Shown here piece after piece: positions 1 through 45,151 of a stretch of DNA of 45,151 bases (the stretch's first letter is position 1; every line of letters begins with the position of its first letter). Origin of the DNA: Bacteroidales bacterium (GTDB lineage: Bacteria; Bacteroidota; Bacteroidia; Bacteroidales; FEN-979); contig JADGPR010000019.1 in NCBI GenBank assembly GCA_017882335.1, positions 1 through 45,151 of the forward strand. Reading direction: 5' to 3'. The position numbers and the translations under genes were made by a program. The notes beneath the pieces are model-generated. The model was given only the letters and a program-made list of their open reading frames with translations. It was not told where the DNA came from and did no database searches.

Positions 1-354
1 TTTAAAGAGCGGTTTAAAGGCAAATTGGAGTTCGACAAAGTGCTGACATTCGATAAAGCAACCGATATATTTTATTCAGGAGTCCATCACGACGAGCAGC
101 AGGTTCTACATCTTCATATCAACGATGAGGAGAAATTTGATGCAGTGAACATAGAACAATACGGGGCACCTGAAGTATTTTTTTGTTCGTCGGATGTATA
201 TGAGATCCATACCAACAAAGCCGGTGAGAAAGAGCTAAGAATTCATGCTGAAAATTGTATGCATTGCAAAACCTGTGACATAAAATCTCCGGACAGAGAA
301 ATAACCTGGGTAGTGCCAAATGGAGGCAATGGTCCGGAATTCCAAAATATGTAA
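1..354 (+). CDS. Electron transfer flavoprotein:quinone oxidoreductase, C-terminal part (gene runs off the left edge)
   Basis: The frame is open from base 1, so this is the 3' end of a longer gene; the TTG at 25 is not a real start. The visible 117 residues match the end of ETF-QO: a first cysteine in FFCSSDVYE, then CMHCKTC about 25 residues later, then a tail rich in Gly and Pro ending NGPEFQNM. In the family these four cysteines bind the 4Fe-4S cluster that takes electrons from reduced ETF and passes them through FAD to membrane quinone. The fused ETF gene begins 20 bases downstream on the same strand, so donor and acceptor are probably co-transcribed. The FAD and quinone-binding parts lie outside the window. 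Confidence 0.9.
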   Translation, partial: FKERFKGKLEFDKVLTFDKATDIFYSGVHHDEQQVLHLHINDEEKFDAVNIEQYGAPEVFFCSSDVYEIHTNKAGEKELRIHAENCMHCKTCDIKSPDREITWVVPNGGNGPEFQNM

Positions 355-374
355 CAATTTAAGATTGTAAAATA

Positions 375-2321
375 ATGGCGTTAACGATAATAAGTTTAAT
401 AAAACAAGTTCCACTTCCCAGCGAAATGAGAATGGGTGAAGACGGGCTGATGGAGAGAACAAAAGCAAAATCAATCATTAATAATGATTGTCAGTTTGGC
501 CTGGAAGCCGGATTGCAACTCAGGAAACAACATCCGGAATCAAGGCTGATCGTTTGTTCGATGGGTCCGGCTTCGTTTGAGGCTTCTCTCAGGACAGCTA
601 TTTCAATGGGTTATGACGAAGCATACCTGTTATCAGATCGTAAACTTGGTGGTAGCGACACGTATGCCACAGGCCTCGCGATTTCAACTATGCTTAAGCA
701 CCTGGGTTTCACTAAAGATTCTAAAGAACCTTTTATTATTTTAGCCGGCCGTCAAACCAGTGATGGCGATACCGCACACGTTCCTTCACAGGTAGCCGAA
801 TGTATCGGAATTCCCCAGGCTACTTTTGTTGAGAGTGTAAAAGCTGACGGCACTGGCAAAGTAATTGCGAAAAGGATTATTGAAGGCGGATATCAAATGA
901 TGAAATTACCCATGCCGTGTGTAATTTCATTAACCCCAACCGGAATTCCGCCCCGTAAACCCTCCTTAAGTGGAGCAATTAAAGCTCGCAACCTTCATAT
1001 TACGACTTTTGGAATTGATGATATTGGTTTAGGCACCGAGAAAATCGGGATTAATGGCTCACCAACCATTGTAGTAAAAGTTGTGAATATGATAAGTGAA
1101 CGTCCGCCTGTAACTATGTCACAAGGTCACAATGAGGCTGCTCTGGTAGAAAGTTTAATAGCTAATATTAAAAAAGGCGGAAATGTTCTGGAAAAGAAGG
1201 AGAAAGTGGCTCAAAAAGAAATTGAGCGTCCCGATTTTCCGGAAAAAGACTCCCGGAATGGAGCAAAAGGAATTCTCACCTGGGCCGAGGTAACAAACGG
1301 TAAGATCTCCCGGCCATCACTTGAATTGTTAACACCGGCCAGGAACCTGGCCAATCAGTTAGGGAACGACACCAGGATTATGACATTAATCATAGGAAAA
1401 AATGTTCGCTCTTTGGCTCAGACGCTGATTGAACATGGTTCAGACGAGGTTATTGTGGTTGAAGATGATAAACTTGAAGAATACCTGGTTCTTCCCTTCT
1501 CATCAATCTTTGCACAGGTCATCAAAGAAAGAAAACCGGAAATTGCTCTTTTTGCTGCAACCACCTCCGGACGCGAATTAGCTCCCAGAATTGGAATGAA
1601 AACCAATAGTGGAGTGACAGCAGATTGTACCGGACTTGATATCGGAGAGTACGTTGACAAAAAAGAAAAAGTGATTTATACACCCATTCTTGAATCACGA
1701 CGGCCAACTTATGGCGAAAGCAAACTTGCCACTATTCTCGGTTTTGTTTGTCCGCAAATTTCAACAGCCCGGGCCGGTACATTTGAAGTTCCCAAACGGG
1801 TGAATGGAAGACAAGGTATTGTTTCCAGTTTCAACCCGGTTTTAACAGATAAAGACTTTGTTGTTGAAATTATGAAAACAGTAAGAGGTGAAGGCGGTTT
1901 GCAAAATCTTTTCGAGGCCAATATAATCATTTCAGGCGGCAGAGGTACCACAAACGATAATTTAGGTCTGGTAAAAACGCTTGCTGAAGCCTTACTAAGC
2001 CAGGGTATAAATGCTGAATGGGCAAGCAGCCGTCCGGTAGTTGACGAAGGTGTTGCCGAGTATGCAAGACAAGTCGGACAAACCGGTAAAACCATTCGTC
2101 CTAAAGTATATATTGCCATTGGTATATCCGGAGCGATTCAGCATATTGCCGGGATGAAAGAATCTGAAAAAATTATTGCCATAGACCACAATCCCAAAGC
2201 AAACATTTTTCATCATGCCGATTTCGGAATTGTGGGTGAATACCAGGACATTTTACCGGAATTGATCGAACGAATAAAAGCCGGATTTACATTCGGAATT
2301 GAACCTAAAAAGAAATTATAA
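375..2321 (+). CDS. Fused electron transfer flavoprotein, EtfB-EtfA in one chain
   Basis: This 648-residue protein carries both ETF subunits, normally two genes of about 260 and 320 residues. Residues 1 to about 265 are the beta subunit, with a typical nucleotide-binding stretch around GRQTSDGDTAHVP. A charged Lys/Glu linker (about 265-300) follows. The rest is the alpha subunit, ending in its FAD-binding domain: SGGRGTT, SRPVVDEG, VGQTGK, GISGAIQH, AIDHNPKANIF. ETF collects electrons from acyl-CoA and related dehydrogenases and hands them to ETF-QO, whose gene ends 20 bases upstream. The reading frame is intact across the join, so the fusion looks real, not a sequencing artefact. Whether this ETF is of the plain or the electron-bifurcating kind cannot be told from motifs alone. 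Confidence 0.92.
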   Translation: MALTIISLIKQVPLPSEMRMGEDGLMERTKAKSIINNDCQFGLEAGLQLRKQHPESRLIVCSMGPASFEASLRTAISMGYDEAYLLSDRKLGGSDTYATGLAISTMLKHLGFTKDSKEPFIILAGRQTSDGDTAHVPSQVAECIGIPQATFVESVKADGTGKVIAKRIIEGGYQMMKLPMPCVISLTPTGIPPRKPSLSGAIKARNLHITTFGIDDIGLGTEKIGINGSPTIVVKVVNMISERPPVTMSQGHNEAALVESLIANIKKGGNVLEKKEKVAQKEIERPDFPEKDSRNGAKGILTWAEVTNGKISRPSLELLTPARNLANQLGNDTRIMTLIIGKNVRSLAQTLIEHGSDEVIVVEDDKLEEYLVLPFSSIFAQVIKERKPEIALFAATTSGRELAPRIGMKTNSGVTADCTGLDIGEYVDKKEKVIYTPILESRRPTYGESKLATILGFVCPQISTARAGTFEVPKRVNGRQGIVSSFNPVLTDKDFVVEIMKTVRGEGGLQNLFEANIIISGGRGTTNDNLGLVKTLAEALLSQGINAEWASSRPVVDEGVAEYARQVGQTGKTIRPKVYIAIGISGAIQHIAGMKESEKIIAIDHNPKANIFHHADFGIVGEYQDILPELIERIKAGFTFGIEPKKKL

Positions 2322-2473
2322 TTTCCGTTAAGGATTAACCAGATAGTTTCTCTTTTTTGAGGATTGGTATCTTTCAAATGAAACGAGCCCATGATTCCAT
2401 ATAGTTCCTTTCATGTCGTAAATTATAAAATCAAGGATATGCCTGATGATACTGAAGTAGGAATAACCATTGA

Positions 2474-3292
2474 ATAAAGAAAAACCGCGATCTTGCCTGG
2501 GTTCGGGGTAAAGGGAAAGCCAATGTGGCTACCGGTGAAAAACCGGATCCTTCAATGAAATTCAGGATGCTCTGCAACCACGTCAGCGGGATCTTTGATT
2601 ATACGGAGACCCCCACGTTCCAGGTTGGTTTAATAACAGATCCTTACAGGGTCTGGACCAGCCAGGAGTTCATCGATATGGTAAAGAGTGAACCTTTTTA
2701 TTTTCCTCCCGGAACCAATTTCAAATATTCGAATACAAACACCATCATAGCCGGAAAGATCATCGAGCAGATTACAGGAAACCTGGTTAAAATGGAGATT
2801 CAGCAACGGATACTTACACCGCTTCACCTGGCCAATACGATCTATCCCTCCAACCCTGACATGCCGGTTCCTTATGTTCATGGCTACGACTGGATATGGG
2901 ACAGCGACACCACCCACTTCCCCGATGTGGCAGAGGCCTATGACCCCTCGATTGGCGGGGCGGCCGGCGCCATGGTGGCCGATGTTTATGACCTCAGGAC
3001 CTGGGTTGAAAACCTGTATAAAGGCACCTTGCTGACACCGGCAACCCAGGCCCTGCGGCTCACGGTGGTTCCGGCGCCGGGCGAAGATTGCGAAGAGTAT
3101 GGGCTGGGCATCATGCATAAGATCAATCCCCCGATGTGGGGACACACTGGGACCATCCCGGGATATAAAAACTGGGCAGGGTATTGCCCGTCGCAAAATG
3201 TTACGATTGTTATCAGTTACAATTCGACCGAGTCCAAACCAATGATTCTGGCAAGCAGGTTGATGAATATATACCTGCAGGCGGTAAAGTAA
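2474..3292 (+). pseudogene. Serine beta-lactamase-like / D-Ala-D-Ala carboxypeptidase-family hydrolase, broken
   Basis: The readable frame starts just after a stop at 2471 and begins mid-domain (NRDLAWVRGKGKANVATGEK). It runs to DPSMKFR and then jumps straight to MLCNHVSGIFDYTE. In family members (Streptomyces R61 type) the stretch between these two points holds the SxxK catalytic motif and about 40 residues; here it is gone, with the frame kept. The later motifs remain: YSN in FKYSNTNTIIAG and HTG in WGHTGTIPGY. The signal peptide and N-terminus are also missing. Without the nucleophilic serine it cannot be an active acyl-enzyme hydrolase, so I call it a pseudogene. It sits in a decay zone next to an ATPase remnant. 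A GTG at 2525 could start a shorter ORF, but the product would still lack the active site. Confidence 0.8.
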
Positions 3293-4052
3293 TAGTACCA
3301 GATTAGTCATTCTATATCTTCAGCTAGCCTATGGCTTCGTTTAGCCTGGCAAGCTTCACTCTTCATTGTTCCCTCTTCATTGTTCCAATTGGCGCGTGTC
3401 CGCCAAAGGCGGATAAATCTGTGACGTATGCCGAATTACTGACCCTCCAGTTGGCGCGCGTCTGTTAACTGTTGGAATAATATTCCTTTCCCTGGCATTA
3501 TGCATCGGCAGATGAAGCTACCCAGCCTCTTTGGTTACAGCAACAATGGGATACGATCAGACTTAAGGCAGGTTTCGCCGGGTCAAAGGAAACTTTGCTG
3601 GTAATCGATGAAATTCAGAAAATTCCGGATTGGAGCAACCGGATAAAAATACAGTGGGATAAAGACAGCTTTTTTCCTCTCCTCCGGCGTGCAAAATGGC
3701 GTGCAAAAAGGTGTCATTTATTATCTGTTATATTATATAAAGATGATTTTCAGCTATATAAAATATAATAAAATTACGGGAAACCGTAATTATTGTTTAC
3801 GGATATTGGCAATTGACAACACATCTTGTATATTGTATATTTACTTTCGAAAATATAACATATAAGATCTGATCCAAAACTCCAAAACCTGTTGAATTTT
3901 ATTTTTTTAATAACAAATCGGGTATCTAAAAAAGGAAAAAAACAGCTGAGGATCAAATAAATAAACAGGAGTACCCTGAAAATCCTTGAAAAACAGGGCG
4001 CGGCAACCGAAAAGCGAATGAGTAGGTAAACACAATAAATACAAAAATTGAT
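3293..4052. other. Intergenic decay zone
   Basis: This 760-base stretch has no intact gene. It holds the ATPase remnant (3481-3666), a small hairpin TCCGCC-AAA-GGCGGA at 3399-3413, and two imperfect copies of a phrase built on TTGGCGCG (near 3389 and 3452). A hairpin AATTACGG-GAAA-CCGTAATT lies at 3772-3791. The last 250 bases are very AT-rich and lead to the 735-aa gene at 4053; TACTTTCG at 3842-3849 resembles the -7 element TAnnTTTG, but I find no convincing -33 element at the right distance. Confidence 0.6.
3481..3666 (+). pseudogene. Remnant of an AAA ATPase of the DUF4143 type
   Basis: About 60 codons are readable. They include WLQQQWDTIRLKAG and then LLVIDEIQKIPDWSNRIK followed by QWDKD. 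This matches the Walker B region (hhhIDEIQK) of the ATPases that carry a C-terminal DUF4143 domain. The P-loop, the rest of the ATPase domain and DUF4143 are absent, a stop lies directly upstream, and the frame drifts into unrelated sequence after 3666. It is a relic, not a gene. Its position next to the truncated hydrolase suggests that 2474-3790 is a region of repeated insertion and loss. Confidence 0.7.
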
Positions 4053-6260
4053 ATGGCAAAAATAAAAGAAAAAGAAAAGGGTGTACTTGTAACAATTAAG
4101 GTACAGGATTCAAAGTTTAAATCATCCGAAAATCTCCATGCATTTGTCGTTGACTCAAATGGTAAAATTGTAGAAACGGTTCAATTTAAGGGGCTTGAAG
4201 CAATCCTCAAATCAAGGAAAGAAATGCTTCAGGGAGCTGCAAAAATTTACATTGCACAGGGTATTCCTAAAGAATTTAAGAATAAAGCAAATGAACGAAT
4301 GTTATTAAAAGGTGGTGCTTATAATTTAGTTAAAAATTTTTCCGGAAATATCCTTAATGTGCAAAGCCTTCCGATTGGAATTCTTAATCCATGGTTCTGG
4401 AATAATTGCTTAATCACCGGACATGTAAACAAGGAATTTTACATAGACGGCGCATGGAAAAATTTGCCTTTATGCAATATGAGGGTTCATATTTGTGAAG
4501 TAGAAACCGAGCTGGTATGGCCTTATATACCCATTTATTACCGGCGCATACCAGACTGGGTAATAAATGAAATCAGTCAGAAAATTAAGAATATCGGCAC
4601 GGTGGTTCCACCCATTCCCGGGCCTGGACCTGATCCCGGACCTTTATCAGGCGCACAAATCAAAAGGAACCTATTATTAAATGATCTTCCCCGGACAAAA
4701 TCATTTTCTGCAGATGTTCAACTGAATAAATCAGATCTCTTACCTGATCATATATTTCAGGCAATGACAAGTAACAATCTGAATTCAGTGCGTAAAGCAC
4801 TTGCTGATTATCATGATCTGTTATATCCATATTTATGTATGTGGCCTGTTTACTGGCCCTGGATCTATACTTACGATGAGGAAACAATTGTTTATACCGA
4901 TTGTGACGGGCATTTTGAAATGTGGGAAAATACGCTCACCGAAGATGGTCCCCTCAATATTTATATCTGGGTAGAAGCCTGCATCAATGGTATATGGGTT
5001 ACTGTTTATAAACCTGCCCTTCCATGCAACACCTGGTGGGATTATGCCTGCAATACCGACATAAATATCCAGGTAACAGACACCAGGGTGGGTCCGTGCG
5101 ATTGTGGTACAATTGGACCTGCTGATGCAGTATGGTTCCGTTCCATAGGCTGGTCTGCTTCGGCCTTACATATAGAGCAGGATATCGCCAGCACGATTCC
5201 GTTGCAGGGAGCTATTTTAAAGAATGGCGGATGCACTGATATAATTGACGGGCAGAAAATCAGCCCCTTTGGAAGCGGGTTGACATTAAAGCTTTTCTGC
5301 GGCGCAAATATCTTTAATGCCGGAGTTACTCATTACCGCTGGAAAAAAACGATGGTGACCGATGCCAATCAAAACCCGGTTGCAGGAAGTCCTTCCATCA
5401 TTCCTGGGAATGTTTCCCGTCCGTATCTTGTTAAACTGTCTGCTACTCATTATGAAACTCATTATGTTTTATTAGGAGCTGAAGGAACCGGCTCCGATAT
5501 TGCCTATCGTATTCCTCATCATGATGTAACAGTTGAACCAAATCTCCAGGATCCTGCTGATTATGGCCGGAGCCCCGAATGGACAAATATGTTTTTCGAC
5601 AGTGCTAACATAGATACCAATTCACTGACAGATGGCATTTACAAATTTGAGCTTGAATTGCTGAAACAACAGGCCAATGGCAGCTTTACGTTGATCCGTG
5701 TTGCAAAAGAAACATTCCAGGTTTCCGAGTATGGTACTATAGGAAATAACCAGGATGCTCCTGATGGATATTTAAATATTTATTCAGGAAACCATGCATT
5801 GGCTGATTCTTATAAAATGAATGTTCGCATTGATAATGCAACTTGTGTCGCTGACATTCATGATGCTGTTTTAAATGAAACACTTGCTCCATCCGGACCA
5901 TGCGGATTTATTATTTATAGTAATACCGGGCAACATGTTCATATCAGTTTCGAAGCTTCACACCCGCGGAACTTTGCCACTTTCTCTTTCGGGATCGTGA
6001 AAGGAAATAATACACAACCTACGGGGATTAATCCGTCCGGCTATGTAATATCCTCCGTTGGCGGATTTACTTTGTCTGGAGTCGTATTTAATGACGATTT
6101 TACAGTGTTGGAATTGTTAAATGGTTGTATTAACCAGGCAGCATTTTCAGAAAACCTGAATGTATGGTGTCTTGCAACAGACGGCACTTACCGGCTTAGT
6201 TCTGTTGAATCTAAATATTACAAATATGATGTGAATGCCTTTGCATTAAGTAACACTTGA
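4053..6260 (+). CDS. Large beta-rich protein of unknown function
   Basis: The 735-residue product is not recognised with certainty. There is no signal peptide or membrane segment. The first ~95 residues look beta-rich; a second section (about 125-185) contains ITGHV, LPLCNMRVHICEVE and IPDWVINEI, which recalls transthyretin- or carboxypeptidase-regulatory-like beta domains. A proline/glycine linker follows (PPIPGPGPDPGP). The middle (about 255-365) is rich in Trp, Tyr and Cys, with TDCDGHFEMWENT resembling the TDxxGxF signature of such domains and a Cys cluster GPCDCG. The C-terminal half is again beta-rich. A strong terminator follows the stop. The start is the first ATG after stops; no Shine-Dalgarno is expected in this phylum. 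It may be a structural or surface-associated multidomain protein; that is inference. Confidence 0.7.
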   Translation: MAKIKEKEKGVLVTIKVQDSKFKSSENLHAFVVDSNGKIVETVQFKGLEAILKSRKEMLQGAAKIYIAQGIPKEFKNKANERMLLKGGAYNLVKNFSGNILNVQSLPIGILNPWFWNNCLITGHVNKEFYIDGAWKNLPLCNMRVHICEVETELVWPYIPIYYRRIPDWVINEISQKIKNIGTVVPPIPGPGPDPGPLSGAQIKRNLLLNDLPRTKSFSADVQLNKSDLLPDHIFQAMTSNNLNSVRKALADYHDLLYPYLCMWPVYWPWIYTYDEETIVYTDCDGHFEMWENTLTEDGPLNIYIWVEACINGIWVTVYKPALPCNTWWDYACNTDINIQVTDTRVGPCDCGTIGPADAVWFRSIGWSASALHIEQDIASTIPLQGAILKNGGCTDIIDGQKISPFGSGLTLKLFCGANIFNAGVTHYRWKKTMVTDANQNPVAGSPSIIPGNVSRPYLVKLSATHYETHYVLLGAEGTGSDIAYRIPHHDVTVEPNLQDPADYGRSPEWTNMFFDSANIDTNSLTDGIYKFELELLKQQANGSFTLIRVAKETFQVSEYGTIGNNQDAPDGYLNIYSGNHALADSYKMNVRIDNATCVADIHDAVLNETLAPSGPCGFIIYSNTGQHVHISFEASHPRNFATFSFGIVKGNNTQPTGINPSGYVISSVGGFTLSGVVFNDDFTVLELLNGCINQAAFSENLNVWCLATDGTYRLSSVESKYYKYDVNAFALSNT

Positions 6261-6274
6261 TTTTGGGATAATTA

Positions 6275-6312
6275 ACAGCCGTCGGTATCAATTATACCGA
6301 CGGCTGTTTTTA
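6275..6312 (+). terminator. Rho-independent terminator after the 735-aa gene
   Basis: A perfect 14-bp stem, ACAGCCGTCGGTAT (6275-6288) with ATACCGACGGCTGT (6294-6307), encloses a 5-base loop and is followed by a T-run. It lies 14 bases after the stop codon and should end the 4053-6260 transcript, isolating it from the next gene. Confidence 0.9.
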
Positions 6313-6684
6313 TTATGTAATACCGTATTACGTGGACAAAACGCTCTGATTGACCAGCCTCCGCCGATTTGTCTTGACCACCATATTTATAATATCTCCA
6401 ATTGTTTTAGAGAAGGAATTATGAATCGGCGTGAACTGGTCAGCTTGCCCAGCGTATCCATCTCACTAATAAAGACAGAGTTCCATCAATATTGATCTCC
6501 TTTCCTTTGAGCAAAAATTTATACTTATTTTATTCAATAACGAAATAAATCATTAAGACATGATTACTATTTGATTAAAATGTTTTATATTTGTTACTGA
6601 TATAGATTCAGTTTATTTTAATAAGAAGTGTTGTATATGTGTGAAAATATTTTTTAATAATCTGATTTTAAAAAAATACCCATT
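6313..6684. other. Intergenic stretch without a recognisable gene
   Basis: No credible ORF is seen. The second half is AT-rich. TATATTTG at 6586-6593 fits the -7 element TAnnTTTG of Bacteroidota promoters, but no TTTG lies the usual ~20 bases upstream, so a promoter for the gene at 6685 is only possible. Confidence 0.4.
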
Positions 6685-7890
6685 ATGCTAACCAGGAAAA
6701 AAAACGGATCGCAACCCGATAGTATTCGATTGCTTAAAATGGCAGAGTCTTTTAAATTGATGATGAGCCTTCATTATACATTTTGGCTGGCTGTGACAAC
6801 CGGTTTAGCAGGAATTATTGGATACACCCTTAGCCTTAAAAACATTGGTTGGAACCTGATGTTTCTCCTCCTTCTGCTTGCCTTAGCATCTTTTATTTCG
6901 GGTTTCTTCCTGGGATTTCTTTTTGGAATACCCAAAAGGACCGATGAAAAAGATTCCGCTTATCACCTCAGTAATAATCTAACCGACATTTCCGATTGGC
7001 TTACAAAAATTATAATAGGACTTGGCCTAGTGGAAATAAAAGCGATTCCTGACGCATTATATTCAATAGGCGTATTTGTTCAGAGTTCAACGCAAGCAGA
7101 TAATTCTGTTAAAGTGTTTTCGGTTTGCTGCGTTCTCTATTTCAGTATTTTTGGGTTATATTTCGGTTATAACTACATGCGGTTGTTTTTATCCTTTCAA
7201 TACAAGATTGCTGATGACAAGTTATTAGCCCAGCAACAACTTAATGAAAAAGCTAAAATCCTGGATAAGACAATATTAGATCCCGAACATTTGGATGAAT
7301 CAGCAAAACAGAATCTGGCTGAGTACAATCTTTTGTTGAAGAAGAATAAAACCGAGCAGGAGTATACCTTTGATGATTGGTTTTATAAAGGAATGAATGC
7401 ATTTAATGACCATCAGTACAACAATTCGATCGCCTTCATGGAAAAGGCTCTTGCACTGGATGATAAATCGAAAAAAGCTGCTGATGCTTATCTGAATATA
7501 GGAGCATCCAATTCCAGACTTAACAATCCGGGACTTTCCCTTGAAATAAATAATAAACTGTTGCAGAATTTCCCCAACTATGATAAGATCTATTTAGTTT
7601 ATTTTAATACCGGGACGGCTTTAATGAAGCAAAAGAAGAATGATGAAGCTCTTGCGTTCTTTAATAAAGCGATAGATAAAAATCCTTCTTTCCCCTTTGC
7701 GTACTATAACAAAGCTTGCATTTATTCACTTCTGAAACAGAAGGATCTGATGATCAAAAGCTTGCAAAACGCAATAAAGATCGATGATAATCTAAGGAGC
7801 AGGGCATCAAATGACCCGGATTTTGCAGAGTATTCAGCGGATGAAGACTTTATTAGTTTAATAAAAGAGGAGAAAAAGGAATTGGGATAA
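6685..7890 (+). CDS. Membrane protein with C-terminal tetratricopeptide repeats
   Basis: The 401-residue protein has hydrophobic segments at about 30-52, 57-82, 105-128 and 142-166, then a coiled stretch and a soluble C-terminal half (about 235-385) with TPR-like helical pairs such as FYKGMNAFNDHQYNNSIAFMEKAL and FNTGTALMKQKKNDEALAFFNKAI. The segment GFLFGIPKR, followed by NNLTDISDWLTKIIIGLGLVE, is a signature I associate with a widespread, poorly characterised membrane family; I do not know its function. TPRs usually mediate protein contacts, so this may be a membrane scaffold for a partner encoded nearby. It lies between the 735-aa gene, from which it is separated by a terminator, and a cluster of small genes. 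Confidence 0.8.
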   Translation: MLTRKKNGSQPDSIRLLKMAESFKLMMSLHYTFWLAVTTGLAGIIGYTLSLKNIGWNLMFLLLLLALASFISGFFLGFLFGIPKRTDEKDSAYHLSNNLTDISDWLTKIIIGLGLVEIKAIPDALYSIGVFVQSSTQADNSVKVFSVCCVLYFSIFGLYFGYNYMRLFLSFQYKIADDKLLAQQQLNEKAKILDKTILDPEHLDESAKQNLAEYNLLLKKNKTEQEYTFDDWFYKGMNAFNDHQYNNSIAFMEKALALDDKSKKAADAYLNIGASNSRLNNPGLSLEINNKLLQNFPNYDKIYLVYFNTGTALMKQKKNDEALAFFNKAIDKNPSFPFAYYNKACIYSLLKQKDLMIKSLQNAIKIDDNLRSRASNDPDFAEYSADEDFISLIKEEKKELG

Positions 7891-8012
7891 GAAGGATTAA
7901 GGGTCTTTAAGGTTTAGGAGATATCACTGCCTTTACTTGTCCATAATACCATGGATATTTGTTAATATTACCCAAGAAAATTTGAGGTTTTATTGTGGAT
8001 TTTTTTTATACG

Positions 8013-8126
8013 ATGGGGAAAATATCAAATGACCAGGGAGTACCCCCGATCCTGACAGCCATCGTTTCAGCAGCAATCGGTGCTTTGGCCGGCCTCCTGG
8101 CCCTGGCTCCAAAAAAAACAACTTAA
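8013..8126 (+). CDS. Putative 37-residue single-span membrane peptide
   Basis: An ATG at 8013 opens a 37-codon frame ending at TAA (8124-8126). The product has a short polar start (MGKISNDQG), a continuous hydrophobic segment of about 22 residues rich in Ala, Leu, Ile and Gly (PPILTAIVSAAIGALAGLLALA), and a basic end (PKKTT). This is the layout of a small membrane peptide. The next gene starts 25 bases downstream on the same strand, so the two are probably co-transcribed. It is too short for many gene callers. The role is unknown; holin-like, toxin-like and structural roles are all possible. Confidence is limited because short ORFs with such composition can arise by chance. Confidence 0.5.
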   Translation: MGKISNDQGVPPILTAIVSAAIGALAGLLALAPKKTT

Positions 8127-8151
8127 TATTTAAACATTTAATTCAAAGATC

Positions 8152-8463
8152 ATGGCAAAAATCATCTTTACCTCGAAAGTAAAAGGGGAGATTACCACCG
8201 TTTATGCTTCTGCAAACGGGGAACCCTTAGCACCAAAAATATCCAGTGGTGTGTATTCCATTGATTATACGGGTAACCTTCCGGCAGGAACAGTCCTACA
8301 GGTTATTTATAAATTAGTGGGAATGAATGGAACAGACTATTCCATAGAATATAAATGTTCAGCAGATGGCGTACAAAAGTCTGACCCCGTAAACGTTTCG
8401 CCCGTCAATGGAACTATTAAAACAGGGGACAACATTATTGTAATGTTAAACATTAAACTTTAA
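8152..8463 (+). CDS. Small beta-rich protein of unknown function
   Basis: This 103-residue product is not recognised. It alternates short hydrophobic and polar stretches, as in an all-beta single domain, with one Cys (YKCSADG) and no signal peptide or membrane segment. Its start MAKI resembles that of the 735-aa protein upstream, though I see no further similarity. The outer-membrane-type gene begins 4 bases after its stop, so the two are surely translated from one message. A small partner of the membrane protein is a reasonable guess, not a demonstrated fact. Confidence 0.7.
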   Translation: MAKIIFTSKVKGEITTVYASANGEPLAPKISSGVYSIDYTGNLPAGTVLQVIYKLVGMNGTDYSIEYKCSADGVQKSDPVNVSPVNGTIKTGDNIIVMLNIKL

Positions 8464-8467
8464 AACC

Positions 8468-9469
8468 ATGAAATCTTCAGTTCTCTTCTTCACGTTTTTT
8501 GTATTACTTTCAATAAACCTGGTAGGACAAGATTATTTTGAAGATATTGAGGGATCCGGATTTTCAGTTCTTTCGGGCAAGAATGGCACGATGTTGTCGA
8601 CAAGATTAAATGTCGGGGATAACAGCATTAAACTGAATTTCTACCAGCAGTATCCTCAAAAAGGAAGGAAGATAGATCCGCTTAATGTGCCTAAGAACCT
8701 GTATGATATTGGCTGGGGGTTATCGGTAAAAGGCAAATCTGAAGATGGCATCGGGCTTCTTTTCACTTCCGGAGCCTTTGCCCCTGGGTTTAATGGAAGC
8801 GGGTATCTTTCACTCAGGGACATCATTGATACGAAAGGTCAGTCCAGTTGGTGGATCCTGCTCTTATCGGGTGGTTATACTATCAGTAACTTAAACCTGT
8901 ATCACCCTGATGCAGCTTTCAATAAGCAACTAACCGATACGATATTCCAGGGTTATAATCTTGGTTTGTCATGGAGCTATCTGTTTCCGGTAAACAAATC
9001 GAGGGATAATATCATTGTCGGAGCTTCGGCTGGATTCAACCGTGTTAATAATTATGGCAATTTATCGAAAGTTGTAATAAAAGATACGAAAACGATTACC
9101 GACACTACCGGGACTGCAAGAGATGTAACACCTTCAAAGCATAACGGAGCGATCTATGCGAAAGGAGCTTACAAGGAATATAACACATTGAAACTAAGAG
9201 TAAGTATGGCCTATATTCCTTCCTTTCTAAATAACAGGGTTGCATTTATGGTTTACCCTTCGATAAATTATTCAATGATCTTTGCTCCTGTTTACAACAC
9301 GGGGATTGGAATCCAGTTTTTAAAAGAAGGTGCGCCCACTGTATCCATCGGAGGAATATTCGTTGAGTTCAATGATATGACGAATGCACAAGGATCAACA
9401 GATGGTTTTGTAAAACGGACACTTACCATAGGGCTGACCGGTTCGTTGAATTTGTTGGTTTCGAAATAA
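8468..9469 (+). CDS. Predicted outer-membrane beta-barrel-type protein
   Basis: The 333-residue product starts with a clear signal peptide (MKSSVLFFTFFVLLSINLVGQ, cleavage expected near residue 20). The rest alternates amphipathic strands with turns and is rich in Gly, Tyr, Asn and Ser; it ends in LTIGLTGSLNLLVSK, a plausible last strand although the final residue is Lys instead of an aromatic. This fits an outer-membrane barrel of 10-14 strands, but no named family is recognised. It follows the 103-aa gene by 4 bases and is the last gene of that small cluster. Export to the outer membrane is inferred from composition. Confidence 0.7.
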   Translation: MKSSVLFFTFFVLLSINLVGQDYFEDIEGSGFSVLSGKNGTMLSTRLNVGDNSIKLNFYQQYPQKGRKIDPLNVPKNLYDIGWGLSVKGKSEDGIGLLFTSGAFAPGFNGSGYLSLRDIIDTKGQSSWWILLLSGGYTISNLNLYHPDAAFNKQLTDTIFQGYNLGLSWSYLFPVNKSRDNIIVGASAGFNRVNNYGNLSKVVIKDTKTITDTTGTARDVTPSKHNGAIYAKGAYKEYNTLKLRVSMAYIPSFLNNRVAFMVYPSINYSMIFAPVYNTGIGIQFLKEGAPTVSIGGIFVEFNDMTNAQGSTDGFVKRTLTIGLTGSLNLLVSK

Positions 9470-9619
9470 GGACATTTTTAAACATAAGCGAAGGAGCGAA
9501 TTGGTGAGATACAAAATGGTAAAACAGCGAAATTTAGAATGGTAAAAATCGAGTTCCATCTGGGTGAAGCCAGCCTGGTATTATCCATCTTTTATTGAAG
9601 AATAACAGTTTTGAACTTG

Positions 9620-9937
9620 TTATGATGCAGTTCTTGTAACAGCATGAATAATCCCCCTAATCAATCTAAAAAGGAAAACCCCCATAAGCACCGCCAGGCA
9701 TCCAAATACAATATAGATCATTGCCTGGCCAAATGGTGTTTGAAAGAAAGTATCGTTAATGGGTGAACCACTTTTTACCGGCGCTTTTGAATAAACTGAT
9801 ATAGGGTTCACATTATCTTTTCTTGAGGTATATTTATAAAAAAGATAGGCAGTAAGCGCTGTGAAGGCATTTGCGATCAGGTTACTCCAAACCGGGTCAT
9901 TCCAGATCTTCTTTATTAAAATAATGACTTTCTTCAT
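9620..9937 (-). CDS. Small membrane protein with two hydrophobic spans
   Basis: The frame is open further upstream to 10087, but the ATG at 9937 (MKKVIILIKKIWNDPVWSNL) is the better start: the longer version would run through the 22-bp repeat array and has no sensible N-terminus. The resulting 105 residues contain a hydrophobic stretch near residues 20-35 and a stronger one near 73-95 (MIYIVFGCLAVLMGVFLFRLI). The phrase IWNDPVWSNLIA resembles a motif seen in other small bacterial membrane proteins of unknown role. The palindrome array lies 100 bases upstream of this start and could control it. Confidence 0.6.
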   Translation of the reverse strand: MKKVIILIKKIWNDPVWSNLIANAFTALTAYLFYKYTSRKDNVNPISVYSKAPVKSGSPINDTFFQTPFGQAMIYIVFGCLAVLMGVFLFRLIRGIIHAVTRTAS

Positions 9938-10034
9938 TTCGCAGTAGTTTTTACCTGTATGACGTTTTGACATTAAACCATTGACATGGTGTAAAAAAAC
10001 ATTGCCTGAAAAGATTGAATAGAAACCATTGCAA

Positions 10035-10120
10035 AACGGATAAGCATCCGTTACAAAACGGACAAGCATCCGTTGTGAATCGGACAAGCATCCGTTGTGA
10101 ATCGGATAAGCATCCGTTTA
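10035..10120. repeat. Array of four 22-bp palindromic repeats
   Basis: Four copies occur at a strict 22-base period, starting at 10035, 10057, 10079 and 10101. Copy 1 is AACGGATAAGCATCCGTT, a perfect 7-bp inverted repeat around AAGC. The others vary only at the first two bases and at one stem position (GGAT or GGAC). The 22-base period is about two turns of DNA, which puts all palindromes on one face of the helix. The period is not a multiple of three and the array lies outside the likely coding region. It sits upstream of the small membrane gene (start 9937) and downstream of the HU-like gene's terminator. An operator or protein-binding array is the most natural reading. Confidence 0.85.
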
Positions 10121-10174
10121 AGGATGGATGAGAAGTTGTTGAAATTCACTGAAAAACACATACTTAACGCTAAG

Positions 10175-10211
10175 GCAAAAAATGCCTCCAGTTAAACAAC
10201 CGGAGGCATTT
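10175..10211 (-). terminator. Rho-independent terminator of the HU-like gene
   Basis: A 14-bp stem with one G-T wobble pairs AAATGCCTCCAGTT (10180-10193) with AACCGGAGGCATTT (10198-10211) around a 4-base loop. Read on the minus strand it is followed by six T, placing it just after the stop of the HU-like gene at 10221. Confidence 0.85.
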
Positions 10212-10220
10212 CAACCCATT

Positions 10221-10601
10221 TTAAACTTTGACAGCCTCAATCAGTTTAAGCTGTTGAGAAAGCTCTTTTCCGGGCCTGAACAGTAATTTGAAGTCTGTAA
10301 TATCGGAAGCTATCAATGCTTCCGCGGTATCCTTACCATTGCAGTGCAGGCTTATTCTGAAGGTGCCGAAGTCGCCAAGGTAAATGATGTTTCCTTCGAC
10401 AAGGAAGAATGGAAGCACCTGGGTAAGGGCTTCTAAAACCGCCATGACGTCGGTACCGCTCAGGGAAGTTCTTTCCGCGATTTCCTTGGATATTTTCCTG
10501 AGGGTTAGCTTGTCAGTGTAGACAGGACTGGGATAGAATTTTGCCGGATCATTGGGTTGTAGCGGGTTTTTCCGCGCTATTGCCTGAAATTTGATAGCCA
10601 T
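10221..10601 (-). CDS. HU-like DNA-binding protein
   Basis: The ATG at 10601 gives a 126-residue product (MAIKFQAIARKNP); an upstream ATG at 10625 is less likely. The layout is that of the Bacteroidota HU-related proteins: a ~40-residue N-terminal extension, then LTLRKISKEIAERTSLSGTD and MAVLEALTQVLPFFLVEGNIIYLGDFGTFRIS, matching the helical dimer core and the GDFGTF turn of HU, then a beta arm and a C-terminal tail. Such proteins bend or coat DNA; many copies exist per genome and are often linked to mobile regions. The gene is transcribed away from the response regulator at 10896. Upstream, TTG (10677-10679 on the plus strand as complement) and TATTTTCG (10648-10655) are spaced like a phylum-type promoter. 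Confidence 0.85.
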   Translation of the reverse strand: MAIKFQAIARKNPLQPNDPAKFYPSPVYTDKLTLRKISKEIAERTSLSGTDVMAVLEALTQVLPFFLVEGNIIYLGDFGTFRISLHCNGKDTAEALIASDITDFKLLFRPGKELSQQLKLIEAVKV

Positions 10602-10647
10602 TTTTTTTAGTTTTAAGTGAAACAATCAGTGAATTATATGATTATTG

Positions 10648-10680
10648 CGAAAATACACGCATTGTTAACCTTCAGTCAAT
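10648..10680 (-). promoter_or_regulatory. Probable promoter of the HU-like gene
   Basis: On the minus strand ATTG (10680-10677) and TATTTTCG (10655-10648) are 21 bases apart, close to the Bacteroidota pattern TTTG-N19/21-TAnnTTTG with one mismatch in each box. The ATG at 10601 lies about 47 bases beyond. Confidence 0.45.
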
Positions 10681-10895
10681 GGGTATAGATACATATTTCT
10701 AGTATATAATATGAGTATTTATACCTATAAATATGCCCGATTTCCACAAAATGCCCTGGAGTCGATTTGAAGAATGGTCCTTTTCGCATTGTTATTAATA
10801 CAATTTTTATATACATAATGTATAAGTTATGGAAAAATATTAATTTCGAAGCCGATTAAGTATGCAATCCCTTAAAAAACTATGAAAAACATCAT

Positions 10896-11534
10896 ATGAA
10901 AGCCCGTATTCTCCTTGCAGATGATCACTCCCTCCTGCGGAAGGGTTTAGCTTCGATCCTTAAACATCACAACAGCGAATGGGAATTGTTTGAAGCAACC
11001 GATGGCGAGGATGCCATTAAAAAAGCGGGTCTGCTTCGTCCGGATCTTATTTTAATGGATTATAACATGCCCGTTCTTGACGGGATTCAAGCCACGATCG
11101 AAATAAGGCGAAAGTTTCCGGAAATAAAGATCATCATGGTATCAATGGATATGACAGAAGAGGTAGTCATACAAGGAATGATGGCCGGTGTAAAAGGTTT
11201 TATCCCGAAGGACTCCCCCGAACCCGAGCTTCTGGCTGCCATTCATGAAGTACTGAGAGGAAAGTATCATCTTACAGGCAGAATACTGGAGATCGCGCAA
11301 AGACAATCAGAGATAAGGAAACATCCTCCCAATACTCCTGACCGGATTTTTTCCCGGCGTGAAACCGATGTCCTTAGGCTTGTGGTTGAAGGAATGACGT
11401 CGGTTGAAATTGCAGGAAAGCTTAATATCAGTAAACGCACTGTCGATCACCACCGAAGTAACCTCCTCGCCAAGAGCGGAACAAATACACAGGCTGCACT
11501 GATAAGATTTGCGTTAAAGACGAATAGCGTTTGA
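10896..11534 (+). CDS. NarL/LuxR-type response regulator
   Basis: The 212-residue product has a receiver domain (about 1-120) with the acidic pair in ILLADDH and the phospho-acceptor Asp near residue 55 (LILMDYNMP), the switch Ser in MVSMD, and Lys in FIPKDSPE. A LuxR-type helix-turn-helix fills 150-205 (SRRETDVLRLVVEGMTSVEIAGKLNISKRTVDHHRSNLL). Length and order match the NarL family, which binds DNA as a dimer after phosphorylation by a sensor kinase. No kinase gene is next to it, so it is an orphan in this window. It is transcribed divergently from the HU-like gene. Its target is unknown; the 22-bp palindrome array 800 bases away is one possible site. Confidence 0.92.
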   Translation: MKARILLADDHSLLRKGLASILKHHNSEWELFEATDGEDAIKKAGLLRPDLILMDYNMPVLDGIQATIEIRRKFPEIKIIMVSMDMTEEVVIQGMMAGVKGFIPKDSPEPELLAAIHEVLRGKYHLTGRILEIAQRQSEIRKHPPNTPDRIFSRRETDVLRLVVEGMTSVEIAGKLNISKRTVDHHRSNLLAKSGTNTQAALIRFALKTNSV

Positions 11535-11890
11535 AATGCTCCCTTCGACAGGCTCAGGGAGCGTATCGGTGGGTGAGCTTGTCGAAACCACAGGCTCCCT
11601 TCGATAGAATGCACTATCTTCATTGAGCAAGGCCAGAGTGCCATGTCGTAATCATCGTCCAAGGAACGCACAGCGATACCATCTCATGATGTTCCGTAGG
11701 ATGAATTGTTGGTAGTTCAAAAAAGTTCATCCTCTGATTAGATCCCTCGCCTTCAAATCAGAGTTGCCTGTAGAAAAGACATTCACTAATATTTTATATA
11801 ATAATTATTTGTAATTTGCAAGGGATATTCTACTGATGGCTAAGCCATATTGCAGCTCTCGGTGGACATCAAAAGCAAATGTTAATTATT
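11535..11890. repeat. REP-like hairpins plus copy A of a long diverged repeat
   Basis: Bases 11538-11562 form the hairpin GCTCCCT...AGGGAGC with the phrase TTCGACAGGCTC in its loop, and 11568-11593 a second unit containing GAGCTTGTCGAAACCAC. The same units occur in reverse order at 21211-21266. From about 11610 to 11822 runs copy A of a ~213-bp repeat whose diverged copy B is at 12607-12820; shared blocks include AGTGCCA, TCCAAGGA.CGCA, a TACC-containing core and TTTGTAATTTGCAAG at the end. Both long copies lie directly before a membrane-protein gene. No ORF in the stretch is credible. Confidence 0.65.
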
Positions 11891-12448
11891 ATGGCAGATT
11901 ACATTCAAGAGGAATTAAAATATTTATTATCAGTCGCTGAGAAACAAGAATCAAGGTTTGTCCAATATATCTTGTTCACACTTGCTGCATTTGGAGTTAT
12001 ACTTGGATTCAGCGATAAAATTAACCTCAATAATAACCATATAATTCCGCTTATGCTCTATGTGGTTCTATATTTTACTACAACATACGGTGCATATGCA
12101 AGAATAATGCAAGCAAGAGTTAATGCATATTTGAATAAGGAATATTTTTCAAAAGATACTACAACCTATTTTACTAAATTCTATTTAAAGGATACATTTT
12201 CAAAAAATAGAACTCGGGATAAAATACTAAATTTTATTAAAAACCCTTTTGTCTTGTTCTCTATTATCCCAATAATATTAACAGTCACATCAATAAATAA
12301 AGAATTGAGAATTCAGGACACTCCTTTTTTCGGAGCAGTAATTTTAATCCAAATCTCAATCATTCGCAGGGTGTTAGATATGATCAAAAAAAATATTAAA
12401 TACTTTATTAATGAACTTGACAAATTTCAGAAAAACACCTTTACTTAA
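11891..12448 (+). CDS. Membrane protein of unknown function next to the restriction-modification operon
   Basis: I prefer the ATG at 11891 (MADYIQEELKYLL) over 11879, since the latter only adds MLII. The 185-residue product has a polar N-terminal helix, two spans at about 24-42 and 53-76, a basic/aromatic loop (YARIMQARVNAYLNKEYF), two more spans at about 116-136 and 145-163, and a charged tail. No family is recognised. Codon use is A/T-rich compared with the core genes to the right, which fits an accessory gene. It is preceded by copy A of the long repeat and lies 1.5 kb upstream of hsdM. Membrane proteins of this shape are common companions in defence islands, but a functional link is inference. 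Confidence 0.65.
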   Translation: MADYIQEELKYLLSVAEKQESRFVQYILFTLAAFGVILGFSDKINLNNNHIIPLMLYVVLYFTTTYGAYARIMQARVNAYLNKEYFSKDTTTYFTKFYLKDTFSKNRTRDKILNFIKNPFVLFSIIPIILTVTSINKELRIQDTPFFGAVILIQISIIRRVLDMIKKNIKYFINELDKFQKNTFT

Positions 12449-12865
12449 TAAATAAGCCGGCAGCCTGAAATGCGGGTCAAGGTAATTCGGAATCGAGATT
12501 GTCATTCATCTTGGATTAATATTTTTGCGAACTCGCTATTTACACCTGTTGAATTTTTTTCGTCCTTCCCAATGTTTAACCGATTTCATTACCCCTTGCG
12601 TTATGAAGTATGATCTCCATTTAATAAGGCAAGGGTGCCAATTCCAGATCCTCATCCAAGGATCGCATAGGGGTACCGGAGTGTTAAGTTCCATAAATAA
12701 TCGGGCAATAGTCCGAAATGTTTATCCCTTTGATTAAAGCCTACTTCCTTCTCATCATAGTTGTTCACACAAAAGATATCTACCATTCATTCATATTATA
12801 TTATTTTGTAATTTGCAAGTAAAATAAATGGAATCAATAATGATTTAACAATTAAATCAAACGCT
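12449..12865. repeat. Intergenic stretch with copy B of the long diverged repeat
   Basis: Bases 12607-12820 align over their whole length with 11610-11822 and keep the same order of short conserved blocks, for example GGGTGCCA, CATCCAAGGATCGCA, GGGTACCGG, TGTTAAGTTCC and TTTTGTAATTTGCAAG. Identity is only moderate by eye, so these are old copies. The ORF that can be drawn at 12525-12737 runs through the repeat and is not a gene. No other feature is seen. Confidence 0.6.
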
Positions 12866-13849
12866 ATGGATAAGAATCTAATTTTATGGGTTATCGGTAC
12901 TATTGTTACTATTGGAATTGGATACTTGAGTGTCAGATTAACAATGAAATATAGAAAAAAAGTTAGTCTTTGTTTTATTGAACGAGATTTTATACCCTTA
13001 TTTAAAACAATTGTCAAGAATCTTGATACGATTGAGATTAGGTATCGAAATAATCCTATTTCTGAAAAGCTGGTTTTGATAAAGGCCACCCTTATTAACG
13101 ACGGTACCACAGATATTGATAGTTCAATTATCCACAAACCATTTTCAATAAGGCTTCCTGAAAATTTCAACTGCCTTGAACTAAAAATAACAGATTGTTC
13201 TCCAAACCTGACTGCCAAAATAAATCAAGTCGATAATAACAACCTTATTATTGAATGGGACCTTTTAAAAAAATCAGAGTTCATATCATTCGATATGGTG
13301 ATAGAAATTCATCCAATAGGTAAAGGGCTTGTTGTCGATGATAAATTAGCATATTATTCATTCGACCAAAGAATTACTAACCTTGACCATGTTAAAAAAC
13401 TTACTATCCCGACACAAATTGAATCAAAGTTCAAGAAACGGAGAAGATTTCGTATGAATCTTTTATCTCTTTCAGCATTGGTTTTAATTCTCGTAATGTC
13501 TATAGTAAGCGTCTCAAAAAATAGAGATTACAGGTTAGCCTACTATTTACTAAATTCTAAAAATACCGTCAAGATTAATGTAACCCCAATTGATTATAAT
13601 TGTATTAAAATATCATCTGACGATGATTCAATCAGTAAAATAATAAGTTCAAAACAGTTTTTTGCACAGCGGAATATTATTGTAAGATGTGAAATGAGAA
13701 AGGATCAGACCGGTTTGATTATGGCTTCTATTTATATCATAATCATATTGTTAGTGTTAATATATTTAAATTTTGAATATTACTCTAATAGGCGGATAAT
13801 TAAAATTCTTAAAAAATCTGCACCAAGTGAGTTAACATCCAATAGTTAA
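12866..13849 (+). CDS. Membrane-anchored protein of unknown function
   Basis: The 327-residue product begins with a membrane segment (about 6-26, ILWVIGTIVTIGIGYLSV) followed by basic residues, then a ~160-residue beta-rich domain (VLIKATLINDGTTDIDSS, IIEWDLLKKSEFISFDMVIEI) that reads like an immunoglobulin-like or similar extramembrane domain. A second span follows at about 196-214 and a third near 283-302, with a short polar segment between. No family is recognised. The gene is A/T-rich, has copy B of the long repeat just upstream and ends 139 bases before hsdM on the same strand. It could be an accessory gene of the restriction-modification locus or an unrelated passenger. Confidence 0.65.
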   Translation: MDKNLILWVIGTIVTIGIGYLSVRLTMKYRKKVSLCFIERDFIPLFKTIVKNLDTIEIRYRNNPISEKLVLIKATLINDGTTDIDSSIIHKPFSIRLPENFNCLELKITDCSPNLTAKINQVDNNNLIIEWDLLKKSEFISFDMVIEIHPIGKGLVVDDKLAYYSFDQRITNLDHVKKLTIPTQIESKFKKRRRFRMNLLSLSALVLILVMSIVSVSKNRDYRLAYYLLNSKNTVKINVTPIDYNCIKISSDDDSISKIISSKQFFAQRNIIVRCEMRKDQTGLIMASIYIIIILLVLIYLNFEYYSNRRIIKILKKSAPSELTSNS

Positions 13850-13988
13850 GGAAATTCAGAGCGGGAACGGAGTTTACTTTTTTCTTGGATACGTTTTTCA
13901 ATATATCAAAATAAAATATCACATTTTTCATCAAATTAACAAGCAGGAACTGCTTTCCATGCAAATTGTTCCTCCAATTTGACTACCT

Positions 13989-15437
13989 ATGTTTGAACAA
14001 ACCTTCAAGAATATAGATGACATCCTCCACAAAGATGCAGGTTGCAGTAGCGAACTCGACTATGTGGAGCAGACCTCCTGGATTCTCTTTTTGAAATACC
14101 TTGATGATCTTGAAAAGGACCGTAAGATAAAAGCAGAACTTGCAGGAAAGACCTATACTGCGATCATAAATCCTGAATTCAGATGGGAAGTATGGGCGGC
14201 ACCGAAGAACGGTAACGGGAAGATCGACTTAAACAAGGCGCTCAAGAGCGATGATCTGAAAGACTTCGTGGATCTGAAACTGTTTCCTTACCTGAAGAAA
14301 TTCAAAGCCGAGAAGGCTGATACCATTGAATACAAAATCGGTGAGATCTTCAGCGAACTGAAGAATAAACTGCAAAGCGGGAACAACCTCCGTGAAGTGA
14401 TCAACCTGATCGATGAACTTCGGTTCCGCTCGCACGCAGAGAAACACGAGATGTCGCACCTGTACGAGGGCAAAATTCAGAATATGGGGAATGCAGGACG
14501 AAATGGCGGGGAATATTACACTCCCCGTCCGCTGATCAAGACCATCGTCAAAGTTGTTGCTCCGTCCATCGGTGACAAGGTTTATGACGGTGCTGTTGGT
14601 TCAGCAGGCTTTCTTGTGGAATCATTTGAATTTATGAAGGAAAGCAAACCCCTTTCCACAAAGGACATTGAAGTGCTTCAAAAGGGAACCTTTTACGGCA
14701 AGGAGAAGAAATCGCTTGCCTACATCATCGGGATTATGAATATGATCCTTCACGGCATTGAGGCTCCGAATATAGTTCATACCAACACACTTGCCGAAAA
14801 CCTTGCTGACATTCAGGAAAGGGACCGTTATGATATAGTGGTTGCAAACCCACCTTTTGGAGGTAAGGAACGGGCAGAGGTTCAGCAGAACTTCCCGATC
14901 AAAACGGGAGAGACTGCGTTCCTGTTTCTGCAACACTTCATTAAAATCCTCAAGGCCGGTGGCCGGGCAGGGGTCGTGATCAAGAATACATTTCTGTCCA
15001 ATACTGATAATGCATCAGTAAGCCTCCGCAAACTTTTGCTTGATAGTTGCAACTTACATTCCGTGCTTGATCTTCCTGGGGGCGTATTTGCAGGTGCAGG
15101 TGTTAAAACTGTAGTGTTGTTCTTTGAAAAGGGTTCACCAACCCGTAAGGTATGGTTCTATCAACTCAATCTTGATCGAAACCTTGGCAAGACAAACCCT
15201 CTTAATGAGAACGATCTTGCCGAATTTGTTGCCTTGCAGAAGACCAAGGCTGATTCCCTGAATTCGTGGTCGGTTGATATTGCAAATGTTGATCTTGGGA
15301 ACTATGATCTTTCTATGAAGAATCCCAATAAGAAAGAAGAAGCCGCTCTGCGTGATCCGAAAATGATCCTCGATGAGATTCAAACACTCGACCAGGAAAG
15401 TGCAGAGATTTTAAACTCGATAAGGGGGTTGGTATGA
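13989..15437 (+). CDS. hsdM: Type I restriction-modification system, DNA methyltransferase subunit
   Basis: The 482-residue HsdM has the N-terminal helical domain (about 1-150), then GGEYYTPRPL near 174, motif I in YDGAVGSAGFL near 198 (S-adenosylmethionine binding) and motif IV ANPPFGG near 286 (catalytic NPPF for N6-adenine methylation). Length is typical. With HsdS it forms the methylase that protects host sites, and with HsdR the restriction complex. The stop overlaps the hsdS start as ATGA, indicating translational coupling. The order M-S-R is complete and all three frames are intact, so the system is likely active. Confidence 0.96.
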   Translation: MFEQTFKNIDDILHKDAGCSSELDYVEQTSWILFLKYLDDLEKDRKIKAELAGKTYTAIINPEFRWEVWAAPKNGNGKIDLNKALKSDDLKDFVDLKLFPYLKKFKAEKADTIEYKIGEIFSELKNKLQSGNNLREVINLIDELRFRSHAEKHEMSHLYEGKIQNMGNAGRNGGEYYTPRPLIKTIVKVVAPSIGDKVYDGAVGSAGFLVESFEFMKESKPLSTKDIEVLQKGTFYGKEKKSLAYIIGIMNMILHGIEAPNIVHTNTLAENLADIQERDRYDIVVANPPFGGKERAEVQQNFPIKTGETAFLFLQHFIKILKAGGRAGVVIKNTFLSNTDNASVSLRKLLLDSCNLHSVLDLPGGVFAGAGVKTVVLFFEKGSPTRKVWFYQLNLDRNLGKTNPLNENDLAEFVALQKTKADSLNSWSVDIANVDLGNYDLSMKNPNKKEEAALRDPKMILDEIQTLDQESAEILNSIRGLV

Positions 15438-16573
15438 AGAAGGGTTGGGAATTAAGAAGGTTAGGGGAGATTTGTAGTATATCTACAGGTAAGTGGGATG
15501 CGAATCACGCAGTTGAAAATGGCAAATATAGGTTTTATACTTGTGCTAAAGATTATGTTTATTCTGATACAAAACGATTTTCGGGTGAAAGTTTGATATT
15601 ACCCGGGAATGGTGTTAATGTAGGCGAAGTCTATTATTATAATGGGGAGTTCGACGCTTATCAGCGCACCTATGTTATGAGTAATTTCGACCAAGCCGTA
15701 AAGTATGTTTACTATTATTTGCTATACACTTGGAGAAGTTCAAATCTAAATAAGCAATTCGGTTCCGCTACAAATTTCATCAAGATTGGCAATTTTATCG
15801 AACACAGTATACCGTTACCTCCTCTTACTGAACAACAGACCATCGTCTCCATCCTAGATGAATCATTTGCTGCTATATCCAAAGCCAAAGAGAATGCAGA
15901 AAAGAACCTTGCCAATGCACAGGAAGTACTTGATTCGACCTTGCAACATATTTTTGAAAATCCTTCAACGGGATGGGAGAACATTGCATTAGGTGAAGTT
16001 AGTAAAATTACGGACGGCACTCATTTTTCTCCAAAGAATAGCTTTCATGGTAAATACATGTATATAACTGCCAAAAATATTAAACCCTATCTTATAGATT
16101 TATCGAATGTAACTTTCATCTCTGAAGAAGATCACAAGCCAATTTACGCAAGATGTCCTGTTCTAAAAGGAGATGTGTTATACATTAAAGATGGTGCGAC
16201 CGCAGGGATCGCAACATTAAATTCATTAGATGATGAATTCTCATTATTATCAAGTGTGGCACTAATTAAACCGTTTACTCGATTATTAAGCACCTACCTT
16301 GTTCATTACATGAACAGTAAGATTGGCAGAAAGAACTTTTTGGGTTATATTGATGGTGCAGCTATAACAAGGCTTACTCTTGTCAAAATCAAAAACGTCA
16401 TCATACCTCTTCCTTCAATACAGGAACAGGAATCAATTGTATGTGTCATCAATAATGTCTTTGAAGAAACCAAAAAACTCGAAACTATCTATAAGCAGAA
16501 ACTTGCCGACTTGGAGGAACTAAAGAAATCCATACTTGAAAAAGCATTCAATGGCGAACTAAACACAAATTAA
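15434..16573 (+). CDS. hsdS: Type I restriction-modification system, specificity subunit
   Basis: The 379-residue HsdS shows the usual two target-recognition domains separated by helical spacers: TRD1 about 1-135 (GWELRRLGEICSISTGK ... IPLPPLTEQQTIVSIL), first coiled-coil about 135-175, TRD2 about 178-335 (GWENIALGEVSKITDG ... IPLPSIQEQESIV), and second coiled-coil to the end (LADLEELKKSILEKAFNGEL). The two halves keep the internal symmetry expected of an intact subunit. It starts inside the last codons of hsdM. The recognised DNA sequence cannot be predicted from this reading. Confidence 0.95.
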   Translation: MKKGWELRRLGEICSISTGKWDANHAVENGKYRFYTCAKDYVYSDTKRFSGESLILPGNGVNVGEVYYYNGEFDAYQRTYVMSNFDQAVKYVYYYLLYTWRSSNLNKQFGSATNFIKIGNFIEHSIPLPPLTEQQTIVSILDESFAAISKAKENAEKNLANAQEVLDSTLQHIFENPSTGWENIALGEVSKITDGTHFSPKNSFHGKYMYITAKNIKPYLIDLSNVTFISEEDHKPIYARCPVLKGDVLYIKDGATAGIATLNSLDDEFSLLSSVALIKPFTRLLSTYLVHYMNSKIGRKNFLGYIDGAAITRLTLVKIKNVIIPLPSIQEQESIVCVINNVFEETKKLETIYKQKLADLEELKKSILEKAFNGELNTN

Positions 16574-16575
16574 CG

Positions 16576-18885
16576 ATGAACGAAGCCGAAACCCGTGCAG
16601 AACTTATCGATCCGCAATTAAAACAAAGCGGTTGGGGTGTGGTAGAAGGATCACGAATCCTTCGGGAGTACCGCATCACCATCGGGAAGATTCAGACCGG
16701 AGGTGGCCGGGCAAAGCCGTTGATCGCTGATTATATTTTGGTTTACAAGGGTCGGAAACTTGCCGCTATCGAAGCCAAGAGTGATGAAGTCGGATTAGGT
16801 GAAGGAGTGGCTCAAGCAAAGAACTATGCTGAAAAATTGAAACTTGAGACAACCTTCGCCTGCAATGGCAGACAGATTTACCAAATCAGTATGACCACAG
16901 GGAAGGAAGGATTAATAACCACCTTCCCAACCCCCGATGAACTTTGGAACAAGACCTTTGAAACACAAAACCTGTGGCGCGATAAATTCAGCCAGGTCCC
17001 GTTTGAAGATGTAGGTGGCACAAAGGATGTAAGGTTTTACCAGGAAATCGCAGTAAATAATGTGATGGCTGCCATAGCCGAAGAGAAGCCTCGTATTCTC
17101 CTAACTCTCGCCACAGGAACCGGGAAAACATTTATCGCCTTTCAGATTGCATGGAAACTGTTTCAAACCCGTTGGAACCTGAAGCGTGATGGATCACGAC
17201 GGCCAAATATTCTGTTCCTTGCAGATCGAAACATTCTTGCCGATCAGGCTTATAATGCATTCTCCGCATTCCCTGAAGATGAACTTGTACGGATCAGTCC
17301 GAAGGAGATCAGCAGAAAGGGTGGGGTTCCGACAAGCGGCAGCATCTTCTTTACCATCTTCCAAACGTTTATGTGTGGTCCGGAGAACACTCCCTATTTT
17401 GGCGAGTATCCGCCTGACTTTTTTGATTTCATCGTCATTGATGAATGCCACCGTGGAGGAGCAAACGATGAAAGCAATTGGAGGGAGATTATGGAATACT
17501 TTTCTCCCGCTGTTCAACTTGGATTAACCGCCACACCCAAACGCAAGGACAATGTTGACACGTACCGTTACTTTGGTGAGCCTGTATACATCTATTCCCT
17601 GAAGGAAGGGATCAACGACGGATACCTCACCCCCTTCAAGGTAAAAAGGATTAAAACCACCATCGATGATTACATCTACACTTCCGATGATGATGTGATC
17701 GAAGGAATGGTGGAAGAAGGCAAACTCTATATAGAATCCGACTTCAACAGGATCATAGAGATCAGGGCAAGGGAAGCCAAGCGGGTCAATGTATTTATGA
17801 ATGAGATCAATCAGAATGAAAAAGCCATTGTGTTCTGTGCCTCCCAGGATCATGCTGCAGCGGTAAGAGATTTAGTCAATCAGATCAAGAAAAGCAAAGA
17901 ACCGAACTATTGTGTCCGGGTAACTGCCAATGAAGGAGCCTTGGGTGAGCAGTACCTGCGTGAGTTTCAGGATAACGAGAAATCAATTCCTACTATCCTT
18001 ACAACGTCGCAAAAACTTTCAACAGGCGTAGATGCCAGGAATATCCGGAACATCATACTGATGCGGCCCATTAACTCAATGATTGAATTTAAACAGATCA
18101 TTGGTCGGGGAACAAGACTATTTGATGGTAAGGAATACTTCACCATCTATGATTTTGTTGATGCCTATCATCACTTCGCCGATTCTGAATGGGATGGTGA
18201 GCCTATCGCACCTGAACCTTACAGTGAAGGACCGGCTTCGGATTTGCATGACGTAAATGAAACCCCATTACCGGAAACGGACGATCAACCCGAAAAAAGG
18301 CAGAAGATCAAGATTAAGTTGCGTGACGGTAAAGAACGGGAGATTCAACATATGATCTCTACTTCTTATTGGAGCGCTGACGGCAAACCTATTTCAGCGG
18401 AAGAATTCTTGCAAAACTTATATGGTGTGTTACCTGATTTCTTCAAGAACGAGGAGGAGTTGCGGGCGATTTGGTCAGATCCTATTACCCGTAAGGCATT
18501 TCTTGATAAGATTGCGGCTGTGGGATTTGGTAAGGAAGAGTTATCAGCCATGCAGAAGATGATCGAAGCGGAGGACTGTGATCTCTTCGATGTTTTGGAA
18601 TACATTTCCTTTGCCAAGCCGAAGATCACAAGGGTCAACAGAGTAATCAGGGCGAAGGATCATATCTTCGCAGGATTAGATGACAAGCATAAGGATTTCC
18701 TCGATTTTGTATTATCCAAGTACATTGAATCAGGTGTTGACCAACTTGATCAGGAAAAACTCCCGAGTCTTCTCATGTTAAAGTATAATGCTATCACAGA
18801 TGCCACAGAGATGCTTGGAGGTGTGGATAATATCAGGACAACCTTCTTCTCGTTTCAGAAATACCTGTATGCTGAGGTGGCGTGA
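16576..18885 (+). CDS. hsdR: Type I restriction-modification system, restriction (motor/nuclease) subunit
   Basis: The 769-residue HsdR contains an N-terminal nuclease of the PD-(D/E)xK type (LIADYILVYKGRKLAAIEAK near 48-67), the helicase Walker A ATGTGKT near 179, the Walker B box DECH near 288 (VIDECHRGG), SAT-like LTATPKR near 316, and helicase motifs V-VI with TGVD and IIGRGTR. The C-terminal 170 residues match the assembly domain of EcoEI-type subunits. It begins two bases after hsdS, completing an M-S-R operon. It translocates DNA with ATP and cleaves when two complexes collide. At 769 residues it is of the shorter EcoEI-like class. Confidence 0.95.
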   Translation: MNEAETRAELIDPQLKQSGWGVVEGSRILREYRITIGKIQTGGGRAKPLIADYILVYKGRKLAAIEAKSDEVGLGEGVAQAKNYAEKLKLETTFACNGRQIYQISMTTGKEGLITTFPTPDELWNKTFETQNLWRDKFSQVPFEDVGGTKDVRFYQEIAVNNVMAAIAEEKPRILLTLATGTGKTFIAFQIAWKLFQTRWNLKRDGSRRPNILFLADRNILADQAYNAFSAFPEDELVRISPKEISRKGGVPTSGSIFFTIFQTFMCGPENTPYFGEYPPDFFDFIVIDECHRGGANDESNWREIMEYFSPAVQLGLTATPKRKDNVDTYRYFGEPVYIYSLKEGINDGYLTPFKVKRIKTTIDDYIYTSDDDVIEGMVEEGKLYIESDFNRIIEIRAREAKRVNVFMNEINQNEKAIVFCASQDHAAAVRDLVNQIKKSKEPNYCVRVTANEGALGEQYLREFQDNEKSIPTILTTSQKLSTGVDARNIRNIILMRPINSMIEFKQIIGRGTRLFDGKEYFTIYDFVDAYHHFADSEWDGEPIAPEPYSEGPASDLHDVNETPLPETDDQPEKRQKIKIKLRDGKEREIQHMISTSYWSADGKPISAEEFLQNLYGVLPDFFKNEEELRAIWSDPITRKAFLDKIAAVGFGKEELSAMQKMIEAEDCDLFDVLEYISFAKPKITRVNRVIRAKDHIFAGLDDKHKDFLDFVLSKYIESGVDQLDQEKLPSLLMLKYNAITDATEMLGGVDNIRTTFFSFQKYLYAEVA

Positions 18886-18929
18886 TTTCTTTATGGATTA
18901 AGACCACAATGCCCATTCAATAGACAATG

Positions 18930-18951
18930 AGTTTCTTCAGATGAAGAAACT
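18930..18951. terminator. Hairpin between hsdR and the converging membrane gene
   Basis: The perfect inverted repeat AGTTTCTTC-AGAT-GAAGAAACT lies 45 bases after the hsdR stop, in the 108-base gap between two converging genes. The following T-run is poor, so termination is plausible but not certain. Confidence 0.45.
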
Positions 18952-18993
18952 TTGTACTGAAGCGTGTATCATTTGACATCTTCATTGGAGATA

Positions 18994-19560
18994 TTATTTC
19001 GTTAATATTCCAATGAGTGCTGAAAGTAACAAGGATGAAGTACTAATAAATATGAATCCCCTTCTATTTCTTTCCTCATTTGGCCATGGATCAGTTTCAG
19101 TAAAAAAATAAGTATAACTCGAAGTAGAATAAAATAGGGCAATTAAAAAAGTGTATAGGGTGATTTTCCAAACAGGTTCTTGAAGAAATATTGCCAAGGC
19201 CGGCAATACTGTGAGGGTATGAGTATATATGCTATGAAGGACCCTCCCCGTAAATTGAATTATAATTGTTAAAAAGACGATATTGGTCAAGAAGACAAGA
19301 AGTAGAGAGGTGTTTTGCGAAAATGACCAACCAATTGAAATTAATGGTTTAGTTAAAAGTAAAAAAGGATTTGACAACAATAATAATAAAGTACTTACGA
19401 CAGAATACCAAAGAAGAATCTGCGAAATCCTTGACCTATTATAAATGAACCTTAAGCCAATTACAGAAATTATCACATAGCAAACTTGAATTAAAATTGC
19501 AGATGCAATGATAGTTTGCGGAGAAATTGCCGTGTTTAGAAGAATTATGTTTAATTTCAT
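18994..19560 (-). CDS. Multi-span membrane protein of unknown function
   Basis: The 188-residue product is almost entirely hydrophobic, with about five to six spans: near 17-37, 45-68, 80-103, 112-126, 130-150 and 170-187. A polar loop FFTETDPWPNEERNRRG precedes the last span. No family is recognised. The gene is A/T-rich like the other orphan membrane genes of the island and converges on hsdR. The sequence gives no catalytic motif. Confidence 0.6.
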   Translation of the reverse strand: MKLNIILLNTAISPQTIIASAILIQVCYVIISVIGLRFIYNRSRISQILLWYSVVSTLLLLLSNPFLLLTKPLISIGWSFSQNTSLLLVFLTNIVFLTIIIQFTGRVLHSIYTHTLTVLPALAIFLQEPVWKITLYTFLIALFYSTSSYTYFFTETDPWPNEERNRRGFIFISTSSLLLSALIGILTK

Positions 19561-19870
19561 TTTGGTATGGATAAAATTAAAATCTCAATTTGACATTTTT
19601 TCAATATCCTTGAAACGAATATAATTTTCAAATTATGCTTAATAAATGTTATGCGAATATCTGAATAATAATGAAAGTGGCAACTTTTTTTGAATTTTTT
19701 TTTTGCAAGGTTCCAAAGTCAATTAATCGTACCGATCATCAACCAAAGATCTATCCGAAGGAGTTTTTTGCGGACCCACGGGTTGCCTTGTTCTGAATTT
19801 TCAAAGGGAAGGAATATTACTTTTCAGATGGGATTAGGGTGTCCGTGTAGGTATAAAAGTATTCAACCCA

Positions 19871-19906
19871 ACAAAAAACCACTTACGATTTTCAAAGTAA
19901 GTGGTT
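19871..19906 (-). terminator. Minus-strand terminator hairpin (distal)
   Basis: AACCACTTAC (19877-19886) pairs perfectly with GTAAGTGGTT (19897-19906). On the minus strand the stem is followed by TTTTTT. It stands after the decayed tRNA-end copy just as the proximal hairpin stands after the intact tRNA-Pro, suggesting duplication of the tRNA-terminator unit. Confidence 0.7.
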
Positions 19907-19915
19907 GATTTTCAG

Positions 19916-19933
19916 TGTCTGGGTAGCAGGATT
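19916..19933 (-). repeat. Partial copy of the tRNA-Pro 3' end (possible attachment-site scar)
   Basis: The plus-strand sequence TGTCTGGGTAGCAGGATT here matches TGTCGGGGTAGCAGGATT at 20081-20098 at 17 of 18 positions. The latter is the acceptor/T-arm end of tRNA-Pro. Duplicated tRNA 3' ends are the usual footprints of integrase-driven insertion, and the island lies on this side of the tRNA. No integrase gene is present, and decay of a duplicated tRNA is an alternative. Confidence 0.55.
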
Positions 19934-20045
19934 ACCTTCGGTGATCACTGGAGGGGGGATTCAACTGAAAATCCCTGATTCGCTTCGCTCATCTGGTCTT
20001 TTTTATTTTCCAAAAAACTCAAGCAAGCTTGGTTTTCCGGAAAAT

Positions 20046-20075
20046 AAAAAATCCCATGCTTACGCAAGGGATTTT
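20046..20075 (-). terminator. Terminator of tRNA-Pro
   Basis: AAAATCCC (20048-20055) pairs with GGGATTTT (20068-20075); on the minus strand the stem is followed by a T-run. It lies 8 bases beyond the tRNA-Pro 3' end. Confidence 0.75.
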
Positions 20076-20082
20076 CTAGTTG

Positions 20083-20158
20083 TCGGGGTAGCAGGATTCG
20101 AACCTGCGACCTCCTGCTCCCAAAGCAGGCGCGATGAACCGGGCTACGCTATACCCCG
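20083..20158 (-). tRNA. tRNA-Pro (anticodon TGG)
   Basis: The minus strand folds into a standard 76-base cloverleaf: acceptor CGGGGTA with TACCCCG, anticodon arm CCTGC-TTTGGGA-GCAGG giving anticodon TGG, T-arm GCAGG-TTCGAAT-CCTGC, discriminator A. CCA is not encoded. Its 3' end is partly duplicated at 19916-19933. Confidence 0.96.
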
Positions 20159-20163
20159 AGGTA

Positions 20164-20181
20164 GGTGTGGGTTTGAGTGTG
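20164..20181. repeat. Left arm of an 18-bp inverted repeat around the four-helix-bundle gene
   Basis: GGTGTGGGTTTGAGTGTG here is the exact reverse complement of 20622-20639. It begins 5 bases after the tRNA-Pro gene and is followed by more GTGTGGG-type simple sequence. Confidence 0.85.
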
Positions 20182-20197
20182 AGTGTGGGTGTGGGAG

Positions 20198-20548
20198 TTA
20201 TTTCGAGTAACTTCTATACATTCCTAACAGCATTTTTGAACTCTTCTCGTATCCGTCATACAATTCTTTGAATGTAGCATCGTCAAGTACCTTCATCGAT
20301 TTCAGTAAATCCAGGATGGCGACGGATTCGTATACGCTGCTGCGGGCAATAGTGAGGTAATGCTTTTTATCCTGATCTGTCATTCTCCCCGTTCCTTCTG
20401 CGAGATTTAATAAAATACTTAAACTCGCACGCTTCCATTGTTCCATCAAATACGGATCCATCTCCTTATTTATCTTAAGTATATTAAGAACCTTCAGATT
20501 CTGATCCTTCACGACCTGGTAAACATCTAATTTTTCAAAATCGAACAT
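20198..20548 (-). CDS. Four-helix-bundle protein (23S rRNA intervening-sequence protein family)
   Basis: The 116-residue product is all-helical, with the family's landmarks: FEKLDVYQ at the start, EQWKRASLSILLNLAEGTGRMT in the second helix, HYLTIARSSVYESVAILDLL in the third, and a fourth helix to the end. Members were first found encoded in insertions within 23S rRNA genes and occur widely as stand-alone genes, often near repeats; the fold is shared with the Avd accessory protein of diversity-generating retroelements. The function is unsettled. Here it lies between two tRNA genes, and an 18-bp perfect inverted repeat brackets it, which suggests a small mobile or inserted unit. Confidence 0.88.
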   Translation of the reverse strand: MFDFEKLDVYQVVKDQNLKVLNILKINKEMDPYLMEQWKRASLSILLNLAEGTGRMTDQDKKHYLTIARSSVYESVAILDLLKSMKVLDDATFKELYDGYEKSSKMLLGMYRSYSK

Positions 20549-20621
20549 AGTATTTGTTTATCTCTTTTTTTCGTGACGCGTAACGCATGACACTCCAATT
20601 CCTACATGCTCACACTGCCTC

Positions 20622-20639
20622 CACACTCAAACCCACACC
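20622..20639. repeat. Right arm of the 18-bp inverted repeat
   Basis: CACACTCAAACCCACACC is the exact reverse complement of the left arm at 20164-20181. It ends 7 bases before the tRNA-Ser gene. Together the arms enclose 440 bases containing only the four-helix-bundle gene. Confidence 0.85.
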
Positions 20640-20646
20640 GTCTTCG

Positions 20647-20733
20647 CGGAGAAGGGGGGATTCGAACCCCCGGTACAGTTTCCCGTACGACAGTTTAGCA
20701 AACTGTTGGTTTAAGCCACTCACCCACCTCTCC
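20647..20733 (-). tRNA. tRNA-Ser (anticodon GCT)
   Basis: The minus strand gives an 87-base cloverleaf with a long variable arm, as expected for serine. Acceptor GGAGAGG pairs with CTTCTCC (one wobble), the anticodon arm ACAGT-TTGCTAA-ACTGT gives GCT, the T-arm is GGGGG-TTCGAAT-CCCCC, and the discriminator is G, the serine identity base. CCA is not encoded. Confidence 0.95.
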
Positions 20734-21413
20734 AATCCAGCTAACAGATAACAGTTAACAGATAATAGTTTTATTACTGTTAGTTGTTAGTTGTTCATTT
20801 TTCACTGAATAATTTTTCACTGTTAACTCATTTCCAGTGAACAGTAATTATCAATATCACTGAATGATTGCCTTTTATGAAAAGGCTTGCAAAAGTATAC
20901 ATTTCATTTTACTTTCCCAAAAATAATATCCTACAGATGATTGAGCATTGCTGACCGGGAATTTCATAATTTTGTAAAATATAGAAATGCAAAATTCAGA
21001 ATTAATAATTGAATATAAGGGCCACTCAGGAAAAACTCTTTCACCGCTAAGTCGCGAAGACGCTAAGGACGCAAAAAAATAATTAGACTTGGGGATAGGA
21101 GAAATAACAAGGTCTATAAGACAAAAAAACCGCCTCATGAAATTTTAGTTAAGAAAATCGAGGAATGAACGTAAAAAACTGCGGAGTATTTGAGGATCGA
21201 AGCGAACTTCCGGTGGTTTCGACAAGCTCAACCACCGAACCGCTCCCTGAGCTTGTCGAAGGGAGCAGCGGTGACTTTTCTTTGTTACTTTCTTTTGGTG
21301 GAAGCAAAAGAAAGTAAATTAAGGCCACCAAGCCTGAGGGCAAAAAGATTACTGAATGATGAATAGTGAGGTGTGAGGAGTAAGAAAAGAAAAAAAATAA
21401 ACCATAAATATCA
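20734..21413. repeat. Repeat-rich intergenic region
   Basis: No gene is seen in 680 bases. The left part has imperfect direct copies of AACAGATAACAGTTAACAG-type sequence and TTTTTCACTG. At 21050-21074 is the phrase CACCGCTAAGTCGCGAAGAC, also found in varied form at 24707-24730. Bases 21211-21237 form the hairpin CGGTGGTT...AACCACCG with TTCGACAAGCTC in the loop; 21242-21266 form GCTCCCT...AGGGAGC; 21285-21317 form a perfect 13-bp stem TTACTTTCTTTTG...CAAAAGAAAGTAA with a 7-base loop. The drawable minus-strand ORFs here only translate the repeats. Confidence 0.7.
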
Positions 21414-23186
21414 ATGAAACGAACATTTGCTGAAAAAATCTTAGGAGCTCCCTCCGGAACTATAGTCTTTGCGAGGCCAGACATCATCCTGTCGCACGAC
21501 AACACCTCCTCTATTTATAGCACTTTCAGGAAAATGGGCGGAGAAAAGCTGGCAAATCCCGACACCCTGCTTATCACCCTCGATCACAATGCCCCTCCTA
21601 CCAATGCCAAGCTGGCAAATGATTACCAGGTGATCAGGAACATGGTTGAACAGTTCGGTATTAAAAAATTCCACGACGTGGGTGACGGCATCTGCCACCA
21701 GATCATGTCAAACTATGCCAAACCCAAAATGATCATCGTAGGCAGCGACAGCCACACCAGCACAGCCGGGGCGTTCAACGCACTGGCAGCAGGGATCGAC
21801 CGTACCGAGACCGCAGGGTTGTGGAAACAGGGAGAGACCTGGTTCAGGGTTCCGGAGACGATCAAAATTACCCTGAACGGGAAACTACAATCGAACGTTT
21901 TTGCAAAAGACCTGGCCCTCTGGATCATCGGGATGATTGGCAGCAGCGGAGCCGATTATATGTCTATCGAATACCACGGGGAAGGGGTTAAAACCCTTTC
22001 CATCGCCGACCGGATGGTACTCTGCAACCTGGCATCGGAAATGGGCGCCAAGAATGCCGTGTTCCCCGCCGATGAAGTGCTGGAAGCATGGTTCGGAAAG
22101 AAAATGGAAGGTTGCTGGGCCGACGAAGGTGCATCCTACTTTAAAGAAATTGTCATCAACCTCAACGAAATATTCCCGGTGGTTTCTGCACCGCATAATG
22201 TCGACAATGTCAAAGCGGTTTCCGAAGTGCAGGGAACAAAAATCAAGCAGGCGCTGATAGGCACCTGCACCAATGGACGCATTGAAGACCTCCGCGAAGC
22301 TGCTGCTGTCCTGAAAGGGAAGAAACTGCCGAAGTATATGCAGATGCAAATCATCCCGGCATCCAAAGAAATTTACATGCAGGCCATCAAAGAGGGACTG
22401 ATCGAAATCTTCTTCGAAGCCGGGGCTAACGTTCTCTCTTCATCCTGCGGCCCTTGCCTCGGCACCGGACAGGGCATTCCGGCCGACGGGATCAATGTCA
22501 TCTCCACAGCCAACCGTAACTTCAAAGGAAGGATGGGAAATAACCTGGCCAGCATCTACCTTGCTTCACCCGCCACCATTGCCTGGTCGGCGCTGAAAGG
22601 CGAGATCACCGACCCACGCGGGAAACAAGCCAGCGATAAATTTCCCTTCCATGCTCCTCAAAGCAGCACCGTCGACATTAAGGAAGGGGAAGACCGTTAC
22701 GACAACAGCACCTGGAATTATGCGGATGTGGATAACCTCAACACCGACCAGATGTTTGCCGGCAACCTCACCTATAATGTCCAGAGCTCTGACCCGGAGA
22801 AGATCATGCCTTATCTTTTCAAGGGATTCGATAACAGCTTTGCCGAGAGAGTGAAGGCGGGCGATATCATCTTGGCCGGCGCGAATTTCGGTTGCGGCAG
22901 CTCCCGTGAACATCCCGCTGTCGGACTTGCTTTTGCAGGGATCAAAGCCGTTATCTGCAAATCAATCAACCGCATCTTCTATCGTTCATCGGTCAACCAG
23001 GGACTGCCCATCATCCTGGTCCCGGAAGCGGTGGATGGTTATAAACAAGGCGACACCGTGGATATCGACTTTGAAAAAGGTTTTGTTATCGTCGGGGGAA
23101 AAGAATTTTTATTTTCACCATTACCTGCAAAACTCATGGAGATCTTTAAAGCAAAAGGATTAGTGAATTACGTTAAAAATAAATAA
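21414..23186 (+). CDS. Aconitase-superfamily hydratase with fused swivel domain
   Basis: The 590-residue protein combines a large 4Fe-4S domain with a C-terminal swivel domain. Iron-sulfur ligands appear in GTCTNGR (near 283) and SSCGPC (near 344 and 347); GSDSHTSTAGA (near 104) and ANRNFKGRMGN (near 366) are active-site signatures. The swivel begins near 465 and contains GANFGCGSSREHP, the substrate-contact loop, and resembles LeuD. Mitochondrial-type aconitases are longer (about 750-900) and isopropylmalate dehydratases are split into two genes, so this compact fused form best fits the short aconitase/homoaconitase-like group. Citrate-isocitrate interconversion is likely but isopropylmalate or another 2-hydroxyacid cannot be excluded. 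No leucine genes are nearby. Confidence 0.88.
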   Translation: MKRTFAEKILGAPSGTIVFARPDIILSHDNTSSIYSTFRKMGGEKLANPDTLLITLDHNAPPTNAKLANDYQVIRNMVEQFGIKKFHDVGDGICHQIMSNYAKPKMIIVGSDSHTSTAGAFNALAAGIDRTETAGLWKQGETWFRVPETIKITLNGKLQSNVFAKDLALWIIGMIGSSGADYMSIEYHGEGVKTLSIADRMVLCNLASEMGAKNAVFPADEVLEAWFGKKMEGCWADEGASYFKEIVINLNEIFPVVSAPHNVDNVKAVSEVQGTKIKQALIGTCTNGRIEDLREAAAVLKGKKLPKYMQMQIIPASKEIYMQAIKEGLIEIFFEAGANVLSSSCGPCLGTGQGIPADGINVISTANRNFKGRMGNNLASIYLASPATIAWSALKGEITDPRGKQASDKFPFHAPQSSTVDIKEGEDRYDNSTWNYADVDNLNTDQMFAGNLTYNVQSSDPEKIMPYLFKGFDNSFAERVKAGDIILAGANFGCGSSREHPAVGLAFAGIKAVICKSINRIFYRSSVNQGLPIILVPEAVDGYKQGDTVDIDFEKGFVIVGGKEFLFSPLPAKLMEIFKAKGLVNYVKNK

Positions 23187-23202
23187 TACAACAATAAAAT
23201 TG

Positions 23203-23338
23203 TTCTCGCAGATTTACGCAGATTTCTCGCAAATTTTCGCAGATTAGATTAGTTTTTTAATACTAAACACTATCTAAAATGAACAGTCATACAGTGGTCT
23301 GCGTGAATCAGCGTTTAATCTGCGTAAATCAGCGAGAA
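23203..23338. repeat. Inverted repeat of the CGCAGATTTACGCAGATT type
   Basis: The 22 bases at 23203-23224 are complementary to 23317-23338 with one mismatch; both contain GATTTACGCAGATT or its complement. Extra partial copies lie at 23224-23246 and 23298-23312. Such phrases recur in Bacteroidota intergenic regions. A long hairpin in RNA between the hydratase and the phosphoesterase is possible. Confidence 0.7.
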
Positions 23339-23368
23339 ATATTTGGTGCCTAAATCTGCAAGAAATAT

Positions 23369-24697
23369 ATGAAAAAAATACTATTAACCGGCCTGGTTGT
23401 CCTTACTATCGGATGCATTTTCCTGGCATTGGGCATAGCTTTCCCGATCTATGCCCGCATGCTGCCGCTATTATTCATCCTGTTTGTCATAGATGGATAC
23501 CTTTGGTTTTCGATACAAAAATGGGTTCTTGGATTAAAACCCTTTTGGAAGTATTTAGCGGTGATCATCTATTGGCTGTCGGAGATCCTTCTTCTCAGTT
23601 GCATAATTGCCGGGATATTCGTTTCCTTCGTTGAATGGAACATCGCCTTGCGCACACTGATACCCGGCGTCATTTTTATCCTCTTCGTATTTAAGATCCT
23701 GCCTTTTATCTTCCTGCTGCTTGCAGATATCCTGCGTTTATTCAGTTTTGGGATCCAATCCTTTATCCATAGCGGGACGCGGTGGCAGGATGTGGTGAGA
23801 ATGCGATGGCTTCAGCTGACAGGCTGGGTTGCCGGAACTCTTTTCCTCATCCTCATGATCCTCGGAATGGCTTGGTGGAACTATGATTTCAGGGTAAATA
23901 AACAGGAAATTATACTCCCGGAATTGCCAACATCATTCGAAGGATTAAAAATCGTACAGATCTCCGACATTCACTTAGGAAGCTGGGCTTGCAAACAGGA
24001 ACTCCGCAGAGCCGTTGAAATTGTGAACTCCCAGCATCCGGATATCATTTTCTTTACCGGCGACATGGCCAACTATACCACGCTGGATGTCCTTCCCTTT
24101 GAGGAGATCCTCACTCACCTGAAAGCGCCCTACGGAATTTTTGCCATCCTGGGCAACCACGATTATGGTGCTTATGTGAAATGGCCATCCGAAGTGGCTA
24201 AAGAACAAGACATGAAGGACCTCATCAGTTTTTATCACCGGCTGGGATGGAAACTTCTCCTGAATGAACATTCTATTATCAGGAAAGGTGACGATTCTAT
24301 CGCCATTCTGGGGGTCCAGAATTGGGGAAAATCCCACCGCTTCCAGAAACTTGGCGATATTCCTGCTGCCCGGAAAGGGGTGGAAAATATGAAAGTACAA
24401 TTGTTATTATCGCATGATCCGAGTTTTTGGGACAGCGTCATCTGCCATCAGTTCCGGAACATCGATATCACCTTTTCAGGGCATACCCATGGCTTCCAGT
24501 TTGGGATTGAGTGCTGCGGCATCCGCTGGAGCCCGGCACAATATCTCTACAAACAATGGGCTGGCTTGTATGAGAAACCGGTTCCTGGTTCACATCCGCA
24601 ATATATCTATGTCAACCGGGGATTGGGTTCGCTCGGATACCCGGGAAGAATCGGGATACTGCCGGAGATAACCGTTTTTACTTTGAAAAGAAATTAA
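23369..24697 (+). CDS. Membrane-anchored calcineurin-like metallophosphoesterase
   Basis: The 442-residue protein starts with several hydrophobic segments (about 5-28, 31-50, 64-92, 100-125 and 150-172), then a soluble catalytic domain. The metal-binding motifs of the family are all present in order: QISDIHLG (near 197), TGDMANY (near 230), GNHDYG (near 261), LLSHDPSFW (near 347) and FSGHTHGFQFG (near 369). The layout matches the YkuE/YaeI-like group of integral-membrane phosphoesterases, some of which act on lipid-linked phosphates in envelope synthesis; the substrate here is unknown. It is probably a single-gene unit, since the next gene converges. Confidence 0.9.
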   Translation: MKKILLTGLVVLTIGCIFLALGIAFPIYARMLPLLFILFVIDGYLWFSIQKWVLGLKPFWKYLAVIIYWLSEILLLSCIIAGIFVSFVEWNIALRTLIPGVIFILFVFKILPFIFLLLADILRLFSFGIQSFIHSGTRWQDVVRMRWLQLTGWVAGTLFLILMILGMAWWNYDFRVNKQEIILPELPTSFEGLKIVQISDIHLGSWACKQELRRAVEIVNSQHPDIIFFTGDMANYTTLDVLPFEEILTHLKAPYGIFAILGNHDYGAYVKWPSEVAKEQDMKDLISFYHRLGWKLLLNEHSIIRKGDDSIAILGVQNWGKSHRFQKLGDIPAARKGVENMKVQLLLSHDPSFWDSVICHQFRNIDITFSGHTHGFQFGIECCGIRWSPAQYLYKQWAGLYEKPVPGSHPQYIYVNRGLGSLGYPGRIGILPEITVFTLKRN

Positions 24698-24811
24698 AAA
24701 AATCACCGCTAAGACGCTAAGGCGCTAAGATTCGGGAAAAAACTCACCAAATCATCAGTTCACAAATTCACCATTTTTTTTAACTCGCCAGCTCACCAGC
24801 TCGCCAACTCG
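24698..24811. repeat. Short-repeat filler between converging genes
   Basis: The gap contains a CACCGCTAAGACGCTAAGGCGCTAAG phrase, split here by name only (24707-24731), and a block of near-tandem CTCGCCAGCTCACCAG units (24784-24812). No terminator-like hairpin stands out. Confidence 0.6.
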
Positions 24812-25912
24812 CTACCTAATTTTAAACTCACAAGGTCGAAGCTCACAATCCACCATATCGCAGCAGGTATCGCAAACCCGCTTATATACATTGAACCCGG
24901 TGAGCTCGATGTGTTGTGATTGGTAGTCATCCCGCATGGGTTCCTCGCGCATGAGGTCGGTGCTGAGGTATTTCTTGTTACAATCGGAAAGAACTGTGGC
25001 AACGGCGGCATCGCCTCCCATCTCATTCTGGATCTGCAGGGCGCCGAGGAAATTGGCACCGGAAGAGATCCCCACTGCCACACCAATCTGTCGGGCAAGT
25101 TTTTGTGCCATGATTATGGAATCGCCATCCGGAACCGCCACTACCCTATCGAGTTCATTTAATTTTATTATGGCAGGAATGAATTCATCGGATATGCCCT
25201 GGATACGATGAGAGCCGACTTTGTACCCGGTTGAAAGCGTAGGTGATTCCGCAGGTTCAAGTGGATGTATGCGGATGGTTGGATCCTGGCTTCGGAGATA
25301 TTTACCGACACCCATCACTGTTCCGCCCGTTCCGACACCGGCGACAAAAGCGGCCGGTTTCACGCCATGATATTGCATCTGGAACCAGATCTCCGGCCCG
25401 GTGGTACGTTCATGGGCTTCTGCATTGGCGATATTGGAGAATTGTTGTGGAAGGAATATATTGGGTTCACTGGCAGCGATCTCCTCCGAGATCCTGATAC
25501 TTCCCAGAAAACCTCCCTGTTCTTTCGATACCGGGATGATCTGTGCTCCGAGGCTACGGATGATATCCACGCGTTCGCGGCTCATCCAGTCGGGCATAAT
25601 GATCCGTACCGGGTGTCCCAATGCCCGGCCGATAGCAGCGAATGCAATCCCGGTATTGCCGCTTGTGGCTTCAACGATGGTATCGCCTTTCTTTATGCGT
25701 CCTTCTGCATAGGCCTTTTCCAGGATGTACAATGCCATCCGGTCCTTGATGCTCCCCGTAATGTTATAATGCTCTGCTTTCGCATAAATAATGCGCTTTT
25801 GCCCTTTGTACAGGAAATGAATGACGAGCAGGGGTGAATTGCCGATCAGTTGCCAGATATGTTTGAACTGAAGTGTAAAAATGGTGTTCGCGGTGGTGGC
25901 AAAATTGAACAT
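24812..25912 (-). CDS. Cysteine-synthase-family PLP enzyme with a Cys-rich C-terminal tail
   Basis: The 366-residue protein is a fold-type II PLP enzyme. It has the lysine in [11 protein letters not shown] (near 50) that forms the internal aldimine, the asparagine loop [12 protein letters not shown] (near 82), the phosphate loop [15 protein letters not shown] (near 196) and [10 protein letters not shown] near the end of the domain. These fit O-acetylserine sulfhydrylase or cystathionine beta-synthase-like enzymes. Usual cysteine synthases are about 305-320 residues; here about 45 more follow, ending in [16 protein letters not shown], five cysteines in 16 residues. This tail could bind a metal or sulfur, or sense redox state; that is inference. 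Specificity between cysteine and cystathionine synthesis cannot be settled by eye. Confidence 0.88.
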
Positions 25913-25968
25913 AGAAATAAATTCTAGATATTTCCGGGATTGAGATTCAACCGCAAATTTAGGATTTT

Positions 25969-28900
25969 TTATTGCCCGGCTCGCGAAATCTGTATAAAAG
26001 TAACCTCCACATCGCCTCCCTGCGGGTAAAGGCTGATCCAGTTATTATCATTACGGTACCAGGGATCCTGCTCGCGGACACTGATCAAACGTTCATTCAC
26101 TTTCCCGTCACCGGTGATATTTTTGATCACCGCACCCCCGTTGACCTGCTTGTCCATGCCATACCTGAGCATCACGCTGAAAGGCTTATTGCTGAGATTG
26201 CGTATCTTGATATAGAGGTAGTTATTCTTACGGGAAATAACGTTGACCGGTGCAAAATCAAATTGCTTCTCTACACCGTTTGCGACAGTCTGTGCCGAAT
26301 TCAACACATCGACGATGGCATTTTCAGCAATCGTCCGCTTAATCTTATAGATCATGTCCTTCGGATATTGCTCCATCGGCAGGTAGGAATTCGCCTCCTG
26401 GTAAGAATCCACCGCTTTATCATAAACCATGGAATTATAATTCTTGTCTCCTTCTGCAACGGCCTTGTCATAAGAACCTTTGTTGGCACGGTAAATACTG
26501 TCGATTACGGCGTTGATCCGGATCAGGCGTTCTTTCGGGTAAGATTCTTCAGGGAAGATGGATAACGCCTGCTGGAAGTTATCTTTTGCCTTGTAAAAGT
26601 CCTTTATCAGCAGCAGGTCATTGCCCTTTGATACCAGTTCATCATAGGTTTGCTTCTTCCCTTTAAGTTCCATCAGGATTTTGTTGATCTCTGCGATCTT
26701 GTCTTTGGGATATTGTTCATTGGGTCTGATCTCGCCTGCATTCTGGTATTCCGTACGTGCCTCCTCATACGATTTCTGGACCATCAGCTGGTTGGCTTTT
26801 GCAACAGAGGCTTTGTAGGCATCATCCTTTGCTTTGAAATCGGCCACGATCCCATCGATCTCGGCGATCTTATCCTTCGGATACTGTTCGTTTGGCTTGA
26901 TATTAGAGGCATTGCCGTATTCTGTTTTCGCTGGTGCATACGATTTGTCTGCAAGCAGCTTATCGGCTTTGGTGATGGAGCCCTGGTACTGGTCGTCGAT
27001 CACCTTTTGTTTTGCGAGTTCTGTAAGGATCTTCTCTATCTCTACGATTTTATCTTTCGGATATTTCTCCGATGGTTTCATCTGAAGTGCACCCTGGTAG
27101 GCAGATTTTGCCTGGGCATAGGATTTATTGTTAAATGCCGTATCCCCTGTGGCTATTGCGCCGTTGTACTTATCTTCAAATGCTTTCAGATCTGCCAGGA
27201 TCTTTTCAATGGCTGCGATCTTCAATTTCGGATATTGCTCATCCGGTTTCAGGGTAACGGCGTTCTGGTATTCCGATTTTGCCGGCTCATATGATTTGGA
27301 TAAAAGCAACTGGTCGGCCTTGGCTATCGAAGCTTTATACTGGGCCTCGACCTCCTTCTTCTGTTTTGCAATATCATCCAGCGCCTTCGTGATCTCAGCG
27401 ATCTTATCCTTTGGGTATTGCTCGGCAGGCTTTAGATTTCCTGCATTGGTATATTCGACCTTAGCCGGTTCATAGGATTTTTCAAGCAGAAGCTTGTCAG
27501 CTTTGGCAATGACGCCAGCATATTGCTCATCCAGGGCTTTTTGTTTTGCAAGGTCTGCTAACGCAAGTTCGATCTCTGCAATACGATCCTTCGGATATTT
27601 CTCTTCCGGTTTCAGCTGGGATCCTTTCTGGTATCCGGTCTTTGCCGGTTCATAGGATTTATCGGCGAGAAACTTATCTGCATTGGCAATAGTTGTTGTA
27701 TACAGATCCTCGAAGGCTTTCTTCTTTGCAATTTCAGCCAGCATTTTGTCGATATCAACAATCTTTCCCTTTGGATAGGCTTCTGTCGGTTTGATAACTA
27801 TCGCATTCTGATATTCTGTCTTTGCCGGTTCATACGATTTATCTGTAAGCAGCTTATCGGCCTTTTCAATCATGCTCTTGTATTGCTCATCTTGTGATTT
27901 CTGTGCTTCGATGGCAGCAAGGATTTTGTCAATTTCGCCGATCTTCGTTTTAGGATAAGCCTCCAATGGCTTCAGGTCGCCGGCTTTGCCATATTCAGTC
28001 CTGGCATCAGAATACGATTTCGCAAGTAACAGTTTATCAGCATTGGTGATGATCCCGGTGTATTGATCATCCAGCGCTTTCTGTTTTGCAACATCAGCCA
28101 CGATCTTTTCAATCTCCAGGATTTTATCCTTCGGATATACTTCATTGGGTTTAAGAGCCGATGCAGCGGTATAATCGGTTTTTGCCTGTTCCCAGGTTTT
28201 TAAGGCAAACGATTTATCTGCTTTGGCAATAGCAGCAGCATACTGGTCGTCAAGTGCTTTTTGTTTTGCCAGATCTGTCAGTGCAAGGTCGATCTCAGCA
28301 ATGCGGTCTTTCGGGTATTTCTCTTCCGGTTTTAATTTTAATGCAGACTGGTACTGAACTTTTGCAGGCTGGTACGACTTATCCGCAAGCAGTTTATCGG
28401 CAGCGGTAATGATTGATGTATATTGGTCATCGAGCGCCTTTTTCTTCGCAATCTCGGCCAAAATAGCATTAATTTCAATAACCTTTCCCTTCGGATAGGC
28501 TTCTGCCGGCTTAATGACAGCGGCATTCTGGTATTCCGTTTTTGCCGGCTCGTAAGATTGATCTGCCAGCAGCTTGTCGGCCTTTTCGATCAGTCCCTTG
28601 TATTGATCATCTTTCGATTTCTGAGCCTCAATTGCCGCAACGATCTTGTCAATCTCTGCGATCTTCGTTTTAGGATAGGTTTCTGATGGTTTCAGGTCAC
28701 CGGCTTTGCCATATTCAGCCCTGGCATCAGGATACGATTTCGCCAGCAACAGTTTATCCGCATTGGCGATGATCACGGCATACTGATCATCCAATGCTTT
28801 CTTGTTCGCAAGGTCAGCCACGATCTTTTCAATCTCCAGGATCTTATCCTTCGGATAGGCTTCATTGGGTTTAAGAGCCGACGCAGCGGTATAATCGGTT

Positions 28901-30549
28901 TTTGCCTGTTCCCAGGTTTTTAAAGCAAACGATTTATCTGCTTTGGCAATAGCAGCAGCATACTGGTCGTCTAGTGTTTTTTGTTTTGCCAGGTCTGTCA
29001 GTGCCAAGTCGATCTCAGCGATGCGGTCTTTCGGGTATTTCTCTTCCAGTTTTAATTTTAATGCAGACTGGTACTGAACTTTTGCAGGCTGGTACGACTT
29101 ATCCGCCAGTAGTTTATCGGCAGTGGCAATGATATCAAGGTATTGCTTGTCCTGTTGTTTCAGATTGTCGATACCCGCATATATTGCATCGATCTCTTTG
29201 ATCTTATCCTTCGGATATTGTTCATCGGGCTTGATCCCAAGGGCATTCTGATAGCCGGATTTTGCTTTATCGTATTCCTTGCCGGCATAGAATTTATCGG
29301 CTGCCGAGAGAGCAACCTGGTAAGCTTCTTCCAGGGCTTTCGAATTGGCTTCCTGCCCGGAGATCAGGTTATCCGCCTTGGCGATCATCTCCTTAGGGTA
29401 TGACTCATTGGGTTTTACCTTCAATGCCTGCTGGTAATTGCCTTTGGCATTGATATACTTTTTCGTAACATAAAAGCTGTCGGCAAGGTCGACGAGGCGG
29501 TTGTATTCCTCTTTGACATTTTTCAATCTTGCCAGGATCAGGTCAATTTCCTTAATCCGGTTGATGGGATAAATTTCTTCGGGTTTTATCTTTGATGCAT
29601 TCTGGTATTCCGATTTTGATGGATCGTAGGATGCATCGTCAAAAAGCTTGTCGGCAATGGCGATGGATTTTTTATATGCTTCATCCCTGATCTTCATAGC
29701 TGCCAGAAGAGCGGTCAGTTCCTTGATCCGGTCTTTCGGGTATTGTTCTTCCGGCTTGTAAGAAGCCGCATGCTGGTATTCGAGTAAAGCGTTCTGGAAT
29801 CCTTTTGAATTATAAAGTTTATCAGCCGCAGAAATGGACCTTGCATACATCTCCTCCTTTGTCTGCTTATCAACCATGATCTTTATGATCTCGTTGATGC
29901 GGTCTTTTGGATATTTTTCATTGGGAAGGATCTTACCGGCGTTCTCGAATTCGGCCATCGCCTTTTCATAGTCTTTCTGCTGGTAAAGCTTTTCAGCGCT
30001 CGCAATGGCAACATCATAGAGGATGTTACTGGCTTTCATCGACCGCAGCAGGTCCATCGTCTCCTTCAGTTTTGCCCTGGCATAGGCATCATCAGGTTTG
30101 GCATCGATGGCAAGCTGGTAGGATCCTTTGGCGTTGAGGTAATCTTTGGCTTTAAAGTAACTGTCGCCGGAAGCGATGGATTTTACATAATCCAGATTGG
30201 CTTTAACCTTAGCTTCCAGTTGTGTTTTTGCCTTTCCCAGCCGGTCGGTTGCATAGGGATCTCTCGGTTTCAGCTTCAGTCCGTTTTCATATTCGGAAAT
30301 GGCTTTTTCATATTCCTTTGCAGTAAAGAAATTATCCCCTTTCCGCATGCTGGCTTTATAAAGGGAGTCGGGCGAAGCCGGTTTCTTTGGCTGAATCGTA
30401 TCGTAATTTACCTTTTCTGAAGAATCCGGTGAATAATGTCTGTACAAAGAAGCAGCGATCATGCCGCTTCCGATGAAAAGAAGGGTAAGGAAAACGAATG
30501 TTTGGAAGGTATTCTTTTTAACAAAAGATTTGACAGTACACAACTTCAT
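25969..30549 (-). CDS. Giant membrane-anchored protein with 23 TPR-like repeats
   Basis: The 1526-residue product has a short cytoplasmic start, one membrane span (about 16-37) and then 23 consecutive helical repeats of about 55-60 residues. The consensus is Y..AI..ADKLL..KSY..AK.EYQ.A..LKP.E.YPKDKI.EI..IL, a TPR-like pair plus an extra helix. Repeats 8-11 and 12-15 form a duplicated block of exactly 720 bases (28423-29142 and 27703-28422). After the repeats a ~110-residue beta-rich domain ends the protein ([23 protein letters not shown] ... [13 protein letters not shown]). The long solenoid would project into the periplasm. Related repeats occur in Bacteroidota proteins of unknown role; a scaffold function is inference. 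It lies 55 bases downstream of the LolD-type gene on the same strand. Confidence 0.88.
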
Positions 30550-30604
30550 GCGGAGGATCAGGATTATTCAGTGGAAGAAATAACGCAAAAAATGGAATTT
30601 AATT

Positions 30605-31267
30605 TTATGCGGATGCTTTTTCAATCACTCCGTCACGAATGGTCAGCTTCCGGTCGGCCATATTTGCAAGGTCGAAATTGTGCGTTACAATGATGTAGGT
30701 CTGGTTGAAGGAATTCCGGAGGCTGAAAAACAGGTTATGCAGTTCCACGGCAGAGGCGGAATCAAGGTTTCCGGAGGGCTCATCGGCAAGGATCACATCC
30801 GGGTTATTGATCAGCGCACGGGCGACGGCAACCCGCTGCTGTTCACCGCCCGACAGTTCATTGGGTTTATGGTGCGAACGTTCCTTCAGTCCCATGAAAT
30901 TTAAAAGATCAAGCGCCTTCCGTTCGACTTCACGCTTGTTCCTTCTTCCGAGAAACCCCGGGATGCAGATATTTTCAAGGGCAGTGAATTCAGGCAAAAG
31001 ATGATGGAACTGAAAAACGAATCCAATGTGTTTATTCCGGAATGCTGCCAGTTTCTTATCCGATAATTTTCTGACATTCACCGAATTCATTTCGATGGTT
31101 CCCGCATCTGCCCGGTCGAGGGTACCGATGATGTGCAGCAGGGTCGATTTCCCGGCACCGGACGCGCCCACGATCGAAATGATCTCTCCTTTCTCAACTT
31201 CCAGACTGATCCCTTTCAGTACTTCCAGGCTTCCATAAGATTTGTGTATGTCTTTAACAATGATCAT
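30605..31267 (-). CDS. lolD: LolD-type ABC transporter ATP-binding protein
   Basis: The 220-residue ATPase has Walker [10 protein letters not shown] (34-42), a Q-loop in [11 protein letters not shown], the signature LSGGEQQR near 138, Walker [13 protein letters not shown] near 158 and the H-loop VTHN near 194. The [11 protein letters not shown] region and overall length match LolD/MacB-type ATPases, which drive lipoprotein release or similar substrate extraction from the inner membrane. No permease gene is adjacent, so its partner lies elsewhere. It is probably co-transcribed with the giant repeat protein downstream; whether that association is functional is unknown. Confidence 0.88.
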
Positions 31268-31486
31268 CCCTTCTGGTTTTGTGCATCAAAGGTAGTAATT
31301 CTTCGGTATTTGTACATTATGACTTGAGGATGGAGGATGGAGAACTGAGGTCAGAAGTCAGAGGTCAGAGGTCAGAAAAAAGCGAAGAGGGAAAAGCGAA
31401 AAACGAAAATTCAACCGGTATTTGAAAATCGTCTATCGAAAATTGAATTTGAATTCTTATTTTTGAAGCCTGAAAACTGACGTTTT
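31268..31486. repeat. Divergent intergenic region with short direct repeats
   Basis: Bases 31327-31376 are a run of near-tandem GAGGATGGAG and GTCAGAGGTCAGAG units. TATTTTTG at 31458-31465 matches the -7 element TAnnTTTG and lies 21 bases before the sucC start; I find no clear -33 partner. Confidence 0.5.
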
Positions 31487-32677
31487 ATGAATTTACATGA
31501 ATTCCAGGGCAAGTCGATCCTGAAGAAATTCGGGGTATCTGTCCCGGAAGGAATATTAGCGCAAACTGCCGGAGAAGCAGGCAAAGCAGCGGAGGTTATA
31601 CAAAATATTACCGGTACTGACAAATGGGTTATAAAGGCACAGGTTCATGCCGGGGGCCGCGGTAAAGGCGGCGGAGTGAAGGTGGCCAAGACCATTGAGG
31701 AAGTGAGGACACTTGCAGGCCAGATCATCGGGATGCAGCTGGTCACGCCACAGACCAGTGCCCAGGGGAAAAAAGTCAGGAAAGTACTGGTGGAGCAGAA
31801 TATCTTTTACCCGGGTGTCACCGAACCGGCCGAATTTTATCTCAGCGTTCTGCTGAACCGTCAGAAAGGACATACCATCCTGATGTATTCTCCCCGCGGA
31901 GGAATGGATATCGAAAAAGTAGCGGAAGAAACACCGGAACAGATCTTCACTGAAGAGATTGATCCGAAAGCAGGGTTACAGCAATTCCAGGCCCGCAAGG
32001 TTGCCTTTAACCTGAACCTGAGCGGTGAGGCCTATAAAAACATGATCAAATTTGTGAGTGCCATCTATGCCGCTTACGATGGATCGGATGCATCTCTGGT
32101 CGAGATCAATCCTGTATTCAAGACTTCCGACAACAAGATCCTTGCTGCCGATGCGAAAGTTGTGATCGACAACAATGCCTTGTTCCGCCATCCTGATATT
32201 GCCGCGATGCGTGACTTCGATGAGGAAGATCCTGTGGAGGTGGAAGCAACCCGCATTGACCTGAACTACGTAAAACTCAATGGGAACGTGGGTTGTATGG
32301 TGAACGGCGCAGGTCTTGCCATGGCTACCATGGATATCATCAAACTGTCGGGCGGCGACCCGGCTAACTTCCTGGATGTTGGTGGCTCTGCCAATGCCAA
32401 GCGTGTTGAAGAAGGCTTCCGCATCATCATGAAAGACAATAATGTAAAAGCCATCCTCCTCAATATTTTCGGAGGGATCGTACGTTGTGACCGCGTGGCC
32501 CAGGGCGTCGTGGACGCATATAAAAACATCGGTAAGATCGACATCCCTATTATCGTGCGGTTACAGGGAACCAATGCTATCAAAGGCAAGAAAATCATCG
32601 ATGATTCGGGTCTCCGTGTTCATTCGGCAATCACACTCCAGGAGGCAGCTGACCTGGTAACGAAGGTATTGAAGTAA
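31487..32677 (+). CDS. sucC: Succinyl-CoA synthetase (ADP-forming type), beta subunit
   Basis: The 396-residue product has the canonical SucC start MNLHEFQGK, an ATP-grasp domain with HAGGRGKGGGVK (about 54-65), the phosphate-binding GAGLAMATMD (about 270) and the C-terminal domain with GGIVRCDRVAQG (about 330) that contacts the alpha subunit. Length is typical. With SucD it interconverts succinyl-CoA and succinate with substrate-level phosphorylation in the TCA cycle. SucD is not adjacent, so the subunits are encoded apart. The last 47 bases overlap the converging glycosyltransferase gene on the other strand. Confidence 0.95.
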   Translation: MNLHEFQGKSILKKFGVSVPEGILAQTAGEAGKAAEVIQNITGTDKWVIKAQVHAGGRGKGGGVKVAKTIEEVRTLAGQIIGMQLVTPQTSAQGKKVRKVLVEQNIFYPGVTEPAEFYLSVLLNRQKGHTILMYSPRGGMDIEKVAEETPEQIFTEEIDPKAGLQQFQARKVAFNLNLSGEAYKNMIKFVSAIYAAYDGSDASLVEINPVFKTSDNKILAADAKVVIDNNALFRHPDIAAMRDFDEEDPVEVEATRIDLNYVKLNGNVGCMVNGAGLAMATMDIIKLSGGDPANFLDVGGSANAKRVEEGFRIIMKDNNVKAILLNIFGGIVRCDRVAQGVVDAYKNIGKIDIPIIVRLQGTNAIKGKKIIDDSGLRVHSAITLQEAADLVTKVLK

Positions 32678-33905
32678 CCTGGTATTCTTCTTCCTTTTTC
32701 ACCAGGAATTTTCTCACCCTGTCCAGTTCGTAAAGAGGGGATGAGGCAAATGAAAATCTTGCAGCATCAGGCATTACCTCCTTTAATTCATCCGGATAAA
32801 ACCAGGATAAAAACTCCCGGAGATGCTCCTCATCGTTATTGGAATCATTGCTCTGCCGTGACTTCAGGAACTGAAGGATCCGCAGGCCGTCAAATTTTTC
32901 ATGGCAGGCCCTTACAAATGTTGAAGGATCTTTGAAATTTTCCCGGAGGAGCTGAAAAGGATCCTCCTCTTTCAGCAATTTTATGAGAAAACTTACAGCC
33001 GGTGTTGCTTTTGTTTTCCGGAAGAACTCCCGGAAAAGATCTGTTGTCACCCTGATCTCATCAAAATAATGCATTGAATAGATCGGGTAACTCGTCCAGT
33101 CACCCTGGTTTCCTTTGATCATGGCCGGACCGGTACCGAAATAAACACGATCGGAAAAACGGGTTGCCGGATAAACTTTTTCAGGGTTGTAGAAGACCAT
33201 CTTCCCGTATTTCCTGAGCTTCTGAAGGAAATAAAAATCCTCACCGCTCATTTTGGGCGTCATCCCTCCAATGGCGCGGTAAGCCCAAACGGGAAAAGCC
33301 ATGGCCGAACCCAGGGCCGTGAATGAATAAGGGCTGCCGATCCTCCATAAGTTCAGGGAATAATAACGCATATAGATCTCATACCGCAAAATCGCACGGT
33401 TGGCCGCTTCATCTTCCACCAGCTGATGAAAATAAGGAATTGCGATGGCAACGGCATCCGGATGAGCAGAGAAATTCTCCGCAAGGGAAGAAAAATAATT
33501 GTCCCGGAAAGTGGTATCGGCATCCAGGCTTACGATGATATCCTGTGCTCCGGCTATTTTGTCGATGGCATCCATCACCGTCTTCCGGGCCCAACCAACA
33601 CCATGCTTTTTTCCATTCCACCCATTACCGGGCGTACACCGGTCGATTACCGTAAGTTCAAGTCCCTGGTATTTTTCAAGGGTTCTGAGGGTTTCGACAT
33701 TGGCTTCACAGATGTGCCTCTTCCCGGGTATTTCCCACCATTCATCCGGCTGGTTGATACAGGTAAAAACCCGGAATCTGCGATAATCCTGGCGTAACAT
33801 GCATCCGAGTAATCCCGGAAGGAGGTCCGCTTCGTTGATAACAGGAAGAGCAATATAAAGGAAAGGAGTCGGTTTGTTATTCAATACCGGAATAGTGTTT
33901 AACAA
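32631..33905 (-). CDS. Family 2-type glycosyltransferase
   Basis: The 424-residue protein has a GT-A fold: start of the nucleotide-binding domain YIALPVINEADLLPGLLGCML (17-37), the DxD-type metal motif in VSLDADTTF (128-130) and an acidic acceptor motif in MSGEDFYFLQKL (near 220). No membrane span is evident. The last ~120 residues are helical and charged. It transfers a sugar from a nucleotide donor to an unknown acceptor. It stops inside sucC (tail-to-tail overlap 32631-32677), so its last 15 codons are antisense to sucC. No other sugar genes are nearby. Confidence 0.85.
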   Translation of the reverse strand: MLNTIPVLNNKPTPFLYIALPVINEADLLPGLLGCMLRQDYRRFRVFTCINQPDEWWEIPGKRHICEANVETLRTLEKYQGLELTVIDRCTPGNGWNGKKHGVGWARKTVMDAIDKIAGAQDIIVSLDADTTFRDNYFSSLAENFSAHPDAVAIAIPYFHQLVEDEAANRAILRYEIYMRYYSLNLWRIGSPYSFTALGSAMAFPVWAYRAIGGMTPKMSGEDFYFLQKLRKYGKMVFYNPEKVYPATRFSDRVYFGTGPAMIKGNQGDWTSYPIYSMHYFDEIRVTTDLFREFFRKTKATPAVSFLIKLLKEEDPFQLLRENFKDPSTFVRACHEKFDGLRILQFLKSRQSNDSNNDEEHLREFLSWFYPDELKEVMPDAARFSFASSPLYELDRVRKFLVKKEEEYQVTSIPSLPGQLPPGV

Positions 33906-33928
33906 ATTTGAATCGGTGGAATAATCCG

Positions 33929-35560
33929 TTAACGTTGCAATCCCATCTTATCAAATACAGCATCATCTTTAATAACCCCGATCGCTTTCTGCACCTCATG
34001 ATCTTCACGGTTAATAATCATAAAGGAGGCATTCACATCCCAGAGCTTCTGCGCAATCAATGACTTGATCTGCGATCTGATAAGTGTCTCCGAAAGCCCA
34101 TACTCCTTTTCATTCATCTTCACACCTTGTTTTTCTGCCAGTGACAGAAAATCTTTCATAAAAGTATCATCGACGATGAATTTTTTATCGAACAGGTCAA
34201 AATCAGGATATTGTTTCTGAAGGTCTTTCCTGCTTTTATCAACATAATCCCCCACAAACATATTGATCACATTTTTTCTCCGGATGTTAAGAAAATAATC
34301 GGTAAAAGGAGTGGTATCGAGCGGGAAGAAGACATCCGGCATGATCCCTCCGCCGCCATAAACAATGCGGCCTTTGGAAGTACGGAATTTCAATGAATCC
34401 GGGAATTTGATGCTATCGGAATTTTCCATTTCCCCATGTTTAAAACGGGTGGAATAATCCTCGTAATATTTATCGATACCTTCCGAATAGGATTTCTGGA
34501 TACAACGGCCAGATGGCGTATAATATCGTGCCGTGGTCAGTCTGACTTCCGAGCTGTCGGGCAACTGGAACGGCCTTTGCACGAGTCCTTTTCCGAAAGA
34601 CCTGCGACCAACAATAATCCCCCGGTCCAGGTCCTGGATGGCACCCGAAACGATCTCACTGGCGGACGCTGAGTTTTCGTTAATCATAATCACAAGTTTC
34701 CCTTTCTCGAATATTCCTTTATCCGTTGAATAATAATCTTCCCTGGGACTCATCCTGCCTTTCGTATAAACAATGAGCTTCCTTCCTTCCAGGAACTGGT
34801 CTGCCAGTTCAATGGCAGTATTCATATAACCGCCGCCATTGTTACGAAGGTCGAGGATCAGGCTTTGTATCCCCTGCGATTTCAGCTTCACCATGGCCTC
34901 GGTGAATTCATTCATAGAGGTTGATGAGAACCTTGTCAGGTTGATATACCCGATGCCGGGCTCAATCATGTAAGATGCATCAATGCTGTTGATAGGGATC
35001 TTGTCGCGGACAATGGCAAAATCGATGAGCTCTTTTTTTCCGGAACGAAATATTGAGACATTGACTTTTGTGCCTTTTTTACCGCGTAAACGGTCGAAAA
35101 CAAACTGGTTGGTGACCTTCTTCCCCGTAACGTTCTCAGCTTCGATCTTAATGATCTTATCGCCTGAAAGGATTCCCAGTCGCTCAGAAGGGCCGCCGGG
35201 AATGGGATGTACAATATTGATCGTATCCCTGAAAATCTCAAATTGAACCCCGATCCCTTCAAAATTACCGACCAGTTCTTCATTGGCCCTTTTCAGGTCT
35301 TTTTTCGAAATGTACATGGAATGAGGATCCAACTCCTTCAGGGTTTCCACAATGGCTTTCTCCACCAGTTTTGGTTCATTCACGGTATCAACATAGGCGA
35401 ATTTGATCATCTGCAGAAGGGCACTGTACTTCCTCAAACCGCTCAGGTCCTGTTTATTGTTTTGCCCGGAACCAGCAACCGATAAAAGGATAAAAATTAC
35501 AAGGGGAAAGGTATACCAGCCCACACTTCTTAAAATTTTATTTTGTATCATCAAAGGCAT
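33929..35560 (-). CDS. C-terminal processing peptidase (S41 family)
   Basis: The 543-residue protein has an N-terminal signal or anchor (about 13-31; the start may be the ATG at 35551 instead), a helical region, a PDZ domain (about 98-185, with GIGVQFE and GGPSERLGILSGDKIIKI) and the S41 catalytic core. The catalytic Ser is expected at 299 in NENSASASEIVSGA and the Lys at 324 in SFGKGLVQRP, the usual 25-residue spacing; LILDLRNNGGG near 235 is the family's structural strand. A C-terminal domain of about 160 residues follows. These periplasmic proteases trim or degrade envelope proteins. On the minus strand TACTTTTG (35591-35584) looks like a -7 element 24-33 bases before the start. Confidence 0.93.
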   Translation of the reverse strand: MPLMIQNKILRSVGWYTFPLVIFILLSVAGSGQNNKQDLSGLRKYSALLQMIKFAYVDTVNEPKLVEKAIVETLKELDPHSMYISKKDLKRANEELVGNFEGIGVQFEIFRDTINIVHPIPGGPSERLGILSGDKIIKIEAENVTGKKVTNQFVFDRLRGKKGTKVNVSIFRSGKKELIDFAIVRDKIPINSIDASYMIEPGIGYINLTRFSSTSMNEFTEAMVKLKSQGIQSLILDLRNNGGGYMNTAIELADQFLEGRKLIVYTKGRMSPREDYYSTDKGIFEKGKLVIMINENSASASEIVSGAIQDLDRGIIVGRRSFGKGLVQRPFQLPDSSEVRLTTARYYTPSGRCIQKSYSEGIDKYYEDYSTRFKHGEMENSDSIKFPDSLKFRTSKGRIVYGGGGIMPDVFFPLDTTPFTDYFLNIRRKNVINMFVGDYVDKSRKDLQKQYPDFDLFDKKFIVDDTFMKDFLSLAEKQGVKMNEKEYGLSETLIRSQIKSLIAQKLWDVNASFMIINREDHEVQKAIGVIKDDAVFDKMGLQR

Positions 35561-35686
35561 AATTAGTAATGATTTTGGAACTTCAAAAGTAAGAGTTTTT
35601 TTTTAGACTGTATAAAAATAAGTCCTTTTTAACTAATTTTAACTTACTTTTAGAAACGAAGATCCGCACAAATAAGTATACTTAAG

Positions 35687-36397
35687 ATGCAAGATGAACA
35701 AAAGAGAATTCTTCGCAGCCTGATTATCCCCGGAATCTTTGTCCTGATCATGTGGCTGGTGAAGATCTTTGAAATAATTTTTAATACCGATCTTGAGGTT
35801 TTAGGATTAGCCCCCCTGTCCTGGAGAGGACTTCCCGGTATCTTTTTTGCTCCCTTGCTTCATGCAAATTTTTCTCACCTTTCAGCCAATACCCTCCCCT
35901 TCTTTTTCCTGGGGGGATTGCTGTTCTATTTTTACCGCTCCATCGCCTGGAAGATCTTCTGGCTTATCTGGCTGACCACTGGTTTGTGGGTTTGGTTTTT
36001 CGCGCGTGGAGATTCGGTGCATGTCGGCGCCAGCGGTGTTATTTACGGATTGGCATCTTTTCTTTTTTTAAGCGGCATTCTCCGCCGGGAATCCAGGCTG
36101 ATGGCGATCACGCTGCTTATCGCTTTCCTTTACGGAGGATTGGTATGGGGGATTTTTCCACAGTTGTTTCCCCATCAGCCGATCTCCTGGGAATCGCACC
36201 TGATGGGACTGCTTGCCGGGGCTGTTCTGGCAGTCTATTACAGGAATTCCGGGCCGCGCAGGAAAGTTTATGACTGGGAGAATGAGGAGGAAAATGAAGT
36301 GGAAGATGATGAGAATGAAGAAGAAAATAACGATCAGGGGCCTGATGATACAGGGCAAAGCGGGGGGCCAGGATACCGGTATGAGTATAAGGAATAG
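35687..36397 (+). CDS. Rhomboid-family intramembrane serine protease
   Basis: The 236-residue protein has six hydrophobic segments across residues 12-185. It carries the rhomboid landmarks: HANFSHLSAN (60-68) in the second segment, the catalytic Ser in GASGVIYG (Ser116) and the catalytic His in ESHLMGLLAGA (His171). Rhomboids cut membrane proteins within or near the bilayer; the substrate is unknown. An extended C-terminal tail (about 190-236) is extremely acidic, with runs of Glu, Asp and Asn, then Gly/Tyr-rich. It is divergent from the S41 protease gene. Confidence 0.92.
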   Translation: MQDEQKRILRSLIIPGIFVLIMWLVKIFEIIFNTDLEVLGLAPLSWRGLPGIFFAPLLHANFSHLSANTLPFFFLGGLLFYFYRSIAWKIFWLIWLTTGLWVWFFARGDSVHVGASGVIYGLASFLFLSGILRRESRLMAITLLIAFLYGGLVWGIFPQLFPHQPISWESHLMGLLAGAVLAVYYRNSGPRRKVYDWENEEENEVEDDENEEENNDQGPDDTGQSGGPGYRYEYKE

Positions 36398-36511
36398 ATT
36401 ACGAATTACGAATTACGAATTACGAATTCTTTGCGAACTTTGCGTAAAACCTTTGCGGACTTTGCGGTTAAAGAAATTTATAACTTTAAAAACTTTACAA
36501 ACTTTCTAACC
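36398..36511. repeat. Tandem ATTACGA repeat and TTTGCG block
   Basis: ATTACGA-type 8-base units run four times at 36396-36428, followed by several CTTTGCG phrases. It separates the rhomboid gene from the converging helix-hairpin-helix gene. Confidence 0.75.
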
Positions 36512-37219
36512 TCACTCCACTTTCAGGTAAATAATCATCTTTCGATAAGCTGAATCCGAAATGGCCTTGATGTTTTTCAGTTCCCCGGCACTTACAAACT
36601 TCTTATGGTCTTTGCGGTAAAGCATGATCGCTTTGGTGATCTCAAACGGGAAGTAGGGATGGGCAAGCAATTCCTTGAACGTAATCGTATTCAGGTTGAT
36701 CGGGTGAACGGAATCCGGGTTTACAATCAGGTGTTCCCTGATTGCATTGTACTTTGAAGTATCCATTCCCCAGATTTCGAGCAGTTGCGATTTTTCCGTG
36801 AAACCTCCCAACCTTTCTCTGTATTTTACGATCCTCCGCGCAAAAGAAGGCCCTATGCCCCGGAGTCGTTGCAATTCGAAAGTATCTGCTGAATTGAGTT
36901 CGATCACAAAGGCCTCTTTCGGATAAGGCTTGAAATTGCCCGACGAATCCTTACCGGGATTTGCGGGATAAGACCTGAATTTTTTATATTTTGACTTCCG
37001 GGCTTGCTCTTCCAGTGAATCTGCAATCCTGACCTCCTTTTCAAACACCACGACCTCCTTTTCAAAACCGGACAGATCCACGGATTTTGGTGTAACAATA
37101 AAAGGTACGACCTCATTCGAGATCACCAACAGGAACAAGATTGTCAACAATACAAAAATGCCCCGTTGTTCCATCCGGTTGAATGTCAGATAATCTTTGA
37201 CAATGGTGGTTAGTTTCAT
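36512..37219 (-). CDS. Membrane-anchored helix-hairpin-helix protein (ComEA-like)
   Basis: The preferred start at 37219 (MKLTTIVKDYL) gives 235 residues; an ATG 15 bases upstream is possible. A single span lies near 21-40 (IFVLLTILFLLVISNEVVPF), followed by a charged linker and two helix-hairpin-helix units: IELNSADTFELQRLRGIGPSFARRIVKYRERLGG (near 105-140) and INLNTITFKELLAHPYFPFEITKAIMLYRKD (near 175-210). Such domains bind DNA without sequence preference, as in ComEA, the DNA receptor for uptake, but generic HhH proteins are common in Bacteroidota and no competence genes are nearby. Confidence 0.85.
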   Translation of the reverse strand: MKLTTIVKDYLTFNRMEQRGIFVLLTILFLLVISNEVVPFIVTPKSVDLSGFEKEVVVFEKEVRIADSLEEQARKSKYKKFRSYPANPGKDSSGNFKPYPKEAFVIELNSADTFELQRLRGIGPSFARRIVKYRERLGGFTEKSQLLEIWGMDTSKYNAIREHLIVNPDSVHPINLNTITFKELLAHPYFPFEITKAIMLYRKDHKKFVSAGELKNIKAISDSAYRKMIIYLKVE

Positions 37220-37234
37220 ATTAAAGAAAGTCAC

Positions 37235-37345
37235 AGAGTCACAGAGTCACAAAGTCACAGAGTTCATAAAGTTCATAATGTTTTTAAAGTTCATAAAGTC
37301 GGGTTACCTTTACCCATATATCCAGCATCCAGCATCCAGCATCCA
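37235..37345. repeat. Tandem short repeats
   Basis: Near-tandem CACAGAGT/CACAAAGT units fill 37231-37264, GTTCATAA units 37262-37300, and CCAGCAT units 37321-37341. No gene or terminator is seen. Confidence 0.7.
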
Positions 37346-38641
37346 CTATTCACCTGTCCGCTTGTCCGCTTTCTGGCCACTTAACAACTGGTTACCAATC
37401 CTACACTCCAGGCACCGTTTTTTATCACAGAAACGGCTTTTCAGGTGAAGGAGCGCCTGGGTATGCAATGCATCCGGCGCAAGGATCCCAATCTCCATCC
37501 AATGGCTGATGTCGGCATTGCTTTCCGGAGGGAGAAGTTCAAGAAAAGACAGTCCTTTCTCTTTATAGGATGGGAGTGCTTTTACTTCCCCGTAAAGGAA
37601 GAGAAAAGGAGTTACAAGGTTGACGGTCAGTAACCAGATGGAGGCGATGCCAAGCAACTTGGGTTTTGGCGTTGACCATTTCCCGAATAAAAAATGGGTA
37701 TCCCAATAACCGGAAGCCTGCACGGTAAAAAGATCTACCATCTCCCGGGGATCCCGGCTTTCAAGCATGGAAAGAAAGATATCCTGTGAATGATGGATGA
37801 GGCAAGCCAACTGTGCTATCCGGATGGCCGGGAAATTCGACGGTCGCAGCCGCAGGAATTTCCATAACGAACCGGGAATTCCCTGGAGTCCATATTTCTC
37901 TTTCAGGAACCGGTATTCCTGTTGCAACAAACGAGGATATTCTTCCGTGTAATCCTGTTCGAGCAGCCCTGCCTGTCCGAACAACAATGCTTCCAGCTGA
38001 AACAGGTTGTCCCGGTGCTTCTGGAGCAGCTTCCAGGGCAGCGATCGCGCCAGCAGCTCAAATGGTTGTGCGTTGATCCTGAAACCAAATGACCGGGCCA
38101 GGTTCCTGTAAAAGGTCTCGTCCCAGTCGAATTTACTTGCCTCGAGGCTCCTTTTCAGCAGAAGGATCTTTTCCTCCAGCCTTTCCACTGCCAAGGCAGG
38201 GATCCACTGTTCAAAAATAAAAGGATCCAGTTCGCCAACCATCGCCTGACATGGAATCCAGTTGATGTTTTCCTGGAAATCACGGTACCGCTCATAAATG
38301 TAGCCGGGAAAATGTCCTTTCAGAACCAATGTGGGGATCTTTTCATCCGACCAGCGGGTAACTTCCACATCATTTTCATACACCGTATGCAGGATCACGT
38401 TATCATAGGCAGGATCGTGCTGGTGCCTGTGCTTATACCATCCCGAAGCCTTCACATGGATCTCGACATTGCCTGCCCAGGTTGTTCCGTTGATCTTCAG
38501 GCGGGCATTGAAAAAATCAGGGCCACCGTCCTTGTTATGTTCACCGGGGTGGAGAATGATCAAGGGTTCCCCGGAAACCATGCGAAGTTCAGGATCCAGC
38601 AACCGGTATTTCCAGAGGTAATGAAGGAATTCTTCATTCAT
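37346..38641 (-). CDS. DUF2851 family protein
   Basis: The protein is recognised by its conserved start NEEFLHYLWKYRLLD, the charged block LHPGEHNKDGGPDFFNARLKI, and WAGNVEIHVKASGW(x)KH, which together mark DUF2851. The ATG at 38641 fits the family start; one at 38689 would add 16 residues. The GPDF...NVEIHVKASDW arrangement recalls the catalytic D/E-x-K layout of the restriction-endonuclease-like fold, so a nuclease activity is conceivable but unproven. The C-terminus has a C-x4-C-x2-C cluster (FCDKKRCLECR) that may bind metal. It is widely conserved in Bacteroidota; the function is unknown. Confidence 0.88.
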   Translation of the reverse strand: MNEEFLHYLWKYRLLDPELRMVSGEPLIILHPGEHNKDGGPDFFNARLKINGTTWAGNVEIHVKASGWYKHRHQHDPAYDNVILHTVYENDVEVTRWSDEKIPTLVLKGHFPGYIYERYRDFQENINWIPCQAMVGELDPFIFEQWIPALAVERLEEKILLLKRSLEASKFDWDETFYRNLARSFGFRINAQPFELLARSLPWKLLQKHRDNLFQLEALLFGQAGLLEQDYTEEYPRLLQQEYRFLKEKYGLQGIPGSLWKFLRLRPSNFPAIRIAQLACLIHHSQDIFLSMLESRDPREMVDLFTVQASGYWDTHFLFGKWSTPKPKLLGIASIWLLTVNLVTPFLFLYGEVKALPSYKEKGLSFLELLPPESNADISHWMEIGILAPDALHTQALLHLKSRFCDKKRCLECRIGNQLLSGQKADKRTGE

Positions 38642-38702
38642 AACAGGTTCATTTTTTAAAACTCCTGCATTAATCGGTTTTACCATCAATAGGTAATATC
38701 TT

Positions 38703-38736
38703 TTTCATCATTTTTTTCATAAAAAAAGTAACTTTG
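38703..38736 (+). promoter_or_regulatory. Possible promoter of the first T9SS cargo gene
   Basis: TAACTTTG at 38729-38736 is an exact TAnnTTTG -7 element, 13 bases before the ATG at 38750. The -33 region has only TTTC (38703-38706), one base off TTTG at slightly long spacing. Confidence 0.45.
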
Positions 38737-38749
38737 AAAAAAACATCTT

Positions 38750-40183
38750 ATGAAGAGCCTATATATACTTACAATTTTCCTTGTATTTGCTGCAAGCGGA
38801 CAATCCCAGGACACCTGGGGTCCTCCTTTTCCTCTGACAGATTCTCTGACCGACAATGTAAATGCGACCTTGTCGATCGTTCCGGGTGAATTAATCCAGC
38901 CTGATACCTTGTATATGCTTTGGGAGCGTTCATCCGATCCACTTTCCACAGGGATCTATGCCCGCAACCTGACGACGATGGCTGGTCCTTTTATGGTAGC
39001 TGCCCAGCTCAATGTACACTTCAAACATCCGCGGGTTTTCCGCAGAGGAACCGGGGATACCCTTTTCTATTTCAGTTATGAGACCGACATGAACGGGAAC
39101 TGGGACATTTATTATTCTGTATTGATGAAGAACGAAGCGGTCCTCGGTCCTTTTCCGTTTATTCGGTCTGCACTGAACGAAAGAGGCCTTAATTTCGGAG
39201 ATTACCAGGCCTTCTCATGGGAAAAAGAGGGAACCATTTTTGCAAAAAACAGTTCAACAGACACTGTACTTCTTGCCTCCGACAGCTGCTCCAATCCCGT
39301 CCAGGGCGGACTGCAGTATGTCGCCTATGAAATGGCCACCGGGCCGCAGTTCGGGGTCTTTTATTCCGAATACAATCTGATCACACACCTGTGGAGCGGG
39401 CCATTCCCGATGGATGTTGCCGGAACGAACAACCACCTGACCTTCGGAAATGATTCCTATGGCGTCTATTTTCCAAACTTCGTTCTGTGGCAACATAAAG
39501 ACGGTCCTTTCTGGGTGGTCAAAGGGTTTGATGTCGGAAATCACCAGTTTTGTTCGTTCAACAATTTCACAGGCTGCAATAACATGTCTCCCTCCTTCTG
39601 CAGTATTGAAATGATAACAGATCACAATGTCGCAACCGAGTTTCAATATTCAACCTTTGCATCGGATGTCACCGGCAACATGGAGATCTATGTCAATACG
39701 GTTTGGATAGATACAGTCTACTCAAACATATCCCAATACAGCGGTACCGATACCCATCCACAGCTCTTCAATAATTTTCATCAATCCAATGTAGGTCCCG
39801 GTTTTGATAACCAGCTCTTTGACATCTGGGAATCGTACCGCGGAGGTCACTGGCAGCTGTGGGCAACCAACCTTGATATCCTCACCGGAGAGAATACATT
39901 GAAAGGACCTGCCACCCGGATGATGAAAAGTTCGCCGAACCCATTCACGAATGAAACCCGAATAGAGTATTTTACTCAAGAGGCAGGTTTGCTGACCATT
40001 GACATTTACGATCTCCAGGGTAAGAAAATAAAATCCCTGAACAGCGCTTCAGATGGCAACGGGAAACATTCGGTCACCTGGGACGGTAAAGATGCTACTG
40101 GCGCACCGATCCCTGCAGGTATTTATTTGTGTACCGTAAAAACAGGTGATACCGTTCTCCAATGTAAAATTGTCCGGCGGTAA
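38750..40183 (+). CDS. Secreted protein with a C-terminal T9SS sorting domain
   Basis: The 477-residue protein has a signal peptide (1-19, SLYILTIFLVFAASGQSQ). Residues 25-380 form a repetitive beta-rich region with many Trp, Phe and Gly, such as DTLFYFSYETDMNGNWDIYYS, which suggests a propeller-like fold; no catalytic motif is recognised. The last 80 residues are the type A sorting domain: SSPNPFTNETRIEYFTQEAGLLTIDIYDLQGKKI, ending in PAGIYLCTVKTGD and a short basic tail. The type IX machinery moves such cargo across the outer membrane and anchors or releases it. The function of the main body is unknown. Confidence 0.85.
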   Translation: MKSLYILTIFLVFAASGQSQDTWGPPFPLTDSLTDNVNATLSIVPGELIQPDTLYMLWERSSDPLSTGIYARNLTTMAGPFMVAAQLNVHFKHPRVFRRGTGDTLFYFSYETDMNGNWDIYYSVLMKNEAVLGPFPFIRSALNERGLNFGDYQAFSWEKEGTIFAKNSSTDTVLLASDSCSNPVQGGLQYVAYEMATGPQFGVFYSEYNLITHLWSGPFPMDVAGTNNHLTFGNDSYGVYFPNFVLWQHKDGPFWVVKGFDVGNHQFCSFNNFTGCNNMSPSFCSIEMITDHNVATEFQYSTFASDVTGNMEIYVNTVWIDTVYSNISQYSGTDTHPQLFNNFHQSNVGPGFDNQLFDIWESYRGGHWQLWATNLDILTGENTLKGPATRMMKSSPNPFTNETRIEYFTQEAGLLTIDIYDLQGKKIKSLNSASDGNGKHSVTWDGKDATGAPIPAGIYLCTVKTGDTVLQCKIVRR

Positions 40184-40209
40184 CGTGGTTTTCAGGGGAA
40201 ATCATTTTT

Positions 40210-40241
40210 TTTGCTTGACAAACGGTTAATACTTATCTTTG
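40210..40241 (+). promoter_or_regulatory. Promoter of the zapA locus
   Basis: TTTG (40210-40213) and TATCTTTG (40234-40241) are exactly 20 bases apart, a full match to the Bacteroidota primary sigma-factor promoter TTTG-N19/21-TAnnTTTG. The coiled-coil gene starts 25 bases beyond. Confidence 0.75.
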
Positions 40242-40265
40242 CAATACCATTTCCTGTTTTGCTAA

Positions 40266-40553
40266 ATGACAAGCGCATTAAATTTTGTAACAAGTATTGA
40301 AAATAAACTGCTGAAATTGATTGAACAGCAGAAGCATCTCAGGGAAAAAACAAATGAGTACCAAAAAGAAATTCAGGAACTAAAAAAAATCCATGAAGAA
40401 CATAAAAAAATCATCCGTCAATTGGAAGAAAAAATAAACACATTAAGAATAACTAAAACCATAGAAACTAAAGAAGGAGCAGTAGAAGCAAAAGTGAGGA
40501 TTACAAAACTTGTGCGGGAAATCGATAATTGCATCGGGCTGCTGAATACATAG
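40266..40553 (+). CDS. Small coiled-coil protein upstream of zapA
   Basis: The 95-residue product is helical nearly throughout, with a heptad-rich coiled coil at about 8-65 (LLKLIEQQKHLREKTNEYQKEIQELKKI...) and a second helix at the end (VRITKLVREIDNCIGLL). It is not recognised as a named family, although small coiled-coil genes directly before zapA are common in this phylum. Its end is 18 bases from the zapA start, so the two are one operon. A role with ZapA in the division ring, analogous to ZapB, is a guess from context. Confidence 0.75.
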   Translation: MTSALNFVTSIENKLLKLIEQQKHLREKTNEYQKEIQELKKIHEEHKKIIRQLEEKINTLRITKTIETKEGAVEAKVRITKLVREIDNCIGLLNT

Positions 40554-40571
40554 AAGTCAAGTTCATAGCAA

Positions 40572-40871
40572 ATGAGTGAGTTTTCAATATCAATAACTGT
40601 TGCCGACCGTCCTTACAAGCTGGTCGTGGAAAAAGAGCAGGAAGAGATGTTCAGGAATGCGGCAAAGCTGATTGATAAAAGAATAAAAGAATATTCCAGC
40701 AGTTATGCATTTAAGGACAAACAGGACCTGCTGGCGATGATAGCACTCGAATACACGGTTAGTTTTCTTCAGAATGAGCAGACAACAAATGAATCTGGAC
40801 TCCTGCTGAATGACAAACTAACAGGGATTGACAATGCCTTGAACGACCTTTTAAAAAGCCCGTTAGCTTAA
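40572..40871 (+). CDS. zapA: Cell division protein ZapA
   Basis: The 99-residue protein fits ZapA in length and sequence: FSISITVADRPYKLVVEKEQEEMFRNAAKLIDKRI at the N-terminus (the small FtsZ-binding domain) and a coiled-coil C-terminal half (KQDLLAMIALEYTVSFLQNEQ). ZapA bundles FtsZ filaments at the division site. It is preceded by a coiled-coil gene and followed by a structured RNA and then rny, an arrangement known from other Bacteroidota. Confidence 0.9.
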   Translation: MSEFSISITVADRPYKLVVEKEQEEMFRNAAKLIDKRIKEYSSSYAFKDKQDLLAMIALEYTVSFLQNEQTTNESGLLLNDKLTGIDNALNDLLKSPLA

Positions 40872-40897
40872 ACGTTCTTTGACACTACCTAAAGGTA

Positions 40898-41096
40898 ACC
40901 CGCATTCATTCCAAACAGTTTGTAAACCTAACATTACAAACATTAGGGCGTAAGCTCAAGACATGTAGGACAGGCCTCATCCCGCTTCGGCAGGAATCGC
41001 AGCTTCGGCAGCGGCAGTGGAAGTTCGAAATGCCAGGCAGCCCTATCCGTGTCAATTGAGGTTTATCAATACCTCTGGAATAGTGCGGGTTTTTTA
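40898..41096 (+). ncRNA. ssrS: Probable 6S RNA (SsrS; 6S-Flavo type)
   Basis: The 247-base gap between zapA and rny folds like 6S RNA. The ends pair: ACCCGCA (40898-40904) with TGCGGGT (41084-41090), then ATTCC (40908-40912) with GGAAT (41077-41081). A wide central region follows, with a hairpin on each strand: GTTTGTAA/TTACAAAC (40918-40941) and GAGGT/ACCTC (41058-41075). The upper arm starts TAGGGC (40944-40949) with GCCCTA (41040-41045) and has GC-rich inner stems with TTCG loops. A T-run follows the closing stem and acts as terminator. 6S RNA mimics an open promoter and sequesters sigma-containing RNA polymerase. The neighbourhood downstream of zapA is the classic 6S locus. Exact ends are inferred from the stem and T-run. 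Confidence 0.8.
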
Positions 41097-41118
41097 TTTT
41101 AATTAAACACAACCAAAG

Positions 41119-42696
41119 ATGAACATTTTAACTATACTTAGCATCGCATTGCCAATGGATCCATTAACCATTATCATCATTGGGGTATCCGGGATCATCA
41201 TAGGCGGACTGATTACAGGAACAATCTTGCGGAAGGCCATGGACCGGAAACGGGACATGATCCTGAAAGACGCCATGGAAAAGGCCGAAATGATTAAGCG
41301 TGACAAGATCCTCCAGGCAAAAGAGAAATTCCTACAACTGAAATCCGAACATGAAAAGTACATTCATGAGAAGAATGACGAAGTACAGAAAAATGAAAAC
41401 CGGTTAAAACAGAAAGAAACTGTTCTTAACCAGAAGATAGAAGAACAGCAGAAAAAACAAAAAGAGACGGTTACCATCAGGCAGAACCTTCAGACCCAGA
41501 TGGATCTTGTGAACAAGAAACAGCAGGATCTCGAAAAAAGCCAGAAAGTCCAGATCGAAAAACTGGAAGCCATCTCCAACCTTTCCGCTACAGAAGCCAA
41601 GACACAGTTGATCGAGAACCTGAGAGAAGATGCCAAGTCGGAAGCGCTGGTACAGATGAAAGATATCATCGAAGAAGCCCGGATCACCGCAAACACAGAA
41701 GCCAAGAAGATCATCATCGAGACCATTCAACGTACGGCAACGGAACATGCCATTGAAAATACGGTTTCGGTGTTCAACATCGAGAATGAAGAGATCAAGG
41801 GAAGGATCATCGGACGGGAAGGACGTAATATCCGTACCCTCGAAGCATTGACCGGCATCGAGATCATCATTGATGATTCGCCGGATGCTATCATCCTCTC
41901 GGGTTTTGACCCGGTGAGAAGGGAAATTGCGCGATTATCCCTGCATAAACTAGTTACGGATGGCCGTATCCACCCGGCCCGTATCGAAGAGGTGGTAGCA
42001 AAAACAAAGAAACAACTCGAACAGGAGATCATTGAAACCGGGAAACGGATCACCATCGACCTGGGGATTCATAACCTTCACCATGAACTGATCCGGATGA
42101 TCGGGAAGATGAAATACCGTTCTTCCTATGGACAGAATCTTTTACAACATTCCATTGAAGTGGCCAGGCTGTCTGCAACTATGGCTGCTGAGCTCGGGCT
42201 GAATCCGAAGAAAGCAAAGCGGGCAGGATTGCTTCATGATATCGGGAAAGTGCCCGATACCGAGCCGGAACTGCCACATGCCATCCTGGGGATGAAGACT
42301 GCCGAGAAATTCAAGGAAAAACCGGAGATCTGCAATGCCATCGGTGCACATCATGATGAGATAGAAATGACTGACCTCATCTCCCCGATCGTCCAGATTT
42401 GTGACTCCATTTCAGGTGCACGCCCGGGAGCCCGCAGGGAAGTGGTGGATGCTTATATCGAACGGCTTAAACACCTTGAAGAGCTTGCATTGTCCTATCC
42501 GGGGGTTGTAAAAACCTATGCGATCCAGGCCGGCCGTGAGCTGCGTGTAATCGTCGGCGCTGACAAGATCACCGATGCTGAAGCCAACCAGGTAGCTTTT
42601 GACCTCTCACGCAAGATACAGAGCGAGATGACCTATCCCGGACAGATCAAGATCACCGTGATCAGGGAAACAAGGGCGATCAGCTACGCGAAGTAG
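41119..42696 (+). CDS. rny: Ribonuclease Y
   Basis: The 525-residue protein has all RNase Y parts in order: an N-terminal membrane span (about 14-36), a long charged coiled coil (about 40-200), a KH RNA-binding domain with [21 protein letters not shown] (about 229-249) and an HD domain with HSIEVARL near 343, the metal-binding pair in LLHDIGK near 373 and AHHDE near 412. It is a membrane-bound endoribonuclease that starts mRNA decay. Length is typical. It follows the 6S-like RNA and its terminator, so it may be read through from zapA or have its own promoter. Confidence 0.96.
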
Positions 42697-42704
42697 TCTG
42701 CCTG

Positions 42705-42719
42705 CCTGCCTCAGGCAGG
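42705..42719. repeat. CCTGCC-TCA-GGCAGG hairpin
   Basis: A 6-bp perfect stem with a 3-base loop sits just after rny. CCTGCCTGAGGCAGG-type hairpins are a recurrent intergenic element in Bacteroidota. Confidence 0.6.
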
Positions 42720-42771
42720 GATGCTGGATGATTCTGTTCCATTGTTGAATTGCTCGCATCTCACTTCTCAC

Positions 42772-42810
42772 AAAAGAAGCTCCCCTTTTCTGGAAGCTTC
42801 TTTTTTTTGT
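42772..42810 (+). terminator. Rho-independent terminator of rny
   Basis: AAAAGAAGCT (42772-42781) pairs perfectly with AGCTTCTTTT (42795-42804), followed by more T. It lies 76 bases after the rny stop. Confidence 0.85.
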
Positions 42811-42858
42811 GAACCCACCGGGAGTTACATTATTCAGATCCTATATAAGCATTTGGTA

Positions 42859-44304
42859 TTATTTTAAGTAAACCTTACGGATAATAATTTCATTATCGAT
42901 TTGAAATTTCAGAATATACATTCCTTTCGGTTTGTCTGACAGATTTATTGTAATGCTGTTCTTAAATGTGTCTTTAAGAAGAATCTCTCCCATCAGGTTG
43001 CTGATTTCAATAATTGCCGTGTTACCTGAAAAAGCATCTAACGATACATTTATTAACCCACTTGTCGGATTGGGAAAGATTCTGACACCTTCACGTTGCT
43101 CATTTATCTGATCAATTGAAGTGGGTTCATTTATAGTAATTTTTAAGGTTGTTGACGCAGATGCTCCGGCAGTATCGGTTGCTGTAACCCTGATATTCAA
43201 AGTTTCAATTATTGCAGGGGTTCCTGTAAAGGTTTCTGCTATTGTGTCAAAAGTTAACCATGCAGGTAAAGGACTTCCATTGGTAAGTTTTGCATGATAG
43301 GTTAGTGTGTTATTGCCGTCATCATCAATAAATGTGCTATCGGGAATTGTAAAAGTGAATTGCTCTCCTAATGTTGCTAACTGATCAGGAATAAGATTTT
43401 TGACATAAGGACGATAATTGGTGTATTTCAGGCTGTCGATAAAACCGGTCGAAACCCAGTAAAGGTCGTTGTTTCTTCCATAGGTCATGTACAGACCATC
43501 GGGGGTGATATCCCCGGCAGTTTCATCGCCTGGGGTGTTGATGATATTTCCCAGGTTTTTGGGGTTGGTCCAGGTACTATCTGGCTTTTTATAGGATATA
43601 TATAAGTCGTTCTGCCCATATCCTTCAGGTCTGATCGATTTCAGGATCATATAGCTTTCATCGGCCGAAACATAGGGATCGCCCCAGGTTTGAGATCCAA
43701 TGTGATTAACGGGTATGGGAAGAATGACCCTGCTCTGATAGGCGCCGTTGACATACTGGGACCTGCAGATATCTCCCGCGTTGCTGGAAAAATAGACGGA
43801 GGTATCGCCCACGATACAGGGATGATACTGCCAGGCCTCGGAATTGGGCGGATTGCCCATGCTGATCGGATCACTCCAATTGCTCCCTTGTTCTACGGAA
43901 TAACTGAGGTCGGCAATGCCAACGTGGTTGATTGCATTTGTGGCATACATATATAAGCGGGTTCCGTTATAGTCGAAGAAGGGCTCTGCGGCTGTCCTGC
44001 CGATGGTGAAGGGAATGGAATCCGGAGTTGTCCAGTGATTGTTGGTATACGTTGAAAACATGATATAGGGTGTTCCCGGCTGGGGATAAAACTGGATATG
44101 GAAAAACACGGTGGCCCCATCCGGTGAGAAGGTTATTACTGCCTCCCTCCGCCCGGGCAATGAAACAATGCCCGGTGCAAATATCTGCGGGATGTTGCTG
44201 GGAGGAGTTTGTCCAAAATAAAGACTGTCAGGCGGTATTGGTTGTGCAATCGCAAAACCTCCAAACAGGTAGATCAGAACGGTTGTTAGTAATGATGTTT
44301 TCAT
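42859..44304 (-). CDS. Secreted PD40-repeat protein with Ig-like and T9SS sorting domains
   Basis: The 481-residue protein has a signal peptide (1-20). Residues 50-320 contain TolB/PD40-type beta-propeller repeats: ITFSPDGATVFFHI, EPFFDYNGTRLYMYAT, DPYVSADESYMILKS, DITPDGLYMTYGRNNDLYWVS. An Ig/cadherin-like domain (about 320-400) follows, with the pattern PDQLATLGEQFTFTIPDSTF ... TFTGTPA, then a type A sorting domain (about 408-481, VRIFPNPTSGLINVSL ... KGMYILKFQIDNEIIIRKVYLK). It should be exported by the type IX system. PD40 propellers bind ligands or proteins; there is no catalytic motif. The flanking IR TGCAAAA (44307) / TTTTGCA (44332) lies just before its start. Confidence 0.87.
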   Translation of the reverse strand: MKTSLLTTVLIYLFGGFAIAQPIPPDSLYFGQTPPSNIPQIFAPGIVSLPGRREAVITFSPDGATVFFHIQFYPQPGTPYIMFSTYTNNHWTTPDSIPFTIGRTAAEPFFDYNGTRLYMYATNAINHVGIADLSYSVEQGSNWSDPISMGNPPNSEAWQYHPCIVGDTSVYFSSNAGDICRSQYVNGAYQSRVILPIPVNHIGSQTWGDPYVSADESYMILKSIRPEGYGQNDLYISYKKPDSTWTNPKNLGNIINTPGDETAGDITPDGLYMTYGRNNDLYWVSTGFIDSLKYTNYRPYVKNLIPDQLATLGEQFTFTIPDSTFIDDDGNNTLTYHAKLTNGSPLPAWLTFDTIAETFTGTPAIIETLNIRVTATDTAGASASTTLKITINEPTSIDQINEQREGVRIFPNPTSGLINVSLDAFSGNTAIIEISNLMGEILLKDTFKNSITINLSDKPKGMYILKFQIDNEIIIRKVYLK

Positions 44305-44396
44305 AGTGCAAAAGATTATTTGTGATTAATTTTTTGCACAAAATAACTGAGAAGAATTTGCCTTATCGACCTTCTGCGTGTTAATGGACTGTTTTT

Positions 44397-45092
44397 TCAT
44401 ATTTTGTCGGCGGCGTCTAAATTTATTTTTTTCATAAACTGCTCACGATAACTCAAACCAATTGGAATGCGCTCTGCTCCGATCTTTATTTTGTTCCGCT
44501 CAATGCTTTCGATTTTATTCATCGCCACAATGAATGATTTATGAATGCGAATGAAATTACCAGAAGGCAATAAACTTTCCATGTTCCGGAAACTCTGCAA
44601 AGTCATTATTTTACTCTTTTGTGTTACAATCCTCAAATAAGCGCCCTTACCTTCGATGTATAAAATGTCAGAAAAATTGATCCGTTCCATCCGGTATTCT
44701 GTCTTTACAAACATATACTCCTTTTGAGATCTGACATCGGAATCCGATTGTAATTTATCAATGGCTTTCAGGAACCGCTCAAATGAATATGGCTTTAACA
44801 GATAATCGGCAACCGAATGATCAAAACCGCTTATGGCATATTGACTGTATGCCGACACGATGATAATCTGAGGAGGGTTCTGCAACGATTCAAGAAATTG
44901 CAAACCGGAAAATTGTTCCATCTGAATATCAAGAAAAACCAGATCGACAGGGTTGGACTTCATAAATGAAATAGCATCAATTCCGTTATTGAACGACTTT
45001 AATAAGTTCAAGTACGGGACCAGTTTAATAAACCCCTCCAGTTTTTCAATAGCCAGAGGGGTATCGTCTACAACTATGCAATTAATGCTCAT
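44397..45092 (-). CDS. LytTR-type response regulator
   Basis: The 231-residue protein has a receiver domain (1-115) with CIVVDDTP, the phospho-acceptor Asp55 in LVFLDIQM, the switch Ser in VSAY and Lys in LLKPY, then a LytTR DNA-binding domain (about 130-225) with VKTEYRMERINFSDILYIEGKGAYLRI and FIRIHKSFIVAMNKI. This matches the LytR/AlgR family, which binds direct repeats upstream of its targets. Its start overlaps the end of the upstream gene by 11 bases, so the two are translationally coupled, as usual for LytS/LytR-type pairs. Targets are unknown; the T9SS gene next door is transcribed in the same direction. Confidence 0.94.
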   Translation of the reverse strand: MSINCIVVDDTPLAIEKLEGFIKLVPYLNLLKSFNNGIDAISFMKSNPVDLVFLDIQMEQFSGLQFLESLQNPPQIIIVSAYSQYAISGFDHSVADYLLKPYSFERFLKAIDKLQSDSDVRSQKEYMFVKTEYRMERINFSDILYIEGKGAYLRIVTQKSKIMTLQSFRNMESLLPSGNFIRIHKSFIVAMNKIESIERNKIKIGAERIPIGLSYREQFMKKINLDAADKI

Positions 45093-45151
45093 GGGTGTTC
45101 ACTGATAAAGTTACAATGAAAGTATTATTGTCTTCTTTAATGTTAAGTGTA
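45082..45151 (-). CDS. C-terminal end of the upstream gene, presumably the sensor histidine kinase
   Basis: Only 22 codons are in the window (LNIKEDNNTFIVTLSVNTHEH, then TAA at 45084-45082). The frame overlaps the regulator start by 11 bases. The beta-strand pattern NTFIVTLSV is how the ATPase domain of LytS-type kinases ends, and such a kinase is expected here. The identification rests on context. Confidence 0.6.
   Translation of the reverse strand, partial: TLNIKEDNNTFIVTLSVNTHEH

Follow-up and report, generated by a model that had tools for sequence, protein, structure and literature searches.

We report that a tandem array of 22-bp palindromic units in a Bacteroidales genome lies beside a gene of the HU_rel (HU-HIG) family, and that arrays of the same or nearly the same period, differing in sequence at nearly every locus, accompany most short HU_rel genes that we examined across the order. 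The array described here probably binds several dimers of the HU_rel protein encoded next to it, a prediction drawn from sequence comparison.

A phased array of dyads beside an HU_rel gene

The window, by which we mean the whole 45,151-nucleotide stretch of contig JADGPR010000019.1 that was analyzed, carries the array in a gap that runs from the 3′ end side of the HU_rel gene to the start of a small membrane-like gene. The features of this region are:

10033..10054, no strand assigned: unit 1, AAAACGGATAAGCATCCGTTAC, with a 7-bp perfect dyad
10055..10076, no strand assigned: unit 2, 22-bp tandem unit
10077..10098, no strand assigned: unit 3, 22-bp tandem unit
10099..10120, no strand assigned: unit 4, 22-bp tandem unit
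10121..10142, no strand assigned: decayed fifth unit, recognized by eye, in register with the fifth unit of the copy on contig C85
10180..10211, minus strand: terminator-like hairpin (inverted repeat) between the HU gene and the array
10221..10601, minus strand: HU_rel / HU-HIG gene (126 aa; PF18291, TIGR01201), encoding the proposed cognate protein of the array
9620..9937, minus strand: small gene (105 aa; judged membrane-like by eye)
10896..11534, strand not given: LuxR-type response regulator gene (family search)

Tandem Repeats Finder reports a period of 22 at 10029-10118, with 4.1 copies, 89% matches and no indels. The dyad of copy 1 is perfect, with 7-bp arms (AACGGAT-AAGC-ATCCGTT, 10035-10052); in copy 2 the T at its inner edge is replaced by C, copy 3 retains a 4-bp core (CGGA/TCCG) and copy 4 a 5-bp core (CGGAT/ATCCG). 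Taken by columns, the profile of the array shows dyad symmetry (p=0.012, column shuffle). By eye, the window and the C85 copy also have AATTCACTGAA in common after the decayed fifth unit. The initial annotation had described four near-identical 22-bp copies with a dyad in each, perfect in copy 1 and at the core of copy 4, set between an HU-like gene and a small membrane gene at some distance from a response regulator; Tandem Repeats Finder and the unit alignment bear out the first part, gene positions and Pfam the second. The small membrane-like protein (105 aa) matched no Pfam or NCBIfam family. Further along, at 11546-11612, the window carries a CTCCCTTCGACAGGCTCAGGGAG palindrome, of a type that we take to be scattered in Bacteroidota.

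By both family models the neighboring protein is a member of HU_rel / HU-HIG, scoring 94 bits against PF18291 (cut-off 26.2) and 72.6 bits against TIGR01201 (HU_rel; cut-off 68.6). Its orthologue in G003, a relative of the same genus, reaches 84.9 bits with Pfam PF18291, over the cut-off, and 59.7 bits with TIGR01201, under the 68.6 cut-off. When the window protein and 21 homologues are combined in a profile (22 proteins), positions 29-120 align with HU and IHF chains (best E 2.3e-10), and the match leaves out some 30 residues at the N-terminus; an AlphaFold model has a pLDDT of 48, too weak for a fold search. A PF18291 search of the same genome gave four matches, of which only the window's is full-length (~93-94 bits). 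The other three are at the level of canonical HU (≤41 bits) and lie on C68, C30 and C102, so that none is on a contig bearing one of the five other copies of the unit described below.

Arrays of period 21/22 accompany HU_rel genes across the order

Of 393 genomes of the order searched with the window protein, 24 (including that of the window) yielded 34 matches at E≤1e-18. Scanning of these loci for self-similarity at fixed lags uncovered 21/22-bp arrays of varied sequence beside many HU_rel genes. The test set comprised 33 regions of up to 45 kb (442,436 bp) with 35 HU_rel genes, namely the 34 matches and one more found within. A sub-period filter (identity >0.60) dropped microsatellite rows before the strict, dyad, Mantel, density and named-record counts, and was not part of the shuffle test.

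In these regions, period 21/22 is represented by 24 arrays no farther than 350 bp from an HU_rel gene and by two elsewhere, both in G400, versus four near and four far for the 19 other periods in the range 15-35 taken together. Expressed per intergenic sequence, there are 24 arrays in 16,023 bp near the genes and two in 82,607 bp distal to them (15.0 versus 0.24 per 10 kb, ~60-fold). Such arrays occupy 24 of 67 HU_rel flanks, the window's included, and none in 20 Markov-shuffled sets of those flanks. At the strict threshold an array is found at 23/35 HU_rel genes, covering 19/24 genomes and 16/19 families. Canonical HU loci had none (0/27 versus 23/35; Fisher p=1.7e-8, with kinship ignored and the period chosen post hoc); these 27 are the loci available for 55 canonical matches, some belong to genomes outside the HU_rel set, and scanning them whole gave no 21/22 array either. 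A Markov shuffle test without an identity threshold (p≤0.01) was passed at 21/22 by 30 of the 35 HU_rel genes and failed by five, compared with 0, 1 and 3 of 35 passing at the control periods 18/19, 25/26 and 30/31; for canonical HU this test placed the gene at locus positions 1501-1780, incorrectly so for three or more loci that start near a contig end. These association statistics ignore kinship and reuse the loci where the pattern was noticed, apart from four matches outside the discovery scan, among which L211, L214 and L219 pass the strict test and L215 gives p=0.007. As a working definition we propose that a cognate array is a tandem one of 21/22 bp no more than 350 bp away from a short HU_rel gene, as is found in the window.

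Almost every HU_rel locus has a unit sequence of its own. Dyad symmetry is significant (p<0.05) in 17 of the 24 arrays and not in the other seven, which include the orthologous array of G003 (p=0.22). By eye, many units consist of an 18-bp dyad plus ~4 bp, often reading A-tract, core, T-tract, for example AAAAGATGTACATCTTTT (G411), ATAACTCAAGTGAGTTAT (G238) and the imperfect AAAACACAGTGTGTTTT (G310). Arrays stand 3′ of the gene in 14/24 cases and 5′ in 10/24. The genes on their far side differ between loci and look unrelated, as far as crude ORF calls can tell; a tally of array orientation (14 tandem, 5 convergent, 4 divergent, 1 unknown) was set aside, the crude ORF caller misplacing the window's array. 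On these comparisons the HU_rel gene is the sole constant partner of the arrays.

Unit similarity rises with protein identity over the 24 gene-array pairs (Mantel r=0.394, p=0.0002), and the correlation persists once GC content is controlled for by regression (r=0.413, p=0.0003) or same-genome pairs are dropped (r=0.371). Shared ancestry of neighboring DNA could yield part of this co-variation, which therefore supports recognition and does not prove it. Given the association across the order, binding by the HU_rel protein becomes the leading reading of the array, and the pattern suggests that each short HU_rel protein may be paired with its own DNA landing strip.

A relative keeps the place and period of the array

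BLAST with a 401-bp region of the window found no match at E≤0.001 among 60 relatives. A protein search revealed that G003 keeps the gene order small gene, HU_rel, response regulator, and its gap holds four units with spacings of 21, 22 and 22, built on a different sequence around GTTGGGCAAC. The window and G003 spellings have GCA(A/T)CCGTT in common, in phase; their profile similarity of 0.48, against a mean of 0.41 for all pairs, makes for a modest likeness. The same gap thus keeps its place and a near-identical period with a changed spelling. Absence of the array from relatives that keep the genes had been named beforehand as an outcome that would speak against the operator-like reading; G003, the only keeper found, has an array in the gap. 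The search of G001, G002 and G004, of the same genus, gave no full-length HU_rel match, and a search of GTDB contigs for the HU pair returned only the contig of G003.

The G003 array has a second copy at C1:97604. A second HU_rel gene of this genome comes with an CAAACGTTTG array of its own (L189:7717-7794; G003:C1:18216-18293), which makes two HU_rel-array pairs in one genome. Just beyond that array lies AACGGATGCTT, matching the window's unit.

The unit recurs at a few intergenic places in its genome

In the window's own genome (3.13 Mb, 123 contigs), a search with the sensitivity of BLAST and of a 14-mer with one mismatch placed the unit at six intergenic sites, the window and five others:

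C2:13782-13861: four good units and one decayed
C85:106960: three scoring units and two more by eye
C119:9889: three units
C2:4436: single unit
C47:38869: single unit

At least three units are present at four of the six places and one unit at two, and the period is 22 wherever units are tandem. Matches on C30 (inside an ORF) and C38 (coding by eye) were taken as chance and excluded. Elsewhere, G030, G012 and G014 gave single 14-mer matches, with no second unit by eye in ~100 bp on either side, and the exact tandem pattern was found 0 times in GTDB contigs and 0 times in IMG/VR, collections from which the window's own records are possibly absent.

Dispersal of this kind raises the alternative of an autonomous repeat, minisatellite or REP/BIME/MITE-like, expanded by slippage and spread by transposition, for which the side of HU_rel genes would be a preferred landing site and not a bound one. 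It would account for the six intergenic copies of one to five units and for the C2b copy, which sits beside REP-like palindromes and has ~140 bp of flank in common with the C47 copy (82%); the genome also has a RAYT gene. There is a precedent in BrickBuilt of Porphyromonas gingivalis, a tandem 23-nt repeat at 19 intergenic loci, set in a MITE with leader and/or tail on 16/19 copies, whose shortest copy (BrickBuilt_14, 84 nt) lies directly next to a DNA-binding gene of the PF00216 family (PMC4596501). Nevertheless, we regard such a repeat as an unlikely explanation: a single spreading repeat is not expected to differ in unit sequence at nearly every HU_rel locus yet hold to a period of 21/22, other periods are rare beside the same genes (four arrays over 19 periods), and the palindrome at the RAYT gene has a different sequence.

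The flanks of the single RAYT gene found (C2, NF047646) carry GGCACGCGTC... palindromes and not the 22-bp unit. Inverted copies of the GGCACGCGTC..GACGCGCGCCAACTGG palindrome stand on either side of this gene (L022:15030-15728; with flanks, G000:C2:16029-16796), and more are found on C2, C30, C76 and C106, with one near window positions 3385-3425. Judged by sequence, these palindromes form a REP system that is separate from the 22-bp array. A classical REP element was rejected for the array, with its few copies and lack of a RAYT match: the scattering of the core that the initial annotation had considered fatal occurs in part, at six intergenic places in 3.13 Mb, yet these are few for the high, scattered copy number of REP/BIME elements, and the palindrome common to RAYT flanks is another one. 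The array resembles REP/BIME elements with RAYT transposases in being an intergenic dispersed palindrome, partly in mosaics with other palindromes, and differs from them in its low copy number, its strict 22-bp tandem phase and the lack of a visible RAYT link. Separately, four tandem ~50-bp units, TCTAGAATAATGTCACCCCTGCGGGG..., follow directly after an IS200-type transposase gene (L057, G000:C85:23589-23988).

RNA-level and operator functions

The arrays might instead act in RNA, as tandem terminator or stabilizing hairpins or as RNA sites for the HU_rel protein, as the A-tract, core, T-tract layout of many units (by eye) and the 14/24 arrays 3′ of the gene would allow. We judge this very improbable, given that 10/24 arrays are 5′ of the gene, that RNA hairpins need no strict helical period, and that the window and G003 both have a separate terminator-like hairpin between gene and array, at equivalent places. 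The window's hairpin, 10180-10211, is absent from the list of a separate pattern scan. A known structured RNA was rejected, a search of 9500-10900 having matched no Rfam family at its cut-off.

The explanation to which we give least credence is that the array serves as operator for the orphan response regulator or for some other regulator acting on the small membrane gene. In its favor, the small gene starts 96 bp downstream of the array, the regulator is 776 bp away, and G003 keeps both genes. Against it, they occur together at only 2/30 HU_rel loci (tblastn, loci of up to ~3.4 kb), namely those of the window and G003, and the far-side genes of other arrays look mutually unrelated on crude ORF calls. 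With the regulator not conserved alongside the array, its operator was rejected, and both neighbors look incidental. What stands of the operator-array reading first given to this DNA is a phased protein-binding array with the HU-like protein as candidate, in keeping with the order-wide HU_rel association; the link to the regulator and the small gene is not supported.

The 300 bp upstream of the window HU gene contain no full copy of the unit, which makes simple autorepression unlikely. Upstream of the HU gene in the 14 genes with a 3′ array no strong unit copy was found either, 3/14 exceeding the 95th percentile of distal windows and none coming near the score of the array. Autorepression at the HU promoter was rejected on the lack of a strong unit there. 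The 3′ or 5′ position of the arrays, together with the lack of a strong promoter unit, favors a protein-site module that is anchoring, architectural or co-inherited, as far as sequence can indicate.

The rule seems to belong to short HU_rel proteins

Plasmid and phage collections searched by tblastn with another HU_rel protein gave 22 records, each scored at its best place (22 of 24 places). Relatives in 21 of the 22 are longer, at 144-216 aa by our own ORF calls, and a 21/22 array accompanies 3/21 of them (5/21 at periods 20-23); several sit in gut DUF4248 / smalltalk / amidase cassettes. The only short HU_rel among the named records, of 124 aa, is encoded by the spirochaete plasmid pTS1 of Treponema saccharophilum, with a 21-bp array upstream (L229:2666-2746), and may represent a transferred protein-array pair. 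With the one short relative having an array and 3/21 long ones, the rule seems to belong to the short HU_rel subfamily.

BLAST counts a second place for the pTS1 array on the same plasmid. Repeats of ~21-22 bp with A-tracts and T-tracts, resembling the Treponema array, also occur in Phocaeicola massiliensis (L242:3001-3069, L243:3001-3064), with no HU_rel gene seen within ~3 kb, the best two matches being weak and in other genes; in this gut Bacteroidaceae genome they may be dispersed sites, and an independent repeat fits too. A virus-borne system was rejected: none of the 35 stretches of IMG/VR that fit peptide patterns drawn from an alignment of six HU_rel proteins encodes a relative. Five unverified scaffolds of the phage collection do encode long relatives.

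Discussion

Under the reading that we favor, in which the HU_rel protein binds its array, each palindromic unit (an ~18-bp dyad with a 4-bp spacer) would take one HU_rel homodimer. The 22-bp repeat corresponds to two helical turns, which would set successive dimers on one face of the DNA, where they could build a nucleoprotein patch in which the DNA is bent or wrapped. The window HU_rel protein would have further sites in the other five copies (C2 twice, C47, C85 and C119) and through them might bend, insulate or bridge a number of intergenic regions. The sequence of an array and that of its protein would drift together. More tentatively, short HU_rel proteins may possibly make up a large family of nucleoid proteins, orthogonal and addressed by sequence, that diversified in specificity along with private 22-bp arrays, one by the gene and others chromosome-wide, in which case a genome would carry one or more independent addressable chromatin layers.

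HU is usually regarded as a non-specific, architectural DNA binder, whereas most short HU_rel genes examined here, though their products belong to the HU/IHF superfamily (the window protein to HU_rel / HU-HIG by both models), are linked to a locus-specific phased array. IHF, Borrelia Hbb and TF1 of phage SPO1 are HU-fold dimers that bend preferred sites, as proposed for HU_rel, and chains of IHF, Hbb and "transcription factor 1" are among the PDB matches of the HU_rel family profile; to our knowledge their sites are not tandem 22-bp arrays next to their own gene. ParB/parS and operator or iteron arrays resemble the proposed pairing in that a protein is encoded beside clustered sites of its own; they differ in protein fold, and no partition or replication-initiator gene was recognized beside the window array. 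Burroughs and colleagues reportedly described HU-HIG in Cell Cycle in 2017, and could already discuss such a pairing.

Among the literature consulted, BrickBuilt is the nearest published object, with its tandem intergenic repeats and one copy by a DNA-binding gene; it differs in its 23-nt period and its MITE leader and/or tail, and section 5 of that account proposes no HU link (PMC4596501). In the open-access literature, represented mainly by the beginnings of abstracts and by parts of PMC4596501 and PMC5771137, we found no description of an HU_rel-array pairing.

The early guess that the HU-like protein binds the array survives, and at the level of sequence it widens to what appears to be an order-wide rule. 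The pairing would supply a testable function for HU_rel genes. If true, a widespread HU subfamily with phased recognition arrays of its own would amount to a specific HU-type chromatin, and would offer a series of naturally occurring protein-DNA pairs from which to work out sequence reading by HU arms, as well as a set of orthogonal DNA-bending tools.
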